A stretch of DNA of 64,000 nt from NCBI RefSeq assembly GCF_018413525.1, contig NZ_JAHCDD010000001.1, positions 93,158-157,157 of the forward strand. The letters run 5' to 3'. Source of the DNA: Acidovorax sp. CCYZU-2555 (GTDB lineage Bacteria; Pseudomonadota; Gammaproteobacteria; Burkholderiales; Burkholderiaceae_C). The translations under genes and the position numbers were made by a program. The notes under the pieces are model-generated. The model saw only the letters and a program-made list of their open reading frames with translations, was not told the origin of the DNA and did no database searches. Shown one piece after another: positions 1 through 64,000 of this stretch (positions within the stretch are counted from its first letter, which is position 1; the number at the start of each line of letters is the position of its first letter).

Positions 1-286
<286 letters not shown>

Positions 287-436
287 TTATTCGGCGCGTT
301 GGTGAATCAATATATATAAATCGCTGACGGATATAAGCAGGATTATTCAGAGATTATGTGCAGGCCGCGATCCGCTCGCAGCATGCGCCATCGGATGCGA
401 TTATTCCGGAAGGACATGTTGTCGATATTTTCATGG

Positions 437-1249
437 CTAAGCAAACGCCGTCAATCCGAAGTAGGCGCGAATCTGCGCTTCCAGGCTCAGCGCGGCCAGC
501 CAGGACGTTTTCGGGTTGTCGGGCAGCGGCGCATTGGCCAGGCGAATATGGAATTCGCCGAACGCGCCACGCACTTCGAGTTCATGGCAGTTCTGCGTGA
601 CCTGCGGATCGGCGACCAGCGTCACCTGCGTGCGCTCGAAACCGATGCCGGCCAGCGCCACGGCGGCCGTCACATTGGCGTTCTTAGGATAGGCGCGCGC
701 GGACGCGCCTGCCGAGCCTTCGAAAATCACCGTGGGCAGGGTCAGCGCCGCCAGATCGAACGCATCGGCCGCGGGCGTGCCGCTCCATGACAGCGGCGGC
801 TTGCGGCCGATATAGCGCACGCTGTCGAGGCCCGCGCTGCGCGCGGCGTCGAGCGCGTCAAGACCGCCGATCGCGCCCGCGACGGAGATCAGCCGGCTGG
901 CACCGGCGCGCGCGCTGTCTTCCAGCTCAGCGCGCAAACCCGCATCGGCCAGCGCGCCCACCGAAGTGATGATGGCATCGACACCCGCGCGCAGCGCGCC
1001 CGGCACATGCTCGCGCACCGCGCCATGGCCTGCGCATTCGATCAGCAGACTGGGCTGCCAGGCGAGCAGCGGCGCGCCGCCCGTGAGCACGGTCGTGCCA
1101 GCGGGCACCTCGCCCGCCGGGTCGCGCAGCACCAGCGCCACGGCGGCCTGGGGCAGCAGCTGCGCGAGCCGGGGCAGCAGATAGCGGCCCATGGCGCCAT
1201 GGCCGATGACGGCGATGCGCGCCGCGGCGCGGGTGGCCTCAGCGCGCAT
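437..1249 (-). CDS. nadX: L-aspartate dehydrogenase
   Basis: A 270-residue cytoplasmic NAD(P)-dependent enzyme converting L-aspartate to iminoaspartate/oxaloacetate and ammonia. The N-terminal Rossmann motif IGHGAMGRYLL (about residues 15-25) is followed by the DUF108-type catalytic domain with YPKNANVTAAVALAG (about 192-206) and NPKTSWLAALS near the C-terminus, both diagnostic for AspDH. Length matches the family. It overlaps the 3' end of the upstream aminotransferase gene by 11 bp, so the two are translationally coupled. NadX can feed NAD synthesis, but with an amino-acid importer divergent to this pair and no nadA/nadC nearby, a role in aspartate catabolism or redox balance is equally plausible (inference). 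Confidence 0.9.
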   Translation of the reverse strand: MRAEATRAAARIAVIGHGAMGRYLLPRLAQLLPQAAVALVLRDPAGEVPAGTTVLTGGAPLLAWQPSLLIECAGHGAVREHVPGALRAGVDAIITSVGALADAGLRAELEDSARAGASRLISVAGAIGGLDALDAARSAGLDSVRYIGRKPPLSWSGTPAADAFDLAALTLPTVIFEGSAGASARAYPKNANVTAAVALAGIGFERTQVTLVADPQVTQNCHELEVRGAFGEFHIRLANAPLPDNPKTSWLAALSLEAQIRAYFGLTAFA

Positions 1250-2453
1250 AGGCCGTGCTCGCGGTCGGCAGCATCAGCTGCGAGCGCAGTTGAGGGTCGG
1301 CCATGAAGCGGCCGCAGATCTTCAGGATGGCATCCATTTCGTCGGGCGTGTTGTACGCGCCCATGGAAAAGCGGATGGAGCCGGTGTCGAGCAGATTGCA
1401 GACCACGCCCTGGGCGTAGAGGTATTTGCGCAGCGCGAACGCCTGGGGATGGCGTATGCAGACGATGGTGCTGTTTTCGCCCGGATGGGTCGATGAGAGA
1501 ATCTGGAAACCCTGGGCGCGCAGTCCGGCGTCGAGGCGCGCGGCCAATGCCAGCGTCCAGGGCGCGAGGTTCTCGACCTTGGCTTCCTCTATCATCAGCA
1601 GCGCCTGGGCCAGGCCGTAGACGCCGGGGTAGTTGATGTTGCCGCCTTCGAGCACGCGTGCATCGCCGGGGCTGGATTTGAGCTTCCAGCCGTCGACGCT
1701 CTTGTCGATGCGGTTGGCGAACGACGGGCCGAAATGCGCGGGCTGCAACAGCGCCAGCAGCGCGGGCGCGACGTACAGAAAGCCCACGCCCAGCGGGCCA
1801 TGCAGCGCCTTGTAGGCGCCGCAGGACAGCGCGCTGATGCCCCAGTTTTCGACTTCAATGGGCAGCAAGCCCACGCCCTGGATGCCGTCGACCACCAGAT
1901 GTATGCCTTGCGCGCGGCAGCGTTCGGCCAGCGCCTGGATATCGGCGCGCACGCCCGTGCTGTATTGCACGTACGAGACTGCGATCAGGCGCGTATTGGC
2001 ATCGACTTGCGACCAGATCGAATCGACGGTCACGCGCCGGTCTTCGGTGCGCGCCACGCGCACCTCGACGCCGCGCTGGCGCAGGTGCAGCCAGGGCACG
2101 GTGTTGACCGGATGCTCCTGGTCGTCGATGACCAGGTTATCGCCGGGCTGCCAGGGGTAGCCCTGGGCGACGATGTTGAGGCCTTCGGTGGTGTTCTTCG
2201 TGAACGCCACATGCCGGCTCTTGCCGCCTATCAGCTGCGCAACCTGGGTGCGCACGCCCTCGGCCGCGGCCAGCCACTCGGGCTTGTCGGCGCGCGCCAT
2301 GCTGAGGCTGGAGAAGAAATGCCCTATGGCATCGCTCACGCGCGGCGCCATGGGACTGGCATAGGCCTGACAGACATAGATCTTCTGCGCCGTGATCGGG
2401 AAATGGTTGCGAAAAACCTGTTGCCAGGCCGGCGCGTCGGTACTCGTGGTCAT
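1239..2453 (-). CDS. Class V aminotransferase (cysteine desulfurase/isopenicillin-N-epimerase-like fold)
   Basis: A 404-residue fold-type I PLP enzyme. The cofactor Asp lies in LVVDGIQGVG and the Schiff-base Lys in CGAYKALHGPLG, with downstream substrate-cleft segments EGGNINYPG and GSIRFSMGAYNT. Members of this branch act as selenocysteine/cysteine lyases, epimerases or transaminases. The sequence does not decide between them, and the usual mobile-loop Cys of true desulfurases is not obvious. It is co-transcribed with nadX (11-bp overlap) and faces an amino-acid ABC importer, which suggests amino-acid catabolism. Exact substrate unknown. Confidence 0.8.
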   Translation of the reverse strand: MTTSTDAPAWQQVFRNHFPITAQKIYVCQAYASPMAPRVSDAIGHFFSSLSMARADKPEWLAAAEGVRTQVAQLIGGKSRHVAFTKNTTEGLNIVAQGYPWQPGDNLVIDDQEHPVNTVPWLHLRQRGVEVRVARTEDRRVTVDSIWSQVDANTRLIAVSYVQYSTGVRADIQALAERCRAQGIHLVVDGIQGVGLLPIEVENWGISALSCGAYKALHGPLGVGFLYVAPALLALLQPAHFGPSFANRIDKSVDGWKLKSSPGDARVLEGGNINYPGVYGLAQALLMIEEAKVENLAPWTLALAARLDAGLRAQGFQILSSTHPGENSTIVCIRHPQAFALRKYLYAQGVVCNLLDTGSIRFSMGAYNTPDEMDAILKICGRFMADPQLRSQLMLPTASTAYAR

Positions 2454-2706
2454 GGCTGAAATTCTAGGACCGCGCCACGGGTTTTACGAAGTTCGCGCAT
2501 CACTTTTTAAGTCATATGCATAGTGGAAATCCGTCTATGTGAAAACCACTGTTTATGGCCTTCATTCCCTACAATCGCCGCTAGAGATCGGACTGACTGC
2601 TTTCCCCTGCAAAAAATAATCGACCGTCAATCATTATTGAATGAATTGTCGCGGTATTGCGCAGCCATGCCGAATCAAGAACCCATCATTAATACCTCTT
2701 CCCGAA
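2454..2706. promoter_or_regulatory. Divergent promoter region between the aminotransferase/nadX and aap operons
   Basis: This 253-bp AT-richer gap separates two operons reading outward. It contains the inverted repeat AGTGG (2522-2526) / CCACT (2546-2550) and a short palindrome ATATGCATA just before it. No tight -35/-10 assignment is possible by eye. The repeat is a candidate operator for shared regulation, but it is short and may be chance. Confidence 0.35.
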
Positions 2707-3750
2707 ATGCGTAACTCCTTACTGCGTCGCTTCACTCTGGCCGCCGCGGGCGCGGCCGCCGCCCTGGCGCTGTTTCCCGCCAGCGCGCAAAGCCAGAACT
2801 CCACGGTGGACACGATCAAGAAGCGCGGCCAACTGGTCTGCGGCGTGAGCCAGGGTTCGGCCGGTCTGTCGCTGGCCGACAACCAGGGCCGCTGGAGCGG
2901 GCTCGATGTGGACTTCTGCAAGGCGCTGGCCGCGGCCGTGCTCAACGCGCCCGACAAGGTGCGCTATGTGCCGCTGAGCTCGCAGCAGCGCTTTCCCGCG
3001 CTGCAGTCGGGCGAGATCGATGTGCTCAACCGCAACACCACGGTCACCTCGGGCCGCGACGCGGGCATGAACGTCACGGCGCCGGCCATCGTCTTCTATG
3101 ACGGCCAGGGCTTCATGGTGCCCAGGAAGCTGGGCGTCAAGAGCGCCAAGGACCTCGACGGCGCCCAGGTCTGCGTGCAGCCCGGAACGAACAACGAGCA
3201 GAACCTCGTCGACTGGTTCGCGACGCACAAGATCCAGTACCGCGCGGTCGTGATCGAGAACCTGGTGGAACTCGAGAAGGCGTTCTACGCGGGCCGCTGC
3301 GATGTCTATCTGTCGGACGCCTCGACGCTGGCCGCGAGCCGCTCGTCGCGCGCCGGCAATGCCGACGATTTCGTGATCCTGCCCGAGCGCGTCAACAAAT
3401 CGCCGCTGAGCCCCTGGGTGCGCGACAGCGACACGCAATGGGTAGACATCGTCAAGTGGACGGTGCACGCCGTGGTCACTGCCGAAGAGCTGGGCATCAC
3501 CTCGAAGAACATCGACAGCTTCAACGCCAGCAAGGACCCGCAGGTGCGCCGCCTGCTGGGCCTGGACGCGGGCATCGGCAAAAGCTTCGGCCTGACCGAC
3601 AAGTGGGCCTACAACGTGATCAAGGCCGTGGGCAACTACGGCGAGATCTGGGACCGCAACGTGGGCCTCAAGACACCGCTCAAGCTCGAGCGCGGCCAGA
3701 ACGCCTTGTGGAACAAGGGCGGCCTGCTCTACGCTCCGCCTTTCCAGTAA
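2707..3750 (+). CDS. aapJ: General L-amino-acid ABC transporter, periplasmic receptor
   Basis: A 347-residue solute-binding protein of the AapJ/YhdW family. I chose the ATG at 2707 because it opens a classical signal peptide (MRNSLLRRF, hydrophobic Ala-rich core, cleavage near ASAQS). An in-frame ATG at 2641 would add 22 residues in front of it. Domain hallmarks are VKKRG-like TIKKRGQLVCGVSQG, WSGLDVDFCKALAAAVL and RNTTVTSGRDAGM, all typical of AapJ. It should capture a broad range of polar L-amino acids and deliver them to the permease encoded 56 bp downstream. A strong hairpin with T-run sits in that gap, consistent with receptor being made in excess over permease. Confidence 0.92.
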   Translation: MRNSLLRRFTLAAAGAAAALALFPASAQSQNSTVDTIKKRGQLVCGVSQGSAGLSLADNQGRWSGLDVDFCKALAAAVLNAPDKVRYVPLSSQQRFPALQSGEIDVLNRNTTVTSGRDAGMNVTAPAIVFYDGQGFMVPRKLGVKSAKDLDGAQVCVQPGTNNEQNLVDWFATHKIQYRAVVIENLVELEKAFYAGRCDVYLSDASTLAASRSSRAGNADDFVILPERVNKSPLSPWVRDSDTQWVDIVKWTVHAVVTAEELGITSKNIDSFNASKDPQVRRLLGLDAGIGKSFGLTDKWAYNVIKAVGNYGEIWDRNVGLKTPLKLERGQNALWNKGGLLYAPPFQ

Positions 3751-3764
3751 TCCAGTACAGGCTG

Positions 3765-3805
3765 CGGCCCGGGCGCTGACAAGGCGCCCGGGCCGTACTA
3801 TTTTT
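3765..3805 (+). terminator. Intercistronic terminator/attenuator hairpin between aapJ and the permease gene
   Basis: The arms CGGCCCGGGCGC (3765-3776) and GCGCCCGGGCCG (3784-3795) pair perfectly over 12 bp with a 7-nt loop, followed by TACTATTTTT ending at 3805. The permease ATG begins two bases later, leaving no room for a Shine-Dalgarno sequence. Partial termination here would lower permease relative to receptor expression. It could also protect the aapJ mRNA 3' end. Confidence 0.8.
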
Positions 3806-3806
3806 C

Positions 3807-5825
3807 ATGCTGGACTTCAGCTTCCTCGGCCAGCGCGCCGGCTTTCAGATCGCCGAAAGCCTGTGGACCGTGACCGCCGAACACCCCTATTGGCAGTTGA
3901 TCGTCGCGGGCCTGGTCAACACCCTGACCGTCGCCGCGATCGCCATTCCCCTGGCCACGGCGCTGGGCCTGCTGCTGGGGGTCTTGCGCCTGTCGCGCCA
4001 CCCGCTGCTGGCGCGCGTGCTGGCCTGCGTGGTCGAGCCGATTCGCAACACGCCCGTGCTGCTGCAGATGTTCATGTGGTACGCGCTGCTGCTGCAATTG
4101 CCCGTGGTGCGCGAAGCCTGGCAGCCGCTGCCCGGCGTCTACCTGTCCAATCGCGGCCTGGCCCTGCCCATGCTGCAGGGCGCGGTCTGGTGGCCGCTGT
4201 GGCTGCTGCTGCCTTGCGCCACGCTGTGGCGGCGCAGCCGCAGCCAGGCCGCGGTGTTCGCCGGCCTGGCGCTGCTGTGGGCCGTTGCCGCGCAGGATTA
4301 CTCCGCGCTGCACTGGGACCTGCCGCGACTCGCGGGCCTGGGCCTGCGCGGCGGCTGGAGCCTGAGCCCCGAACTCACGACCTTGCTGCTGGGCCTGACG
4401 ATTTTCCACGCGGTGTTCATTTCGGACGTGGTGCGCGGCGGCGTGCTGGCCGTTCCCTTGGGCCAGGTCAACGCGGGCCGCGCGCTGGGAATGAACGGCG
4501 TCACGCTCGCGCGTCAGGTGATCTACCCCTATGCGGTGCGCGTGGCCGTTCCGCCCTATGCCAACCAATGCCTGATGCTGATCAAGAACAGCACGCTGGC
4601 GATCGCCATCGGCTACCAGGAGCTGATGGCCATCGTGAACACCACCATCACCCAGACCGGCCGCGCGATCGAAGGCATGACGCTGGCCATGGCGTTCTAT
4701 GTGGTGCTGGGCGTACTGCTGGCGGCGGGCATTGCGCGCTACAACGCGCATGTGAACCGCTACAGCGTCGACGGCGCGGGAACGCTGCGCCTGGGCCAGG
4801 TGCTGCGCCTGCCCGCGTTCAACGCCGCAGGCCTGTGGACCGGGCGCGCGCGCGCCGCGCTGACGCTGCTGCTGTCCGCGGCCACGCTGTGGCTGCTGTG
4901 GCGCGGCCTGCAGTGGGCGCTGCTCGACGCGGTCTGGAGCGCAAGCGCCGAAGCCTGCGCCCAGGCCACGGGCGCGTGCTGGGCCGTGGTCACGTACAAC
5001 GCGCCGCTGCTGACCTTCGGCACGATAGCCCCCGAGCAACGGCCCCAGGCCGCGCTGGCCTGCGCCCTGCTCGCGGGCATGATCGTGGTGCTGATGCTGC
5101 CGCGCCTGGCCTTCCGATGGCGCGCGGCGCTGGTGGGCGCGGGCGCACTCGCCGTGGTGCTGGTGCTGGCCGGCGGCGCAGGACTCTGGCCCGCGCTGCC
5201 CGTCGTCGCCTGGGGCGGGCTGCTCGCGACGCTGGCCATGGCGCTGAGCGCCATCGTGCTGGCCTTGCCGCTGGCCGTGGCGCTGGCGCTGATGCGCCGC
5301 AGCGCTTCGCGCTGGCTGCGCTGGCCCGCGGGCGCGCTGGTCGATGCGGTACGCAGCATTCCGCTGGTGGTGCAACTGCTCGTGGCGTCGTTCTGGATTC
5401 CGATCTTCGTCGGCGGCGACTGGTCCAGCGCGAAGTTCCAGCTCGCGCTGTTCGCCATCGTGCTGCACACCAGCTGCATGCTCGCCGAAGTGCTGCGCGG
5501 CGCGCTGCAGGCCGTGCCGCAAAGCCAGGGCATGGCGGCCAAGGCGCTGGGAATGCGCCCGGCGACGGTGCTGGCCGCGGTGGTGCTGCCCCAGGCGCGC
5601 GTGCTCGCCGCGCCGGCCGCGCTGGGCGTGTTTGTCGGCGCCGTCAAGGACACATCGTTGGTGGCGATCATCGGCGTGTTCGATGTGCTGGCCGCGGCCA
5701 AGACCGTGGTCGCCGACACCGCCTGGCGGCCCTATTTCGTCGAGGTCTATTGCTTCGTCGGACTGTTCTATCTGCTGATCTGCCTGCCGCTGTCGTGGCT
5801 TTCGCGCCGGCTGCCGCGGCATTGA
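3807..5825 (+). CDS. Fused AapQ-AapM amino-acid ABC permease, AapQ half N-terminally shortened
   Basis: 672 residues in which both inner-membrane subunits of an Aap-type importer are joined. Residues 1 to about 315 match Aap[25 protein letters not shown], the LSNRGLALP loop, and an EAA motif in the [11 protein letters not shown] segment. From about 350 on it matches Aap[22 protein letters not shown], and a second EAA segment around [13 protein letters not shown]. AapQ and AapM are normally separate proteins of about 400 and 385 residues. The open frame starts at [13 protein letters not shown], where AapQ proteins usually already have a first membrane helix, so about 50 residues seem missing. 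A TGA at 3777 closes the frame upstream. No AapP ATPase follows; thyA is next. Confidence 0.85.
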
Positions 5826-5889
5826 CCGACCCCAGGGCATTGCAGCCGCGCGCGTCGCCGCTGCGCGGCTTGCGCTACGATTCCGGCCT

Positions 5890-6876
5890 ATGAAACAGTA
5901 TCTCGACCTCGTCCAGAACATCTTCGACAACGGCAGTTGGCAAGACAACCGCACGGGCGTTCGCACCCTGAGCCTGCCGGGAGCGATGCTCCGGTTCGAC
6001 CTGCAGCAAGGCTTTCCCGCGGTCACGACCAAGAAGCTGGCCTTCAAATCGGCCGTGGGCGAACTCGTGGGTTTCATGCGCGCCTACCGCAGCGCCGCCG
6101 ATTTCCGCGCGCTGGGCTGCAAGGTCTGGGACCAGAACGCCAACGAGAACGCGCAGTGGCTGGCCAACCCCTACCGGCTGCAGGAAGATGATCTCGGCTC
6201 GGTCTACGGCGTGCAGTGGCGCCAATGGCCGGCCTACAAGCTGATCGACGCCAGCGAACCCCAGGGCCAGGCCCAGGTCGCCGACGCGCTCTCCAAGGGC
6301 TATCAACAGATCGGCATGCTCGAAGCCGCGCCCGGCGCGCAGTCGGGCGTGCTGATGTACAAGGCCATTGACCAGCTGCGCCAGTGCCTGGACACCATCG
6401 TCAAGGACCCGGGCAACCGCCGCATCCTGTTCCACGGCTGGAACTGGGCCCAGCTCGAGGAAATGGCCCTGCCCCCCTGCCATCTGCTCTACCAGTTCCT
6501 TGTCGACAAGAGCAAAGGCGAGATTTCGCTGTGCCTCTACATTCGCAGCAATGACGTGGGCCTGGGAACGCCGTTCAATCTGACCGAAGGCGCGGCGCTG
6601 CTGCACCTCGTGGGCCGCCTCACGGGCTACAAGCCGCGCTGGTTCACGTATTTCATCGGCGACGCGCATATCTACGAAAACCACGTCGACATGCTCAAGG
6701 AGCAGCTGACGCGCGAACCGTTCGAAGCGCCCAAGCTGGTGCTGTCGGACCGCATTCCCGACTACGCGGCGACGGGCAAGTACGAACCCGAATGGCTGGA
6801 AAAAGTCGAGCCCTCGGACTTCACGCTCGAAGGCTATCAGCACCACGCGCATATCACGGCGCCCATGGCGGTCTGA
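5890..6876 (+). CDS. thyA: Thymidylate synthase (long form)
   Basis: Makes dTMP from dUMP with 5,10-methylenetetrahydrofolate in the cytoplasm. 328 residues. DNRTGVRT near residue 20 and [11 protein letters not shown] near 105 are present, the catalytic Cys197 sits in ALPPCHLL, and [13 protein letters not shown] and [12 protein letters not shown] complete the active site. The protein is about 60 residues longer than the 264-residue Escherichia coli form. The extra segment, about residues 117-157 between QWP and the IDQL helix, is the known insertion of long ThyA proteins. It lies 64 bp after the permease gene on the same strand. folA, which recycles the dihydrofolate product, is 22 kb away at 28.7 kb. 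Confidence 0.97.
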
Positions 6877-6902
6877 GCCTGCGGCTTATCCGCAGCACAG
6901 GA

Positions 6903-7433
6903 ATGCGCTATCTGGTGATAGGCACAAGCGGCGCTGGCAAGTCGACTTTCGCCCAGGCGCTGGCGACCGCCACGAACGCCACTTATATCGAGCTCGACGC
7001 CCACTACTGGGGGCCCGACTGGCAGGCCGTACACCCCGAGCAGTTCAAACGCTCCGTGGTGGCCGCAACCCAGGGCGAACGTTGGGTCGCCGACGGCAAC
7101 TACAGCGCCGTGCGCGACGACCTGTGGCCGCGCGCCACCCATGTGGTGTGGCTCAACTACGCACGGTCCACGGTGTTTTCGCGCGTGCTGTGGCGCACGC
7201 TGAGCCGCGGCCTGCTGCGCACCCGCCTGTACCAGGGCAACCGCGAATCGCTGCGCATGGCATTTCTGTCGAAGGACTCGATACTGCTGTGGTCCTGGAC
7301 CACCTATGCGAAGAACCAGCAGAAATTCGCGGCGCTGCGCGCCCAGCCCGAGTTTGCACATCTGCAGTGGACCGAACTCACCCAGCCGGCGCAGGCCCAG
7401 GCCTTTCTTGCAGCAGCGGCCAAACATGGCTGA
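6903..7433 (+). CDS. P-loop nucleoside/shikimate-kinase-like protein (adenylate kinase-related)
   Basis: 176 residues. The start ATG at 6903 puts the Walker A motif GTSGAGKSTFA at residues 7-17, as in the FlaR/'topology modulation protein' group of small kinases. ELDAHYWGPDW (about 32-42) and VADGNYSAVRDDLW (about 67-80) are further group signatures. It likely phosphorylates a small nucleotide or related compound, but the true substrate is not known for this family. It begins 26 bp after thyA, and its stop overlaps the start of the GFA-family gene by 8 bp, giving a short thyA-kinase-GFA string. Confidence 0.75.
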   Translation: MRYLVIGTSGAGKSTFAQALATATNATYIELDAHYWGPDWQAVHPEQFKRSVVAATQGERWVADGNYSAVRDDLWPRATHVVWLNYARSTVFSRVLWRTLSRGLLRTRLYQGNRESLRMAFLSKDSILLWSWTTYAKNQQKFAALRAQPEFAHLQWTELTQPAQAQAFLAAAAKHG

Positions 7434-7830
7434 GCCGTATCTGGGCAGCTGCCTGTGCGCGAGGGTTCGCTACGAAGTGCGCGCCCAGCCCAAGGCCGTC
7501 ACCCATTGCCATTGCAGCCAATGCCAAAAGGGCCATGGCGCGGCATTCGCCACCTATGGCGCGGTGGCACGCAGCGACTTGCACATCATCAGCGGCGCGC
7601 TGGATATCAAGTCCTACGCCTCGTCCGAGCAGGTGCTGCGGCAGTTTTGCGGCCACTGCGGTGCATCGCTTTTCTGGTCCAGAACCCAGGGCGACTGGAG
7701 CGACTGGATCTGCTTTTCGCTGGGCACGCTGGATTCGCGCTTCACGCCGCCAAAGCAAAAGCATGCCCACCTCGAGTCCCGCGCACCTTGGTGCAACTAT
7801 CGCGCGCCAGCTGACACGCTGACCGACTGA
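7426..7830 (+). CDS. GFA-family zinc protein (glutathione-dependent formaldehyde-activating-like)
   Basis: 134 residues with the three Cys motifs of the Gfa/CENP-V fold: GSCLCARV (residues 8-15), THCHCSQCQKG (about 26-36) and QFCGHCGASLFW (about 75-86). These ligate a structural and a catalytic zinc. The family was named for glutathione-formaldehyde adduct formation, but most members have no established reaction. The ATG at 7426 overlaps the upstream kinase stop by 8 bp. It ends 6 bp from the convergent ThDP-enzyme gene. Confidence 0.85.
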   Translation: MAEPYLGSCLCARVRYEVRAQPKAVTHCHCSQCQKGHGAAFATYGAVARSDLHIISGALDIKSYASSEQVLRQFCGHCGASLFWSRTQGDWSDWICFSLGTLDSRFTPPKQKHAHLESRAPWCNYRAPADTLTD

Positions 7831-7836
7831 AGCCGG

Positions 7837-9378
7837 TCAGATCATCAGCTCGATAAGGAAAGGCCCGCTTTTCGCGAAGCTGGCCTTCATCAGCACCGCG
7901 AGCTCGTCGAGCGTCGTCGCGCGCGCGGCTTCCACGCCCATGCCGTTGGCGAGCTTGGTCCATTCGATCGATGGATTGCCCAGGTCCAGCATGCTCATCG
8001 CGGTCTCGCCCGGCGTCGCGCCCACATTCGCGTACTCGCCGATCAGGATGTTGTACTTGCTGTTGTTGAGAATGATGGTGGTCACCGGCAACTGCTCGCG
8101 CGCCTGGGTCCACAGCGACTGCAGCGAGTACATGGCCGAGCCGTCGGCCTGCAGGTTGATGACGCGGCGCTGCTTGTTGGCCCCCAGGGCCGCGCCCGTG
8201 GCCACGGGCATGCCGTCGCCGATGGCGCCGCCGGCCAGGTGCAGCCAGTCGTGCGCTGGCGCGGCATGCGTGAACTTGTAGAAGCCGCGGCCGTAGGAGA
8301 CGCTTTCGTCCGAGATGATGGCGTTGTCGGGCATCAGCGCGGCCAGCGTCTGCGCCAGGCCTTCGGGCGTGGGCGCGCCGGTCGCGGCTTCGGGGCGCGG
8401 GCCGGGATCGGGAATCGCGGCTGCGGGCGCATTGAGTGCCTTGACCAGGCCGCGCAGCGCTTCGACCGCGTCCTGATCGGGGCGCGACAGCACGTGGAAC
8501 TGCGCCTGCGGGTCGGCCTGCTCGGACGGCATGCCGGGGTAACCGAAGAAGCCCACGGGCGGGGTCGCGTTCACCAGGATGATGTGCTTGAACTCGGCCA
8601 GCGCCTTGATGGCCAGGCCCATCGCATAGGGCACGCGCTCGAGTTGCAGGCGGCCGCGGCCGCGCGCGAGGTGGGAGCTCGCATAGCTGGCCATCACGCT
8701 CGCGCCCGTGGCGCGGGCGACGCGCCAGGCCAGGGCCTGGGCTTCGGCGAGCACGCCGGGGCCGGCCAGAAGGATGAGTACATCGCGCTGATCGCGCAGC
8801 GTGCGCGCGGCCTGCTCGATGGCGCCAGCGTCGATCGCGGGCGGCGCGGGCACGGCGAAAGGCGCGCCGACGACGCCGCCCTCTTCCCACGACACGTCGG
8901 CCGGCAGGATCAAGGTGGCGACCTGGCCCGGATAGACCTGCGCCGCGCGCACGGCTTCGGCGGCGTCGCGGCCGAGCTCGGCGCTGCTGGTGCTGGTGCG
9001 CACCCAGGCGGAGACGGTCTGCGCCATGCCCGTGGTGTCCGCGGTCAGCGCGGCGTCGAATGGACGGTGGTAGATGGCCTGATCGCCCACGATGTTGACG
9101 ATGCCGCTGCGCGCGCGCCGCGCGTTGTGCAGGTTGGCCATGCCGTTGGCCAGGCCAGGGCCGCAGTGCAGCAGCGTGCAGGCGGGCTTGCGCGCGATGC
9201 GGTAGTAGCCGTCGGCCATGCCCGTCACCACGTTCTCCTGCAGGCCCAGCACGCACTTCATGCCGGGCACCTGATCGAGTGCCGCGACGAAATGCATCTC
9301 GCTCGTTCCCGGGTTGGCGAAGCAGGTGTCCACCCCCGCGGCCAGCAATGTCTTCACCAGGCTCTTTGCACCATTCAT
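7837..9378 (-). CDS. ThDP-dependent enzyme, acetolactate synthase/benzoylformate decarboxylase-like
   Basis: 513 residues from the ATG at 9378, chosen because TAGGAGG lies 9 nt upstream. The frame is open further upstream but without a better site. Order: N-terminal PYR domain with the catalytic Glu in VLGLQENVVTG (about residue 50), a central domain, and a C-terminal PP domain with GDGMPVATGAALG and the Mg/ThDP motif LQADGSAMYSL ... IILNNSKYN. The protein is shorter than true IlvB (about 550-570), no ilvN regulatory subunit follows, and the FAD-domain signature is weak. A 2-keto acid decarboxylase or carboligase is therefore more likely than branched-chain synthesis. An MFS transporter gene lies just upstream (37 bp) on the same strand. 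Confidence 0.82.
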   Translation of the reverse strand: MNGAKSLVKTLLAAGVDTCFANPGTSEMHFVAALDQVPGMKCVLGLQENVVTGMADGYYRIARKPACTLLHCGPGLANGMANLHNARRARSGIVNIVGDQAIYHRPFDAALTADTTGMAQTVSAWVRTSTSSAELGRDAAEAVRAAQVYPGQVATLILPADVSWEEGGVVGAPFAVPAPPAIDAGAIEQAARTLRDQRDVLILLAGPGVLAEAQALAWRVARATGASVMASYASSHLARGRGRLQLERVPYAMGLAIKALAEFKHIILVNATPPVGFFGYPGMPSEQADPQAQFHVLSRPDQDAVEALRGLVKALNAPAAAIPDPGPRPEAATGAPTPEGLAQTLAALMPDNAIISDESVSYGRGFYKFTHAAPAHDWLHLAGGAIGDGMPVATGAALGANKQRRVINLQADGSAMYSLQSLWTQAREQLPVTTIILNNSKYNILIGEYANVGATPGETAMSMLDLGNPSIEWTKLANGMGVEAARATTLDELAVLMKASFAKSGPFLIELMI

Positions 9379-9415
9379 CTTGTCCATCCTCCTAGATAAC
9401 TTCGATCCAAAAACC

Positions 9416-10648
9416 TCAGGCCGCGGGCTTGGCGCTCGCGGCCGCCGCACGTGCCATCGACGGACTGAGCATATAGGCAGCGATGCCGACCAGGACCATC
9501 GCGCAGGCAAAGCCGAAGATCCGCGTGTAGGCGGCTTCGGGCGCCGCGCCGCTGGACAGGTTGGCGTCGGCAATCAGGCCGAAGATCCAGGCCGTGGCCG
9601 CGGAGCCCAGAAACACAAAGGTATTGAGCAGGCCCAGGCCGCGCCCGCGCACTTCCGGCGCGAGCAGCAGTCGCCCATGCGCCATCACCAGGGGATGGAG
9701 CACGCCTATGCTGGCCAGCAGCGCCAGCAGGGGAATGTCGAGCAGCACGCCCACGCCGGGCATCAGCACCAGTGCGCTGCCCGCGGCCAGGGCGGCCAGC
9801 GCCCAGGCCAGCACCGTCTGCCGCACCGAGGAGCGGTGAACGAACCAGGGCAGCGCCGCGGCGGCGCTGATGGCCGCCAGGCTCAGAACGGCCAGCGCCA
9901 GTCCGCGCGCGCCCGCGCTCAGGCCGAAGACATCGGCCAGATAAGGGCCGCCCCAGGAATTGCGAAAGGTCGTGCCCACGGCCAGGGCCATGCACATCGG
10001 AATCAAGGTCCACAGCGCGGGAATGAACAGCAGCCGGCCGCTGGCGCGCAGCATCGCGCCCGTCCCTTCCTGCTGGGCCTGGGCATTGCCGCTGTCCTTC
10101 ACCTGGGTGGCGACGAAGTAGCAGGCCACGGCCATCAGCAGGCCAGCCACGAAAATGGGCGGCCGCCAGCCAAACGCATGGATGGCCCAGCCCAGCGGCG
10201 CGGTCGCGCACAACGCACCGATCATGCCGGCCGCGTTGGCACGGCTGACCGAAGTGGCGAACTGGTGGGGCGGCAGCGCATCGGCGGCGAAATGCATCAG
10301 CCCCATGAACACCGGCGCGCAGGCCAGGCCCAGCCCCACCTGGGCCAGCATCGCCGTGGGGCCGTTGGGCGCGAGAGCGAACAGCGCGGCCGAGACCACG
10401 CCCACGGACAGCAGCCAGCGCGTGGGCGCGCCCACGCCGTATCTGTCGAACGCCATGCCGACAGGAATCTGGGCGATGCCGAAGGACAGGAAGAAGCACG
10501 ATGACAGCATGCCGAAACCGGCCGGAGACAGCTGCAGATCGCTCTGCACTTCAGGCGCCATGACGGCCAGGCAACTGCGAAAGAACTGGCTCAGCGTGAG
10601 CGCGAAGGTCAGCGCGGCGAGCGCGCGAACGGAGGAACGGGTGTCCAT
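9416..10648 (-). CDS. Major facilitator superfamily transporter
   Basis: 410 residues with 12 predicted membrane helices. The loop after helix 2 reads GMAFDRYGVGAPTR, the usual MFS motif A position (G-x3-D-R-x-G). It ends with a short Ala-rich cytoplasmic tail. It begins the two-gene unit with the ThDP enzyme and probably imports or exports that enzyme's substrate or product (inference). Substrate not identifiable. Confidence 0.85.
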   Translation of the reverse strand: MDTRSSVRALAALTFALTLSQFFRSCLAVMAPEVQSDLQLSPAGFGMLSSCFFLSFGIAQIPVGMAFDRYGVGAPTRWLLSVGVVSAALFALAPNGPTAMLAQVGLGLACAPVFMGLMHFAADALPPHQFATSVSRANAAGMIGALCATAPLGWAIHAFGWRPPIFVAGLLMAVACYFVATQVKDSGNAQAQQEGTGAMLRASGRLLFIPALWTLIPMCMALAVGTTFRNSWGGPYLADVFGLSAGARGLALAVLSLAAISAAAALPWFVHRSSVRQTVLAWALAALAAGSALVLMPGVGVLLDIPLLALLASIGVLHPLVMAHGRLLLAPEVRGRGLGLLNTFVFLGSAATAWIFGLIADANLSSGAAPEAAYTRIFGFACAMVLVGIAAYMLSPSMARAAAASAKPAA

Positions 10649-10723
10649 ACTGGGATTTTTTGATTGACGGAGAGTCGCCGCTGCGGCCTGCGCTGCATCC
10701 TACCCAGATCCTGGCCCCGCACC

Positions 10724-11098
10724 TCACTCCAAGGCGACAAGTTCGAAGTCAAAGTGCCGGTGCTGGCGGGCGTAGGTGTCGCGGGTCTGCTCGAGAATGT
10801 CCTGCAATATGGCGAAGGCCTGGGGATTGTGCCGGGCCAGCGCGCCCGCGCCGGCGAAAGTCAGCGTCAGCGGGAAGGCGAACACCGGGCTCGTTCCCCA
10901 TATGCCGCCCGAATGCAGGTTCAGCATGCAATCGAACAGCGCGTCCCAGTTCATGCCCCAGCCCTGCTCCTCGCCCGCGCGCACCGGGTGGTTGCCACCC
11001 GGCCCGCCCAGGCACAGCGCCGCGCCAATGGCCGAAAGGATCTGGGCCTTCTGCGTCATGCCGCCGAGGTCTATGGTCAGTTGGGTGCCTGGAGTCAT
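10724..11098 (-). CDS. Barstar-family protein
   Basis: 124 residues from the ATG at 11098, preceded by GGAGGAG nine bases upstream. The barstar (ribonuclease inhibitor) core is visible: LTIDLGGM (beta1), KAQILSAIGAALCL (helix 1) and MNWDALFDCMLNL (the family hallmark), then LTLTFAGAG. Barstar of Bacillus neutralises the secreted ribonuclease barnase. Chromosomal proteobacterial homologues usually have no linked toxin, and I see no barnase-like gene in this window. It reads in the same direction as the GNAT gene upstream (29 bp). Function here unknown. Confidence 0.8.
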   Translation of the reverse strand: MTPGTQLTIDLGGMTQKAQILSAIGAALCLGGPGGNHPVRAGEEQGWGMNWDALFDCMLNLHSGGIWGTSPVFAFPLTLTFAGAGALARHNPQAFAILQDILEQTRDTYARQHRHFDFELVALE

Positions 11099-11127
11099 GC
11101 GTGCATTCTCCTCCACGGCCTGGCGGG

Positions 11128-11751
11128 TCAGGCGATGATGGGAACCTGCGGCGCGGCGTCGGCCGGCAGGTGGCCGGTCAGCCGCGGATCGACCTGCACT
11201 TCGACGCGCACCGCGCAGGGTGTGAAGCCGGCCTTGATGTAAAAGCGCAGCGCCGAAGGATGGTCGTAGGTACAGGTATGCACCCACATGCGCGTGATGG
11301 GACGCGCCCAGGCCAGCGCGATGGCCTGGTTCATCAGGGCCCGCCCCAGGCCTTTGCCGGTGCACTCGGGCGTCAGGCCCAGAAAGGTCAGCTCGCACTG
11401 GCCCTTGTCGCGAAAATCGAGTTCCAGAATGCCCACATCCTGGTCAGCTTGGCGAACGATATGCACCTCGACATCAGGATGGGAAAGAATGCGCGTCAAC
11501 TCGTCGTCGGCCATGAAGAGGCGTGAATACCAGAGCCAGTCGGCACCGACCTTGCGAAACAGCGCGCGATAGGCATCGATGCCCATGCGGGCCGCGGGTG
11601 CAAGCGAAAAGCCCGCAGGCAGTGCGGTGTCCGAGGGCGCGGGCGCGGGCGCGGGCGGGCGCAGCATCTCGAGGTCGGTGACCACGCTGGCGATATGACC
11701 CGGGGCGACATCGGTGTAGCCGAGGGGGACGAAAAGGCGGTTGGCGTTCAT
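11128..11751 (-). CDS. GNAT-family N-acetyltransferase
   Basis: 207 residues. The acetyl-CoA loop is in LTPECTGKGLGRALMNQAI (about residues 128-146, pattern Q/R-x2-G-x-G/A as C-T-G-K-G-L-G), followed by VHTCTYDHPSALRFYIKAGF, the common alpha4/beta5 signature. The first 50 residues are Pro/Ala-rich and not part of the fold. Substrate unknown. It lies 80 bp downstream of leuD and 29 bp before the barstar gene. Confidence 0.85.
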   Translation of the reverse strand: MNANRLFVPLGYTDVAPGHIASVVTDLEMLRPPAPAPAPSDTALPAGFSLAPAARMGIDAYRALFRKVGADWLWYSRLFMADDELTRILSHPDVEVHIVRQADQDVGILELDFRDKGQCELTFLGLTPECTGKGLGRALMNQAIALAWARPITRMWVHTCTYDHPSALRFYIKAGFTPCAVRVEVQVDPRLTGHLPADAAPQVPIIA

Positions 11752-11831
11752 GTTTCAAAAGAATGGAGGGCGCAGCCGGGCGATCGTACGCCGGGATCGA
11801 AAGCTACGCGCGCCTTGCGACCCCCTGCGAC

Positions 11832-12482
11832 TCAGCTCTCGCCGGCGCGCAATGCGGCCATCGTGCGCGCCGCCACATCCTTGACCCAGGGCTGGGCCTG
11901 CCAGTGGCGCGCGGCGAAGGCCTCGATTTGCTTCTCGTAAGTCATCGACAGCCCGATCACGTCCAGGCCTTCGAGCTGCATGCGCTGGTGGCGCGCCGAC
12001 AGCGTGAAGCCTGCGTCGACACTCGCGCTGCGCACGCGCAGGTGCTCGATATCGATCGCGATCTCCGCGGTCTCGGGCCGTTTGGCATCGGCCATCATCG
12101 CCGCGATATCGGCCTCGGGCAGCATCACCAGCAGCAGCTGGTTGTTCATCGCATTCGAGTAGAAGATTTCGCCGAAGCTCGGCGCGATCACGGCCTGGAT
12201 GCCGAACTGCTGCAGCCCCCAGACCGCGTGCTCGCGGCTGGAGCCGCAGCCGAAATTCGCGCCGGCGACGAGAATTTCAGTGCCCGCGCGTTCGGGGCGG
12301 TTGAGCACGAAATCCGCGCGCATGAGCCCTTGGGCGTCGTGGCGCAGGTCGTACAGCAAGCCCTTGTCCAGCCCGGCCTTGTCGATGCCGTGCAGGAACT
12401 GCTTGGGCATGATCTGGTCGGTGTCGAGGTTCTCGATGGGCAGCGCGGCGGCCTTGCCGGAAAGAATGTTGAGCTTACGCAT
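11832..12482 (-). CDS. leuD: 3-isopropylmalate dehydratase small subunit
   Basis: 216 residues. The swivelling domain of isopropylmalate isomerase, which with LeuC converts 2-isopropylmalate to 3-isopropylmalate in leucine synthesis. Key segments are ENLDTDQIMPKQFL near the N-terminus, ANFGCGSSREHAVW (about 72-85) and FGEIFYSNAMNNQLL. It overlaps leuC by 8 bp. No leuB (isopropylmalate dehydrogenase) follows; the next gene is a GNAT. That differs from the usual leuC-leuD-leuB order. Confidence 0.95.
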   Translation of the reverse strand: MRKLNILSGKAAALPIENLDTDQIMPKQFLHGIDKAGLDKGLLYDLRHDAQGLMRADFVLNRPERAGTEILVAGANFGCGSSREHAVWGLQQFGIQAVIAPSFGEIFYSNAMNNQLLLVMLPEADIAAMMADAKRPETAEIAIDIEHLRVRSASVDAGFTLSARHQRMQLEGLDVIGLSMTYEKQIEAFAARHWQAQPWVKDVAARTMAALRAGES

Positions 12483-13905
12483 GGGCGGCCTCCAGTCGGC
12501 GAACGTCGGTGATCGCGCCCGTGAGCGCGGCGGCCGCGGCCATGGCCGGGCTCATCAGATGGGTGATGGCGCCGCGCCCCTGGCGGCCTTCGAAATTGCG
12601 GTTGGTGGTCGAGGCGCAGCGCACGCCGGCCTCCAGGATGTCGCCATTCATCGCCAGGCACATGGAGCAGCCGGGCTCGCGCCATTCGAAGCCCGCGTCT
12701 TGCAGGATGCGTGCAATGCCTTCCTGCTCGGCCATCCGCTTCACGGCGCCCGAACCCGGCACCACCATGGCGCGCACGCCGCTGGCCACATGCCGGCCTT
12801 CGACCACGCGCGCCACGGCGCGCAGGTCTTCGATGCGCGCATTGGTGCACGAGCCTATGAACACATGCTGGATGGGCGTGCCTTCGATCGCCGCGCCCGC
12901 GGCCAGGCCGGTATAGCGCAGCGCCTGCTCGGTACTGCGGCGCAGCGGGCCCGCGGGCTGGGCATCGGGCACGGGAATGCGGCCGTCGATGCGCACCACC
13001 TGGTCGGGGCTGGTGCCCCAGGTCACATGCGGCGCGATTTCGCTGGCGTCGAAGCGGTGCTCGATATGAAATTGTGCGCCCTCGTCGGAGAACAGCGTGT
13101 CCCAATGCGCGAGCGCGGCGTCACGCACATCGCCCTGGATGTCGGTCGCGCGCTCGAGCACGTATTGCCTGGCCTTGGCGTCGGGCGCGATCAGCGCGCC
13201 GCGCGCGCCGGCTTCGACGGCCATGTTGCAGACCGTGAAGCGCGCCTCTATCGACAGCGCATCGAGCGCCGTGCCGCAGAACTCGATCACATGGCCGCGC
13301 GCGCCCTGCGCACCGATCTGCCCTATGACCATCAGCACCAGGTCTTTCGCCGTCGTGCCCATGGGCAGCGTGCCGTCGATGCGTATGCGCATGTCCTGGG
13401 CCAGCCGGTAGACCAGGGTCTGCGTGGCCAGCACATGCTCGACTTCGGACGTGCCTATGCCAAAGCCCAGCGCGCCCAGCGCGCCATAGGTGGTGGTGTG
13501 CGAGTCGCCGCAGATCACCACCATGCCGGGGCGGATCATGCCGTGCTCGGGAGCCACCACATGCTCTATCCCTTGCAAGGCATCGTTGGTGTCAAACAGC
13601 GGAATCGCGTGGCGATCGCAGTTCTTCTTCAAATTGCTCGCCTGCAGCGCGGGCGCGGCATCGCGGATCACGCGGATGCTGCCCGGCTCGGTGGGGATCA
13701 CATGGCTTACCACCGCGACGTTCTGCCCGGGCATGGGCACGCCGCGGCCTTTCTCATGCAGTCCGGCAAAGGCCTGGGGGCTGGTGTACTCGTTCATCAG
13801 GTGCAGATCGCAGAACAGAAGAACATTCTGTTCGTCCAATCGCGCGACCGTATGCGAGTCGACCAGTTTTTGATAAAGCGTTCTGTGGGTCATGGGGACA
13901 GCCAT
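12475..13905 (-). CDS. leuC: 3-isopropylmalate dehydratase large subunit
   Basis: 476 residues, full length for LeuC. It carries the [4Fe-4S] cluster: one Cys in FIGSCTNARIEDL (about 350) and two in PGCSMCLAMNGD (about 413-424). CGDSHTTTYGALGALGFGIG (about 134) is the aconitase-family signature. Its product pairs with LeuD. A LysR-type regulator gene lies 114 bp upstream in the same orientation and could control the pair. Because leuB is absent, this may be a second, differently regulated isomerase copy or one used on another 2-alkylmalate (inference). Confidence 0.95.
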   Translation of the reverse strand: MAVPMTHRTLYQKLVDSHTVARLDEQNVLLFCDLHLMNEYTSPQAFAGLHEKGRGVPMPGQNVAVVSHVIPTEPGSIRVIRDAAPALQASNLKKNCDRHAIPLFDTNDALQGIEHVVAPEHGMIRPGMVVICGDSHTTTYGALGALGFGIGTSEVEHVLATQTLVYRLAQDMRIRIDGTLPMGTTAKDLVLMVIGQIGAQGARGHVIEFCGTALDALSIEARFTVCNMAVEAGARGALIAPDAKARQYVLERATDIQGDVRDAALAHWDTLFSDEGAQFHIEHRFDASEIAPHVTWGTSPDQVVRIDGRIPVPDAQPAGPLRRSTEQALRYTGLAAGAAIEGTPIQHVFIGSCTNARIEDLRAVARVVEGRHVASGVRAMVVPGSGAVKRMAEQEGIARILQDAGFEWREPGCSMCLAMNGDILEAGVRCASTTNRNFEGRQGRGAITHLMSPAMAAAAALTGAITDVRRLEAAHA

Positions 13906-14019
13906 TCGATGCGGCAGGTGGAACCGTCATCGTATAGATGCCATCGAACCAAACAATATCGCCAAAGTAACTTCTTTGCGTCGCCAGAAGAAACAATCAT
14001 GGGCCGTCGCCGGCCGCTT

Positions 14020-14940
14020 TCACCAGCCCAGGAACTCGTCCTTCGCCGCCTTGTGGTGCGCGAAGGTCTTGACCATGAAGTCGACCAGGACCCGGGTTTT
14101 CGCCGACAGGTTGGAACTGTTCGGGAACACCAGATAGATGTCGGCGTTGGGCAGCGTCCAGTCGGTCAGCACCGGCTGCAGCCGGCCCGAACGCAGGTAG
14201 GGCGCGACATCCCACAGCGAGCGCATCAGGATGCCATGGCCGTCGAGCGCCCACGACAGCGCGCAGTCGCCGTCGTTGCTGCTGAGCGGCCCGCGCACCT
14301 TGACGCTCTCCTGGCGCGTACCGGCGCGCAGATGCCAGGTGCCGAAGGTGTCGTCGCTTTCGCGGATGAACAGGCAGGAATGGCGCTGCAAGGCCGCGGG
14401 CTGCAGGGGCAGGCCAGCGCGTTTGAGGTAGGACGGCGCGGCGCACAGAATGCGCTTGTTGGGCGCGAGCAGGCGCGCGGTCAGTTGCGCATCGGGCATT
14501 TCGCCCATGCGAATGACGGCGTCCAGGCCCTGCTCGACCAGGTTCACGGGCTTGTCGGTAAGGCTCAGCTGGACTTCGACTTCGGGATACTGGCGCGCGA
14601 ACTTCGACAGCGCGGGCGCGATGAATTGCCGCCCGAAACCCAGCGTCGCGCTGAGCTTGATCTGGCCGCGCGGCAGGGCTTTCGCGCCGGCCACGCGGCG
14701 CTCCAGCGCGTCCATTTCGGCCAGAACGCGCGCGCCTTCGCTGACGTAGATTTCGCCTTCGGGCGTGAGGCTGATGCGGCGCGTGGTGCGGTTGAGCAGG
14801 CGCACGCCCAGTCGCTTCTCTATGCTGGACAGCCGCTTGCTCGCCGAAGGCGGCGTCAGGCCCATCTCCTGCGCCGCGGCCGCGAGCGAGCCGTGCTTGA
14901 TCACCAGCGAGAAGAAAGCCAGATCGGAAAACATGTCCAT
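14020..14940 (-). CDS. LysR-type transcriptional regulator
   Basis: 306 residues. The winged HTH occupies residues 1-65 (FFSLVIKHGSLAAAAQEMG, SKRLSSIEKRLGVRLLNRT), followed by the periplasmic-binding-protein-like effector domain (about 90-300) starting GQIKLSATLGFGRQFIAPAL. It resembles the DsdC/AaeR-like subgroup with a TTRRISLTPEGE wing. It lies upstream of leuCD on the same strand and 90 bp from the metallophosphoesterase gene. Target genes and effector are unknown; leuCD is the positional candidate. Confidence 0.88.
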   Translation of the reverse strand: MDMFSDLAFFSLVIKHGSLAAAAQEMGLTPPSASKRLSSIEKRLGVRLLNRTTRRISLTPEGEIYVSEGARVLAEMDALERRVAGAKALPRGQIKLSATLGFGRQFIAPALSKFARQYPEVEVQLSLTDKPVNLVEQGLDAVIRMGEMPDAQLTARLLAPNKRILCAAPSYLKRAGLPLQPAALQRHSCLFIRESDDTFGTWHLRAGTRQESVKVRGPLSSNDGDCALSWALDGHGILMRSLWDVAPYLRSGRLQPVLTDWTLPNADIYLVFPNSSNLSAKTRVLVDFMVKTFAHHKAAKDEFLGW

Positions 14941-15030
14941 CGAGTGCCTATTGCGTCGCCACGGGAATGGGTGGATTCTCGCACTACCTCTTTATGTCGT
15001 GCGATCACCCTTTCTTTCCCGGGCCGCGGG

Positions 15031-16170
15031 CTACTTGGCGCGCGTCAGCACGAACTCGGTGATCTCCGAAGGAATGCCCAGCCGTATCGGGAAGCCCATC
15101 CACAGCCCCGTGCCGTTGCTCACATAGAGCTGCATGTCGCCCACGCGGTAGCCGCGCGTCAGATAGCCTTCGTTGGGCGGCCCGAACACCGGCTCCATGC
15201 CTATCACCATGCCGCCATGCGTATGGCCTGACAGCTGGACGGCGACGCCGGCCTGGGCGTGGCCCGCGGCCCCCGCAGGCCTGTGGGCCAGCAGCACGAT
15301 GGGCGCGTCCGCGGGCGCGCCTTCGAGCGCCTTGGGCAAATCAGGGCCTTCGTAGCCGTAGCGCGCGGCCACGGCGTCGGCGATGCCGGCCACCGTCAGT
15401 TGCGCATTGCCGTGCCGGACCACCGCATGCTGATTGGTCAGCATGCGCACGCCCAGTTCTTCGAAGCGCGACTTCCAGGCGCCGTAGTCGAAGTAGTACT
15501 CATGGTTGCCCGGAATGCCGATCACGCCATGGCGCGCCTTGAGTTGCGCCAGCGGCGCGACATCTTCGCGGCGCGCTTCGACGCTGCCGTCGATGAAGTC
15601 GCCTGTCACCACGATCAGATCGGCATCGATGGCATTGGTGCGCTCGACCACGCCCTGCACCCAGTCCTGCTGGAACAGCTTGCTGATATGCAGATCGCTG
15701 AGCTGCACCATCTTGAAGCCCTCCAGCTCGGCGGGCAGGTTCTTCACGGCCAGGTCCACGCGGTGCACTTCGGGCAGGCGCGTCGCCTGGATGAAGCCAA
15801 AGCCGCCCAGACCGAACGCGAGCGCCAGCGTGGTGAGCCTGCGCGCCGTGCCGCTGGGCGGGCTCGCGCCGCGGCGCGCGGCCGAACGGCGCGTGAGCAG
15901 CCAATACAACATGGACAGCACTTCGCCGATGATGGTGAACACCAGCAGCAGCACGAAGCTGCAGAAGGTCCAGCCCAGCAGCGCGGCAACCGGAAACGGC
16001 ACCTCGGGACCCCACATGTTGCCGAAGAACACGCGCGACCAGAACTGGTAGAGCGCGCCCGGCAGCAGCGCGGCCGCGGCGAGCACGCGCCAGCGCCCAC
16101 GAATGGGCAGGGGCGCGATGACGCGCGCGACGATGAACAGATAGGCGATGGCGCAATAGACGTGGAACAC
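15031..16170 (-). CDS. Membrane-anchored metallophosphoesterase (YaeI/YkuE-like)
   Basis: About 379 residues if the GTG at 16170 (MFHVYCAIAYLF) is used. The frame stays open to 16335 but would then run into the upstream gene, and no clear ribosome site decides the start. Four or so N-terminal membrane helices (about 1-110) precede a calcineurin-like domain with all metal motifs: LSDLHISKL, TGDFIDGS, IPGNHEYYF and LSGHTHGGM. Relatives hydrolyse phosphodiesters or lipid pyrophosphates at the membrane; YaeI acts on UDP-diacylglucosamine-like substrates. The actual substrate cannot be read from sequence. Confidence 0.8.
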   Translation of the reverse strand: MFHVYCAIAYLFIVARVIAPLPIRGRWRVLAAAALLPGALYQFWSRVFFGNMWGPEVPFPVAALLGWTFCSFVLLLVFTIIGEVLSMLYWLLTRRSAARRGASPPSGTARRLTTLALAFGLGGFGFIQATRLPEVHRVDLAVKNLPAELEGFKMVQLSDLHISKLFQQDWVQGVVERTNAIDADLIVVTGDFIDGSVEARREDVAPLAQLKARHGVIGIPGNHEYYFDYGAWKSRFEELGVRMLTNQHAVVRHGNAQLTVAGIADAVAARYGYEGPDLPKALEGAPADAPIVLLAHRPAGAAGHAQAGVAVQLSGHTHGGMVIGMEPVFGPPNEGYLTRGYRVGDMQLYVSNGTGLWMGFPIRLGIPSEITEFVLTRAK

Positions 16171-16231
16171 AGGGAATCCGGGAAATGAAGGCGCGGCGGC
16201 GCGGGGGACCGGCAGGGCCAGATCAGTGCGC

Positions 16232-17008
16232 CTATTCTGCCGTGCCCATGTGACGCGCGGATGGAAGCGGCGCCCTTTTGCCGGCCGCTTCCTTTTCCAG
16301 CGCAAGGCTCTCGCGGTGGTACATGTAGGCGCCAAACAGCACGCCGCCCACCAGGCTCAGCGGATTGGACGAGCCGGCGATCAGCAGCAGATTGTTCATG
16401 GTGACGCCGCTCCAGACGCCTGCGGTGATCTTCAAGCCCGACTCGCGTATCTTCTTGGGCTGGCGATCGAAGTAATAAGTGATGCCCGCCTTGATCACAA
16501 AGAGTCCCACCAGGCCGGCCGCCGAAGTGTTGACCAGGCCATTCTTCTCGGCCAGGGACGCATGGTTGAGACCGATATATGTCGTGACGCTGTCGCCGAC
16601 CGCTGCGGCCAGCGGGATCAGCGCGGCTTGCGAATACCCCGAGGTCCGACCGGGCTCTTCGGCCTGGGCGGCCGGCGGGGGCTCGGCGGGCAGCGGGTTT
16701 TCCACCGCGGGCGCCGGGCCCACCACAATCGATTCACCGGCCGAATAGCGCATGCCCGCAGATGTGGCCTGAGGTGCGGCCGCGAAAACCCGCTCTTGCG
16801 CCGGCGGGGCCGCCAAGCCCAGCACGATCGACTCACCGGCCGAATAACGAATCGTCTTTTCCATCGTCAGCTGCGGCAGCAACTGGCCCGACTGCGCAGG
16901 CGCCTCATCCGCTGAACCCGTCTCGACACTTGCCTGCTGGGCACTTGCGGCCGCAGCGCAGGTTGCAAACACCGTGGTTGCAACCCACTTTCTCAATACA
17001 TCCGACAT
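16232..17008 (-). CDS. Secreted/membrane protein with YSAGESI repeats and conserved C-terminal hydrophobic domain (paralogue 1)
   Basis: 258 residues from the ATG at 17008, chosen because it opens a signal peptide (MSDVLRKWVATTVFA, cleavage near ASAQQ). A low-complexity region then carries three copies of a short motif: RYSAGESIVLG (54-64), RYSAGESIVVG (87-97) and a degenerate GYSQAALIPLA (124-134). The last runs straight into a conserved domain (about 138-245; GDSVTTYIGL, AGLVGLFVIKAGITYYFD, WSGVTMNNLLLIAGSSNPLS, FGAYMY) with about three hydrophobic helices. I do not recognise the family. A close paralogue lies at 24405-25115, and the two flank the RND metal-efflux cluster, all on the same strand. 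Confidence 0.75.
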   Translation of the reverse strand: MSDVLRKWVATTVFATCAAAASAQQASVETGSADEAPAQSGQLLPQLTMEKTIRYSAGESIVLGLAAPPAQERVFAAAPQATSAGMRYSAGESIVVGPAPAVENPLPAEPPPAAQAEEPGRTSGYSQAALIPLAAAVGDSVTTYIGLNHASLAEKNGLVNTSAAGLVGLFVIKAGITYYFDRQPKKIRESGLKITAGVWSGVTMNNLLLIAGSSNPLSLVGGVLFGAYMYHRESLALEKEAAGKRAPLPSARHMGTAE

Positions 17009-17037
17009 CTCGCCAACCCTATACACACTGTTCAAAC

Positions 17038-17063
17038 AAAAAAAACCGGGCCCCAAAGGCCCG
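17038..17063 (-). terminator. Terminator-like hairpin in the leader of the YSAGESI paralogue 1
   Basis: Read on the minus strand, CGGGCC (17063-17058), a 5-nt loop and GGCCCG (17052-17047) are followed by a G and eight T (17045-17038). It ends about 30 nt upstream of the paralogue's ATG. It could be the distal terminator of the metal cluster or an attenuator of the gene that follows. Confidence 0.6.
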
Positions 17064-17180
17064 ACACACAAGGTTGGCAAAACAGGATTTCAACGCATTG
17101 AATCACCGGGCGGCATGGAATGCCTGCCCCTGTCCGCGCAACCACACGAAGCAATTCGCACGATTACGAACATTGGATTC

Positions 17181-17253
17181 AAAAAAAAACATCTCCATGA
17201 CGGAGATGTCGGATATGCGACATTTGCGCGCCGGCTCGCATGAAGCCGGCGCG
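17181..17253 (-). terminator. Rho-independent terminator downstream of the metal-efflux cluster
   Basis: On the minus strand a GC-rich hairpin comes first (arms CGCGCCGGCT 17244-17253 and 17227-17236, loop of 7). It is followed by a second perfect 8-bp hairpin (ACATCTCC 17189-17196 / GGAGATGT 17202-17209) ending in nine T (17189-17181). It sits right after the stop of the small CusF-like gene at 17262. This is the clear end of the efflux operon. Confidence 0.85.
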
Positions 17254-17261
17254 ATTGGAAC

Positions 17262-17639
17262 TTACTTCAACGTGAAGCGCGCCGTGCCCAGCGCCTTGCC
17301 GCCATCGGTGACCACCGCCACCACCTTGGTGCCCGGCGCCACCTTGAACGTGCCCTTGGCTTCGAGTTTGTCGCCCGCGGGCAGCAGCTGGGCCTCCTGC
17401 TTGTCCTTGCCCGCGAGCAGCGTCAGCTTGGCGCCGGCCTTGGACAGGTCGCGCGCCTTGCCGTGGTCGGAGACATAGAGCTGCAGCACATCAGGCTTGG
17501 CCACGAGTTCATAGTCGGCTTCCTTGGCCGCGGCAACGACGCCGCCATGCGCGGGGTCATGGGCATGGTTGCCCGCGGCAAGGACCGGGGCGGCCGCCAC
17601 CAGGGCGGCGAGGGAAAGCGTGGCAATGGCGATTTTCAT
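17262..17639 (-). CDS. Small periplasmic protein of the RND metal-efflux cluster
   Basis: 125 residues with a signal peptide (MKIAIATLSLAALVAA, cleavage near VLAAG). The mature N-terminus GNHAHDPAHGG is His-rich and may bind metal. The rest (YELVAKPDVLQLYVSDHG ... KLTLLAG ... GTARFTLK) looks like a small beta-sandwich. It is the last gene of the cluster, 23 bp after the pump, the position held by CusF-like chaperones in other clusters. It lacks the Trp/Met copper site I would expect in CusF, so only a general metal-chaperone role is inferred. Confidence 0.8.
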   Translation of the reverse strand: MKIAIATLSLAALVAAAPVLAAGNHAHDPAHGGVVAAAKEADYELVAKPDVLQLYVSDHGKARDLSKAGAKLTLLAGKDKQEAQLLPAGDKLEAKGTFKVAPGTKVVAVVTDGGKALGTARFTLK

Positions 17640-17662
17640 GAGAGTCCTTTCGGTTGGGTGAA

Positions 17663-20600
17663 TCACAGGGCTTCGACGTCTTTGGATTCCATGAGGCGCT
17701 CGGCGTCCGCACGGCCGAAGAGCCAGAACATGGCGGGGGTCAGGAAGGTGTCGAGCAAGGTGGCGCTGATCAGGCCGCAGAAGATCACGACCGCCACCGG
17801 GTGCAGCACTTCGGTGCCCGGCTGCTCGGCTTCGAACAGCAGCGGCGCGAGCGCGAACGCCGTCACCAGCGCGGTCATCAGCACGGGCGCGAGCCGTTCG
17901 AGCGAGCCGCGCACGATCATCTTGTGATCGAAGTTCTCGCCTTCGAGCCGCATCAGGTTCACGTAATGGCTGACTTTCAGAATGCCGTTGCGCACCGAAA
18001 TGCCGGCCAGCGTGATGAAGCCCACGAGCGCGGCGATCGACAGCGGCTGGCCCGAAAGCCACAGGCCCAGCACCGCGCCGACCAGGGCCAGCGGGATGTT
18101 GGCCATGATCAGCAGCGACAGCCGCGTCGACTGGTAGCGGCTGTAGAGCACGATGAACATCAGCGTCAGCGACACCAGCGACAACAGGCCCACGAGCTTG
18201 GAAGCTTCTTCCTGTGCCTGGAACTGCCCGCCCAGCGTGACGAAATAACCTTCGGGCAAAGGCATGTCGGCGATCACCTGGCGCATGTCGGCGACGATGT
18301 CGGAAAGCGGCCGGCCCTGCGAGTTCGCCGACAGCACGATGCGGCGCTTGCCGTCGTCGCGGCTGATCTGGTTGGGGCCGTCGCCTTCCTCGATGCTCGC
18401 GATCTTCGACAGCGGAACGCGGCCCGTGGGCGTCTCGATCAGGATGTCCTTGAGCCCGTTGGCCGAACGCGTCTCTTCGGGCAGTTTCACGACCAGCGCG
18501 AAGCGCCGCCCGCCTTCGACGATCTGCGTCACGCGCTCGCCTTCGACCAGGCTTTGCAGCGTGGCCAGCACCTGCGGCACGGGCACGCCGTACTGCGCGG
18601 CGGCCGCATAGTCGATGCGCACCTTGATCTGCGGCGCCAGCACCTGCTTTTCGACTTCGAGATCGGCCAGGCCGGGAATGGCCGCGAGCCGCGCGCGCAG
18701 CGCATCGGCCTGGCCGCGCAAGGTGTCGAGGTCTTCGCCGAAGATCTTGATTGCGATTTGCGAGCGCACGCCCGACAGCATGTGATCGATGCGGTGAGAG
18801 ATGGGCTGGCCGATCGAAATCGCCGCCGGCAGGTTCGCCAGCCGCGCGCGGATATCGGCCGAGATCTCCGCCATCGAGCGCGTGAGTTCGCCCGAAGGCT
18901 TGAGGCCTACGTCGAGCTCGCTCACATGCACGCCTTCGGCATGCTCGTCGAGTTCGGCGCGGCCGCTGCGCCGGCCCACGTGGGTCACTTCGGGCACCTG
19001 CTTGACCAGCACTTCGGCCTGGCGCGCGAGCGCCGACGTCTCCGACAGCGTCACGCCCGGGTTGAGCCGTATGCCAATCATCAGCGTGCCTTCGTTGAAC
19101 GGCGGCAGAAAGGTCGTGGGAAAGAACGGCACCGAAGCAATGGCCAGCAGCACCGCCACACCCGCGGCCGCGAGCGTGGCCTTGGGGCGGTTCAAGACCT
19201 TCTGCAAGCCGACCGCGTACTGGCGCTTGAGCCAGGCCAGCAGCCGCGTATCGCCATGGTCCAGCGACTTCATGCCGGGCAGCAGGTAGTACGACAGCAC
19301 GGGCGTCACCGTGACCGACACCATCAGGCTCGCCAGCGTCGAGACGATGAACGCAATGCCCAGCGGAATGAACAGCCGGCCCTCGATGCCCGGCAGCGCG
19401 AACAGCGGCACGAACACCAGCACGATGATCACCGTGGCGTAGAGAATCGCCGAGCGCACTTCCATCGACGCGCGTGCGACCAGCGCCAGCACATTGGTGC
19501 GCTGGCCCGGGTGGCGCGCGCGGTCTTCCTTCAGGCGCCGCAGGATGTTCTCCACATCGACCACGGCATCATCGACCAGGCCGCCGATGGCGATCGCCAG
19601 CCCGCCCAGCGTCATGGTGTTGATCGACAGACCGAAGTACTTGAAGACCAGGGCCGTGAGAAAGATCGACACCGGAATCGCCGTGAGCGCGATGATGGTC
19701 GGGCGCAGCGTTCCCAGGAAGAAGAACAGGATGGCGGCGACGAACACCGACGCGCCAATCAGCTTCCACTTGAGGTTGTCTATCGACGCCTCGATGAAGC
19801 TTGCCTGGCGGAAGGTCACGCGCGGCGCGTCCATGCCCGCGGGCAGCGAGGCATTCATGCCTTCGAGTGCCTGCTCGATGGCGCGCGTGAGCGCGATGGT
19901 GTCGGCCGTGGGCTGCTTCTGTATGCCCAGAATCACCGCGGGCTTGCCTTCGAAGCCCGCGTCGCCGCGCTTGAGCGCCGCGGCGAACGTGACTTCGGCG
20001 ATCTGGCGCAGCAGGATGGGCTGGCCGTTCTTCGCCGTGAGCGCGAGGTTGCTCAGGTCTTCGAGGCGCGAAGTTCTGCCCAGATGGCGGATCAGATATT
20101 CGCGGCCGTTGAGCTCGAGAAATCCGCCCGAGGTATTGGATGAGTAGCCCTTGAGCGCGGACTCGAGCTGGTCATGCGAAATGCCCAGATCGGCCATGCG
20201 CCGCGTGTCGGGCTGCACCTGGAACTGGCGCACTTCGCCGCCGATGGGAATCACCTGGGCCACGCCCGGCACGGCCATGAGCCGCGGGCGCAGCACCCAG
20301 TCGGCGTACTCGCGCACCGCCATCTGCGAGACCTTGGCGGTGTCGACGGGAATCGCGATCTGCATGATTTCGCCCATGATGGAGCTGATGGGCCCCATGC
20401 GCGGCACCACGCCGGGCGCTATGCCCTCCTCCATCGACGCGAGGCGTTCGGACACCATCTGCCGTGCGCGGAAGATGTCCGTGCTCCAGTCGAAGGTGAT
20501 GTAGACGAACGACAGGCCCGCCGATGAAACGGAGCGCACGGTTTCCACACCGGTCAGGCCGTTCATCGTGGTTTCGAGCGGAAAGGTGATCAGCTGTTCG

Positions 20601-20782
20601 ACCTCCTCGGCGGCCATGCCGCCGGCCTCGGTCATCACGGTGACCGTAGGCTTGTTGAGATCGGGAAAGACGTCGACGGGCGTGCGCGAAAGCGTCCACG
20701 CGCCGTAGAACATCAGCACCACGCTGGCGATGATGACCAGCAGGCGATTGGCCAGGCTGTTGACGAGAAGCCATTTGAACAT
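17663..20782 (-). CDS. Heavy-metal RND efflux pump (CzcA/CusA family)
   Basis: 1039 residues, full length for HME-RND pumps. It exports metal cations across the outer membrane using the proton gradient, with the adaptor and outer-membrane factor encoded just upstream. N-terminal helix LLVIIASVVLMFYGAW and TPVDVFPDLNKPTVTV are family hallmarks. The helix-4 proton-relay segment reads AIAIGGLVDDAVVDVEN (about 395-411), keeping the Asp and Glu positions of this superfamily but differing from the DFGx3DGAx3VEN of Zn/Co/Cd CzcA. The metal therefore cannot be assigned confidently. LPEGYFVTLGGQFQAQ and a large periplasmic loop are also seen. It starts 14 bp after the adaptor gene. Confidence 0.93.
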   Translation of the reverse strand: MFKWLLVNSLANRLLVIIASVVLMFYGAWTLSRTPVDVFPDLNKPTVTVMTEAGGMAAEEVEQLITFPLETTMNGLTGVETVRSVSSAGLSFVYITFDWSTDIFRARQMVSERLASMEEGIAPGVVPRMGPISSIMGEIMQIAIPVDTAKVSQMAVREYADWVLRPRLMAVPGVAQVIPIGGEVRQFQVQPDTRRMADLGISHDQLESALKGYSSNTSGGFLELNGREYLIRHLGRTSRLEDLSNLALTAKNGQPILLRQIAEVTFAAALKRGDAGFEGKPAVILGIQKQPTADTIALTRAIEQALEGMNASLPAGMDAPRVTFRQASFIEASIDNLKWKLIGASVFVAAILFFFLGTLRPTIIALTAIPVSIFLTALVFKYFGLSINTMTLGGLAIAIGGLVDDAVVDVENILRRLKEDRARHPGQRTNVLALVARASMEVRSAILYATVIIVLVFVPLFALPGIEGRLFIPLGIAFIVSTLASLMVSVTVTPVLSYYLLPGMKSLDHGDTRLLAWLKRQYAVGLQKVLNRPKATLAAAGVAVLLAIASVPFFPTTFLPPFNEGTLMIGIRLNPGVTLSETSALARQAEVLVKQVPEVTHVGRRSGRAELDEHAEGVHVSELDVGLKPSGELTRSMAEISADIRARLANLPAAISIGQPISHRIDHMLSGVRSQIAIKIFGEDLDTLRGQADALRARLAAIPGLADLEVEKQVLAPQIKVRIDYAAAAQYGVPVPQVLATLQSLVEGERVTQIVEGGRRFALVVKLPEETRSANGLKDILIETPTGRVPLSKIASIEEGDGPNQISRDDGKRRIVLSANSQGRPLSDIVADMRQVIADMPLPEGYFVTLGGQFQAQEEASKLVGLLSLVSLTLMFIVLYSRYQSTRLSLLIMANIPLALVGAVLGLWLSGQPLSIAALVGFITLAGISVRNGILKVSHYVNLMRLEGENFDHKMIVRGSLERLAPVLMTALVTAFALAPLLFEAEQPGTEVLHPVAVVIFCGLISATLLDTFLTPAMFWLFGRADAERLMESKDVEAL

Positions 20783-20796
20783 TTGAATGGCTCCCG

Positions 20797-21894
20797 TTAA
20801 CGGACTTGGTTGACCAGCGTCGCGCCTTGCGTTGCGACACGGTCACCGGCCTGCAGGCCGGACGTCACGGCCACCCGGGCGCCGTCGAGCGGCGCCGTAG
20901 TGACCACGCGCGGCTCCAGTCGTTCGGGCCCGGCCTTAACCCAGACGATGTCCTGGTTCGCGGGGTTACGCATCAGCGCGGCCGCGGGCACGGCAATGCC
21001 TTTGACGGTCGAGCGGCTCTGCACGAAGACCTTGACCGGCTGGCCCAGGGCCAGGGTGCTGAGCGCATCGCCCTGGGCGCGGAACACCATGGGCAAGGCC
21101 TGCTCGCGCAAGGAGCGCGCCGCGCCGACAAAACGCAGTTCCACGCGCTGGCCGCCGACCACCATGCTCGCGCTGGCGACGTCGGACGCCAGCGCGGTAT
21201 CGAAGGCCAGGGCCTCGACATTGACCTGCGCCGGGTCGACCACTTCGTAAACCAGTTCGCGTGCATCGACCACCTGGCCCGCGACCGCATAGGCCGCGGC
21301 AATCACGCCCGACACGGGTGCGATCAGCGGCTCGCGCGCGCCCACGGCCGCGGACAGCGCGGAAATGCGCGCCGACAGGCTTGCGCTCTCCGACTCTACG
21401 GCCTCGATCTCCTTGCGCGGCACGGTGTCGCTCAAGTCCTTGAGGCGCGCCAGGCGCTTGTCGGCCAGCGTCCGCGCTGCGCGCAGTTCGGCGATCTGCG
21501 CCGCCTGGCTCGAACGGTCCATCGCCGCCGTGGCGGCCGTGACATAGGCCAGCACTTCGCCCTTGCGCACGCGCTGGCCCATCACGGGCAGGCCCTTGGG
21601 GCCGGCTTCAATGCGGCCCGCGGTCATGGGCTGCACCTTGCCGCCCGCGTTCGGGTCCATCACCACGCGGCCCGCGAGCTCAATGGTGCGCGGCAGCTCG
21701 CCGGACTGAACGACCAGGGTGCGCAAGGCCAGCTGGCGTTGCGCGGGCTTGGGCAGAAACACGCTGCCGTCGGGCTGGCGGCCCGGGCCGTTGGCGTTGG
21801 CCACGGGCGCGGGGCCGCCATGGTCATGGCCGGCATCGGCCCAGGCGGGCATGGCGGCGGCGAGCAGGAGTGTGAGCAACAGCGGGCGCATCAT
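20797..21894 (-). CDS. RND periplasmic adaptor (membrane fusion protein, CzcB/CusB-like)
   Basis: 365 residues from the first of two adjacent ATGs (21894), behind GGGAGG at 12-nt distance. A signal peptide (MMRPLLLTLLLAAAMPAWA) is followed by HDHGG, a His-rich mature N-terminus. The lipoyl/hairpin core follows: ELAGRVVMDPNAGGKVQ, GLPVMGQRVRKGEVLAYV, a coiled-coil hairpin about 140-200 (RTLADKRLARLKDLSD, KEIEAVESESASLSARIS), then PVSGVIAAAYAVAGQVV. It overlaps the upstream small gene by 4 bp (ATGA) and precedes the pump gene. Confidence 0.9.
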   Translation of the reverse strand: MMRPLLLTLLLAAAMPAWADAGHDHGGPAPVANANGPGRQPDGSVFLPKPAQRQLALRTLVVQSGELPRTIELAGRVVMDPNAGGKVQPMTAGRIEAGPKGLPVMGQRVRKGEVLAYVTAATAAMDRSSQAAQIAELRAARTLADKRLARLKDLSDTVPRKEIEAVESESASLSARISALSAAVGAREPLIAPVSGVIAAAYAVAGQVVDARELVYEVVDPAQVNVEALAFDTALASDVASASMVVGGQRVELRFVGAARSLREQALPMVFRAQGDALSTLALGQPVKVFVQSRSTVKGIAVPAAALMRNPANQDIVWVKAGPERLEPRVVTTAPLDGARVAVTSGLQAGDRVATQGATLVNQVR

Positions 21895-22427
21895 GCTGCA
21901 CCTCCCGAACGACGAAAAGCGCTGCGGCGCAGCAGCCACAGACCGCCACCGGCCATGCCCAGCGCGGCCAGGCCCCAGGGCAGCAAGGCGCGCCAATCGC
22001 GGTGCGTGTATTCTTGGGCGGCATCGGCGTGCACATCGAAATCGCCGGCCAGCAGATCGTTCTCTTCACCGGCGGCCACGGTCACCGTGACCGAAGTCAC
22101 GCCGGGTGCCAAGGCCTGGGCCAGCGTGCCTTCGAACTCGCCCGCGGCGATTTCCTTGACCACGACCGGCGTGTCGCCCACGCTCACTTCGAGCGCGGCG
22201 CCGGCAACGGGCGCGTTGTCGGCAAAGCGGTCGAGATAGAGCGCGAGCTGCGTGCCGTTGGCCGTGCCGACGATTTCAAACAGTTCGGACGCCGCGGCAA
22301 AGCGTGGGATCACCGGCGCCGACGGGCTGGCCGCGGGCGCGTCATGGCTGTGGCCGGCATCGGCCAGGGCCAGCGGGCTGTAGAGGCCCGCGAGCAGGCT
22401 TGCGCCTGCAAGAATTGCATTGAACAT
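21891..22427 (-). CDS. Membrane-anchored periplasmic accessory protein of the efflux cluster
   Basis: 178 residues from the ATG at 22427 with AGGAA upstream; a GTG at 22445 overlaps the preceding stop but would spoil the signal peptide. Signal peptide MFNAILAGASLLAGLYSPLALA, then a short His motif (DAGHSHD), a beta-rich periplasmic domain (about 40-140; LYLDRFADNAPV, ALEVSVGDTPVVVKE, LAPGVTSVTVTVAAG) and a C-terminal anchor helix (about 150-168) with a basic tail RRSAFRR. Similar unnamed proteins accompany Czc-like clusters in Burkholderiales. Role probably structural or metal-sensing; not known. Confidence 0.75.
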   Translation of the reverse strand: MFNAILAGASLLAGLYSPLALADAGHSHDAPAASPSAPVIPRFAAASELFEIVGTANGTQLALYLDRFADNAPVAGAALEVSVGDTPVVVKEIAAGEFEGTLAQALAPGVTSVTVTVAAGEENDLLAGDFDVHADAAQEYTHRDWRALLPWGLAALGMAGGGLWLLRRSAFRRSGGAA

Positions 22428-22441
22428 GGAATTTCCTGTGC

Positions 22442-23680
22442 TCACTCGGGCAGCAGCCCGAGCGCCTGACGAAGTTGAGAGATGGCGGCGCCGACTTCGA
22501 GTCGGCTGCGGGCGGCCTGGCGTTCGGCCTCGAAAGCTTCGAGATCGATGCGCAGCCGCGTGGGCAGATCGCTTTCGCCGAGGCGAAAAGCCTTGTCGAA
22601 GAAACCGCGCGACTCGCCGGCCAGGGTGGCGCGCCGTTCGGCGGCGGCGCGCGCCTGCGTCAGCAGTTCGACGCGCGTGCGCGCCAGCGCGATACGGGAG
22701 TCGATGCGCTGCATTTCCAGGTCGAGCTGGCTTTGCGCTTCGAGCAGGTCGGCGCTCGCATTCGCGATGCGGGCGTCGCTGACACTCGAGCGCCCCAGGG
22801 GAATGCGCACACCGACATTGATGCTCTGCGCCGAGCGCTCGCCGCGCGCATCGCGCTCGTGCGTCGTGCCCAGCGACAGCTCGGGGTTGGCGCGCGTCTG
22901 CACGCCGGCCAGCTCCTGCTGGCGCCGTGCCAGATCGACCTTGGCCTGCAGATCGCGCAGCGCGGGATGGTCGGCCACGGGCGTCTGCGCGGGCAGCGGC
23001 TCTTGGGGGCCCTCGCCGAGTTCCTGGGCGGTGAGGGCCTGCCAGACCTGGGCGGTCTGCGCCACGGCGACCGCGGCTTCGGCCACGGCGCTTTGCGCCA
23101 CCGCCACCGCCGAATCGGCCTGGTGGGCGTCGGCGCGCGCGAGATCGCCGGCCGTGACGCGGCGCAGCACGTCCCGGGCAATGCCCTGGGCGCTGAGCAG
23201 TTTCTCCTGCGCGACCTGCTGCTCGATGCGCGCGCGCTGCTGCGCCCAGTACGCTTCGCGCACTTCATCAGCGAGGCGCCACCGGGCCGCGCCCACGAGT
23301 GCGTCGACCGCATGCGCCTGCGACTGCGCCGCGGCCTGCGACTTCGCGCGCTCGCCCGGCGACCACAGCGGCACGGACACCGCGGCTTCGTACTCGCGCG
23401 ATCCTTCGTTGCGATGCCAGCGATCGCTGCGCGTCGAGAGATCGAGCGCCATGGTCTGCGGCGTCCAGCGCTCGGCGGCGCGCAGGCCTGCGGCGGCGGC
23501 ATCGCGGCGCAGCGCCGCCGAGCGCTGTTCCGGCTGCTTGGCCCAGGCGGTTTCAAAGCCCAGTCGCAACGGCGTCTGGGAAGGAGATTGGGCACTGCCC
23601 GTCTGGGCATGGCCCAAGATGGCGGCCGTCAGCAATGCGGCCGCCAGAATGCCGGGGGAAGCCCAGCGTATGCGTTTCAT
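22442..23680 (-). CDS. Outer-membrane efflux factor (TolC/CzcC-like)
   Basis: 412 residues. The start at 23680 opens a signal peptide (MKRIRWASPGILAAALLTAA, cleavage near GHAQT). Two OEP repeats follow, with long coiled-coil helices: AWAKQPEQRSAALRRDAAA, ARADAHQADSAVAVAQSAV and, in the second half, DLLEAQSQLDLEMQRIDSRI. GVRIPLGRSSVSDARIA is a typical beta-strand/helix junction. It forms the outer-membrane duct for the adaptor and pump encoded downstream, and ends 15 bp before the accessory gene. Confidence 0.9.
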   Translation of the reverse strand: MKRIRWASPGILAAALLTAAILGHAQTGSAQSPSQTPLRLGFETAWAKQPEQRSAALRRDAAAAGLRAAERWTPQTMALDLSTRSDRWHRNEGSREYEAAVSVPLWSPGERAKSQAAAQSQAHAVDALVGAARWRLADEVREAYWAQQRARIEQQVAQEKLLSAQGIARDVLRRVTAGDLARADAHQADSAVAVAQSAVAEAAVAVAQTAQVWQALTAQELGEGPQEPLPAQTPVADHPALRDLQAKVDLARRQQELAGVQTRANPELSLGTTHERDARGERSAQSINVGVRIPLGRSSVSDARIANASADLLEAQSQLDLEMQRIDSRIALARTRVELLTQARAAAERRATLAGESRGFFDKAFRLGESDLPTRLRIDLEAFEAERQAARSRLEVGAAISQLRQALGLLPE

Positions 23681-23778
23681 GGAATGTTCGTCGTGAATGC
23701 GGGCGCGTGCCCGCGGGTCCAAAAGTCGACGAAGACGCCCCGCCCCTGTTCAGGGAGCGCGGCCGGTCCTCGCCGGCG

Positions 23779-24129
23779 TCAGGCGACGAAAAAGGAAGGG
23801 GGACGCAGCAGGCTGCCTGGCGGCGGCTCGGGAAATGCGACGCTGCCGTGCGCCTGCAGATAGCCTTCGGCCCACGGCGGATGCGCGGCGTCCGATGTGG
23901 GCAAATAAGCCACACCGATGCCGTGGCAGGTGTGGCAATCGGGGTGTGGCTGCAGCGCATCATTGGCCGACGCGCTGGCGTCGCCAGCGTGCGCATCATC
24001 GCTGTGGCGGTGTTCGTGGTGGCCGAAATGGGCCGCCCCTTGCTCATGCTCACACACGCTTGCAGCCGCCGCCCAGCTCCATTGGAGAGGCAGAAGACAC
24101 ATCATGGAAATGAGAATGAGGCGGCGCAT
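23779..24129 (-). CDS. Small His/Cys-rich secreted protein heading the efflux cluster
   Basis: 116 residues with signal peptide MRRLILISMMCLLPLQWSWA. The mature part is rich in His (EHEQGAAHFGHHEHRHSDDAH) and has Cys in SVCEH and HPDCHTCHG, a plausible periplasmic metal-binding site. CHTCH fits the CxxCH spacing, but in so short a His-rich protein it more likely binds metal than heme. It is the first gene of the cluster, 98 bp before the outer-membrane factor. Similar small leader genes occur in czc/cus loci as metal buffers or sensors. Confidence 0.75.
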   Translation of the reverse strand: MRRLILISMMCLLPLQWSWAAAASVCEHEQGAAHFGHHEHRHSDDAHAGDASASANDALQPHPDCHTCHGIGVAYLPTSDAAHPPWAEGYLQAHGSVAFPEPPPGSLLRPPSFFVA

Positions 24130-24404
24130 TGAGCTCAGAGTCTAACGGCTAACAAAAACGATAGTGAGCGGCAATGCCTTGATTTTGCAAGTTCATTTCG
24201 CGGGCGGCGATGCCGCAGGACGCAGCGTGTCGGGCGCCCTCCCCCTGTGCAAAACAGCCCGCCATATTTCGAAAAATTCAATATCTTAAAAAATGCGGAC
24301 CGCATATTTTTAGATATTGCATCTGTTTTCAAAACAGCAAACAAATTACAAAGCAAAACAATTTACACAATTTGACGCACTTGGAATTATTTTAGAAGAT
24401 TCTT
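24130..24404. other. AT-rich intergenic stretch upstream of the efflux cluster
   Basis: Base composition changes abruptly: runs such as AAAAATTCAATATC and CAAAACAGCAAACAAATT contrast with the surrounding GC-rich DNA. It must hold the promoter of the efflux cluster (start 24129) and the 3' end of the preceding paralogue. A short palindrome AGAAGATTCTTCT near 24393-24405 may be that gene's weak terminator. No open frame of note. Confidence 0.6.
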
Positions 24405-25115
24405 CTATTTGGCTTGCGCAGCGATTCTCTGCGAAGACTTGGCAGCTTCTTCTTTTTCCAAGGTAAGGCCTTCACGACGGTACATATAGGCACCGAACAA
24501 GGCACCGCCCACAAGACTCAATGGATTGGAAGATCCGGCGATCAGCAACAGGTTGTTCATCGTCACCCCACTCCATACGCCTGCGGAAGCCTTGAGTCCC
24601 GTCTTGCGCAGTGTCGACTCCTGATTATCAAAATAATAGATAATTCCGGCCTTGATCACAAACAGACCAAGCAAGCCAGCCGGCGAAGTATTGATCAGAC
24701 CGTTTTGCTCGGCAAGACCTGCCTGACCCAGGCCAATGTGAGTAGTTACACTGTCACCCAGCGCTCCTGCCAGCGGAATGGAGGAGGCGCCCGAATACCC
24801 GACTACCCTCTTTGGGGGATACTCCAACGGAATGGACTCCCCTGCGGAATACTTGACCACCTTGATTTTCGGCACAGATTCATTTGCCTGTGCAACTTCT
24901 ATATTTTTGGTTTTCTGAATCTCCTTTGGGTAACCCAAGGGTATGGAATCACCTGCCGAATAACGGGTGACCTTGTTGGTTGAATTTTTTGTGGTGTTGC
25001 TGAGTTGCGAAGCGTCATTGCTATTCGAATGAAGCCCCTCATTTTCATCGCGGGCATGTGCCGTTGCTGTACAAACTACCGCTACTGCAGCAGATATAAT
25101 CAATTTTCTTAACAT
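24405..25115 (-). CDS. Secreted/membrane protein with YSAG[ED]SI repeats (paralogue 2, AT-rich)
   Basis: 236 residues. Signal peptide MLRKLIISAAVAVVCTATAHA, then a Ser/Asn-rich spacer and three motif copies: RYSAGDSIPLGYP (51-63), KYSAGESIPLEYP (88-100) and GYSGASSIPLAG (106-117). The third leads directly into the same C-terminal domain as at 16232-17008 (GDSVTTHIGL, GLFVIKAGIIYYFD, WSGVTMNNLLLIAGSSNPLS, LFGAYMYRRE). Domain identity is very high while the N-termini diverge. Base composition is markedly more AT-rich than its paralogue and neighbours, suggesting acquisition from another source. Family and function not recognised. Confidence 0.75.
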   Translation of the reverse strand: MLRKLIISAAVAVVCTATAHARDENEGLHSNSNDASQLSNTTKNSTNKVTRYSAGDSIPLGYPKEIQKTKNIEVAQANESVPKIKVVKYSAGESIPLEYPPKRVVGYSGASSIPLAGALGDSVTTHIGLGQAGLAEQNGLINTSPAGLLGLFVIKAGIIYYFDNQESTLRKTGLKASAGVWSGVTMNNLLLIAGSSNPLSLVGGALFGAYMYRREGLTLEKEEAAKSSQRIAAQAK

Positions 25116-25225
25116 TTCAATTATCCAATTACTCTTTCATACAAATCCGCCAGAATTATAATTGGAATCAAAAAAACAGCGCTTTTCGGTAAAAAGTACA
25201 AGGTTTATTTCAATCTGTCATAAAG

Positions 25226-26209
25226 CTATGGCAGCACGCCGTCGCATTGCCCGCCATCGCTGCGCCAGCGCGTGAAGTGCGGCATGCGCAGCAACTGGTC
25301 CAGCGTCACGCCCTGTCCGGCAGAGGTCGCGAAGCGATTGATGGCCAGCCCGCGCTCATCGGTGGTCGCGTAAAAGCTGTGCGCGACCCGGTCATTGGTG
25401 TCCAGGCCCACCAGCCCGCCAGCGACCGCGCCCGCTGCGCTCACGGCGCCGCTCGCATAGCTGTCGGAGATGAGCGCCAGGCCGCGCAACGCGTCGTTGT
25501 AGCCCACCAGTCCGCCCACATAGTCCCGGCCCTCGACCACCCCGCTCGCATAGGCTTGCTTGATGCTCGCGCTGCCCGCGTAAGCTTCGTTGTGCCCCAC
25601 CAGTCCGCCTACATTGCTGCCCGTGCCGCGCACTGCAGCGCCCGCGTGGGAGCGCGAGATAGTGCTGCGGCCGCCGTAACTTTCGTTATGTCCCACCAGA
25701 CCGCCAATAGTTCCAGATGCGGTGACCGGTACCAGGGCGCAGGCCCGGTCGATGCGGGCGCTGCCATCGACGGCTTCGTGGTGCCCGACCAGCGCACCGA
25801 CGTTTTCGCCGCCCGTCACCTGGCCGCCCACCAGGCGCACATTGCGCAGCGTGGCATTGCGCGTGCGGCCAAACAGGCCCACGTTGTTTTCGCCGGGGCG
25901 ATGGATGAACAAACCATGGATGACGTGGCCGCGGCCATCGAAGCTGCCGGTAAAGGGTGCGCCATCGCGGCCTATCGGCGCAAAACCCGCACCGCCGTTC
26001 CAGTCCGCCGTGGCGCGGGCGTCTATGGATTGGGCCAACGCGTAATGACCAGCGAGGCCGTGGCCCATGGCCTGCAAGCCTTCGATGCTGTAGATAAGCG
26101 TTTCGCGCCGACCCGCGCCCTCGTTCACGGCAGCCTGGGCATGGACCAGCGCTGCCAGCGCCATGGTAGGCAACGTCGCTAGCGCCAAGACAAGCGGGGG
26201 GAAGCGCAT
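25226..26209 (-). CDS. Secreted GLUG-repeat protein
   Basis: 327 residues with signal peptide MRFPPLVLALATLPTMALAA (cleavage near VHAQA). After FTGSFDGRGHVIHGLFI, a segment typical of these proteins, come about five GLUG-type repeats: NVGALVGHHE, TIGGLVGHNE, NVGGLVGHNE, YVGGLVGYND and VAGGLVGLD. Each of the first four is followed by a similar 20-residue tail ending in a beta strand, so a small right-handed beta-helix is likely. GLUG repeats normally sit in large surface proteins and adhesins. This is a short stand-alone version, without an obvious anchor or secretion domain. It lies 110 bp upstream of the AT-rich YSAG paralogue on the same strand. Confidence 0.8.
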   Translation of the reverse strand: MRFPPLVLALATLPTMALAALVHAQAAVNEGAGRRETLIYSIEGLQAMGHGLAGHYALAQSIDARATADWNGGAGFAPIGRDGAPFTGSFDGRGHVIHGLFIHRPGENNVGLFGRTRNATLRNVRLVGGQVTGGENVGALVGHHEAVDGSARIDRACALVPVTASGTIGGLVGHNESYGGRSTISRSHAGAAVRGTGSNVGGLVGHNEAYAGSASIKQAYASGVVEGRDYVGGLVGYNDALRGLALISDSYASGAVSAAGAVAGGLVGLDTNDRVAHSFYATTDERGLAINRFATSAGQGVTLDQLLRMPHFTRWRSDGGQCDGVLP

Positions 26210-26547
26210 GGGTTGTGGTCCGTTAATTTTCGCCTCTGACCCGCTTCATTGGGAACCGTTTACGGCGCAAAGCGTGCCGGCAAAAGGCCCGCGACTATCC
26301 CAGCGCCAAGCCCGCAGCGCCGGCTCCACCGACACCTGAAGCATGCGACCCTCCTAGGTGACATTCCCAGGATGCAAACCCGCGGCCTGTACGCACAATG
26401 GGGTGACCGCAGGCAGCGGCCACACCCAAGCCGCACCTTCATCGCTCCCTACGCAACAGGCACCCCAAGCCGGTGGCTGGCGGTCCTCGCTCATCCCTAC
26501 ATTGCCGGGCCCTGCTCCAGCGCAGCGGCCGGCTGCCTGATTGCCAC
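26210..26547. other. Intergenic region between divergent genes, no gene seen
   Basis: 338 bp between the GLUG gene (-) and the E1-alpha gene (+). It should contain both promoters. I see no convincing open frame, hairpin with T-run or repeat. A short CCTAGG palindrome lies near 26352, and nothing else stands out. Confidence 0.5.
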
Positions 26548-27558
26548 ATGACCGACCTGCTTTCCCTCTACCGGACCATGGTCCGTATCCGAGCCTTTGA
26601 AGACGCGGCCGAACGCGCCAGCCAAGGTGGCGTGCAAATCTGGGGCCAGAGCGCCGCGCCCGACGCCCAGCCGGCGCTGGTCAAGGGGCCGCTGCACCTG
26701 TCCACGGGCCAGGAAGCCGTCGCAGCTGGCGTCTGCGCCCATCTGCAGACCCGCGACCTGCTGACTTCGACCCACCGCGGCCACGGCCATACGCTGGCCA
26801 AGGGCGCCGACAGCACGCGCATGATGTGCGAGCTGTTCGGCCGCGCCACGGGCTACAACAAGGGCAAGGGCGGCTCCATGCACATCGCCGATTTCTCGGT
26901 CGGCATGCTGGGCGCCAATGGCGTGGTCACGGCCGGCCTGCCGATCGCCGTGGGCGCGGCGCATGCGCTCAAGCTGCGCGGCGAAGACGCCATCGCGGTC
27001 TGCTTCTTTGGCGACGGCGCGATCAACCGCGGGCCGTTTCTCGAAGCGCTGAACTGGGCGCAGATCTACCAGTTGCCCGTGCTGTTCGTCTGTGAAGACA
27101 ACCAGATTTCCGCGACCACGCGCTCGGCGCCCATGACCGCCGGTACCCAGGCCGCGAGCGCGCGCGCCGAGGCGCTGGGCATTGCCGCGACCCAGGTCGA
27201 CGGCAACGATGTGCTGGCCGTGAGCGCCGCCGCACAGCAGCTGATCGCCGGCATTCGCGCGGGCAGCGGCCCACGCCTGCTGCATGCGCTGACCTACCGC
27301 CACAAGGGCCATGTGTCAGTGGACCCCGCGCATTACCGCGACCCGGCCGAAGTCGCGGCCGCGCTGCTGACCGACCCGATCTCGCGCGCGCGCGAATTGC
27401 TCGCGTCGCGCGGCCAGGCCGATGCCGCGGCGCAGGTGCTGGCCCAGGCCCAGGCCGAGATCGCGGCGGCCGTCGCCACGGCCAAGGCCGCCCCCGTTCC
27501 CCTGGCCGAAGAGGCCTATCAAGATATCGCCACCACCGGCCAAGGAGTCTGGGCATGA
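26548..27558 (+). CDS. ThDP-dependent 2-oxo acid/acetoin dehydrogenase E1 alpha subunit
   Basis: 336 residues from the ATG at 26548. The ThDP motif is CFFGDGAINRGPFLEALNWA ... VCEDNQIS (about 150-190). HLSTGQEAVAAG and STHRGHGHTLAKGAD, with the active-site His, are typical of AcoA/PdhA-type E1 alpha. The Ser loop (YRHKGHVSVDPAHYR) resembles acetoin dehydrogenase more than branched-chain E1. It overlaps the beta-subunit gene by 4 bp (ATGA). No E2 or E3 gene follows, so the substrate (pyruvate, acetoin or another 2-oxo compound) is unproven. Confidence 0.88.
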   Translation: MTDLLSLYRTMVRIRAFEDAAERASQGGVQIWGQSAAPDAQPALVKGPLHLSTGQEAVAAGVCAHLQTRDLLTSTHRGHGHTLAKGADSTRMMCELFGRATGYNKGKGGSMHIADFSVGMLGANGVVTAGLPIAVGAAHALKLRGEDAIAVCFFGDGAINRGPFLEALNWAQIYQLPVLFVCEDNQISATTRSAPMTAGTQAASARAEALGIAATQVDGNDVLAVSAAAQQLIAGIRAGSGPRLLHALTYRHKGHVSVDPAHYRDPAEVAAALLTDPISRARELLASRGQADAAAQVLAQAQAEIAAAVATAKAAPVPLAEEAYQDIATTGQGVWA

Positions 27559-28598
27559 GCAGCGCCATTGCATCGACACCCGCCAACACCGCGCGTAAGA
27601 CCGAAACCGAGACCGGCGCGCTGACGCTGAGCTATGCCCAGGCCGCGGCACTGGCGCTGTCGGAAGCCATGGACGCCGACCGCAACGTCGTCGCGCTGGG
27701 CGAAGACCTGGGCCGCGGCGGCGTGTTCGGCCAGTACCGCGGCGCAGACGGCCGGCCGCTGGTCGAGCGCTTTGGCCCTCAGCGCGTGATCGACACGCCG
27801 ATTTCCGAGTCGACCATCATGGGCGCGGGCGTGGGCATGGCGCTCGCCGGGCTGCGCCCCGTGGTCGAGTTGCGCGTCGCCGACTTCGCGCTGTGCGCGA
27901 TCGATGAACTCGTCAACCAGGCCGCGAAGAACCGCTTCATGTTCGGCGGCCAGGGCCGCGTGCCGCTGGTCGCGCGCCTGCCCATAGGCATCTGGACGGC
28001 GTCGGCGGCCCAGCATTCGCAGTCGTTCGAAGCCTGGTTCGCGCATGTGCCCGGCCTGGTCGTGGTCGCGCCGGCCACGCCGGCCGACAACTACGGCCTG
28101 CTGCATTCGGCCCTGGCTTCGGGCGACCCCGTGGTCTTCATGGAACACAAGGAACTGTGGTCGCTGCAAGGCCAAGTCACACCGGGCGCGCCGCAGCATG
28201 TGCCGCTGGGCCAGGCACGGCGCGTGCGCGCGGGCAGCGACATCACGCTGGTGTCGTGGTCCAAGCAGGTGCATGCGGTGAGCGCCGCCGCCGAAGCGCT
28301 CGCGGCGCAAGGCGTGAGCGCCGACGTGATCGATCTGCGCACCATCTGGCCCTGGGATCAGAAGACCGTGCTGGAGTCGGCCGAACGCACGGGCCGGCTG
28401 CTGGTGGTGCATGAGTCGATACAGGCCGCGGGCTTCGGCGGCGAGATCGCCGCGACCGTGGCCGAGCACACCTCGGCGCGCGTCGCGCGCCTGGGCGCGC
28501 CGCGCATTCCCGTGGGCTATGCGCAGTCGCTGGAGAACGTGTCGCGCATAGGTGCCGACCAGGTGGTGGCCGCGGCGCTCAAGCTGCTGCAGCGCTGA
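27555..28598 (+). CDS. ThDP-dependent 2-oxo acid/acetoin dehydrogenase E1 beta subunit
   Basis: 347 residues, full length for AcoB/PdhB-type E1 beta. The pyrimidine-binding Glu is in RVIDTPISESTIMGAGVGMA (about residue 83). LRPVVELRVADFALCAIDELVNQAA, EAWFAHVPGLVVVAPATPAD and the C-terminal VIDLRTIWPWD are conserved. The first 20 residues are a non-conserved Thr-rich extension. Forms an alpha2beta2 tetramer with the preceding gene product. An E2 acyltransferase would have to be supplied from elsewhere in the genome. Confidence 0.9.
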   Translation: MSSAIASTPANTARKTETETGALTLSYAQAAALALSEAMDADRNVVALGEDLGRGGVFGQYRGADGRPLVERFGPQRVIDTPISESTIMGAGVGMALAGLRPVVELRVADFALCAIDELVNQAAKNRFMFGGQGRVPLVARLPIGIWTASAAQHSQSFEAWFAHVPGLVVVAPATPADNYGLLHSALASGDPVVFMEHKELWSLQGQVTPGAPQHVPLGQARRVRAGSDITLVSWSKQVHAVSAAAEALAAQGVSADVIDLRTIWPWDQKTVLESAERTGRLLVVHESIQAAGFGGEIAATVAEHTSARVARLGAPRIPVGYAQSLENVSRIGADQVVAAALKLLQR

Positions 28599-28687
28599 GT
28601 CGGAGACCGGGGAGGGTCGCCCTACCGACAGAATGAATCGTCGGTTTGCCTGACAATGGACGGTTGTTTCTGCCTGCGACCTTGCCC

Positions 28688-29188
28688 ATGTCCGTTCAAC
28701 TGATCTACGCGCGCGCCGCCAACGGCGTCATCGGCCTCAACAATGCCATGCCCTGGCACCTGCCCGAAGACCTGGCCCATTTCAAGCAGCTCACCGGCGG
28801 CAGCGCCGTCGTCATGGGCCGCAAGACCTGGGACTCGCTGCCCGAGCGCTTTCGCCCTCTGCCCGGGCGCAGCAACATCGTGGTCACGCGCCAGGCCGAC
28901 TGGCAGGCGCCGGGCGCGCTGCGCGCGCAAAGCCTCGAAGACGCTCTGGCCCAGGCCGCGCAGCTGAGCGCCGACGTGTGGGTCATGGGCGGCGCGCAGA
29001 TCTACGCCCAGGCGCTGCCGCTGGCCGATGCCGTCGAAGTCACGGAAATCGCCCAGGACTTCGAAGGCGACGCCTACGCGCCCACGCTGGGCAGCGAGTG
29101 GATCGAAGCCACGCGCAGCCAGGCCGTGAGCCGCACCGGCCTGCCCTATGCCTTTGTGCGCTATGTGCGCGCCGCGGCCACGCGCTGA
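28688..29188 (+). CDS. folA: Dihydrofolate reductase
   Basis: 166 residues. Reduces 7,8-dihydrofolate with NADPH, closing the thymidylate cycle with ThyA. Signatures: ANGVIGLNNAMPWHLPEDLAHFK (the Asp of EDL is the catalytic acid), VVMGRKTWDSLPERFRPLPGR (NADPH site) and VMGGAQIYAQALPLAD. The ATG at 28688 is chosen because family proteins start 1-3 residues before the first beta strand (VQLIYARA). The frame is open upstream but without homology. It ends 14 bp before the phosphatase gene. Confidence 0.96.
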   Translation: MSVQLIYARAANGVIGLNNAMPWHLPEDLAHFKQLTGGSAVVMGRKTWDSLPERFRPLPGRSNIVVTRQADWQAPGALRAQSLEDALAQAAQLSADVWVMGGAQIYAQALPLADAVEVTEIAQDFEGDAYAPTLGSEWIEATRSQAVSRTGLPYAFVRYVRAAATR

Positions 29189-29202
29189 ACCAGGCGCCCC
29201 GC

Positions 29203-30276
29203 ATGAGCCTCATCCAAACACTGCCGACCGGACCGCTGGACATCATCGGCGACATCCATGGCGAGTACCAGGCGCTGCAGGACTTGCTTGGGCACCTGGG
29301 CTACGACGCCGACGGCCAGCACCCGCAGCAACGCACGCTGGTGTTCGTCGGCGACTTCTGCGACCGCGGCCCCGACAGCCCGGCGGTGCTGGCGCTCGCG
29401 CGCCGGCTGATCGCCAACGGCCGCGCGCTGGCCGTGGCGGGCAACCATGAAATCAATCTGCTGCGCGAAGACGCAAAGGACGGCTCGGGCTGGTTCTTCG
29501 ACAGCCGCACCGAATCCGACAGCGCCAAATACGCGCCGTTCGCCCAGCCGCAGGGCAGCGCCGAGCGCCGCGCGATCGCCGAGTTCACGGCCGGCCTGCC
29601 CGTGGCGCTGGAGCGCGCCGATCTGCGCATCGTGCACGCGGCCTGGGTGGAGCCGCAGATCACCGCGGCGCGCGCCATGCCGCTGGGCAGCCTGCGCACG
29701 CAATACGACCACTGGGAAACCGTGGCCGAGACCCAGGCCCAGGCCAGCGACCTGCACGCGCGCCGCGAAGCGGAAGACCGCGGCTGGCCGCACAGCCTCG
29801 AAGACGCGCGCTACCGCCCGCCGTTCCTGCCCGCGCATTCCGAAAGCGAACTCAACAAGGCGGTCTTCAACCCGCTCAAGGTGCTGACCACGGGCCTGGA
29901 GCGGCGCTGCACCGAGCCGTTCTTCGCGGGCGGCAAGTGGCGCTTTGTCGAACGCATGGCCTGGTGGAACGAGTACACCGACAGCCAAGCCGTGGTCATA
30001 GGCCACTATTGGCGCCGCCTGCATCCGCCGCGCGTTCCGGTGCACGGCAAGCAGGAAGAAAACCTGTTCGGCCAGACCGCGCCGCTGGCCTGGCACGGGC
30101 CGCGCGGCAATGTGTTCTGCGTCGACTACTCGGTGGGCGGGCGCTGGGTCGCGCGGCGCGCCGGCGAGCCGCATGACGAGCGCTTCAATCTTGCCGCGCT
30201 GCGCTGGCCCGAGCGCACGCTGATGTTCGAGGACGGCAAGGAAATGGCCACGCAGGAATACGGCGGCCCGGTGTAA
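29203..30276 (+). CDS. PPP-type metallophosphatase (ApaH/PrpE-like)
   Basis: 357 residues. The calcineurin-like metal motifs are complete: DIIGDIHGEYQALQ (residues 14-27), VGDFCDRGPDSP and AVAGNHEINLL, followed by IVHAAWVEPQ and VVIGHYWRR for the distal His residues. The spacing is that of serine/threonine phosphatases and bis(5'-nucleosyl)-tetraphosphatases. A central about 100-residue stretch is lineage-specific. Either dinucleoside polyphosphate hydrolysis or protein dephosphorylation is possible. It is convergent with secDF. Confidence 0.85.
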   Translation: MSLIQTLPTGPLDIIGDIHGEYQALQDLLGHLGYDADGQHPQQRTLVFVGDFCDRGPDSPAVLALARRLIANGRALAVAGNHEINLLREDAKDGSGWFFDSRTESDSAKYAPFAQPQGSAERRAIAEFTAGLPVALERADLRIVHAAWVEPQITAARAMPLGSLRTQYDHWETVAETQAQASDLHARREAEDRGWPHSLEDARYRPPFLPAHSESELNKAVFNPLKVLTTGLERRCTEPFFAGGKWRFVERMAWWNEYTDSQAVVIGHYWRRLHPPRVPVHGKQEENLFGQTAPLAWHGPRGNVFCVDYSVGGRWVARRAGEPHDERFNLAALRWPERTLMFEDGKEMATQEYGGPV

Positions 30277-30289
30277 GGGCCGCGCCGGG

Positions 30290-32791
30290 TCAGACCGCGG
30301 GCACCGGCAGCGCCTCCTGGCGCTGCACGTTTCTGCGTTGGCGCCAGTCGCCCAGGAACAGCAGAATGGGCGCGGCGATGAACACCGACGATGTCGCCGC
30401 CACGACGATGCCGAACACCATGGGCACGGCAAAGCTTTCCACTGCGCTGCCGCCCCAGATGGCCAGCGGCAGCATCGCCAGCAGCGCCGTCGCCGAGGTG
30501 TAGAGGCTGCGCGCCAGGGTTTCGTTGATCGACATGTTGATCACCTGGCGCAGCGGCAGATTGCGGTGCAGGCGCAGGTTCTCGCGCATGCGGTCGTACA
30601 CCACCACCTTGTCGTTGACCGAGTAACCGACCAGCGTCAGCAGGGCGGCGATCGCCGTGAGATTGAAGTCCAGCCCCATGAGCGCGAAGAAGCCCACGGT
30701 CTTGGTCACGTCCAGCACCAGCGTGACGATCGCGCCCACGGCAAATGGCCACTCGAAGCGGATCCAGATGTAGATCAGCATCGCGATGCTGGCCAGCACC
30801 ACGGACAGAATTCCCGCCATCGCCAGCTCGCCGCTGACCTTGGGGCCGACCACGTCGGCGCGCTCTATGCTCGCGCCGGCGTCCATGTCGGCGATCGCAC
30901 TTCGCAGCTGCGCCACGGCGCGCGTCTGCGGCTCTTCACCGCCCGCCTGGCGCTCCACGCGTATCAGCACCTGATTGCTCCCACCGAACTCCTGCAGCGC
31001 GACTTCACCCAGGCCCAGCTGGGACAGTTGCGTGCGCATCGCGGCCAGGTCCGCGGGCGCGCTGGTCTTCACTTCGAGTTGAATGCCGCCGCGGAAATCG
31101 ATGCCGTAGTCCAGGCCGGGCTTGAAGAACAGCGCGACCGAAGCCGCCGACAGCAGCAGGGACACGGCCAGGCCCAGGAACCGGGCCTTCATGAAGTCGA
31201 CCTTGGTGCCATCCTTGACCAGGCGAAAGCCGAACAGCGGGCGGATGTTGATGGTCTTGAGCCGCCAGCGGCGCGCGACGGCAATCATCACCACCTTGAC
31301 GATGGAGACCGCCGTGAACATGGAAATGAGCAGGCCTATGGCCATGGTGACCGCAAAGCCGCGCACCGGGCCCGAGCCGAACCAGAACAGCAGCACCGTG
31401 GCGATCAGCGCGGTGACGTTGCTGTCCATGATGGTCGCATAGGCCTTGCGAAAACCGGTGTCTATGGCAGTCAGCGCGGGCCTGCCCTTGGCGGTCTCCT
31501 CGCGAATGCGTTCGTTGATCAGCACGTTGGCATCGACCGCCAGGCCTATGCCCAGCACGATGCCCGCGATGCCCGGCAGGGTCAGCGTCGCGCCTATCAG
31601 GCTCAGGCCGGCGAGCGTGAGCACCACGTTGAGCGCCAGCGCCAGATTGGCGACCAGCCCCCAGGTGCCGTACAGCGCGAACATGAAGAGAAACACCAGC
31701 GCGAACGCCGCGATGCCGGCGTAGACGCCCTTCTGGATCACGTCCGCGCCCAGGTCGGCGCCCACGCTGCGCTCCTCGATGACCGTGAGCTTGGCGGGCA
31801 GCGCGCCTGCGCGCAGCAGCGCCGACAGCGTCGCGGCTTCCTGCACGCTGAAGTTGCCGGAAATCTGCCCCGATCCGCCGGTGATGGCTTCGCGGATGAC
31901 GGGTGCGCTCAGCACCTTGTCGTCGAGCACGATGGCGAACGGCTTGCCCACGTTGGCGCGCGTGATGTCGGCAAACATGCGCCCGCCCGCGCTGTCGAAG
32001 CGGAAGTTGACCACGGGTTCATTGGTCTGCGCATCGAATCCCGCGCTCGCATCCGACAGGCGATCGCCCGAAAGCGCGACGCTGCGCAGCACCGGGTAGC
32101 TCGCGCCCTGTTCGTCGTTCAGCGTGCGCACTTCGGCCGAGCCGGCGTCGCCCAGCATGTGAAAGCTCATCTTCGCCGTGGAGCCCAGCAGCGCGCGCAG
32201 CTGGCTGGGGTCCTGAAGGCCGGGCAACTGCACCAGGATGCGGTTGGAACCCACGCGCTGAATCGTGGGCTCGGCCACCCCGACCTGGTCCACGCGCTGG
32301 CGGATGATTTCCAGGCTCTGCTCCACCGCAGAAGACGTGGCCGCGAGCAGTCCTTCCTCGGTCAGCTCCAGCACCACGGTCGCCGGCCCGCTCTCGCGCA
32401 CGGCCAGGTCATGGCGGCCATTGCCCAGCGCGCTGATCAGCGGCGCGAGCGCATCTTTCGCCCGGCCCAGCTGCTGCGCATCGCGCAAGGTGATGCGCAC
32501 CTCGCGCTGCGCGGTGTCGAAATGGCTCCACGCAATGGACGCTTCGCGCAGCGTGCGCCTGGCGTCTTCGGTCAGGGTGCGCAGCCGCTCCTTTTGCAGG
32601 TCGGCGCCGTCGACTTCGAGCACCAGATGCGAGCCGCCGCGCAGATCGAGCCCCAGCGCGACCTGGCTGGAAGGCATGAAGGCGGGCAGCCGCTCCAGGG
32701 TCGCGGAGGGCAGCAGGTTGGGAAGGGCCAGCAATATGCCGGCCAGGATGATGGCGATATAGGTCGCCACCAGGTATCTGGAATTCTTCAT
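30290..32791 (-). CDS. secDF: Fused SecD-SecF protein translocase subunit
   Basis: 833 residues. Inner-membrane, proton-driven motor that helps pull preproteins out of SecYEG. The SecD half starts MKNSRYLVATY and has LGLDLRGGSHLVLEVD, the P1 periplasmic domain, and LAVDANVLINERIREE in TM4 (about 450; the Asp is the proton-relay residue). The SecF half begins near residue 560 with GLDYGIDFRGGIQLEV and ends with VGYSVNDKVVVYDRMREN and a second six-helix bundle. In Burkholderiales secD and secF are usually separate genes next to yajC; here they are one gene with no yajC, so this is probably an extra copy. A small secreted-protein gene lies upstream. Confidence 0.92.
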   Translation of the reverse strand: MKNSRYLVATYIAIILAGILLALPNLLPSATLERLPAFMPSSQVALGLDLRGGSHLVLEVDGADLQKERLRTLTEDARRTLREASIAWSHFDTAQREVRITLRDAQQLGRAKDALAPLISALGNGRHDLAVRESGPATVVLELTEEGLLAATSSAVEQSLEIIRQRVDQVGVAEPTIQRVGSNRILVQLPGLQDPSQLRALLGSTAKMSFHMLGDAGSAEVRTLNDEQGASYPVLRSVALSGDRLSDASAGFDAQTNEPVVNFRFDSAGGRMFADITRANVGKPFAIVLDDKVLSAPVIREAITGGSGQISGNFSVQEAATLSALLRAGALPAKLTVIEERSVGADLGADVIQKGVYAGIAAFALVFLFMFALYGTWGLVANLALALNVVLTLAGLSLIGATLTLPGIAGIVLGIGLAVDANVLINERIREETAKGRPALTAIDTGFRKAYATIMDSNVTALIATVLLFWFGSGPVRGFAVTMAIGLLISMFTAVSIVKVVMIAVARRWRLKTINIRPLFGFRLVKDGTKVDFMKARFLGLAVSLLLSAASVALFFKPGLDYGIDFRGGIQLEVKTSAPADLAAMRTQLSQLGLGEVALQEFGGSNQVLIRVERQAGGEEPQTRAVAQLRSAIADMDAGASIERADVVGPKVSGELAMAGILSVVLASIAMLIYIWIRFEWPFAVGAIVTLVLDVTKTVGFFALMGLDFNLTAIAALLTLVGYSVNDKVVVYDRMRENLRLHRNLPLRQVINMSINETLARSLYTSATALLAMLPLAIWGGSAVESFAVPMVFGIVVAATSSVFIAAPILLFLGDWRQRRNVQRQEALPVPAV

Positions 32792-32896
32792 GGAATGTTT
32801 CCTGGCGCGCACGCACGCACGGGTGCAGGCAGCACCGGTGCGGCGGGACGCGGGTGATCGAAAGGACGCAAAGCGCACGCAAGCCGTGCGCGCGGA

Positions 32897-33268
32897 TCAC
32901 TTCAGGAAAGGCGGGGCGCGCGCGGCAAAACGCTGGCGGGCTTCTTGCCGCGGCCACCATGCGTCGCGTGCCGCGATGCCCGCATGGGCCGCGCCCGGCA
33001 GGCGCAGACCGCCGGCGCGCGCAACGATAGCCGGGTCGCCCGCGCCGTCATGCGGCTGGCCCTTGGCCAGGGCCCGCGTGCTGCTGACGGGGGCGATGAC
33101 GGCATGGCGTGCCGTGCCCCATTGCTCGGAACGGTCGCCGGCGGCGTAGGCCGTGGGCGATGGATGGCCGGCGAAAGCGTGCGTGCCCCCCGTGCCCAGC
33201 ACCCACAGGAACAGCAGGAACAGCGCGCACGCCGACCAGGAGCGGCGGACTTCACAGGCCTTGTTCAT
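32897..33268 (-). CDS. Hypothetical small secreted protein upstream of secDF
   Basis: 123 residues. The N-terminus MNKACEVRRSWSACALFLLFLWVLG is a plausible signal peptide with cleavage near THAFA, giving a mature Ala/Arg/His-containing polypeptide without recognisable motif (AGDRSEQWGTARHAV). No clear Shine-Dalgarno precedes the ATG. It reads toward secDF, 105 bp away. It could be a real operon partner or an open frame permitted by high GC. Confidence 0.45.
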   Translation of the reverse strand: MNKACEVRRSWSACALFLLFLWVLGTGGTHAFAGHPSPTAYAAGDRSEQWGTARHAVIAPVSSTRALAKGQPHDGAGDPAIVARAGGLRLPGAAHAGIAARDAWWPRQEARQRFAARAPPFLK

Positions 33269-33435
33269 GCGGCGGCTGCCCTGGCCAAAGAGGGCTTGCT
33301 GCTGGGGGCCAGGAACCGCGCACGGACCGGCTGCCCATGCAAGGACGCTGAGGAAGAATTCACCGGCAGCAGTCTAGCAGCCGCCCCGTAATCCGCGCCT
33401 GCAGCGGACATAGGGCGCGCGCTTGGCGCAAATTT

Positions 33436-33457
33436 AACGCCGGGGCCCGGCGTTTTT
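33436..33457 (+). terminator. Terminator/attenuator-like hairpin upstream of the peptide-ligase operon
   Basis: AACGCCG (33436-33442), a 5-nt loop and CGGCGTT (33448-33454), continuing into a T-run to 33457. It reads in the + direction about 40 nt before the ATG at 33498, with no + strand gene upstream. It may therefore act as a leader attenuator rather than an end-of-operon terminator. Confidence 0.5.
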
Positions 33458-33497
33458 ACGCAGCATTTACGAAGTGTTTTCGCCAGGCTTCCTAGAC

Positions 33498-33890
33498 ATG
33501 AATGCATGTCCAACAGTTGCCTCGAAGGCCTTGCAGAAAAGGCGTTCCGAGGCGGAAAACATGCTGCAGAAATGCCCGAACAATCAGCTGCACCGGATCA
33601 CGTGCATTCTCGATGCGGACCATGCGACGAATCCCTTGGTGGAGCTGCCGCTGCGAACGCCCTGCCCCAATGCGCTGCGCCTGCGCAGCGCGCTGCACCA
33701 GGCGCTGGGTTCGCGACTGCGCGGCTACCGACTGGCGCTGGATATGTCGGGTCGGCAGGCGACCGTCATCCTGCAGATGCATGCCAGCGACATGCAGGAA
33801 AGCTTGCAGCTGCTGATGGCTACTTTTCCAGCCGCCGAGTTCGGTCGGGTTGCGCGGGTGATGACGGCTGAGGTGCGTCGATGCCACTGA
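33498..33890 (+). CDS. Hypothetical small protein heading the ATP-grasp/peptidase operon
   Basis: 130 residues from the ATG at 33498 (an alternative ATG at 33561 with GAGGCGG upstream would give 109). No signal peptide and no family recognised. The conserved-looking part is LHRITCILDADHATNPLVELPL, then ALRLRSALHQALGSRLRGYRLALD and a C-terminal amphipathic VILQMHASDMQESLQLLMATF. An alpha/beta fold is likely. It overlaps the next gene by 10 bp, so it is translationally coupled. It may be a partner or substrate carrier of the system (inference). Confidence 0.65.
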   Translation: MNACPTVASKALQKRRSEAENMLQKCPNNQLHRITCILDADHATNPLVELPLRTPCPNALRLRSALHQALGSRLRGYRLALDMSGRQATVILQMHASDMQESLQLLMATFPAAEFGRVARVMTAEVRRCH

Positions 33891-34990
33891 CGCCTTGCGG
33901 TTCGGGCAGCATCGCGCCGGCCCGGCCCACCGATGTGCACGCGCTCGACGCGCTGGAGCACGCGGCCTTCGACGGCGACCGGATTTCCGCGCGAAGCTGG
34001 CGGCGCCTGCTGGCCAGTTCTTCGGCGCGGGTACTGGTCTGCCGCGCGGATGACTCCTTGCAGGGCGCCTGCGTGGTGCTGCGCCGCAAGGGCTCGTCCG
34101 TGGCGCGCCTGTACTCGATCGCGGTCATGCCCGCGGCGCGCGGGTCCGGCCTGGCAGCCCGCCTGCTGAGCGCGGCGCTGGCCTACGCGCGGCAGGCAGG
34201 GTGTGCGGTGCTGCGGCTCGAAAGCCGGCGGGACAACACGCCGGCGCACCGGCTTTTCCAGCGCCATGGGTTTGTGCCCTCGGGCCGCAAGAACGGGTAC
34301 TACGCAGATGGCCAGGACGCGCTGTGCTTTCAGCGCGACCTGTTCGACGGCACGCAGGCCGGCGCCGCGTATGCGGTGCGCCATTACGCGCAGACGCTGG
34401 ATTTCACCTGCGGGCCTTGCGCGCTGCTGATGGCCATGTCCGCCTTGGACCCTGCCATCGCCATGAGCCAGGCGGCGGAGATACGCCTGTGGCGCGAAGC
34501 CACGACCGTGTTCATGGCCGCGGGCCATGGCGGCTGCGGGCCGTTCGGCCTGGCGCGCGCGGCGCTGCGGCGCGGCTTCGAGGTCTCGGTGTACGCCGCG
34601 GCGGGCGCGTCCCTGTTCATGAGCAGCGTGCGCGACCCGCACAAGAAAGACGTCATTCAGCTGGTGGAGAACGACTTCCGCGCCGAACTGCAGGAGCACC
34701 AGGTACCTCTGCACGCCAGCCCCGTTTCGCCCGAAAGCCTGATCGAACACCTGCGCGCGGGCAGCCTGCCCATCGTGCTCATCAGCCTGTGGCGGCTGCA
34801 CGGCGAAAAAACGCCCCACTGGGTGGTGATCGTCGGCTTCGACGGCGCGGTGTTTCGCCTGCTCGACCCCATGGCCCGCTCCAGCGACTCCGATGGCGGC
34901 ATGTCCATCAGCCTGGATGAATTCAAGAAGATCGCCAGATACGGGCGCCGACGGCGCACGGCGGCGGTCATCATTTCCAGAAAGAAATAA
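33881..34990 (+). CDS. GNAT acetyltransferase fused to a papain-like (C39-type) peptidase
   Basis: 369 residues, two domains. Residues about 10-155 are a GNAT acetyltransferase: LYSIAVMPAARGSGLAARLL (75-94) carries the acetyl-CoA loop and HRLFQRHGFVPSGRKNGYY ends the fold. Residues about 165-369 are a papain-like peptidase of the C39-like group, with the nucleophile in DFTCGPCALLMAM (Cys177 or Cys180), His313 in TPHWVVIVGF and Asp329 in RLLDPM. This exact fusion is the known neighbour of RimK-like ATP-grasp proteins with an RLAN N-terminal domain, encoded next. The pair is predicted in the literature on amidoligases to make or process small peptides. Cytoplasmic; substrate unknown. Confidence 0.85.
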   Translation: MPLTPCGSGSIAPARPTDVHALDALEHAAFDGDRISARSWRRLLASSSARVLVCRADDSLQGACVVLRRKGSSVARLYSIAVMPAARGSGLAARLLSAALAYARQAGCAVLRLESRRDNTPAHRLFQRHGFVPSGRKNGYYADGQDALCFQRDLFDGTQAGAAYAVRHYAQTLDFTCGPCALLMAMSALDPAIAMSQAAEIRLWREATTVFMAAGHGGCGPFGLARAALRRGFEVSVYAAAGASLFMSSVRDPHKKDVIQLVENDFRAELQEHQVPLHASPVSPESLIEHLRAGSLPIVLISLWRLHGEKTPHWVVIVGFDGAVFRLLDPMARSSDSDGGMSISLDEFKKIARYGRRRRTAAVIISRKK

Positions 34991-34991
34991 A

Positions 34992-36518
34992 TTGTCCTCA
35001 GAACATGTGATCGTCGTCGAGAAGCTTGCCGACTTCCGCTGGAATGACCCGGCGCTCAAGGTCATCACCGCCGACCAGTTCGTCGCGGAACAGCCCGGTG
35101 CGCGCGGCCCGCGGCGCAAGGTCACCAACCTGTGCCGAACCTACGGCTACCTGAGCATGGGCTACTACTGCTCGCTGCTCGCGGAGGCGCGCGGCGACCG
35201 CGTGACGCCCAGCGTGGACACCATATTGAGTCTGCAGCGCAAGCGCCTGCCGCCGGCCGCACTGGCGCAGCTCAACCGCTTGATAGGCCCGCTCAAGGAA
35301 ATTCCGCGCTCCGTGACCACGCTCACGCTGCACGTTTTCTTCGGCGTCATCGAGGACCCGACCCTGGCCGCGCTGGCGCGCAAGAGCTTCGAGCTGTTTC
35401 GCTGCCCGCTGATGGAAATCACGCTGCAGCGCCATGAGCAGTCCGGCCATTGGCAGATCGGCGACATGCAGGCGCTGGACCCGCGCGACGTAGACACCGC
35501 GCGCGACGAAGTGTTCCTGCAGGCGATTCGCCAGTACACGCGACGCACCTGGCGGCCGCTGATCGCCATGCCCTTGCCGCGCATGGACCTGGCGGTGCTG
35601 CACGACCCGCACGACCCGCTGCCGCCGTCCAACCTCAAGACGCTCAGGAAACTTGTCGACGTGGGCCAGGACATGGGCATCGCCGTGGAACTCATAGAGA
35701 AAAAGGACTTCTCGCGGCTGAGCCAGTTCGACGCGCTGTTCATTCGCGAGACCACGGCCGTGACCCACCACACGTTTCAGTTTGCCAAGAAGGCGGTGGC
35801 CGAAGGCATGCCGGTCATGGACGACCCGGTGTCCATCTTGCGCTGCACCAACAAGGCCTTCCTGGCCGAACTGCTGCGCGAGAATGCGATCGCCACGCCG
35901 TCGACCCACATGGTCAGTCGGCGCAGCCTGGCCGACATGCACCACCGGCTGACCTACCCCGTAGTGGTGAAAGTGCCCGACGGCGCCTTCAGCAAAAGCG
36001 TCAAGAAGGCCGACAGCTTCGAGCACCTGCAGGAGATTGCGAAGGACATGCTCAAGGAGTCGGAAATCATTCTGCTGCAGGAGTTCATGTACACCGACTT
36101 CGATTGGCGCATAGGCGTGCTGGCCGGCCAGCCGGTGTTCGCGGCCAAGTACTTCATGTGCGACGGCCACTGGCAGATCCTGCAGCACGCGGCCAACGGC
36201 AAGTACACCGAGGGCCGGGTGCAGGCCGTGCCGCTGGCGCAGGTGCCGCCCGAAGTGCTGAGCGCGGCCGTGAATTCGGCGCGCCTGGTGGGCAACAGTT
36301 TCTATGGCGTGGATCTCAAGTCGACCGCTTCGGGCGTCTACGTCATAGAAATCAATGACAACCCCAATCTGGATTCCGGCGTGGAAGACGCCGAGCAGGG
36401 AGACGCGCTTTACGTGATGCTGCTGTCGCACTTCCTCAAACAGGTGGAATTGCGCTTCCATCCGGCTGCGGCCCAGCCCCGAGTTATGCCCCCAGACCGT
36501 GCCCAAGCTTGTGCATAA
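34992..36518 (+). CDS. RimK-type ATP-grasp peptide ligase with RLAN N-terminal domain
   Basis: About 508 residues if the TTG at 34992, two bases after the upstream stop, is used; a GTG at 35007 is the alternative. Neither has a strong ribosome site. Residues about 1-200 form the alpha/beta RLAN domain (TYGYLSMGYYCSLLAEA). From about 215 a RimK-like ATP-grasp follows: DALFIRETTAVTHHTFQFA, VVKVPDGAFSKSVKK, LLQEFMYTDFDWRIGVL and the metal site IEINDNPNLDSG. Such enzymes ligate an amino acid (often glutamate) to a carboxylate or peptide. The last eight residues (PDRAQACA) are encoded by a dispersed repeat that supplies the stop. Confidence 0.85.
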   Translation: MSSEHVIVVEKLADFRWNDPALKVITADQFVAEQPGARGPRRKVTNLCRTYGYLSMGYYCSLLAEARGDRVTPSVDTILSLQRKRLPPAALAQLNRLIGPLKEIPRSVTTLTLHVFFGVIEDPTLAALARKSFELFRCPLMEITLQRHEQSGHWQIGDMQALDPRDVDTARDEVFLQAIRQYTRRTWRPLIAMPLPRMDLAVLHDPHDPLPPSNLKTLRKLVDVGQDMGIAVELIEKKDFSRLSQFDALFIRETTAVTHHTFQFAKKAVAEGMPVMDDPVSILRCTNKAFLAELLRENAIATPSTHMVSRRSLADMHHRLTYPVVVKVPDGAFSKSVKKADSFEHLQEIAKDMLKESEIILLQEFMYTDFDWRIGVLAGQPVFAAKYFMCDGHWQILQHAANGKYTEGRVQAVPLAQVPPEVLSAAVNSARLVGNSFYGVDLKSTASGVYVIEINDNPNLDSGVEDAEQGDALYVMLLSHFLKQVELRFHPAAAQPRVMPPDRAQACA

Positions 36519-36583
36519 CTCGCGGAACAACTCGCGCAAGCCGCGCCGGTGCTGGGTTTGCGGCGCATGCCTAAATAAGCGGC
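36481..36583. repeat. Dispersed intergenic repeat, copy A
   Basis: About 100 bp matching 39103-39204: shared blocks CAGACCGTGCCCAAGCTTG, TGCATAACT, AACAACT, then a GC-rich palindromic part with GCTGG and TTTGCGG, ending TGCCTAAA. Within it a short direct repeat (AACTCGCG, twice) corresponds to AACTGCCG, twice, in copy B. It overlaps the final codons and stop of the ATP-grasp gene. Confidence 0.85.
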
Positions 36584-36599
36584 AACTCCCAGCGAGCGC

Positions 36600-36917
36600 T
36601 CACTGCGATTGCTGACGCTGCAGCCGGCGCAGGAACACCGCCATTTCCTTGGCAGACTGCGCATCGCCCTGCTGCTCGGCGACCTCCAGCCCGGTGGTCC
36701 AGGCGGCCTGGGCCTGGTCCCAGCGCTCGAGCTGGTTCAACGCCACGCCCAGCAGTTTCCACGCGGCCGAGTAGCTCGGCTGCTGCTGCGTGGCCTGCGC
36801 CAGATGCAGTGCGGCGGCCTGGGCATCGCCGTCTTTGAGACACGCATTGCCCAGGCCGAAGCGCAGCAAGGCGCTGTCGCGGCCCGCGGCCAGCAGTTGT
36901 TCCAGGCGTTCACGCAT
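36600..36917 (-). CDS. Small TPR-repeat protein
   Basis: 105 residues, essentially two and a half tetratricopeptide repeats: LLRFGLGNACLKDGDAQAAA (17-36), YSAAWKLLGVALNQLERWDQAQ (about 48-69) and a capping helix GDAQSAKEMAVFL. No signal peptide. Likely a cytoplasmic protein-protein adaptor. Its start overlaps the MFS gene's end by 8 bp, so it is translated with it. Confidence 0.8.
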   Translation of the reverse strand: MRERLEQLLAAGRDSALLRFGLGNACLKDGDAQAAALHLAQATQQQPSYSAAWKLLGVALNQLERWDQAQAAWTTGLEVAEQQGDAQSAKEMAVFLRRLQRQQSQ

Positions 36918-38364
36918 GGCTTTCGATTCCTATCGATTGACGCCGGCCCATGCCGCGCACCAGCAGCGCGGCGAGCAACGGCGCGATGGCGAAACTCGCG
37001 AACAGCCAGACCGCGGCCGACTGCGCGCCGGCCGCTCCGCCCGGTGCGATCAACCCCGCGGCATTGGCCACCAGGCCCGCAACCGCAGCGCCAATGGCCA
37101 TGCCATAGAGCTGCACCGTGGTGATCGCCGCCGACGCCATGCCGCCTTCGCCCGCGGGCGCAAGCGTCAGCACGCGCACCAGCAGATGCGGCCAGCCTAT
37201 GCCCACGCCCGCGCCCGCACCGGCGAGCGCCAGACCGCACAGCAGCATGTGCACTCCGGGCGCCAGGCCCAGCGTCGACGGCACAAGCACGGCCAGCGCC
37301 AACAGGCTCGCCGTGCCCAGCACCGGACCGGCGCGCAACAGGCGCGCCGCGCTCTCGCCTTCGCGGCCCGACGACAGCAGCGAGCCCGCGCTCCAGCCCG
37401 CGGCCATCGCCGCCGTCAGATAGCCCGCGGCCAGCGGCGTGTAGCCGTGCAGCGTCTGCAGAAAATAGGGAATGTAGATTTCGGTGGTCGTGCCCACCAG
37501 CAGCAGCGCCACGCTGGCATAGACCGCGCCCAGCGCCGAGCCCCAGGCGGTGGCGCCGCGCGGCAGCAGCCGCACCGCGGCCTGGCGATCGACGGCCACG
37601 GCGGCCGCGCCCAGCGCCAGGCCGCAGGCCACGCCCACGCCTTGCCAGGCCAGTTGCGCCGACAGGCTGCCGGCGGCCACCGCAAGCACTGAAGTGGCCA
37701 GCAGCACGATCTGCAGCGCGGGAATCTGCGGCTTGGCGCGCGTGGTCGGCTTGCCATCGGCCGCGGGCCGCAGCTGCACCGCAACGATCAAGGCCTGGGC
37801 CAGCGCCACGGGCAGCAGCATCCAGAACGCCCAGCGCCAATGCCCGGCCTGGGCGAACAGCCCGCCCACGGCCGGCCCGCACAGCGTCGCAATGCCCCAC
37901 ATGCCCGAGACCAGAGCCACGGCGCGCGGCCACAGCGCGGGCTGGAACACCACCTGGATCAGCGCGTAGCTCAGCGCCGCAAGAACACCGCCGCCCAGGC
38001 CTTGCACGCTGCGCCCGGCGAGCATCCAGGGCATGGAGACCGCCGACGCGCAGGCCGCCGAGCCCAGCGAGAACACCGCCAGCGCCGCGATGCAGGCGCC
38101 GCGCGGCCCCAGCGCCGCGAGCAGCCGCACCGACAGCGCCGCGCCGACGATGGAAGCCACCACGAACAAGGTGGTGTTCCACGCATACCAGCCGAGGCCG
38201 CCTATGTCCTGCACCACCGACGGCAGCACGGTCGTGACGATGTGCACATTGATCGCGTGCAGCGCGACGCCACCGGTGAGCGCCAGTGCCAGCAAACCAT
38301 TGCGGCCGCGGAAAAGATCAGCCCAGGAGGCGGTGGCGGTGGGCGTGGAAGATGGTTCAGACAT
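36910..38364 (-). CDS. Multidrug-type MFS transporter (14-helix DHA2-like)
   Basis: 484 residues from the ATG at 38364. About 14 membrane helices. Early segment LHAINVHIVTTVLPSVVQDIG is the D1-type motif of drug:H+ antiporters, and LLAALGPRGACIAALAVF plus the motif-C region near residue 150 fit the same group. It is divergent from a COG2345-like HTH regulator, with an operator-like palindrome in the 71-bp gap, so it is probably repressed by that regulator and may export a toxic compound. Confidence 0.85.
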   Translation of the reverse strand: MSEPSSTPTATASWADLFRGRNGLLALALTGGVALHAINVHIVTTVLPSVVQDIGGLGWYAWNTTLFVVASIVGAALSVRLLAALGPRGACIAALAVFSLGSAACASAVSMPWMLAGRSVQGLGGGVLAALSYALIQVVFQPALWPRAVALVSGMWGIATLCGPAVGGLFAQAGHWRWAFWMLLPVALAQALIVAVQLRPAADGKPTTRAKPQIPALQIVLLATSVLAVAAGSLSAQLAWQGVGVACGLALGAAAVAVDRQAAVRLLPRGATAWGSALGAVYASVALLLVGTTTEIYIPYFLQTLHGYTPLAAGYLTAAMAAGWSAGSLLSSGREGESAARLLRAGPVLGTASLLALAVLVPSTLGLAPGVHMLLCGLALAGAGAGVGIGWPHLLVRVLTLAPAGEGGMASAAITTVQLYGMAIGAAVAGLVANAAGLIAPGGAAGAQSAAVWLFASFAIAPLLAALLVRGMGRRQSIGIESHA

Positions 38365-38390
38365 GGGGGCGCTCTCGACAGGGAATCCGG

Positions 38391-38422
38391 CTTGGATTAT
38401 TATCCAAGTAATTGTTTGGATA
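38391..38422. promoter_or_regulatory. Overlapping palindromic operator between the MFS and HTH regulator genes
   Basis: CTTGGATTATTATCCAAG (38391-38408) is a perfect 7-bp-arm palindrome with a TATT spacer. Its right arm also pairs with TTGGATA (38416-38422) as TATCCAA (38401-38407), giving three alternating TTGGAT/ATCCAA half sites. The regulator ATG at 38436 follows 13 bp later and the MFS start is 27 bp on the other side, an ideal spot for autorepression and control of both genes. Confidence 0.75.
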
Positions 38423-38435
38423 TTAAGGCCGCGCC

Positions 38436-39098
38436 ATGGATAACGCAAGACAAAACTTTGAAAATTCTGCCCATGCGTCCACGGCCGATCGCATCCTGTT
38501 CTTTCTCAAGTCCCAGGGCTCGGCGTCTACGACGCGGCTGGCGCAACTGCTCGAGACCAGCGCCGAAGCCGCGCGCCAGCAAGTGCAAAAACTCGTCGCC
38601 GCGGGCTGGATAGAAGGCCGGCAGGAAGCGGCATCCGGCGTGGGCCGGCCGCGCCAGAACTGGGTGCTGACCGACGCCGGCAACCGCCGCTTTCCCGATG
38701 CGCACGCGCAGCTCACGGCCCAGCTGCTGGGATCGGTGCGCCAGATCTTCGGCGACGAAGGGCTGGACCGGCTGATCAGCCAGCGCGAAGCCGAAGCGCG
38801 CGTGGTCTATCAGCAGACCTGCACCGGCAAGACCGTGCCCCAGCGGCTCGAGCAGCTCGCAGCCATTCGCAGCGCCGAAGGCTACATGGCGCGCGTCGAG
38901 TCCGACGGCAAGGACTGGATGCTGATCGAGGACCACTGCCCCATCTGCGTCGCGGCGCGCACCTGCCAGGGTTTTTGCCGCTCCGAATTGCAGCTGTTCC
39001 AGGACATCGTGGGCCCCGAAGCCCAGGTGTCGCGCGAGCAGCATCTGCTCGCGGGCGCGACGCGCTGCGCCTACCGCATCGTGCCCGCCAAGCACTGA
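38436..39098 (+). CDS. HTH regulator with C-terminal Cys cluster (SufR/COG2345-like)
   Basis: 220 residues. N-terminal winged HTH (about 18-85; RILFFLKSQGSASTTRLAQLL, GRPRQNWVLTDAG), a middle helical part, and a C-terminal cluster DHCPICVAARTCQGFC (Cys-x2-Cys-x5-Cys-x3-Cys, about 168-183) plus RCAYRI near the end. That arrangement suggests an Fe-S cluster or another metal sensor, as in the SufR-related branch. Likely represses itself and the divergent MFS gene through the palindromes at 38391-38422. Confidence 0.85.
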   Translation: MDNARQNFENSAHASTADRILFFLKSQGSASTTRLAQLLETSAEAARQQVQKLVAAGWIEGRQEAASGVGRPRQNWVLTDAGNRRFPDAHAQLTAQLLGSVRQIFGDEGLDRLISQREAEARVVYQQTCTGKTVPQRLEQLAAIRSAEGYMARVESDGKDWMLIEDHCPICVAARTCQGFCRSELQLFQDIVGPEAQVSREQHLLAGATRCAYRIVPAKH

Positions 39099-39102
39099 CC
39101 CA

Positions 39103-39204
39103 CGTTATCCCTGCAGACCGTGCCCAAGCTTGTGCATAACTGCCGTAACAACTGCCGAAAACGGCGCCAGCGCTGGCTTTGCGGGGCCTGCCTAAAAACA
39201 AGGC
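39103..39204. repeat. Dispersed intergenic repeat, copy B
   Basis: Counterpart of 36481-36583, located just after the stop of the HTH regulator and before the convergent EamA gene. Contains CAGACCGTGCCCAAGCTTG, AACTGCCG twice, the palindromic GCCAGCGCTGGC and TGCCTAAA. It could form a bidirectional terminator-like structure. Confidence 0.85.
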
Positions 39205-39217
39205 AGTCGTGCCAACG

Positions 39218-40132
39218 TCAGCGCCTGGCCTGCCAGCGCGCGCCGACCAGCACCACCACCAGCGCCATCACGATGCACGCGCCGCCGGCCCATTGCCACA
39301 GCGTGATGCGCTCGCCCAGCATGCCCATGCCCGCCGCCAGACCGATCACCGGCACGCCCAGGCTGAATGGCGCGACGCGGCTCGCGGGATGGCGCTTGAG
39401 CAGGCCGGTCCACAGCGCATAGGCCATGATGGTCGCGCACCAGCCCAGGTAGGCGACGGCCAGCCAGCTCGACAGCGGTGCATCGAGCCATTGCCAGCGC
39501 AGCGCCGGCGCATCGAACGCCAGGCTCAGCAGCAGGAACGGCACGATGGGCACCACGGCGCTCCAGACCACGAAGCCCAGCGCGTCGTAGCTGCCCGCGA
39601 CCTGCTGCGTGCGCCGCGCGACGATGTTCGATGCGGCCCACATCGCGGCCGACACCAGGTTCAGCACAAAGCCCAGCAAGGTCGTGCCCGCGGCCACGGC
39701 GCCGCCCAGGTAATTCATTGCAAAGCAGCCCAGGCCTATCGCCGCCCAGACCAGCCCCCATTTGAGCGGGCGCGACAGATGCTCGCCCAGCAGCAATACG
39801 CCCAGCAAGGCCGTGAAGAACAGCTGGGTCTGCATCAGCACCGACGCCAGCGCGGCCGTCATGCCCACTTGCAGCGCGATGAACAGCACGCCGAACTGGC
39901 CCACGCCCTGGCACAGGCCATAGGCGACGACCCAGCGCCAGGGAACGGCCGGCCGGCGCACGATGAACACCAGCGGCAGCACGGCAAACACATAGCGCCA
40001 GACGCCCAGCTGGAACGGCGTGAAATCGACCAGCGCCCACTTCATCGCGACAAAGTTCAGCCCCCAGATCACCACCACCGACAGCGCCGCGAACAGATCG
40101 CGGCCGGAAAAAGGGGCATTCACGGCACTCAT
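39218..40132 (-). CDS. EamA/DMT-superfamily permease
   Basis: 304 residues from the ATG at 40132. Ten predicted membrane helices in two EamA halves: first VVVIWGLNFVAMKWAL ... FTPFQLGVWRYVFAVLP, second LGFVLNLVSAAMWAASNIVAR ... APFSLGVPVIGLAAGMGMLGE. The EamA (RhaT/YdcZ-like) family exports amino acids and other metabolites; the substrate is not predictable. Divergent to the + organosulfur operon across 220 bp. Confidence 0.88.
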   Translation of the reverse strand: MSAVNAPFSGRDLFAALSVVVIWGLNFVAMKWALVDFTPFQLGVWRYVFAVLPLVFIVRRPAVPWRWVVAYGLCQGVGQFGVLFIALQVGMTAALASVLMQTQLFFTALLGVLLLGEHLSRPLKWGLVWAAIGLGCFAMNYLGGAVAAGTTLLGFVLNLVSAAMWAASNIVARRTQQVAGSYDALGFVVWSAVVPIVPFLLLSLAFDAPALRWQWLDAPLSSWLAVAYLGWCATIMAYALWTGLLKRHPASRVAPFSLGVPVIGLAAGMGMLGERITLWQWAGGACIVMALVVVLVGARWQARR

Positions 40133-40273
40133 GGCGTAGCCTGCGGCGCAGGCCGAGATGGGGCCGCAGCGGGCCGGGCACGCCGGCATTCCCGACCAAT
40201 GGATTTGCACATTACGAATTATTGTTAGGAAACCCTGACATCTACAGGGATACTGGTGAAGAAATGGAATCAC

Positions 40274-40295
40274 TGGCATCTTCGGATGCCATTTT
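40274..40295 (+). terminator. UUCG-tetraloop hairpin with T-run in the leader of the + operon
   Basis: TGGCATC (40274-40280), TTCG, GATGCCA (40285-40291), then TTTT. A stable tetraloop hairpin reading in the + direction, 57 bp before the first gene of the operon at 40353, with no + gene upstream that it would serve. Possible attenuator. A second small inverted repeat, CCCTG/CAGGG, lies at 40233-40249. Confidence 0.55.
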
Positions 40296-40352
40296 CATTC
40301 CTGTGAAAAACCCCGGGCCCAGTCTTGCAGCTGCGCCCAGAAAGGTCCCGAA

Positions 40353-40913
40353 ATGCCCCGCATCCCCTTGCAGACCGTGGAATCCGCGCCCCAGGAAAGC
40401 CAGGCGTTCGCCGCCAAGGCACTGGCCAACAACGGCTTCCTGCCCAATCTCATCGGCGTGCTGGCCAACGCACCCGTGGCGCTGGAGACCTACGTCACAG
40501 TCTCGGGCATCAATGCACGCGCGTCGCTGACGCTGGCCGAACGCGAAGTGGTGCAGCTGACCGCAGCGGCGCTGCATGGCTGCGACTTCTGCCTTTCGGG
40601 CCATACCGCGATTGTCGCCAAGAAAGCCGAGCTCGACGCGGTCACGGCGCTGAATCTGCAGCGCGGCCAGCCCACGGGCGATGCCAGGCTGGACGCGGTG
40701 CAGACATTCACCAAGGAAGTGATCGCCACGCGCGGCGCGACATCGGACGCCGCGCTGGCCGCGTTCCGCGCCGCGGGCTACAACGACCAGCAGGCGCTCG
40801 AAGTGGTGCTGGGCGTGAGCCTGGCCACGCTGTGCAACTTCGCCAACAACCTCGCCAAGCCCGAGATCAACCCCGAACTGCTGCCGTTCTCGCCCGGTGT
40901 GTTTCAGGCATGA
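40353..40913 (+). CDS. AhpD-like carboxymuconolactone decarboxylase-family protein
   Basis: 186 residues, all-helical CMD fold. The redox pair is CDFC in HGCDFCLSGHTAIVAK (about 76-90), with the upstream Glu in LTLAEREVVQLTAA, matching AhpD-type alkylhydroperoxidase activity. First gene of a + strand operon; its stop overlaps the next start (ATGA). In sulfonate-type operons such proteins are thought to remove peroxide or organic hydroperoxides formed by flavin monooxygenases (inference). Confidence 0.88.
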   Translation: MPRIPLQTVESAPQESQAFAAKALANNGFLPNLIGVLANAPVALETYVTVSGINARASLTLAEREVVQLTAAALHGCDFCLSGHTAIVAKKAELDAVTALNLQRGQPTGDARLDAVQTFTKEVIATRGATSDAALAAFRAAGYNDQQALEVVLGVSLATLCNFANNLAKPEINPELLPFSPGVFQA

Positions 40914-42010
40914 GCCGCGCCCTGCTCACGCCCGGTCTGCAAAGCTGGCTGCAGACCCAGGCGCAAAGCCTCAATGCGAATGCCGACGCCGCGCAGGAAG
41001 TGCTGCCCCAGCTGGTGCTGGCCGGAATGCACCGCATTGCCGTGCCCCAGGCCTTTGGCGGCGATGGCGGCGAAGCGATTGACGCCATCGACGCAATCGC
41101 CCAGGTCGCCGAACATTCGGTGACCGCGGCCTTCGTGCTGTGGAGCCACCGCGCATTCATCGACTACCTGTGCCTCACGGACAACAACGCGGCGCGCGAG
41201 CTGTGGCTGCCCGATCTGCTGCAAGGCCGGCTCGCGGGCGCGACGGGTCTGTCGAACGCGATGAAGTTCCTGTCTCAGCTCGAACCCCTGCAAGTCGAGG
41301 CCAGGCCCGACGGCGACGACGGCCTGAGCGTCAGCGGCAAGCTGCCCTGGGTCACCAATCTGCGCCCGCCGTTCGTCGTCGCCGCGGCCGTGCAGACGCC
41401 GCTGCAGCCCGCGCCCATGGTGCTGGCCATCGACAGCCGGCTTGCGGGCGTGCAACGCAGCGCCGATCTCGACCTGCTGGCGCTGCGCGCGAGCAATACC
41501 GCGGCGATCGATCTCGCTGGCGTGAAGGTCGGCCAAGAGGCCGTGCTGGCGCGCGACGGCCTGTCGTTTCTCAAGCGCGCGCGGCCCATGTTCCTGAGCC
41601 TGCAATGCGGCATGTCGCTGGGCCTGGCGCGCGCCAGCCTGCAGGCCGCCGAGCAGGTGGGCGCGGCGCGCAATGTGCTGGGCGCGCGCATCGCCCAAGC
41701 CCGCACCCAGCTCGACAGCCTGCGCGAAACCATTCGCGAAGGCCTGGTCTCGGGACGTTTCGTCGCCGACGCGCCCGCGCTGTTCCGCGTGCGGCTGCAG
41801 CTTGCGGCCGTGGTGCAGGAAAGCGTGCAGCTCGAATTGCAGGGCTCTGGCGGGCGCGCCTATCTGCGCGATCACCTGCCCGACTTCGGCCGGCGCCTGC
41901 AGGAAAGCGCGTTCATTCCCGTGGTCACGCCCAGCCTCACGCAATTGCAGGGCGAACTCAACAAGCTCGCGGCCGCCGCGGCGCCGGCCCCCGAGCGCGC
42001 CTTGCCATGA
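40910..42010 (+). CDS. Acyl-CoA-dehydrogenase-like flavoprotein (monooxygenase-type)
   Basis: 366 residues from the ATG at 40910. Acyl-CoA dehydrogenase fold: N-terminal helices, the middle beta domain with ATGLSNAMKFLSQLEPL and LPWVTNLRPPF, and the C-terminal helical bundle. The catalytic Glu of true dehydrogenases is not evident. The protein is closer to the SfnB/DszC-like branch that uses reduced flavin on sulfur compounds. It is linked by 4-bp overlaps to the AhpD-like gene and the ABC ATPase gene. Its function is probably oxidation of an imported organosulfur or related compound (inference). Confidence 0.75.
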   Translation: MSRALLTPGLQSWLQTQAQSLNANADAAQEVLPQLVLAGMHRIAVPQAFGGDGGEAIDAIDAIAQVAEHSVTAAFVLWSHRAFIDYLCLTDNNAARELWLPDLLQGRLAGATGLSNAMKFLSQLEPLQVEARPDGDDGLSVSGKLPWVTNLRPPFVVAAAVQTPLQPAPMVLAIDSRLAGVQRSADLDLLALRASNTAAIDLAGVKVGQEAVLARDGLSFLKRARPMFLSLQCGMSLGLARASLQAAEQVGAARNVLGARIAQARTQLDSLRETIREGLVSGRFVADAPALFRVRLQLAAVVQESVQLELQGSGGRAYLRDHLPDFGRRLQESAFIPVVTPSLTQLQGELNKLAAAAAPAPERALP

Positions 42011-42816
42011 GCAGCGCCGCCGCGCCAGCCGATGCGGAATTCGCGCTGCAGGGCCGGGGCCTGGCCTGCGCCTATGGCCAGGGCCCGCGCATCTTCAGCG
42101 ACATCGACATCGCGATACGCCCGCAGGAAATCGTCTGCCTGCTGGGCGGCAGCGGCTGCGGCAAGTCGACGCTGCTGCGCGCGCTCGCCGGCCTGCAGGC
42201 ACCCACGGCCGGCAGCGTGCGCTTTCTGGGCGCGCCGCTGACCCAGCCCCACCCGCGCGCCGCCGTCGTGTTCCAGCAGGCGAGCCTGCTGCCCTGGCTC
42301 ACGGTGGCGAAGAACGTGGCGTTTGGCCTGGACTTCAAGCACCAGCCCTGCATAGAGGCCGAACGCCTGAACGCGCGCGTCGCCCAGGCGATCGCGGCCG
42401 TGGGCCTGGCCGGCAAGGAAGAGCTGCACCCCGCGCAGCTGTCGGGCGGCATGGCGCAGCGCGTGGCCCTGGCGCGCGCTCTGGCGCGCGAGCCCCAGCT
42501 GCTGCTCGCCGACGAGCCGTTCTCGGCGCTGGACGCGATCACGCGCAGCGAAATGCAGGAGCTGCTGGTCGACCTGGTGCACCAGTGGCACACGGCCGCG
42601 CTGGTCGTCACGCACGACATCGACGAAGCCATCCTGGTCGCCGACCGCATCCTGCTGATGGGCCGGCTGCCGGGCGACCAGGGCGGCTGCATCGTGCGCG
42701 AATGGCGCGTCGATGTGCCGCACCCGCGCCATGCGCACCCCGCGGAAATAACCGCGCTGCGCCTCGAGATCCTCGCCGAACTGCATGCGCGCCGACACGG
42801 CGTGCTGCCGGCCTGA
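42007..42816 (+). CDS. ABC transporter ATPase, nitrate/sulfonate/taurine type
   Basis: 269 residues. Walker A GGSGCGKSTLL (about 48-58), Q-loop VFQQASLLPW, signature LSGGMAQRVALARAL (about 149-163), Walker B LLLADEPFSALD and the H-loop VVTHDIDEA. The PLGPSG-like context and LLPWLT loop place it with SsuB/TauB/NrtD. It energises the permease encoded at 44098. Start overlaps the upstream stop by 4 bp. Confidence 0.93.
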   Translation: MSSAAAPADAEFALQGRGLACAYGQGPRIFSDIDIAIRPQEIVCLLGGSGCGKSTLLRALAGLQAPTAGSVRFLGAPLTQPHPRAAVVFQQASLLPWLTVAKNVAFGLDFKHQPCIEAERLNARVAQAIAAVGLAGKEELHPAQLSGGMAQRVALARALAREPQLLLADEPFSALDAITRSEMQELLVDLVHQWHTAALVVTHDIDEAILVADRILLMGRLPGDQGGCIVREWRVDVPHPRHAHPAEITALRLEILAELHARRHGVLPA

Positions 42817-42859
42817 AAACCGCCCTTCCCTTCCACTTTCCTTCAGCCAGGCAAGCACC

Positions 42860-44101
42860 ATGGACCAGCACAATCAAGCGCCCAACTACCAGCACATCTG
42901 CGCCTCATCGACCTGCGATTGCGGCATCAGCCGCCGCGACTGGCTGCGCGTGGCGGCGCTCAGCGGCGCCGCGGCCGCGCCTTTCCTGCGCGCCGGCGAC
43001 GCCATGGCCCAGGCCAACAAGGGCGACGACGTGCCGGTGCGCATAGGCTATCTGCCGATCACCGATGCCACGCCGCTGCTGGTGGCGCATAGCCGCAAGC
43101 TGTTCGAAGCCGAAGGCCTGCGCACCGAGAAGCCGCGGCTGTTTCGCACCTGGGCGCAGATCATCGAAGCCTTTGTCGCCGGCCAGGTCAACGTCGTTCA
43201 CCTGCTGTCGCCCACCACCATGTTCGTGCGATACGGCTCGCAGTTCGGCGCCAAGGTCGTGGCCTGGAACCACATGAACGGCTCGGCGATCGCCGTCGCG
43301 CGCCACATCAATTCGGTGAAGGATCTGGGCGGAACGCAGGTCGCGATTCCGTTCTGGTATTCGATACACAACGTGGTGCTGCAGCAGCTGCTGCGCGCCA
43401 ACGGCCTCAAGGCCGTGAGCCGCGCGCGCACCGCGGGCCTGGCGGCCGATGAAGTGAATCTGATCGTCATGGCGCCCGCCGAGATGGTGTCGGCGCTGGC
43501 CGCCAAGGCCGTCTCGGGCTACATCGTCGCCGAGCCGTTTGTCGCCGCGGCCGAAGTCTCGGGCGTGGGCAAGGTGCTGCGCTTCGTCGGCGATGTCTGG
43601 CAGAACCATGCGTGCTGCCTGCTGACGCTGGCCGAGCGCGACATCGTCGAGCGCCCCGAATGGGCGCAGAAAGTCACGACCGCCATCGTCAAGGCCCAGC
43701 TGTGGACGCGCGACAACCAGCTCGAGACCGCCAAGCTGCTGGCGAGCAGCGGCGAAGGCAAGTACACGCCGCACGGCCTGCCCGTGCTGACCAAGGTGCT
43801 GGCCGCGACCGAGATGGCGCAGTACACGCGTGACGGCATCATCAAGCACCCGCAGTGGAACCAGCGCCGCATCGACTTCCAGCCCTATCCCTATCCGTCG
43901 TACACCGAGGAACTCGTCAAGGCGCTGCAGGTGACGCATGTCGAAGGCAATGCGGCCTTCCTGGAAAAGCTCGATCCCAAGTTCGTCGCCAGGGACCTGG
44001 TCGACGACCGCTTCGTCAAGGCCGCGCTCAAGGAAGTGGGCGGCCTCAAGGCCTTCGGCCATGTCGAAAGCTTCACGCGCAAGGAAGTCATCCAGGCATG
44101 A
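42860..44101 (+). CDS. ABC transporter receptor with Tat-like signal and Cys-rich n-region
   Basis: 413 residues, long for the SsuA/TauA group (about 320) and nearer NrtA/CmpA. Start ATG at 42860. The N-terminus has Cys14, Cys19 and Cys21 (HICASSTCDCG) just before a twin-arginine motif SRRDWLRVAAL, so the protein is probably exported folded and the Cys-rich part removed with the signal. The mature part starts near VPVRIGYLPITDATPLLVA, with TWAQIIEAFVAGQVNVVHLLSP as a typical NrtA-type hinge segment. It overlaps the permease gene by 4 bp. Ligand unknown; sulfonate-, nitrate- or sulfate-ester-like anions are candidates. Confidence 0.88.
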   Translation: MDQHNQAPNYQHICASSTCDCGISRRDWLRVAALSGAAAAPFLRAGDAMAQANKGDDVPVRIGYLPITDATPLLVAHSRKLFEAEGLRTEKPRLFRTWAQIIEAFVAGQVNVVHLLSPTTMFVRYGSQFGAKVVAWNHMNGSAIAVARHINSVKDLGGTQVAIPFWYSIHNVVLQQLLRANGLKAVSRARTAGLAADEVNLIVMAPAEMVSALAAKAVSGYIVAEPFVAAAEVSGVGKVLRFVGDVWQNHACCLLTLAERDIVERPEWAQKVTTAIVKAQLWTRDNQLETAKLLASSGEGKYTPHGLPVLTKVLAATEMAQYTRDGIIKHPQWNQRRIDFQPYPYPSYTEELVKALQVTHVEGNAAFLEKLDPKFVARDLVDDRFVKAALKEVGGLKAFGHVESFTRKEVIQA

Positions 44102-44874
44102 GCAAGGGCATCAAGCGGGCCGTGGACCGCGTGGTCTGGCCCATCGTCGGCCTGGCGCTGGCCGTGGGATTGTGGTCGCTGGGCGCGCGCCAGCTGTCCG
44201 ATGTGGACGCCATACGCAACGCTTTCGCGCCCACGGCCGGCTTCGCCGCGCTGGGCCGGCTGCTGGCCGCGGGAGATCTGTGGGAACACATTCTGCTGAG
44301 CCTGCAGCGCATCGGTCTGTCGCTGCTGCTGGCCCTGGTGATCGCCGTGCCGCTGGGCATCTGGGTCGGACTGTCGCCGCTGTTCGCCAAGCTCACGGGA
44401 ACGCTGTTCCAGTTCCTGCGCATGGTTTCGCCGCTGTCTTGGATGCCGCTGGCCGTCATGGCGCTGGGCGTGGGCGAGGCGCCGGTGGTGTTCCTGCTGA
44501 CGTTCGCCGCCGTCTGGCCCATCATGCTCAACACCGCGGCCGGCGTCGCGGCGCTCGACAAGAGCTGGCTGCAGCTCGCGCACAGCCTGTCGGCGACGCG
44601 CGCCGAAATCGTGCTGCACATCGTTCTGCCGGGAATCCTCACGCATGTGCTCACGGGCTTCCGGCTTTCGCTGGGCATTGCCTGGATCGTGCTGGTGCCG
44701 GCCGAAATGCTGGGCGTGTCGGCCGGCATGGGCTATTTCATTCTCGATACGCGCGACCGGCTGGCGTATGACGAGCTGATGGCGGGGATTGTGGTGGTCG
44801 GTTGCCTGGGCTTCATGCTGGATGTGGCGGCGCGGGCGGTGACGGCACGGTGGGTGGGCAGGAACCGCGGGTGA
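44098..44874 (+). CDS. ABC transporter permease, nitrate/sulfonate/taurine type
   Basis: 258 residues, six membrane helices. The EAA loop is about residues 160-190 (LDKSWLQLAHSLSATRAEIVLHIVLPG). RMVSPLSWMPLAVMALGVGEAP is the SsuC/TauC signature. Last gene of the operon, overlapping the receptor gene by 4 bp. The convergent acyl-CoA-dehydrogenase-like gene begins across 199 bp that hold REP-like repeats. Confidence 0.92.
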   Translation: MSKGIKRAVDRVVWPIVGLALAVGLWSLGARQLSDVDAIRNAFAPTAGFAALGRLLAAGDLWEHILLSLQRIGLSLLLALVIAVPLGIWVGLSPLFAKLTGTLFQFLRMVSPLSWMPLAVMALGVGEAPVVFLLTFAAVWPIMLNTAAGVAALDKSWLQLAHSLSATRAEIVLHIVLPGILTHVLTGFRLSLGIAWIVLVPAEMLGVSAGMGYFILDTRDRLAYDELMAGIVVVGCLGFMLDVAARAVTARWVGRNRG

Positions 44875-44948
44875 CGGGATCGGCACGCGCGGATTGAAAA
44901 CCGGCCGATCGACCGGCCCGTGCAGCAGGGCTTGCTCATGAGGGCAGG

Positions 44949-45046
44949 CCGTTCATGGTTCGACGGGCTCACCACGAACGGGAAAACCACAAGTGCTCTT
45001 CAGGCGGGTTAGTTCACTCCGTTCGCCCTGAGCTTGTCGAAGGGCG
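44949..45046. repeat. GTTCGTCCTGAGC-type inverted repeats between convergent operons
   Basis: CCGTTCATGG ... CACGAACGG (44949-44981) and CCGTTCGCCCTGAGC ... GAAGGGCG (45019-45046). They are facing copies of the widespread Comamonadaceae REP-like element also present at 54164-54327. Their position between two converging operons suggests a role as bidirectional terminator or mRNA stabiliser. Confidence 0.85.
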
Positions 45047-45073
45047 TTTCAAGGCGTGTTCTCCCCCCCGGCG

Positions 45074-46219
45074 CTAAGCGTGCTCCAGCGCCGCCCTGCC
45101 CGCCAACACCAGCGCGCTGTCTTCCTGCGGCGTATGGATGCGCCCGCACAGCACATCGCGCAGATGGCGCTCCAGCGGGTTGCGGCGGGAGAGGCCGTGG
45201 TTGCTGGTCAGCGCCAGCGCCTCCTGCACGATTTCCACGGCCTGGCGCATCACCAGCGTCTTGATCAGGCCGCTGTCGGCCAGCGGCACCTGGGCGCCGC
45301 CGTCCAGGTCGCGCGCCAGGCTTGCGATCAGGCGCCGGTTCGACAGCAGCAGCGCCTCGATGCGGCCCACGGCTTCCTGCACGCGCGGCAGTGTAGCCAG
45401 CGGCGCGCCCAGGCTCGCGGGCGCGCGCTCGCGCAGAAAGGTCAGCAGCCAGTCGCGCGCGGCCAGCGCCACGCCCGTGTACAGCGCGCCCAGCAGCACC
45501 GTCATTTCGGCCTGCATGTTGGTGTCGCGCGACTGCGCGCCCACGGGAGCGACGCCGATCGCATGGTCCAGCGGCGTGACAACGTCGTCAAAGACCACGT
45601 CATGGCTGCCGCTGGCGCGCAGGCCCAGATGGTCCCAGGTCTCCTCGATGCGCACGCCCGGGCTGCCCGCGCGCACCAGGAAAGTTCCGACCTGCGGCTC
45701 GGCGTCGTCGGTACGTGCCCAGACCGCATACCAGCGCAGCGCGGGCGCGCCCGTCGAATAGATCTTGCGGCCGCTGAGGCGCCAGCCTTCGGGCGTGCGC
45801 CGGGCCACCGTGGCCGGCAGGCCGCCGCGCGCGGGCGTGCCCAGCTCGGGCTCCACGCGCAAGGAGTTGGCCAGCGCCACGCTTTGCGTGGCTTCCTGCA
45901 CCAGCTGCCGCGCCAGCGACTCGGGCCAGGCCGAACCGGGCCGCGCCATGTGGCGCTGCTGCAGGTATTGCATGCTCAGCACCAGCGCCGTCGCCGGGCA
46001 GCCGTAGCCGATGGCGCCTATGACTTCACCGAGTTCGGTCACCGACGCCTGCTGCCCGCCGAACGCACGTGGCGCGGCCAGGGCCAGAAAGCCGGCCTGC
46101 AGCAGGTCGGCGAAATTGGCATGCGGAAAGCTGCCGTCGCGGTCATGCACGACCGCGCGCCGGCCGAAATCCGCGGCCAGCGTGCGCGCCGTATCCACCC
46201 AGGTCATCTCCAGTTTCAT
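45074..46219 (-). CDS. SfnB-like acyl-CoA-dehydrogenase-family flavoprotein
   Basis: 381 residues. The fold order is the same as at 40910: N-terminal helices (DLLQAGFLALAAPRAFGG), beta domain with LSGRKIYSTGAPALRWYAVWART and IEETWDHLGLRASGSHDVVFDDV, and a helical C-terminus (ASNHGLSRRNPLERHLRDV-like ending). These motifs are characteristic of the SfnB/DszC branch linked to dimethylsulfone, sulfonate and thiophene desulfurisation. It follows the SsuD-like gene by 2 bp, the last gene of the minus operon. Confidence 0.85.
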   Translation of the reverse strand: MKLEMTWVDTARTLAADFGRRAVVHDRDGSFPHANFADLLQAGFLALAAPRAFGGQQASVTELGEVIGAIGYGCPATALVLSMQYLQQRHMARPGSAWPESLARQLVQEATQSVALANSLRVEPELGTPARGGLPATVARRTPEGWRLSGRKIYSTGAPALRWYAVWARTDDAEPQVGTFLVRAGSPGVRIEETWDHLGLRASGSHDVVFDDVVTPLDHAIGVAPVGAQSRDTNMQAEMTVLLGALYTGVALAARDWLLTFLRERAPASLGAPLATLPRVQEAVGRIEALLLSNRRLIASLARDLDGGAQVPLADSGLIKTLVMRQAVEIVQEALALTSNHGLSRRNPLERHLRDVLCGRIHTPQEDSALVLAGRAALEHA

Positions 46220-46221
46220 GG

Positions 46222-47322
46222 TCAGGCCGCCTTGCGTTCCTGCGTGCGCAGGGCTTCGCGCTGCGCGACTTTCTCGCGGATCAGCGGAATCAGTTCGCGG
46301 CCGTATTCGATGGCGTCGACCAGCGGATCGAAGCCCCGCAGCAGCAGCGTGCCTATGCCCAGGTCGTAGTACTTGACCAGCGCTTCGGCCACCTGATCGG
46401 GCGTGCCGACCAGCGATGTCGAGTTGCTGCGGCCGCCGGTTTCACGCGCCACCGCGGTCCACAGGCGTTCGTCGACGCGGTCGCCCTTGGCGGCATCGGC
46501 GAGCAGGCGGCGCGCGCCTTCGCTTTGCTGCGGGCCGGCGCCACGCGCATGGGCGATGGGCACCTGCTTGCTGCGCGTCACGGCGAGAATTTCCTCGGCC
46601 TTTGCCCAGGCCAGCTCTTCGGTGGCGGCGATGATGGGGCGAAACGATATGCTGAATTCGACTTCACGGCCATGGGCCGCGGCTTCGGCGCGCACGCGGC
46701 GCACCAGATCTGCCGACTGCGCCAGCGACTCGCCCCACAGCGCGTAGACATCGGCATGTTTGCCCGCGACTTTCAGCGCGGGCTCAGACGCGCCGCCGAA
46801 GAAGATAGGCACATAGGGCTGCTGCAGCGGCTTGACTTCGGAGAACGCGCCCTTGACTTTGTAATAGGTGCCTTCATGGTCGAAAGGCTGGGTCTCGGTC
46901 CAGACGCGGCGCAGCACCGTGAGGTATTCGTCGGTGCGCGCATAGCGTTCGTCGTGGCTCAGAAAGTCGCCGTCGCGCTGCTGATCGACATCCGAGCCGC
47001 CGCTGATGTAATGCACGGCGACGCGCCCGCCCGTGTAGTGGTCCAGCGTCGCGAACTGGCGCGCGGCGAGCGTCGGCGAAACAAAACCGGGGCGATGCGC
47101 GAGCAGGAACTTGATGCCCTGCGTATGCGCCGCCGCATAGGCCACCGTGAGCAGTGGGTCGGGGCTGGTCGCGCTCGCGGGCACCAGAATGCGGTCGAAG
47201 CCCGCGTGCTCATGGGCCTGGGCGAACGCGCGCACATAGGCGGGATCAACGGCCGGGCCCTTGCGGGAAATGGTCTCGGACGATTCCTGGGGGGCAATCA
47301 TGCCAATGATCTGCACGGACAT
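46222..47322 (-). CDS. SsuD-like FMNH2-dependent alkanesulfonate monooxygenase
   Basis: 366 residues from the ATG at 47322, with AAGGAGAAGAGCG directly upstream. The frame is open far upstream, but that DNA codes for cytochrome c in another frame. TIM-barrel LLM fold: AFAQAHEHAGFDRILVPASAT, FLLAHRPGFVSPTLAARQFATLDHYTGGR (typical SsuD), YISGGSDVDQQRDGDFLSHDERYAR and FFGGASEPALKVA. SsuD releases sulfite and an aldehyde from alkanesulfonates using FMNH2 from SsuE-type reductases (one encoded at 54645). Exact substrate not given by sequence. Confidence 0.9.
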   Translation of the reverse strand: MSVQIIGMIAPQESSETISRKGPAVDPAYVRAFAQAHEHAGFDRILVPASATSPDPLLTVAYAAAHTQGIKFLLAHRPGFVSPTLAARQFATLDHYTGGRVAVHYISGGSDVDQQRDGDFLSHDERYARTDEYLTVLRRVWTETQPFDHEGTYYKVKGAFSEVKPLQQPYVPIFFGGASEPALKVAGKHADVYALWGESLAQSADLVRRVRAEAAAHGREVEFSISFRPIIAATEELAWAKAEEILAVTRSKQVPIAHARGAGPQQSEGARRLLADAAKGDRVDERLWTAVARETGGRSNSTSLVGTPDQVAEALVKYYDLGIGTLLLRGFDPLVDAIEYGRELIPLIREKVAQREALRTQERKAA

Positions 47323-47432
47323 CGCTCTTCTCCTTGAATGGCTGCAAAACTCCATGATCGGACGGCCGGCCCCCACGCGCCAACGAAGAAAAACGCGTTT
47401 GCTTGTGCGATTTTTGTGGGTCCCGGCCGGCT

Positions 47433-48671
47433 TCAATGCGGGTAGCCGGCGCGCACCAGCTGCATGCGGTCGGCGTCCATGCGCCGCAGCAGGCCGTCTA
47501 CGCCCTGGGCCGGCGGCGCATCGGCAGCGGCAGCGGCAGCGGCAGCGGCAGCGACAGCGGCCGCGGCCGCGGGCGCCGACTCGCTGCGGCAGATCAGATC
47601 GTCTTCGGACCAGGCCGCCTGCCCCGGCACCGAACGCGCGCGCAGCCAGCCGTCGCGGTCGACAAACAGCTTGTGGCCAGGCACTTCCTGCGGCGTGACG
47701 CCCAGCAGCAGCGCGATCGCGGGCAGCAGCGCGCGGTCCTGGGCCTGGCATTCGGGCGTGGAGCCCGAGGGCGCGGTGCCCAGCACCACCGTGACCCAGC
47801 GTGGGTCTTCCGGCGGCAAGGCCGCCTCGCCCGCGGTGGGCAGCACCAGCTGCAGGCGCTGGCCGCGCAGGCTGTCGCTGCCGCGCAGTCCGCCATAGCG
47901 GCAGTCCAGGCGGCTCGCGGGCAGGCGCACCGGGCGCTCCCACGCGCCCATGTCGCGCAGCATCTGGCCCGAAGCCCGGGCCTGCAGATAGTCGAGTGCC
48001 GACCAGATGTCCTGGTCTGAAAGCGCAGGTGCGGCGGGCATGGTTTCGCGGCCCGAGCGCGCGTCGCGCATGCCGTGGCGCACGCGCCAGAACAATTCGC
48101 CTTCGAGGCGTTTCCACAGCAGGCCGCCCGCGAGATTCGGCGGCCACTGCGCGAGCTGGCTCGCCAGCGGCCCTTCGCCGCGCGCGTCCGCCCCATGGCA
48201 TTGCGCGCAATGCTGGGTGAACACCGCCTGGCCCTGGGCAATGCTTTGCGTCGAAAAGGGTTGGGGCGCGCGGTGCAGGCTGGTGGGCACGGCCGGCGCC
48301 CACAGCAAGGCGCTGCTCGGCCAGGGCGCGAACACCAGTAGGGCGGCGGCGCCGGCCGCCAGGCCCGCACGCCAGAACATGCGCCGGCGCGCCTGCGCGG
48401 CATTGCGCGGGCGCCGCAAAAAGCCGGCCGCCAGCGCGATCAACAACAAGATGACCGCGCCCGCGAAGCAGGCCAGCGTGATCACGACGCGGCGCGCATG
48501 GCCGGGCTCGAGCAGCAGCCGCTCGGCGGCCAGGCGCTGGGCGAACGGCCACGCGGGCTGGTCCGCGACGGTGCCCGCAAAACCCAGCGCATGCCATGCA
48601 TCGCGCAGCGCGATCTGCACGGCGTACAGGGCTTCGAGTACGCCGTTGACGAAATCAGTCGACAGAACCAT
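47433..48671 (-). CDS. Membrane-anchored c-type cytochrome inside the sulfonate-type ABC operon
   Basis: 412 residues. An N-terminal segment is followed by two hydrophobic helices (about 62-84 and 100-118), then one heme c site CAQCH (155-159) with the likely axial Met in GRETMPAAPALS (about 210). The C-terminal 190 residues (ECQAQDRALLPAIALLLG, HKLFVDRDGWLRARSV) have no recognised motif and end in a poly-Ala tract encoded by hexanucleotide repeats. A cytochrome between an ABC ATPase gene (3 bp) and a SsuD-like gene (110 bp) is unusual. It may take electrons from sulfite or the substrate (inference). Confidence 0.8.
   Translation of the reverse strand: MVLSTDFVNGVLEALYAVQIALRDAWHALGFAGTVADQPAWPFAQRLAAERLLLEPGHARRVVITLACFAGAVILLLIALAAGFLRRPRNAAQARRRMFWRAGLAAGAAALLVFAPWPSSALLWAPAVPTSLHRAPQPFSTQSIAQGQAVFTQHCAQCHGADARGEGPLASQLAQWPPNLAGGLLWKRLEGELFWRVRHGMRDARSGRETMPAAPALSDQDIWSALDYLQARASGQMLRDMGAWERPVRLPASRLDCRYGGLRGSDSLRGQRLQLVLPTAGEAALPPEDPRWVTVVLGTAPSGSTPECQAQDRALLPAIALLLGVTPQEVPGHKLFVDRDGWLRARSVPGQAAWSEDDLICRSESAPAAAAAVAAAAAAAAAADAPPAQGVDGLLRRMDADRMQLVRAGYPH
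47523..47570. repeat. GGCAGC hexanucleotide microsatellite in the cytochrome c gene
   Basis: Five exact GGCAGC units (47523-47552), then GACAGC and two GGCCGC. In the minus-strand gene they code for an alanine-only stretch near the C-terminus. A six-base unit keeps the frame, so slippage would change the length of the alanine tract but not disrupt the protein. Confidence 0.9.
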
Positions 48672-48674
48672 GCA

Positions 48675-49535
48675 TTACCAGCTGTCTCCAAGCCCGAGCA
48701 GGGCCAGCGCCTGGCGGCGCAGTTCGACCAGCTTGGGGTCGCTGCGGTGGCGCGGGTAAGGCAGGTCGTTGACCAGCACTTCGCTGATGCGCGCGGGTCG
48801 GTCGGAGAACACCACGACGCGCTGGGCCATGAACAGCGCTTCTTCGACATCGTGCGTCACCAGCAGCGCCGAGAAGCCCTTGCGCTGCCACAGGGACACC
48901 AACTCGGTCTGCATAGCCAGCCGCGTCAGCGAGTCGAGCTTGCCCAGCGGTTCGTCGAGCACCAGCAGGCGCGGGTCGTTGACCAGCGCGCGCGCCAGCG
49001 CCACGCGCTGCGCCATGCCGCCCGAGAGCTCATGCGGCAGCGCGCGCGCAAAGGCGTCGAGGCCCACCAGCGCCAGCGCTTCATCGACGCGGTGGCGTTG
49101 CGACTTGAGCAGGCCGCGCGCCTGCAGGCCCAGCGCGACGTTGTCCCAGACCGTGCGCCAGGGAAACAGCGTGGGGTCCTGGAACACCACGATGCGCGAA
49201 GGATCGGGCTCGGTGATCGGCTTGCCATCCTGCAGCAGCCGGCCCGCGCTCGCGGGCTCCAGCCCGGCAACCAGGCGCAGCAAGGTGCTCTTGCCGCAGC
49301 CGCTGGGGCCCAGCAGCGCGACGAACTCGCCCGGCGCGATGTCCAGATCGAGGTCTTCGATGACCTGCAGCGGACCGCCGGCGCCGTCCTTGGCATTGCG
49401 CTGCGCGAACCAGTGGCTCACGCCCTGCACTTCGATGCGCGCGCCGGCGCCCGCATTGGCGGCGGCGGGGAATACATGCGCAGCCGTTTCGGGCGCGCGG
49501 GTTGCAGTGGCGGTTGCGGTGGCGGTATTTACCAT
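48675..49535 (-). CDS. ABC transporter ATPase, sulfonate/nitrate type (SsuB-like)
   Basis: 286 residues. The N-terminal 40 residues are Ala/Thr-rich (MVNTATATATA from an imperfect repeat) and not part of the fold. Walker A GPSGCGKSTLL (about 78-88), signature LSGGMAQRVALARAL, Walker B LLVLDEPLGKLD and LVTHDVEEAL are all present. It overlaps the permease gene by 7 bp and energises it. Confidence 0.93.
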   Translation of the reverse strand: MVNTATATATATRAPETAAHVFPAAANAGAGARIEVQGVSHWFAQRNAKDGAGGPLQVIEDLDLDIAPGEFVALLGPSGCGKSTLLRLVAGLEPASAGRLLQDGKPITEPDPSRIVVFQDPTLFPWRTVWDNVALGLQARGLLKSQRHRVDEALALVGLDAFARALPHELSGGMAQRVALARALVNDPRLLVLDEPLGKLDSLTRLAMQTELVSLWQRKGFSALLVTHDVEEALFMAQRVVVFSDRPARISEVLVNDLPYPRHRSDPKLVELRRQALALLGLGDSW

Positions 49536-50635
49536 TTGAGAGTGCCTTTCTGCCAGGAGAGCACGCGGTCACGGAACGCGAACAACAGCGTGATGACGCC
49601 GGAAAACAGGATGGCCATCAGGATCAGCGCGGCGTACATGTTGGGATAGGCAGCCCAGCCCTGGGCCCAGGTCAGATACCAGCCCAGGCCCGATTTCACG
49701 CCCAGCATCTCGGCCACCACCAGCGTGGAAAACGCCGCGCCCAGGCCCATGAAAAGACCGACGAACACCTGCGGCAGCGCCGCGGGAATCGCCACGCGCA
49801 GCACCAGGAACCACTGCGACGCGCCCAGCGTGCGCGCCACGTCATAGAAGTTCTTGTGCACGTTGGCCACGCCCGACCAGGTCAGGATGGCGACGGGAAA
49901 GGCCATGCCCAGCGCGATCAGGAACACCGCCGTCGACCAGCTCGAAGGAAAGAAATAGAAGCTCACCGGCAGCAGCGCCGTCGTGGGCACGGGGCCCAGC
50001 ACGCGCAGCACGGGATGAATCCAGTAGCTCGCAGTGCGCGACCAGCCGATCAGCACGCCCATGACAAAGCCCACCAGCGCGCCTATGGCGATGCCTATGG
50101 ACAGCAGGCGCAGCGAGTTGAGCGCGCTTTCGGCCAGGCGTTCGGCATCGGTCGCATAGACTTCGACCAGGGCCTGGGGCGGCGCGAAGAACGGCGTGGG
50201 CAGGCGGCCCAGCTTGGCCGTGAGCACTTCCCAGGCGATCAGTCCCAGCGACAGCGCAACCAGCCAAGGGCCCGCAGGCCGCAGCTTGCGGCGCAGCAGC
50301 GCCAGCGGCTGCACGCTTTCGGGCGTGAGCACCAGCGCCAGCAGCAGCGCCGAAACCACGGCCGCGCCCGCGGCGAACTCGGTGGTGTAGGCCCATTCGG
50401 TAAAGCCCGCGGGCAGGTTGGGCCAGAAATGCGTGAGCGCCGCGAGCACGCCCCAGGCCACGGCGGCCAGCGCGCCCTGCCACCACAGCGGCGTGGAGGG
50501 CGTGGCGGCGGCAGCCGTTGTCGGTGTCACGCGCACCGGATCGGACAGGTCCGCGCCCGTGCGGCTTTCTCCCGGCAGGCCGCGCCCGGGCCGGCCCTCT
50601 CTACCAGGCAAGATATGTTCGGCAAGGGTACTCAT
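49529..50635 (-). CDS. ABC transporter permease, sulfonate/nitrate type, with N-terminal extension
   Basis: 368 residues from the ATG at 50635, with GGAGAAATGCG upstream. It is about 100 residues longer than SsuC: the extra N-terminus is a Pro/Gly/Arg-rich tail (about 1-45) plus extra membrane helices (WWQGALAAVAWGVLAALTH, AVVSALLLALVL). The core has VLGPVPTTALLPVSFYFFP and an EAA loop DVARTLGASQWFLVLRVAIPAALPQ. It follows the receptor gene by 34 bp. Confidence 0.9.
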   Translation of the reverse strand: MSTLAEHILPGREGRPGRGLPGESRTGADLSDPVRVTPTTAAAATPSTPLWWQGALAAVAWGVLAALTHFWPNLPAGFTEWAYTTEFAAGAAVVSALLLALVLTPESVQPLALLRRKLRPAGPWLVALSLGLIAWEVLTAKLGRLPTPFFAPPQALVEVYATDAERLAESALNSLRLLSIGIAIGALVGFVMGVLIGWSRTASYWIHPVLRVLGPVPTTALLPVSFYFFPSSWSTAVFLIALGMAFPVAILTWSGVANVHKNFYDVARTLGASQWFLVLRVAIPAALPQVFVGLFMGLGAAFSTLVVAEMLGVKSGLGWYLTWAQGWAAYPNMYAALILMAILFSGVITLLFAFRDRVLSWQKGTLKW

Positions 50636-50669
50636 CGCATTTCTCCAGGAGATCAATCAGCCTAGGGTT

Positions 50670-51698
50670 TCAGGACAGCACGTCCGCGTAGACATGGGCG
50701 GCAAAGCGCGCCGGGTCGGTCGTGGGCTTGAGCACCTTGACGAGCTTGAAGTCGCGCGCATAGAACTCGATCTCGTCGCGCAGCGGCGTGCCCACGGGGT
50801 GGCTGCGGTGCGTGAGCTTGCCCAGCACGGCGCGCAGATCGCTCTCGGGCACCTTGGAATAAGGGCTGAAGATGCGCGCGGTTTCGGCCGGGTTGTCCGA
50901 GATGAAGTCCGAGGCCTCGACGATGGCGCGCGTGAGCGCGGCCGCGGTCGGGCGGTCGTTGCGCACCAGCGCGCCGCTGACGCCCAGCACACAGCAGGTC
51001 TTGGCCGCGTATTCGCCCGTGAGGTTGGTCGCCAGATCGACCAGGCCCTGGGTGCGCCGCTGCACCAGCAGCAGATTCGGGTCGCCATCGGCGATCGCAT
51101 GGGCCTCGCCCTTTTCGACGGCCAGGCCCAGCATGTCGCCGGGAAACTGGCGCCAGTTCACATCGCGTTCGGGATCGATGCCGGCCTTGGTCAGCAGCAC
51201 CGAAAAGAAGTTCTTGCCCGGCGAGTTGAGATCGGACACCGCAATCGTCTTGCCCTTGAGGTGCTTGAGTTCCTTGACGCCCGCGGGCGCATAGCCGACG
51301 AGCCGCGAGCAGCCGCCGTGCGAGCTGCCCACAAGCTTCACGTCGAAGCCCGATTCGAGCGGCTTGATCCAGCGGTGGATCATGCCCAGGCCCGCGTCGG
51401 CCTTCGACGTGGCGATGATTTCCAGCAGCTGATCGGTCGCACCCGCGAAATTGACCAGCTCCACCTTGAGGCCGTGCTTCTCGAAAATGCCACGCTCTAT
51501 CGCCACCGGCGCGGCCGAAAGGCAGATCGCATTGGCGTTCCAGGCGAGCTTGATGGGGCGCAGCGGCCCTGCGGCCGTGGCGCGTTGCGCGGCCAGGCCC
51601 GCCGAGCCGACCAGGCCGGCAGCGCCCGCGGCGCGCAGCACATCACGGCGCGACCACGCCTTCTTCTCCAACCCGTCCCGGTTCTGTACGCTGTCCAT
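50670..51698 (-). CDS. ABC transporter receptor with Tat signal, sulfonate/nitrate type
   Basis: 342 residues from the ATG at 51698. Twin-arginine motif SRRDVLRAAGAAG (about 16-28) and cleavage near ATAAG. The mature start IKLAWNANAICLSAAPVAIERGIFEKHGLKVELVNF is the SsuA/TauA/NrtA pattern, followed by IHRWIKPLESGFDVKLVGSSHGG. First gene of the minus operon that includes permease, ATPase, cytochrome c and two flavoproteins. Divergent from the cysteine dioxygenase gene. Confidence 0.88.
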   Translation of the reverse strand: MDSVQNRDGLEKKAWSRRDVLRAAGAAGLVGSAGLAAQRATAAGPLRPIKLAWNANAICLSAAPVAIERGIFEKHGLKVELVNFAGATDQLLEIIATSKADAGLGMIHRWIKPLESGFDVKLVGSSHGGCSRLVGYAPAGVKELKHLKGKTIAVSDLNSPGKNFFSVLLTKAGIDPERDVNWRQFPGDMLGLAVEKGEAHAIADGDPNLLLVQRRTQGLVDLATNLTGEYAAKTCCVLGVSGALVRNDRPTAAALTRAIVEASDFISDNPAETARIFSPYSKVPESDLRAVLGKLTHRSHPVGTPLRDEIEFYARDFKLVKVLKPTTDPARFAAHVYADVLS

Positions 51699-51763
51699 GC
51701 CGTTGATTCCTTTCGTGGCGATCTGGGCCGGTCTGCACGCTGACGCGTGATGACCAGATGAGC

Positions 51764-51835
51764 CGCTATTGAAGTCAATAGCGCGCGCCGCGGGAACGAA
51801 CAAAAACGGAAATCCATATGCGGAAATTACCGTTT
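51764..51835. promoter_or_regulatory. Operator-like palindromes in the cdo/ABC divergent promoter
   Basis: CGCTATTGA (51764-51772) and TCAATAGCG (51775-51783) form a perfect 9-bp inverted repeat with a 2-bp spacer. A second one, AAACGG (51804-51809) / CCGTTT (51830-51835), overlaps the direct repeat CGGAAAT. They lie between the receptor gene (-) and cysteine dioxygenase (+) and are good candidates for shared regulation by a sulfur-responsive factor. Confidence 0.65.
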
Positions 51836-51867
51836 ACGCCAACGCGCGCGCAGGCTGTAATCCATTC

Positions 51868-52443
51868 ATGCCAAATGAAATCCCCACGCCCGCGCCGCGC
51901 CTGCAGCAATTCGTTGCGCAGCTGTCGGACACCATTGCGCGCAGCACCGACGAAGCCGCGCTGCTCGCCGGCGCGACGCCGCTGCTGCAGTCGCTGGTCG
52001 CGCACGACGACTGGCTGCCCGAGGCCTTCGCCCAGCCCCACCCCGCGCACTACCAGCAGTTCCTGCTGCATGCCGACCCCGAAGGCCGCTTTTCCGTGGT
52101 CAGCTTCGTCTGGGGCCCGGGCCAGGGCACGCCCATTCACGACCACACGGTCTGGGGCCTGATCGGCATGCTGCGCGGCGCCGAGGAAGGCCAGCATTTC
52201 GCGCGCGACGCCGCGGGCCGCTGGCAGCCCGAAGGGCCGGCGCAGCGCCTGGAGCCCGGCGAAGTGGACGCCGTCTCGCCGTCCATAGGCGATGTGCACC
52301 GCGTGCGCAATGTGTTCGCCGACCAGGTCTCGATCAGCATCCACGTCTACGGCGCCGACATCGGCAAGGTGCAGCGCCATGTGTTCACCGAAGACGGCGG
52401 CGTCAAGCCTTTCGTCTCGGGCTACGCCAACGTCACCCACTGA
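51868..52443 (+). CDS. Cysteine dioxygenase-family protein
   Basis: 191 residues, cupin fold. The iron ligands are His91 and His93 in GTPIHDHTVWG, and His144 in IGDVHRV. RRxxxx-like VRNVFADQVSISIHVYGADI closes the barrel. CDO oxidises cysteine to cysteine sulfinate; bacterial relatives include mercaptopropionate dioxygenases. It is followed 29 bp later by the rhodanese gene, which suggests handling of thiol and sulfane sulfur. Confidence 0.88.
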   Translation: MPNEIPTPAPRLQQFVAQLSDTIARSTDEAALLAGATPLLQSLVAHDDWLPEAFAQPHPAHYQQFLLHADPEGRFSVVSFVWGPGQGTPIHDHTVWGLIGMLRGAEEGQHFARDAAGRWQPEGPAQRLEPGEVDAVSPSIGDVHRVRNVFADQVSISIHVYGADIGKVQRHVFTEDGGVKPFVSGYANVTH

Positions 52444-52472
52444 ATTTCCACCCTCTCCCTTCCAAGCCCGAC

Positions 52473-54074
52473 ATGAGCCATCCCGTTCCCCAACTGACTC
52501 CCCAAGACATACGCCAGGCCCTGCTGGCCGGCGAAGAAATCGCGCTGCTCGATCTGCGCGAAGAAGCGCCGTTCGCCGAAGGCCACCCGCTGTGGGCCGC
52601 CAATCTGCCCGCGGGCAAGATCGAGATCGACGCCTGGCAGCGCCTGCCGCGGCGCGATACGCGCATCGCGGTCTACGACAACGGCGAAGGCCTGACCGAA
52701 GGCGCGGCACGCACGCTGCAGGCGCTGGGCTATACCCAGGTGCATGTGCTCGCCGGCGGTCTCGCGGGCTGGAAAGATGCAGGCTACGAGCTGTTCATCG
52801 ACGTCAACGTGCCCAGCAAATCGTTTGGCGAATGGCTCGAAGCCGAGCGCCACACGCCTTCGCTCGCGGCCGAGGAAGTGCAGGCCCTGCTCGACAGCAA
52901 GGCCGACGTGGTGGTGCTCGACGCGCGCCGCTTCGACGAATACCAGACCATGAGCATTCCCGGCGGCGTGAGCGTTCCCGGCGCCGAACTGGTGCTGCGC
53001 GCGGCCACGCTCGCGCCCGACGCCGCCACCCATATCGTCGTCAACTGCGCGGGCCGCACGCGCAGCCTGATAGGCACGCAATCGCTGATCAACGCCGGCC
53101 TGCCCAACCGCATCACCGCGCTGCGCAACGGCACGATTGGCTGGCTGCTCGCCGGCCAGCAACTGGACCATGGCGCCGATCGCCAGGCACCTGCCGTCGC
53201 CGAAGCCGAACGCAGCCAGGCCGCCGAACGCGCGCGCGCCGTCGCCGACCGCGCGGGCGTGCGCCGCGCCACGCGCGCGCAACTCGATGGCTTTACCCAA
53301 GAGAGCACGCGCACCACCTACCGCTTCGACGTGCGCAGCGCCGACGAATACGCGGCCGGCCATCTCGCGGGCTTTCGCCACTACCCCGGCGGCCAGCTGG
53401 TACAGGAAACCGACCACGCGGCGCCGGTGCGCGGCGCGCGCATCGTGCTGGTCGACGACGACGGCGTGCGCGCCAACATGAGCGCCTCCTGGCTCGCGCA
53501 AATGGGCTGGGAAACCTGGGTGCTCGACGGCGTCAGCGCGGCCGACTGGAATGAAGTCGGCCAGCCAGTGATCAGCTACCCGCCGCATGCGAGTGCCGTG
53601 CAAGATGTCTCCGTGCACACGCTGGCGCAATGGCTGGCCGACGACGGCGCGGGCCCGCGCACCGCCGTGCTCGACTTCACCAGCAGCGCCAACTACGTGC
53701 AGCGCCACATTCCCGGCGCCTGGTTCACGCTGCGCCCGCAGCTCACGCAGGCGCTGGCGACCATTCCCAAGGCCGAACGCTATGTCGTGACCTGCGGCTC
53801 CAGCCTGCTGGCGCGCTATGCCGTGCACGCGCTGAGCCAGGCCACGGATGCGCCGGTGTACGCATTGACGGGCGGCACCCAGGCCTGGATCGCCGCCGAC
53901 CTGCCGCTGGAGAAGGGCGAGACCCGCCTGGCCTCGCCGCGCACCGACCGCTACCGCCGCCCCTACGAAGGCACGCAGGCGCCGCGCAGCGCGATGCAGG
54001 CGTATCTCGACTGGGAATTCGGCCTGGTCCAGCAACTGAAGAACGACGGCACGCACGGGTTCCAAACCATCTGA
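52473..54074 (+). CDS. Four-domain rhodanese (sulfurtransferase-related)
   Basis: 533 residues made of four rhodanese-like domains. The second and fourth keep the catalytic Cys: Cys192 in VVNCAGRTRS and Cys441 in VVTCGSSLLAR. In the first and third the loop reads VYDNGEGL (about 67-74) and LVDDDGV (326-332), without Cys, so they are probably structural. Rhodaneses transfer sulfane sulfur, for example from thiosulfate or persulfides, to acceptors. A bidirectional terminator at 54088 ends the two-gene unit with cysteine dioxygenase. Confidence 0.9.
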   Translation: MSHPVPQLTPQDIRQALLAGEEIALLDLREEAPFAEGHPLWAANLPAGKIEIDAWQRLPRRDTRIAVYDNGEGLTEGAARTLQALGYTQVHVLAGGLAGWKDAGYELFIDVNVPSKSFGEWLEAERHTPSLAAEEVQALLDSKADVVVLDARRFDEYQTMSIPGGVSVPGAELVLRAATLAPDAATHIVVNCAGRTRSLIGTQSLINAGLPNRITALRNGTIGWLLAGQQLDHGADRQAPAVAEAERSQAAERARAVADRAGVRRATRAQLDGFTQESTRTTYRFDVRSADEYAAGHLAGFRHYPGGQLVQETDHAAPVRGARIVLVDDDGVRANMSASWLAQMGWETWVLDGVSAADWNEVGQPVISYPPHASAVQDVSVHTLAQWLADDGAGPRTAVLDFTSSANYVQRHIPGAWFTLRPQLTQALATIPKAERYVVTCGSSLLARYAVHALSQATDAPVYALTGGTQAWIAADLPLEKGETRLASPRTDRYRRPYEGTQAPRSAMQAYLDWEFGLVQQLKNDGTHGFQTI

Positions 54075-54087
54075 TCGCCGCGCAATG

Positions 54088-54122
54088 AAAAACGCAGTGC
54101 CTTTCGGGGCACTGCGTTTTTT
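54088..54122 (+). terminator. Rho-independent terminator after the rhodanese gene
   Basis: AACGCAGTGCC (54091-54101) pairs with GGCACTGCGTT (54108-54118), followed by a run of T to 54122. An A-run (54088-54092) on the other side would let it work in both directions. Confidence 0.93.
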
Positions 54123-54163
54123 ATGGGAAAAGGCGTTTGACAAACGCAGAGCGACTGACTGTT

Positions 54164-54327
54164 CCGTTCGTCCTGAGCGGGGTAAGCGAGCCTAGGTCTC
54201 GCAAGGCGTTAAAAAGAAACAGCGGGCGTCAAAAATCCGTTCGTCCTGAGCCTGTCGAAGGATGAACGGCCTGACCTCAAGTCATGAAGACGGGCCGTTC
54301 ATGGTTCGACAGGCTCACCACGAACGG
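54164..54327. repeat. Cluster of GTTCGTCCTGAGC REP-like elements
   Basis: Three copies: CCGTTCGTCCTGAGCGGGG (54164 on), CCGTTCGTCCTGAGCCTG ... GATGAACGG (54237-54269, an inverted repeat on its own) and CCGTTCATGG ... CACGAACGG (54295-54327). They fill most of the 306-bp gap between the rhodanese and Mop genes. Otherwise that gap holds no gene that I can see. Confidence 0.9.
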
Positions 54328-54380
54328 GTCACAGTTTTGCCGCCGTTTGCCAAAATCGACCACCTTCTAAGTCATTGATT

Positions 54381-54596
54381 TCAAAGTTTGGCAATCGACA
54401 CTTCGGTGGACTTCACCAGCGCCACGACTTCCGAGCCGATTTCCAGACCCAGATCGTTGACCGAACGCGTGGTGATCACCGACGTCACGACACCCCAGGG
54501 CGTCTCGACATCGACTTCGGAGACCACGTCGCCGCGAATGATCTCGCGCACTTTGCCCTTGAACTGATTGCGAACGTTGATAGCTTGAATGGTCAT
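54381..54596 (-). CDS. Molybdopterin/molybdate-binding TOBE protein (Mop)
   Basis: 71 residues, one TOBE domain: INVRNQFKGKVREIIRGDVVSEVDVET followed by TRSVNDLGLEIGSEVVALVKSTEVSIAKL. Such Mop proteins store molybdate or tungstate as hexamers in the cytoplasm. It is first downstream of the ssuE-like gene (48-bp gap) on the same strand, which may reflect a molybdoenzyme (for example sulfite dehydrogenase) elsewhere. Confidence 0.92.
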   Translation of the reverse strand: MTIQAINVRNQFKGKVREIIRGDVVSEVDVETPWGVVTSVITTRSVNDLGLEIGSEVVALVKSTEVSIAKL

Positions 54597-54644
54597 GGGA
54601 GGCTCCTGAAAAATCCGTTGAGAAAAAGAGGGAAGGCGCGGCGC

Positions 54645-55235
54645 TCAGACGCTGCAGCGCACCTGGGAAAAATGCACGGGCGCGAACGATGCGTCCGCAT
54701 GCGGCTTGGGCAGCAGCACCTCGGAAACCAGCACATGCACGGCCTCGTCGACACGCACCGCGAGGTCGGTGCTCAGCGTGCTCGCGCCTTCGGGCAGCAC
54801 GAACACCTGGGCGTCGGTCGCATAGATGCCGGGAAGAATCTGCTTGGCGGCCAGCGCCTGCAGCACGGGGCGCAGCGCGTAGTCGAGCGCCAGCATGTGG
54901 TGCGGGCTGCCGCCCGTGGCCAGCGGCAGCACGGTCTTGCCCTTGAGTCCGGTCTGGGGCAGCAGATCGAGGAACACCTTGAGCACGCCGCTGTAGGCCG
55001 CCTTGTAGACCGGCGTGGCGATCACCACCACCTTGGCGTCGGCCACCTGCTGCACGGCGCGCACGATGGACGGATGGGCGAAATCGGCATGGATCAGCGC
55101 CTGGGCATCGAGGTCGCGGATCTGCAGCTGCGTCACCTCGATCTGGTGTTTCGCGAGCCGCTTGCCCACGGACTCGAGCAGGGCCGCGGAGCGGGAAGTG
55201 TGCGACGGGCTGCCGGCAATCAACAAAACGGACAT
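54645..55235 (-). CDS. ssuE: NADPH-dependent FMN reductase, SsuE type
   Basis: 196 residues from the ATG at 55235 with AAGGA upstream. Flavodoxin-like fold: IAGSPSHTSRSAALLESV (FMN phosphate loop, about 5-22), VVVIATPVYKAAYSGVLKVFLDLLP and LATGGSPHHMLALDYALRPVL, all SsuE signatures. It provides FMNH2 to the LLM monooxygenase encoded 20 bp upstream in the operon and presumably to the SsuD- and SfnB-like enzymes. Confidence 0.92.
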   Translation of the reverse strand: MSVLLIAGSPSHTSRSAALLESVGKRLAKHQIEVTQLQIRDLDAQALIHADFAHPSIVRAVQQVADAKVVVIATPVYKAAYSGVLKVFLDLLPQTGLKGKTVLPLATGGSPHHMLALDYALRPVLQALAAKQILPGIYATDAQVFVLPEGASTLSTDLAVRVDEAVHVLVSEVLLPKPHADASFAPVHFSQVRCSV

Positions 55236-55255
55236 GGGGTTCCTTGATTCAAACG

Positions 55256-56530
55256 TCAAACGGGATCATTCAGGCCAAGATGGGCGCGCAGCGTATTGCC
55301 GCTGTACTCGCGGCGAAAGCGTCCGCGCTCCTGGAGCAGCGGCACCACGCCGCGCGTGAACTCTTCGAAGCCCCCGGGGAAGTAGGCGGGCATGATGTTG
55401 AAGCCGTCGGCCGCGCCGGAATCGACCCAGTGCAGCATGTGATCGGCAATCTCCTGGGCCGTGCCCGCGACCACCTGGTGGCCGCGGCTGCTCGCGATGT
55501 GGTGATAGAGCTGGCGCAGCGTGAGCTTCTGTTCGCGCGCCAACTTGAGCAGCAGCTTGCGCCGGCTGAAGCTGGCATCGTCCTGCGGCAGATCGGGCAC
55601 GGGCGCGTCGAGGTCCTGGCCCGTGAGATCGAGATCGAGCTCGGCCGACAGCATGTAGTGCGCCTTGCTCTGGTCGGTGAATTCCTGCAGCTGGGCGAGC
55701 TTTTCGCGCGCTTCGGCGGCGGTGCGGCCGATGATGGGCATCAGCCCCGGCATCACCTTGACCCTGGCCGGATCGCGCCCCGCGGCAGCGACCTGCAGCT
55801 TGAGCGCCTGGTAGAACTCCTGGGCCGCCTGCAGATCCTGCTGGGCCGTGAAAATCACTTCGGCATAGCGCGCGCCCAGCTGCTGGCCCGCGCCCGAAGA
55901 CCCGGCCTGAATCAGCACCGGCTCGCCCTGCGGGCTGCGCGTCACATTGAGCGGCCCTTTCACCTGGAAGTACTTGCCCACATGCTCCAGCGCGTGCAGC
56001 TTGGCGGTGTCGATGTAGACGCCGCGCTCCTTATCACGCACATAGGGATCGGCCTCCCACGAGCGCCACAGGCCCTGCACCACCTGAACGAACTCCTGCG
56101 CGATCGCATAGCGTTCCTGCGACTCGGGGTGCAGCGAACGGCTGAAATTGCCCGATCCGTCCTGCACCGTGGTGACGATGTTCCAGGCCGCGCGGCCCTG
56201 GCTCAGCAAGTCCACCGAAGCCAGCGAACGCGCGAGCGTGAACGGGTCGCTGTACGTCGTCGACGCCGTGGCCGCGAGGCCTATCTTGCGCGTCTGCACC
56301 GCCAGCATCGCGAGCACCACCATGGGGTCGGGGCGCGTGATCATCGACGGGTGCGAGTCCTTGGTCGTGACCAGGCGGTCGCCAAAGAACACCATGTCGA
56401 ACTTGGCATCCTCGGCTTCCTTGGCGATGCGGGAGATCAACCCGAAGTTCTCGGTGCCCGACTCCGCGCCGGGATAACGCCAGCCGCCTGCGTGGTGGCC
56501 CGCGGCCAGCAAAAACAATCCCAGATGCAT
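55256..56530 (-). CDS. LLM flavin monooxygenase, NtaA/SnaA/DszA group
   Basis: 424 residues from the ATG at 56530 with AGGAAAG nine bases upstream. Family signatures: GGWRYPGAE, ISRIAKEAEDAKFDMVFFGDRL, GRAAWNIVTT and VLIQAGSSGAGQQLGARYAE. This group includes nitrilotriacetate, pristinamycin and dibenzothiophene-sulfone monooxygenases, all dependent on a separate FMN reductase. Linked to ssuE, so desulfurisation of an organosulfur compound is the favoured guess. Confidence 0.9.
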   Translation of the reverse strand: MHLGLFLLAAGHHAGGWRYPGAESGTENFGLISRIAKEAEDAKFDMVFFGDRLVTTKDSHPSMITRPDPMVVLAMLAVQTRKIGLAATASTTYSDPFTLARSLASVDLLSQGRAAWNIVTTVQDGSGNFSRSLHPESQERYAIAQEFVQVVQGLWRSWEADPYVRDKERGVYIDTAKLHALEHVGKYFQVKGPLNVTRSPQGEPVLIQAGSSGAGQQLGARYAEVIFTAQQDLQAAQEFYQALKLQVAAAGRDPARVKVMPGLMPIIGRTAAEAREKLAQLQEFTDQSKAHYMLSAELDLDLTGQDLDAPVPDLPQDDASFSRRKLLLKLAREQKLTLRQLYHHIASSRGHQVVAGTAQEIADHMLHWVDSGAADGFNIMPAYFPGGFEEFTRGVVPLLQERGRFRREYSGNTLRAHLGLNDPV

Positions 56531-56584
56531 GAACTTCAACTTTCCTGGATTTCCATCAGAGGCGAACACCGCCCTGTCGGACGC

Positions 56585-57607
56585 TTATTTCGCGAGCGCC
56601 ACCGGCTGCTGCGCCGGCGTCACAAAGATGTCCTTGGCCAGGCCATGCATCTTGTGCACGATGGCCGTGGTCGCCGCCGCGTCCGCGGGCGCGGCGGCGA
56701 CCTGCACCTGGACCAGCGCCTGGCGCACTTCGGGCGTGGCCAGGGCTTCGAGCACCCAGCCCGTGAGCTTCTTCTGCACGGCGTCGGGAATGCCGGCCGG
56801 GGCGGTCCAGAAGAACGAGCCGCCGAACGCGTCGTCCCATTTCGCAAAGCCCTGCTGGCTCACCGACTGCACGCCCTTGAGACCTTCGGGCGCGGTCTTG
56901 GTGCCGAAATAGGCCAGGGCCTTGAGCTTCTCGGCGCGCACGAAGGTGGTGCTCAGTGGATCGATCACCAGATCCACATGGCCGCCGATCGCGTCGTTGA
57001 TCGCCGCGGCGCTGCCCTTGTATGGCACATGCGTCATCTGGATGCCGGTGATCTGCTGGAAGTAGACGCCCGCCATGTGGCCCGGCGTGCCCACGCCCGA
57101 AGTGCCCAGCGTGATCGGGTGCTTCTTGGCATAGGCCACGAGTTCCTGCAGGTTCTTGGCCGGGAAATCGGCGCGCACCGCGAACGTGGTGATGCCGCTG
57201 CCGATATAGGCGATCGACTGGAACGACTTGAACGAATCGAACTGCACGGGCATCAGCTGCGGAGCGATGGCAAGGTTGCCTATCGAGGCATTGAGCAGCG
57301 TGTAGCCGTCGGGCTTGGCACGTGCCACGAACTGCGCACCGATGGTGCCGCCCGCGCCCGGCTTGTATTCGATGATCACCGGCTGGCCGGCCTTGCTCGA
57401 TACCTGCTCGGCGATCAGCCGAGCGACGTTGTCGTTGGTGCCGCCCGGTGGGTAGGGAACGACCAGCGTGATGGGTTTCGTGGGCCAGTTGCCTTCAGCA
57501 GCCCATGCCGCGCCCATGCCCGCCGTGGCCGCCAGGACCAGGCCTGCCGAGAAGCCCACGGAGAGTGCGACCTTGAGGCGGCGATTGACGATTGCTGATC
57601 CAGACAT
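56585..57607 (-). CDS. Bug/TctC-family periplasmic solute receptor
   Basis: 340 residues with signal peptide (MSGSAIVNRRLKVALSVGF ..., cleavage near AWAAE). Bug signatures: PTKPITLVVPYPPGGTNDNVAR, VIIEYKPGAGGTIGAQFVA and YKGSAAAINDAIGGHVDL. These receptors bind carboxylates and serve tripartite tricarboxylate transporters or act as orphan sensors. No tctAB genes are near. It lies 54 bp upstream of the LLM gene. Confidence 0.92.
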   Translation of the reverse strand: MSGSAIVNRRLKVALSVGFSAGLVLAATAGMGAAWAAEGNWPTKPITLVVPYPPGGTNDNVARLIAEQVSSKAGQPVIIEYKPGAGGTIGAQFVARAKPDGYTLLNASIGNLAIAPQLMPVQFDSFKSFQSIAYIGSGITTFAVRADFPAKNLQELVAYAKKHPITLGTSGVGTPGHMAGVYFQQITGIQMTHVPYKGSAAAINDAIGGHVDLVIDPLSTTFVRAEKLKALAYFGTKTAPEGLKGVQSVSQQGFAKWDDAFGGSFFWTAPAGIPDAVQKKLTGWVLEALATPEVRQALVQVQVAAAPADAAATTAIVHKMHGLAKDIFVTPAQQPVALAK

Positions 57608-57734
57608 GACCCATTCCTTGATGATTGCTTGGAATGAAGTCTAGGAATTCGGCCCGGATACAGCCACGAATGTTTGGGACTATGCAAACACGTTTTTCAA
57701 CTAAGCGGCGCGCAATGCACGCCCCGGCCCGCGA

Positions 57735-58343
57735 TCAGGAGCGGCGCGCGATGCGCACGATGGCGTCGTAGATTTCATCGAGCGCCTCGGCCGCATCGAT
57801 TTCGCCCGCGGCCGCGGCAAACGACACCGCCTCGGCCGCGCCCAGCATGGCGCGCATGCCGGCCTGGCCCAGCGGCTGTTTGGCATGCGGCTGCAGCGCA
57901 TCGCGGCACTTCGCCAGGAACAGCGCTTCGTGCGCCTTCTTCAGCGCGTCGAGTTCGGGCGAGCCCGCGAGCGCGGCGGTCACGCCGGGCAGCTCGCGGC
58001 CCATCGCCATGACGCAGTCGAGATAGGCGCCGGCGATCACTTTCGCCACGGCGCTGAGCGACTTTCCCGAGGCCTGCAGGGCCTGGTCCAGCAGCGCGTG
58101 CTGCCGGTTGTCGTACTCCGCATACAGCAGACCCAGCAGGCCGGTGCGCGAGCCGAAGTGGTCATAGACGACGGGCTTGGTCACGCCCGCGCGCTCGGCG
58201 AGATGGCCCAGGGTGAGCGCATCCGTGCCTTCGCCGCACACGATGTCCCAGGCGACATCGATCAGCTGGCGCTGGCGCTCCTCCTTGGGCAGGCGTTTCT
58301 TCGTCTCAGCGGGCGGGGCCGCTTTCGTCGGATTGCTTGACAT
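57735..58343 (-). CDS. TetR-family regulator
   Basis: 202 residues. Lys-rich N-terminus (KKRLPKEERQRQLI), then the TetR HTH (about 25-70): DALTLGHLAERAGVTKPVVYDHFGSRTGLL. The C-terminal ligand domain is all helical. Divergent from the flavodoxin-like oxidoreductase gene across 88 bp with three palindromes; probably represses both. Confidence 0.9.
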   Translation of the reverse strand: MSSNPTKAAPPAETKKRLPKEERQRQLIDVAWDIVCGEGTDALTLGHLAERAGVTKPVVYDHFGSRTGLLGLLYAEYDNRQHALLDQALQASGKSLSAVAKVIAGAYLDCVMAMGRELPGVTAALAGSPELDALKKAHEALFLAKCRDALQPHAKQPLGQAGMRAMLGAAEAVSFAAAAGEIDAAEALDEIYDAIVRIARRS

Positions 58344-58350
58344 CTTTAAC

Positions 58351-58404
58351 CTACCAAAGGTAACCTACTAAAAGTAATTTATGAATTCCAGCTACCAATG
58401 GTAG
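58351..58404. promoter_or_regulatory. Triple palindromic operator for the TetR/oxidoreductase divergon
   Basis: Three related sites: CTACCAAAGGTA (58351-58362), CTACTAAAAGTA (58365-58376) and CTACCAATGGTAG (58392-58404, a perfect palindrome around a central A). Consensus CTACYAAARGTAG. The first lies 7 bp from the TetR start codon and the third 27 bp from the oxidoreductase start. Confidence 0.8.
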
Positions 58405-58431
58405 TTCAATCGCCAGTCCCAAGGAGCCGCC

Positions 58432-59058
58432 ATGCATGCCCTCATCGTCGTCAGCCATCCCGATTCCCAGTCCCTCACACACGCCGTTGCCAACGCTTTT
58501 GCGCAGGGAGTTGCGGCAGCCGGCGAGCACACCACCGAGATCGCCGACATCGCGGCCGAAGGCTTCGACCCGGCGTTCAACCAGAATGACCGCAGCGCCT
58601 ATTTTCTGCAGTCGCCCTTGCCTGGTGACATCGTGCGCGAGCAGGCGCGCATAGACCGAGCCGACGCGCTGGTGCTCGTCTATCCCATCTACTGGTGGTC
58701 GTTTCCCGGCCAGCTCAAAGGCTGGATAGACCGCGTGTTCACCAACGGCTGGGCCTACGAGGAAACGCCCGACGGCAAGCTGGTCAAGCGCCTGGGCCAT
58801 CTTGCGGTACACCTCATAGGCATAGGCGGCGCCGACACCGGCACCTATGCGCGCCACGGCTACACGCAGGCGATGCGCACGCAGATCGATCACGGCATCT
58901 TCGACTTCTGCGGCGCGCAACTGGTGTCGTCGGAATTCCTGCTCGACGTGAACGGGCAGGCGGCGGCGTCGCATGTCGTCGCGGCGCAGGCGCTTGGCGC
59001 TGCAGCCTTCGCCAGCCAGGTGCCGGCACTGGCTGCCGAAGAAGCGGGCTGCCGGTAA
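58432..59058 (+). CDS. NAD(P)H-dependent quinone/flavin oxidoreductase (flavodoxin_2)
   Basis: 208 residues. MHALIVVSHPDSQSLTHAVAN is the flavin phosphate-binding start and LVLVYPIYWWSFPGQLKGWIDRVF (about 82-105) the MdaB/NQO1-like signature. It is expected to reduce quinones or other electrophiles by two electrons, avoiding radical formation. A good ribosome site, AAGGAG, lies 9 bases upstream. Regulated by the divergent TetR protein, probably induced by a quinone-like toxin. Confidence 0.9.
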   Translation: MHALIVVSHPDSQSLTHAVANAFAQGVAAAGEHTTEIADIAAEGFDPAFNQNDRSAYFLQSPLPGDIVREQARIDRADALVLVYPIYWWSFPGQLKGWIDRVFTNGWAYEETPDGKLVKRLGHLAVHLIGIGGADTGTYARHGYTQAMRTQIDHGIFDFCGAQLVSSEFLLDVNGQAAASHVVAAQALGAAAFASQVPALAAEEAGCR

Positions 59059-59069
59059 GCTGCGCCGCG

Positions 59070-61661
59070 TCAGACCACGGCGGCCTCTCCAACGGCGGCA
59101 TTCTTGAGCCAGCTTTCAAAATCCTGCGGGTTGAGCGGCCGCGAGAACAGATAGCCCTGGGCCACGGGGTAGCCCTGCTCGCGCAGCAACAGGTTCTGCT
59201 CGGCGGTTTCCACGCCTTCGGCGACCACGGTCAAGTGCAGGCTCTTGCCTATGCCCAGGATGGCGGCGCTGAGCGCGCGCGCAGCTTCGTCGTTGCCCAG
59301 ATCGGCGACAAAACTGCGGTCGAGCTTCAACTCGTTGACCGGAAGCCGGCGCAGATAGCTGAGGCTGGAGTAGCCGGTGCCGAAATCGTCCATCGCCAGG
59401 CGAATACCGTTGGCATGCACTTCGGCAATGGTCTTCATGGTGCTGGGATTGGTGTCCAGCAGAATGCTCTCGGTCAGCTCCAGCGTCAGATCCTGCGACG
59501 TCAGCGAATTGATCTGCAGCGTGTCGGCGATCATGCGCGGCAAGTCGAGGTTGTGGAAACTGGTGGGCGACAGATTGACCGACACCGCCGGCACCGCAAG
59601 CCCTTGCGCACGCCAGGCCGAAAGCTGGCGGCAGGCTTCGCGCAGCGCCCAATGGCCCAGGTCGGCGATCAGGCCGCACTCTTCGGCCAGAGGAATGAAG
59701 CGCACCGGCGAAATCTCGCCCAGTTCGGCATGGGTCCAGCGCGCCAGCGCCTCGACGCCGTAGAGCTTGCCGGTCTCCATGTCGACCTGGGGCTGGTAAT
59801 GCAAATGCAGCTGCTTGGTCTGGATCGCCTGGCGCAGCGCGGTTTCCAGCGCCAGCCGCTCCTGCGCCAGCTGGTTCATCTCGCTGCTGAAAAAGCTGAA
59901 GCAGCCGCGGCCGCTGCTCTTGGCCTGGTACATCGCCATGTCGGCACGGTGCAGCAGCGTCTCCATGTCGCGGCCGTCGTCGGGGAACATCGCAATGCCC
60001 ACGCTCGCCGATGCGGCCAGCGCCACGCCGGCCACGGTGACCGGAGCGCCCAGCAGTTCCAGCAGGCGCTCCACCATGTCGGTGGTCTGGACCACATCGC
60101 TTTGCGGCAGCACCACCACGAACTCGTCCCCCGACAGGCGCCCGGCGATATCCGAAGCGCGCAGATCCTGGCGCAGCTTGCCCGCGATCTGGCGCAGCAA
60201 CTCGTCGCCCGCGGGATGGCCCAGGGAGTCATTGACCTGCTTGAATCGATCCAGGTCGATGAACAGCACGGCCAGCTTTTCCTTGCTGCGCGTCGCCGTG
60301 GCGATCGCCTGATCGGCCTTGGCCTGCAGCAGACTGCGGTTGGGCAGGCCGGTCAGCCCATCATAGAAAGCCAGCTGGCGAATGCGCTGGCGCGTGTGCT
60401 CGCGCTCCAACGCCAGCGCGCACAGATGCACGCAGGCATCGACCATCAGTTGATGAAACAGCTCCGCGGCCTGCACGCGCGGACTGTTGAAATAGAACGC
60501 GAACGTGCCCACGACCCGCCCCTGGCTGTTGCGTATGGGCGTGGACCAGCAGGCGACGAAGCCCAGCGGCAGGATGCGGTGCTTGTGCTCGGCCCACAGC
60601 GGATCGGTGGCGATATCGTCGACACGCACGGTCTCGTTGCGCCACGCGGCCGTGCCGCACGAGCCCGATGCCGGCCCTATCGGCACACCGTCGAGCTGGC
60701 GCGAATAATCTGCGGGCAGGCTGGGCCCGACCAGGGGCTGCAGCGTGCCCTGCTCGCTGACGCCCAGGATGGACGAGGTGATCTCCGGAGAGATGCGTTC
60801 GACTTCGTGGCAGATCAGTTCCAGCACTTCCGACAGCGGGCTTTCGCGCACCATGGCTTCGAGCACCCGATGCTGCAGCACCTCGTGCATCTTGGCGCGC
60901 GTGATGTCGGTGAGCGTGGTGACGGTGTAGTTCCAGTCATCGCCGTTCTCGGCCCCCACCGGGTTGCTGATGACCTTGACCCAATAGCGCCGACCTTCCT
61001 TGCTGACGACGATTTCCTCGCGTTCCACGGACTCGCCAGTGCGCAGCGCATCGCGGTACTTATCGACGAAATCCTCATTGATCTGCGGGGCCAGCAAGGC
61101 AATCGGCGCGCGCCCGCGCACTTCGTCGAGCTGCCAGTCGAACATGCGGGTGAAGCCGTTGTTGACGTAGACGATCTTCGAGTCGCTGTCGCTGATCACG
61201 ACCGCGGTACCGCTGGCATCGGCGACCAGCGACAGCCGCTGCAGATGTTCCTTTTGCGCCTGCTCGCGCTGCAGACGCGCCGTGATGTCGGTCGCAATCT
61301 TGAGAATCTGCCGCACCTTGCCCTGGGCATCGAGCACCGGCGTGTAGGTGGCTTCGAGCCAGCAGCTGCTGCCGTCGCTGCGCAGGCGCTCGGCCAGGCC
61401 GGTGCGGGCCTTGCCGTCGCGCAGCTGGGGCCAGAACTTGCGGTACTCGGCGCTGGCCGCAAACGCTGCGGTACAGAAAGCGCTGTGATGCCGCCCTACC
61501 GCCTCTTCGCGCGTGAATCCCAGAAGCGCCAGGAAATTGTCGTTCGCGCGGCTCAGCGATCCGTCGAGTTCAAATTCCGCAATCGCCATCACACGATCCA
61601 GGGCACTCAGCTGCGCCAGTTGCTGTGCAACCGGGCTTTCTTCTTCAGGGCATTCCAACAT
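59070..61661 (-). CDS. PAS-PAS-GAF-GGDEF-EAL cyclic-di-GMP sensor
   Basis: 863 residues from the ATG at 61661 (AGGAA 7 nt upstream). Domain order: PAS about 20-130 (GRHHSAFC), PAS about 145-260, GAF about 280-410 (GPASGSCGTAAWRNETV), GGDEF about 425-590 with the active site reading GRLSGDEFVVVLP (SGDEF, usually active), EAL about 610-850 with VEALARW, the DDFGTGYSSLSYL motif and VVAEGVET. Most EAL catalytic residues are present, so it may make and break c-di-GMP. No membrane helix: a cytoplasmic sensor. The input signal is unknown. Confidence 0.93.
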   Translation of the reverse strand: MLECPEEESPVAQQLAQLSALDRVMAIAEFELDGSLSRANDNFLALLGFTREEAVGRHHSAFCTAAFAASAEYRKFWPQLRDGKARTGLAERLRSDGSSCWLEATYTPVLDAQGKVRQILKIATDITARLQREQAQKEHLQRLSLVADASGTAVVISDSDSKIVYVNNGFTRMFDWQLDEVRGRAPIALLAPQINEDFVDKYRDALRTGESVEREEIVVSKEGRRYWVKVISNPVGAENGDDWNYTVTTLTDITRAKMHEVLQHRVLEAMVRESPLSEVLELICHEVERISPEITSSILGVSEQGTLQPLVGPSLPADYSRQLDGVPIGPASGSCGTAAWRNETVRVDDIATDPLWAEHKHRILPLGFVACWSTPIRNSQGRVVGTFAFYFNSPRVQAAELFHQLMVDACVHLCALALEREHTRQRIRQLAFYDGLTGLPNRSLLQAKADQAIATATRSKEKLAVLFIDLDRFKQVNDSLGHPAGDELLRQIAGKLRQDLRASDIAGRLSGDEFVVVLPQSDVVQTTDMVERLLELLGAPVTVAGVALAASASVGIAMFPDDGRDMETLLHRADMAMYQAKSSGRGCFSFFSSEMNQLAQERLALETALRQAIQTKQLHLHYQPQVDMETGKLYGVEALARWTHAELGEISPVRFIPLAEECGLIADLGHWALREACRQLSAWRAQGLAVPAVSVNLSPTSFHNLDLPRMIADTLQINSLTSQDLTLELTESILLDTNPSTMKTIAEVHANGIRLAMDDFGTGYSSLSYLRRLPVNELKLDRSFVADLGNDEAARALSAAILGIGKSLHLTVVAEGVETAEQNLLLREQGYPVAQGYLFSRPLNPQDFESWLKNAAVGEAAVV

Positions 61662-61786
61662 CTGCACTTCCTAAGATCGGGGGAAAACTTCCGCCCTTTG
61701 CACATCCATCCGCTACAACACGGCTTGCGCCATATTGTTTCATGATGTGTCGAATCCTGGTTTTGCCTAATGCCCTTGCAGCGGCT

Positions 61787-62524
61787 TCAATGCGCGCGTT
61801 CACCCCGCTCCCGGCCCACGAAACGCAGGCCCACGCCGGGCTCGGTGATGATGTACTGGGGCGCGGCGGCATCGTCGCCAAGCTTGTGGCGCAGCTTGCC
61901 GACCAGGATGCGCAGATAGTGCGCGTCTTCCTCGTGCGTAGGCCCCCACATCTCGCGCAGCAGCTGCGGCTGGGTCAGCAGGCGCCCGGGCTGCTGGGCC
62001 AGCAGCGACAGCAGCGCGAACTCCTTGCGCGTGAGCGCCACCAACTGCCCCTGCAGATGCACTTCGCGCAGCGCGAGATCGATGCGCAGCTGGCCGTCGT
62101 CATAGACCGGCTGGGCCTCGCCCTGGCGGCTGGCATTGCGCAGCAGCGCGCGGATGCGCGCCATCAGCTCCTCGATACCGAACGGCTTGGTTACGTAGTC
62201 GTTGGCGCCCGCATCGAGCAGCGCGACTTTCTGGTCTTCGCCGGAGCGCACGGTCAGCACGATCACCGGCACGCGCGACCATTGGCGCAGTTCGCGCAGC
62301 ACGTCCTGGCCATCGCGATCGGGCAGGCCCAGATCGAGAATCACCAGATCGGCGCCCTGCGTCGCCAGGATCGACAGCCCCTGCTCGCCGGTGTCGGCGA
62401 GCTGCGTCTTGTAGCCCTGCGAGCGCAGGCTGATGTCGATGAACTTGCGGATCTGCGGTTCGTCGTCTATGACCAGCACGCGCGCCGCGGGTGTGGTCGG
62501 GGAAGCGTCGTGGCTGACGGTCAT
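61787..62524 (-). CDS. kdpE: Response regulator KdpE
   Basis: 245 residues. OmpR-type: receiver domain with the phospho-acceptor Asp64 in LVILDLGLPDRDG, acidic pair in VIDDEPQ and Lys in VTKPFG, then a winged-helix DNA-binding domain (LTRKEFALLSLLAQQPGRLLT, YLRILVGKLRHKLG typical of KdpE). Its start overlaps the kdpD stop by 4 bp (ATGA). Controls kdpFABC potassium uptake when K+ is low. Confidence 0.95.
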   Translation of the reverse strand: MTVSHDASPTTPAARVLVIDDEPQIRKFIDISLRSQGYKTQLADTGEQGLSILATQGADLVILDLGLPDRDGQDVLRELRQWSRVPVIVLTVRSGEDQKVALLDAGANDYVTKPFGIEELMARIRALLRNASRQGEAQPVYDDGQLRIDLALREVHLQGQLVALTRKEFALLSLLAQQPGRLLTQPQLLREMWGPTHEEDAHYLRILVGKLRHKLGDDAAAPQYIITEPGVGLRFVGRERGERAH

Positions 62525-64000
62525 GGGGTGTTCTCCAGCAGAGGCTGTTCGCCCCAGGGCAGTGTCAGTCGAATGGTGGTGCCGCGCCCGTCGGAGCCGG
62601 GCAAGGCCTCGACCTGGCCCATGTGTGCGCCGATGATGCCTTGCACGATGGTCAGGCCCAGGCCCGTACCCTGGCGCCCGCGGTCGCCGCGCTCTACGCT
62701 GTAGAACATGTCGAAGATGCGGCTGCGCTCGTCTTCGGGAATGCCCGGGCCGCTGTCGCAGACATCGATCTGCATCTGGTCGGCCTCGGTGCGCCGCACG
62801 ACGACGCGCAGCGCCTCGCCCGGCGGCGAAAACTTGGCCGCATTCTCCATCACATTGAACAGCGCCTGCTCGATCAGCGCGGGATGCACATGGGCCAGCG
62901 GCAGGCCCGCGGGAATGTCGATCTCGACACGCGTATGCGCGACATATCGCTGCAGCCGCCGCGAGGCCGAACCCACGAGTTCGTCTATGCCGATCCAGTC
63001 GCGCGTGAGCGTCAGGCCCTGGTGGCCCAGGCGCGTCATGTCGAGCAGGTTCTGGATATAGCGGTCCAGCCGCTCGCCTTCAAGGCGTATGGTCTCGAGC
63101 AGGGTCTTGCGGTCGTCTTCGCTCATGTCCTTGCCATAGCTCGCCAGGCTGTCGGCCGCGCCGATCATCGACGACAGCGGCGAGCGCAGATCGTGCGACA
63201 CCGACGACAGCAGCGCCGAGCGCAGGCGCTCGGTTTCGCCCGTGACGCGCGCCACTTCGAGATCGGACACCAGGCGCGCGCGCAGCGCGGCCTGGGCGAT
63301 GTCCTCGACCATGCTTTCGGCCAGGCGCCGCTGCTCGAACGTGAGGCGCGTCATGGCCGCGGGAAACCGCAGGCCCACGATGCCCAGGCTTTCCTGGTCG
63401 GAGCGCACCGGCAGAAACCACCAGGCCGAGTGCGACAGCGTATCGGTGAAGCGCCCGCTGGCCTGGGCGTGGCGCTGGGCCCAGTCGGCGGCCGCGAGGT
63501 CCTTCTCGCCAAGCAGCGCCGCACCCGCGGGCGGCCCTGACTCCCCATTGATGCGTATCCAGGCCTGGGCATGCAGCGTCGACTGCAGCACCGCGGAACC
63601 CGAGGCGATCACCTGCCCAAGGTCGGCGGCCTTCGACAGCTGCTGGCCCAGCGCCTGCATCGCCGCCGCATGCGCATTCGCCGCGCGCAAGGCCACCACC
63701 TGCATGCGCAGCTGTGAAGCCAGACGCCCCGCAATCAGCGCCGCGGCCAGAAACATGGCCACCGTGGCAATTCCGCCGTGTGAGCCTATCGCCAGCGTCA
63801 GCAGCGGGTCGATGAAGAAAAAATCATAGACAAAGAAGCACAGCACGGCCGTCGTGAACGCGGTGATCATGCGCGTGCGCGCAGCCACCAGCAGCACGGC
63901 GATCAGAAACACCATCGACAGGTCTTCGAGGCCCAGAAAGCGCCGCGCCAGCGCCGCCGCCGCCACCGCCCCGGCCGTCACCAGCAGCACCAGCACCGGC
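62521..64000 (-). CDS. kdpD: Sensor kinase KdpD, C-terminal part (cut by window edge)
   Basis: About 493 codons are visible. It starts within the four-helix membrane domain (LEDLSMVFLIAVLLVAARTR, FFVYDFFFIDPLLTL), then a GAF-like segment (LGQQLSKAADLGQVIASGSAVL), HisKA with LSSVSHDLRSPLSSMIGAAD and an HATPase domain with PGIPEDERSRIFDMFY and GTGLGLTIVQGII. The cytoplasmic KdpD/UspA N-terminus and probably kdpFABC lie beyond 64000. Phosphorylates KdpE. Confidence 0.93.
   Translation of the reverse strand, partial: PVLVLLVTAGAVAAAALARRFLGLEDLSMVFLIAVLLVAARTRMITAFTTAVLCFFVYDFFFIDPLLTLAIGSHGGIATVAMFLAAALIAGRLASQLRMQVVALRAANAHAAAMQALGQQLSKAADLGQVIASGSAVLQSTLHAQAWIRINGESGPPAGAALLGEKDLAAADWAQRHAQASGRFTDTLSHSAWWFLPVRSDQESLGIVGLRFPAAMTRLTFEQRRLAESMVEDIAQAALRARLVSDLEVARVTGETERLRSALLSSVSHDLRSPLSSMIGAADSLASYGKDMSEDDRKTLLETIRLEGERLDRYIQNLLDMTRLGHQGLTLTRDWIGIDELVGSASRRLQRYVAHTRVEIDIPAGLPLAHVHPALIEQALFNVMENAAKFSPPGEALRVVVRRTEADQMQIDVCDSGPGIPEDERSRIFDMFYSVERGDRGRQGTGLGLTIVQGIIGAHMGQVEALPGSDGRGTTIRLTLPWGEQPLLENTP

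Follow-up and report, generated by a model that had tools for sequence, protein, structure and literature searches.

Two related genes lie on the minus strand of the window (the whole 64,000-nucleotide stretch of DNA that was analysed), one on either side of a six-gene metal-efflux cluster; the encoded proteins are called A and B here (Table 1). An earlier reading made from the letters of the DNA, the sequence-only reading, had both genes running in the same direction with the cluster exactly between them, and this is borne out, with six reading frames found in the interval. The sequence that it gave as common to both proteins, WSGVTMNNLLLIAGSSNPLS, is indeed present in A and in B.

Table 1. 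Coordinates of A, B and their surroundings, numbered from the first letter of the window.
Feature	Positions	Strand	Remarks
Protein A, 258 aa	16232..17008	-	signal peptide (by eye), two canonical motifs, four-helix domain
A four-helix domain, residues about 127-232	16313..16630	-	aligned to B
A degenerate motif echo GYSQAALIPLA, residues 124-134	16607..16639	-	at domain start; top of 205 non-repeat sites, negative score (-3.7)
A motif copy 2, RYSAGESIVVG, residues 87-97	16718..16750	-	
A motif copy 1, RYSAGESIVLG, residues 54-64	16817..16849	-	
A likely signal peptide, residues 1-23	16940..17008	-	from sequence, by eye
Leader between cluster and A	17009..17225	-	also in G003, 70% over 216/217 bases
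Second terminator-like hairpin	17045..17065	-	36 bases before A start codon
Terminator-like hairpin after metal cluster	17188..17210	-	
Six-gene metal-efflux cluster	17262..24129	-	RND pump, membrane-fusion protein, outer-membrane protein, three small proteins without Pfam match; reading frames 17262-17639, 17663-20782, 20797-21996, 21891-22445, 22442-23722, 23779-24129
Protein B, 236 aa	24405..25115	-	signal peptide (by eye), two canonical motifs, four-helix domain
B four-helix domain, residues 109-214	24474..24791	-	helices 109-131, 145-163, 167-192, 197 on; AlphaFold2 model
B degenerate motif echo GYSGASSIPLA, residues 106-116	24768..24800	-	top of 183 non-repeat sites, score 2.6
B motif copy 2, KYSAGESIPLE, residues 88-98	24822..24854	-	
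B motif copy 1, RYSAGDSIPLG, residues 51-61	24933..24965	-	
B likely signal peptide, residues 1-22	25050..25115	-	from sequence and hydropathy
GLUG-repeat protein adjoining B	25226..26209	-	61% identical to GLUG protein beside G006 family member

In terms of layout, A and B share a C-terminal domain, roughly 105 residues long, in which 86 of 113 aligned residues (76%) agree, a real resemblance but short of the near-identity first described. The linkers between the motifs are unrelated (12 of 64 positions identical), as had been said of the N-termini as a whole; both proteins nevertheless begin with an apparent signal peptide, recognized by eye. Two of the three motif copies claimed for each protein are canonical, whereas the third, described as merging into the domain, is a degenerate echo at the domain start that has no G-[DE]-S core; it coincides with the entrance to the first predicted helix. 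A and B are members of a real paralogous family. The B gene has a GC3 of 0.52, compared with 0.76–0.88 in the four neighbours measured.

A search of 5.8 billion proteins returned 51 relatives, and a second search, started from a wider alignment, gave 10 matches among the best 7,998 candidates scored, nine of which were new (P0052–P0060). Five of the first-search relatives come with an organism name: four are labelled Comamonas and one Pantoea sp. 18069, the contig of which is part of G038, a genome from the same genus as the window. Within this genus the family is present in 5 of 53 genomes. In sample draws in which the best few candidates per genome were scored, it was found in at least 6 of 399 genomes of the taxonomic family (four of the six hold repeat-free, distant relatives), at least 1 of 399 of the order, and at least 2 of 369 of the class. 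In a tree of 68 rows and 119 columns, from which the fragments P0049 and P0051 were left out, A falls into a clade of its own (15 rows, support 93/94) apart from B, and the A–B split is thus older than the arrangement in the window. B and the proteins of G038 and G006 are among the 29 rows of a group that forms an open fork (82/92). With the G010 protein in a third group, which has 8 rows, "B-type" does not denote one firm clade; the order of the outgroup is unsure and support for the deeper forks is weak.

All five genus carriers have their family gene or genes upstream of one E1-E2-folA operon, a count that includes G010, where folA is adjacent and E1 and E2 are absent from the 19.9 kb read, and G006, whose contig holds E1 alone, as a cut-off gene. 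The genes read metallophosphoesterase, A, cluster, B, GLUG, E1 in the genome of the window (G000); phosphoesterase, insert, A, cluster, E1 in G003, which has no B; thyA, family member, E1 in G038, which has no cluster; E1, family member, GLUG, TpsB, TpsA in G006; and TpsA, TpsB, family member, folA in G010. Given these differing orders, the site is variable, and the bracket seen in the window is just one of its arrangements. The proposal that the cluster was inserted between tandem duplicates proved too simple, given the separate clade of A and the presence of A and the cluster without B in G003.

The sequence-only reading had offered as its other option that the pair is a functional part of the metal locus, and A and B could on this account be working parts of the efflux system, such as periplasmic metal handlers or pump assembly factors. 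A does adjoin closely similar clusters in two genomes, G000 and G003, and the leader between the cluster and A was found in these two and in none of the other genomes among the 53 of the genus. The RND pumps of the two genomes are 93% identical, however, whereas their A proteins are 63% identical, and a pair of terminator-like hairpins lies between the cluster and A (the scan gave 15 such sites in the region, with 9.1 expected in shuffles). The motif consensus contains neither Cys nor His. The cluster stands beside the family in two of the five genus carriers; G006, G010, and G038 hold family members with no adjacent cluster. Homologues of the last cluster gene, the single gene by which the cluster was traced, occur in 14 of the 53 genus genomes at identities down to 44%, and an A-type gene is present in 2 of these 14, so that the co-occurrence with the cluster that would mark a Czc-type accessory is seen in a small minority. 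One of the 14 is G010, in which the homologue and the family member are on different contigs. We regard a working role in metal efflux as very improbable and the cluster as most likely a neighbour, not the system that A and B serve.

A second candidate setting is two-partner secretion. A tpsB gene lies in the neighbourhood of the family member in two of the five genus carriers, G006 and G010, with the family gene preceding tpsB directly in G010 and with one gene in between in G006, and the window itself retains a GLUG gene beside B. The family could be imagined as accessory factors whose peptides hold TpsA, or the POTRA domains of TpsB, during passage through the periplasm. BcpO of Burkholderia, described in PMC3415462 as a small predicted outer-membrane lipoprotein, offers a precedent for such a helper, and a precedent only; its gene lies 5′ of bcpB and is needed for full activity of its two-partner system (PMC3415462). 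The family resembles BcpO in encoding a small exported protein and in the position of its gene before that for TpsB, but A and B have a four-helix domain and, as judged by eye, no lipobox, a comparison made by description. A BcpO-like factor would be present wherever its type of TpsB occurs. Nine genus genomes encode a TpsB with 59% or more identity to the G006 protein, and G006 and G010 alone of these carry the family, although two of the seven others (G026 and G033) are just 85% complete. Five TpsB loci from genomes without the family, inspected by eye, have no family member within 1.5 kb of tpsB. Moreover, the B-type members of G038 and G000 have no adjacent TpsB, A-type genes adjoin the metal cluster, and the shared chromosomal site may by itself account for the closeness to tps genes. 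An accessory role in two-partner secretion therefore seems unlikely.

No model in the Pfam and NCBIfam versions used here matched A or B above its curated cut-off, in keeping with the earlier remark that no family with this layout is known, but a remote likeness to DUF5658 (PF18902) qualifies that remark. Against the curated cut-off of PF18902.5 (25.2 bits), A scores 14.1 bits, P0032–P0034 score 13.2–13.6, and L026 scores 17.9, and all members with bits shown lie under the cut-off. The DUF5658 profile matches 32 of 65 members at E values up to 0.2 (best, 0.0023), and the precomputed labels of the protein database give PF18902.6 for P0032, P0033, and P0034, which are near-orthologues of A. Aligned by hhalign with one DUF5658 protein, the family reached a probability of 45.8% (P 2e-4); with a second, the result was nil (probability 0.6%). 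The DUF5658 skeleton, D-x-x-T-T and E-x-N followed by K, is found in the family, where D121, E136, N138, and K155, as well as N188, G204, and G208, are invariant in 65 of 65 aligned rows and T125 is kept in 64. In the DUF5658 protein L098 the spacings from D to T and from D to E equal those of the family, and its K, which comes two residues later, was left unaligned by hhalign. Both groups are helical and membrane-type with D-x-x-T-T and E-x-N at the same spacing, whereas the family adds a likely signal peptide, the motif arm, and the NNLL and GG...FG helices. The domain appears from these alignments to be a remote relative of DUF5658, itself a domain of unknown function.

The AlphaFold2 model of B, which is of modest quality (mean pLDDT 68.6, pTM 0.52), consists of four helices and a low-confidence arm. 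Over residues 111 to 230, ten-residue blocks have mean pLDDT values of 86–96, with the exception of 59 at 131–140, the loop that holds E136 and N138, and 80 at 141–150; values in the arm are below 55, save for 61 in the block with motif 1. Comparison of the domain model with solved structures yielded no convincing match. A repeat-free lipoprotein relative encoded on a phage contig (L099, 9740–10327) was modelled with four helices at matching places, from an alignment that took in A and B; a DUF5658 protein of an archaeal virus came sixth among the hits for that model, at a level that is not significant (E 2.4, rmsd 5.0). The best 19-residue hydropathy mean in the domain is low, at 1.34, and a helix bundle other than a classic membrane domain is therefore possible. 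The loop between helices 2 and 3 is positively charged, so that under the positive-inside rule a periplasmic N-terminus fits poorly if the four helices span the membrane.

The repeats conform to [RK]-Y-S-A-G-[DE]-S-I-x-[LV]-[GE] in their canonical form. A degenerate DNA pattern for Y-S-A-G-[DEQ]-S-I was found 13 times across eight genomes, each time within a family gene, with no exact match elsewhere in the eight; the matches come from five of the genomes, the other three having none, and the four in G000 are confined to A and B. A reversed control pattern has one match in the same eight genomes, and the motif frequency is far above chance. None of Y, A, G, S, and I is retained in fewer than 121 of 125 motif units, with the proviso that the pattern by which the units were found already required similar residues. 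The units are spaced 18–40 residues apart. Copy number in 65 sequences is two in 32, three in 20, one in 1, and zero in 12, in a set that includes near-duplicates and in which four of the three-copy counts take in a degenerate copy and one zero is a fragment. In six pairwise comparisons, each covering 19–33 motif codons and with Ks saturated in several, Ka is 0.07–0.15 for the motif, 0.12–0.17 for the domain, and 0.44–1.67 for the linker, and P0046 and P0048 retain T-Y-x-[AS]-G-[DE]-S-I-P-[IL]-G despite quite different linkers. Motif and domain are thus under constraint, and the linkers drift. Because the motif is kept while the linkers drift, the repeats look as if they have been selected as peptides, with their number and spacing free to change. 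Two types can be told apart, in that the A clade leans to SIVLG and most other members to SIPLG.

The explanation that we tentatively prefer is that A and B are exported, inner-membrane-anchored paralogues with a flexible periplasmic arm whose conserved 11-residue peptides would be docking sites for a partner protein. Export is predicted from the signal peptide seen by eye, and the four-helix DUF5658-like domain would hold the protein in the inner membrane, a location and topology that we infer. The arm, predicted by AlphaFold to be disordered, would present its two strictly conserved peptides in the periplasm, each peptide might dock at the same site on the putative partner, and copy number could tune the strength of binding. 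With constrained peptides, free linkers, a variable number of copies, and a membrane-type anchor, a docking array is arguably the simplest account, and the earlier suggestion of a docking or assembly signal fits this evolutionary pattern. To our knowledge, conserved short docking peptides in disordered arms have rarely been described in the bacterial periplasm.

The same suggestion had also named processing, and the repeats might be processing sites, or small peptides cut from a precursor that the membrane domain holds, for which multi-copy peptide precursors provide a parallel. The likely signal peptide, the short and almost identical units, the drift of the spacers, and a copy number that changes between relatives are all consistent with this notion. 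We consider it improbable, as the C-terminal domain is constrained as much as the motif and no recurring protease, exporter, or receptor gene was seen beside the family when the genus loci were inspected by eye (the G006 contig being short).

The origin of the peptides may lie within the protein itself. When non-repeat sites were scored for likeness to the motif, leaving out the fragments P0049 and P0051 and P0053–P0060, which have no motif, the domain entrance was the best match in 41 of 53 sequences, which are related and do not represent 41 independent cases; in the other 12 it ranked 2nd to 13th. The peptides may on these ranks be copies of the entrance. If so, the repeats, as copies of the domain's own entrance (YSxAxxIPLA), might fit the groove of a neighbouring molecule and chain proteins together by segment swap. 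Most entrance scores are low or negative, however, and 9 of the 12 sequences with a lower-ranked entrance carry repeats, P0026 and P0046 included, so that we give segment-swapped chains little credence. A more elaborate proposal, which we hold to be a long shot, joins these ideas in an undescribed envelope module: a polar-cored four-helix membrane domain would bear a periplasmic arm of one to three peptides copied from its own entrance helix, the copies would chain the proteins or capture partners through one peptide–groove contact, and the SIVLG and SIPLG paralogues would stand for distinct partner specificities next to genes for adhesin secretion and metal efflux.

Whichever of these readings is favoured, docking by the conserved peptides being the one preferred here, the family comes with natural variants of zero to three copies, with paralogues of two motif types, and with outgroups that lack the repeat, a set that allows a direct test of what the peptides do. 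The domain would also tie DUF5658 to envelope proteins and to the phage-contig lipoprotein and gives a handle on the invariant D, E, N, and K. Homologues occur singly away from metal loci, and others are free of the repeat; the outcome that the sequence-only reading had counted against itself is thus seen in part. The repeat-free relatives comprise the phage-contig lipoprotein, a lipoprotein of G1272, L026–L030, P0050, and P0052–P0060. They have the same domain with D, E, N, K, and N, as found in alignments and, for the G1272 protein, by eye, but differ from A and B in being without the motif arm, in the lipobox that two of them carry (by eye), and in their neighbours; their existence implies that the domain is usable without the arm. 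Some are encoded near mnmG-like genes (named by eye) and T2SSE/T2SSF genes, the latter about 6 kb away, and one lipoprotein relative adjoins a VipA/VipB sheath gene. The phage-contig lipoprotein adjoins repressor-like and RecT-like genes, both named by eye.

In all five family-carrying genomes of the genus, a gene or genes of the A/B family lie on the upstream side of the E1-E2-folA operon, and the site upstream of this operon shows a variable-site pattern. The cargo found there, which consists of the metal cluster, two-partner secretion (TPS) genes, a GLUG-repeat protein gene, or a thyA junction, is different in each of the five genomes. In one of them, G006, the TPS substrate protein TpsA is encoded by a gene that is incomplete at the contig end; the product combines an extended signal peptide and a TPS domain with 13 GLUG stretches.

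In terms of base composition, the GC3 of B is 0.52, compared with 0.76–0.88 for A, the GLUG-repeat protein gene, E1, and the RND pump of the metal cluster. The family gene of another carrier genome, G038, is likewise low, with a GC3 of 0.48.

The leader that precedes A could be regulatory. The second of its hairpins lies 36 bases ahead of the start codon of A. A counterpart that is 70% identical is present in carrier genome G003, and none was found in the other genus genomes among the 53 searched.

The four-helix domain shared by A and B also occurs in lipoproteins elsewhere. One is encoded on a phage contig near repressor-like and RecT-like genes. Another adjoins what looks like a type VI sheath gene formed by fusion: a single open reading frame of 509 residues that matches both VipA (36–129) and VipB (203–495).

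Coordinates and characteristics of the features discussed
Feature	Location	Strand	Characteristics
Site upstream of E1-E2-folA	window 24129–26548; loci L018, L019, L022, L023		cargo differs per genome
B	window 24405–25115	minus	
Leader before A	window 17009–17225	minus	two terminator-like hairpins
TpsA of G006	L019 5051–9579		cut off by contig end
Lipoprotein on phage contig	L099 9740–10327		lipobox LSGC (by eye); A/B-type four-helix domain
Putative fused sheath gene	L105 1394–2923
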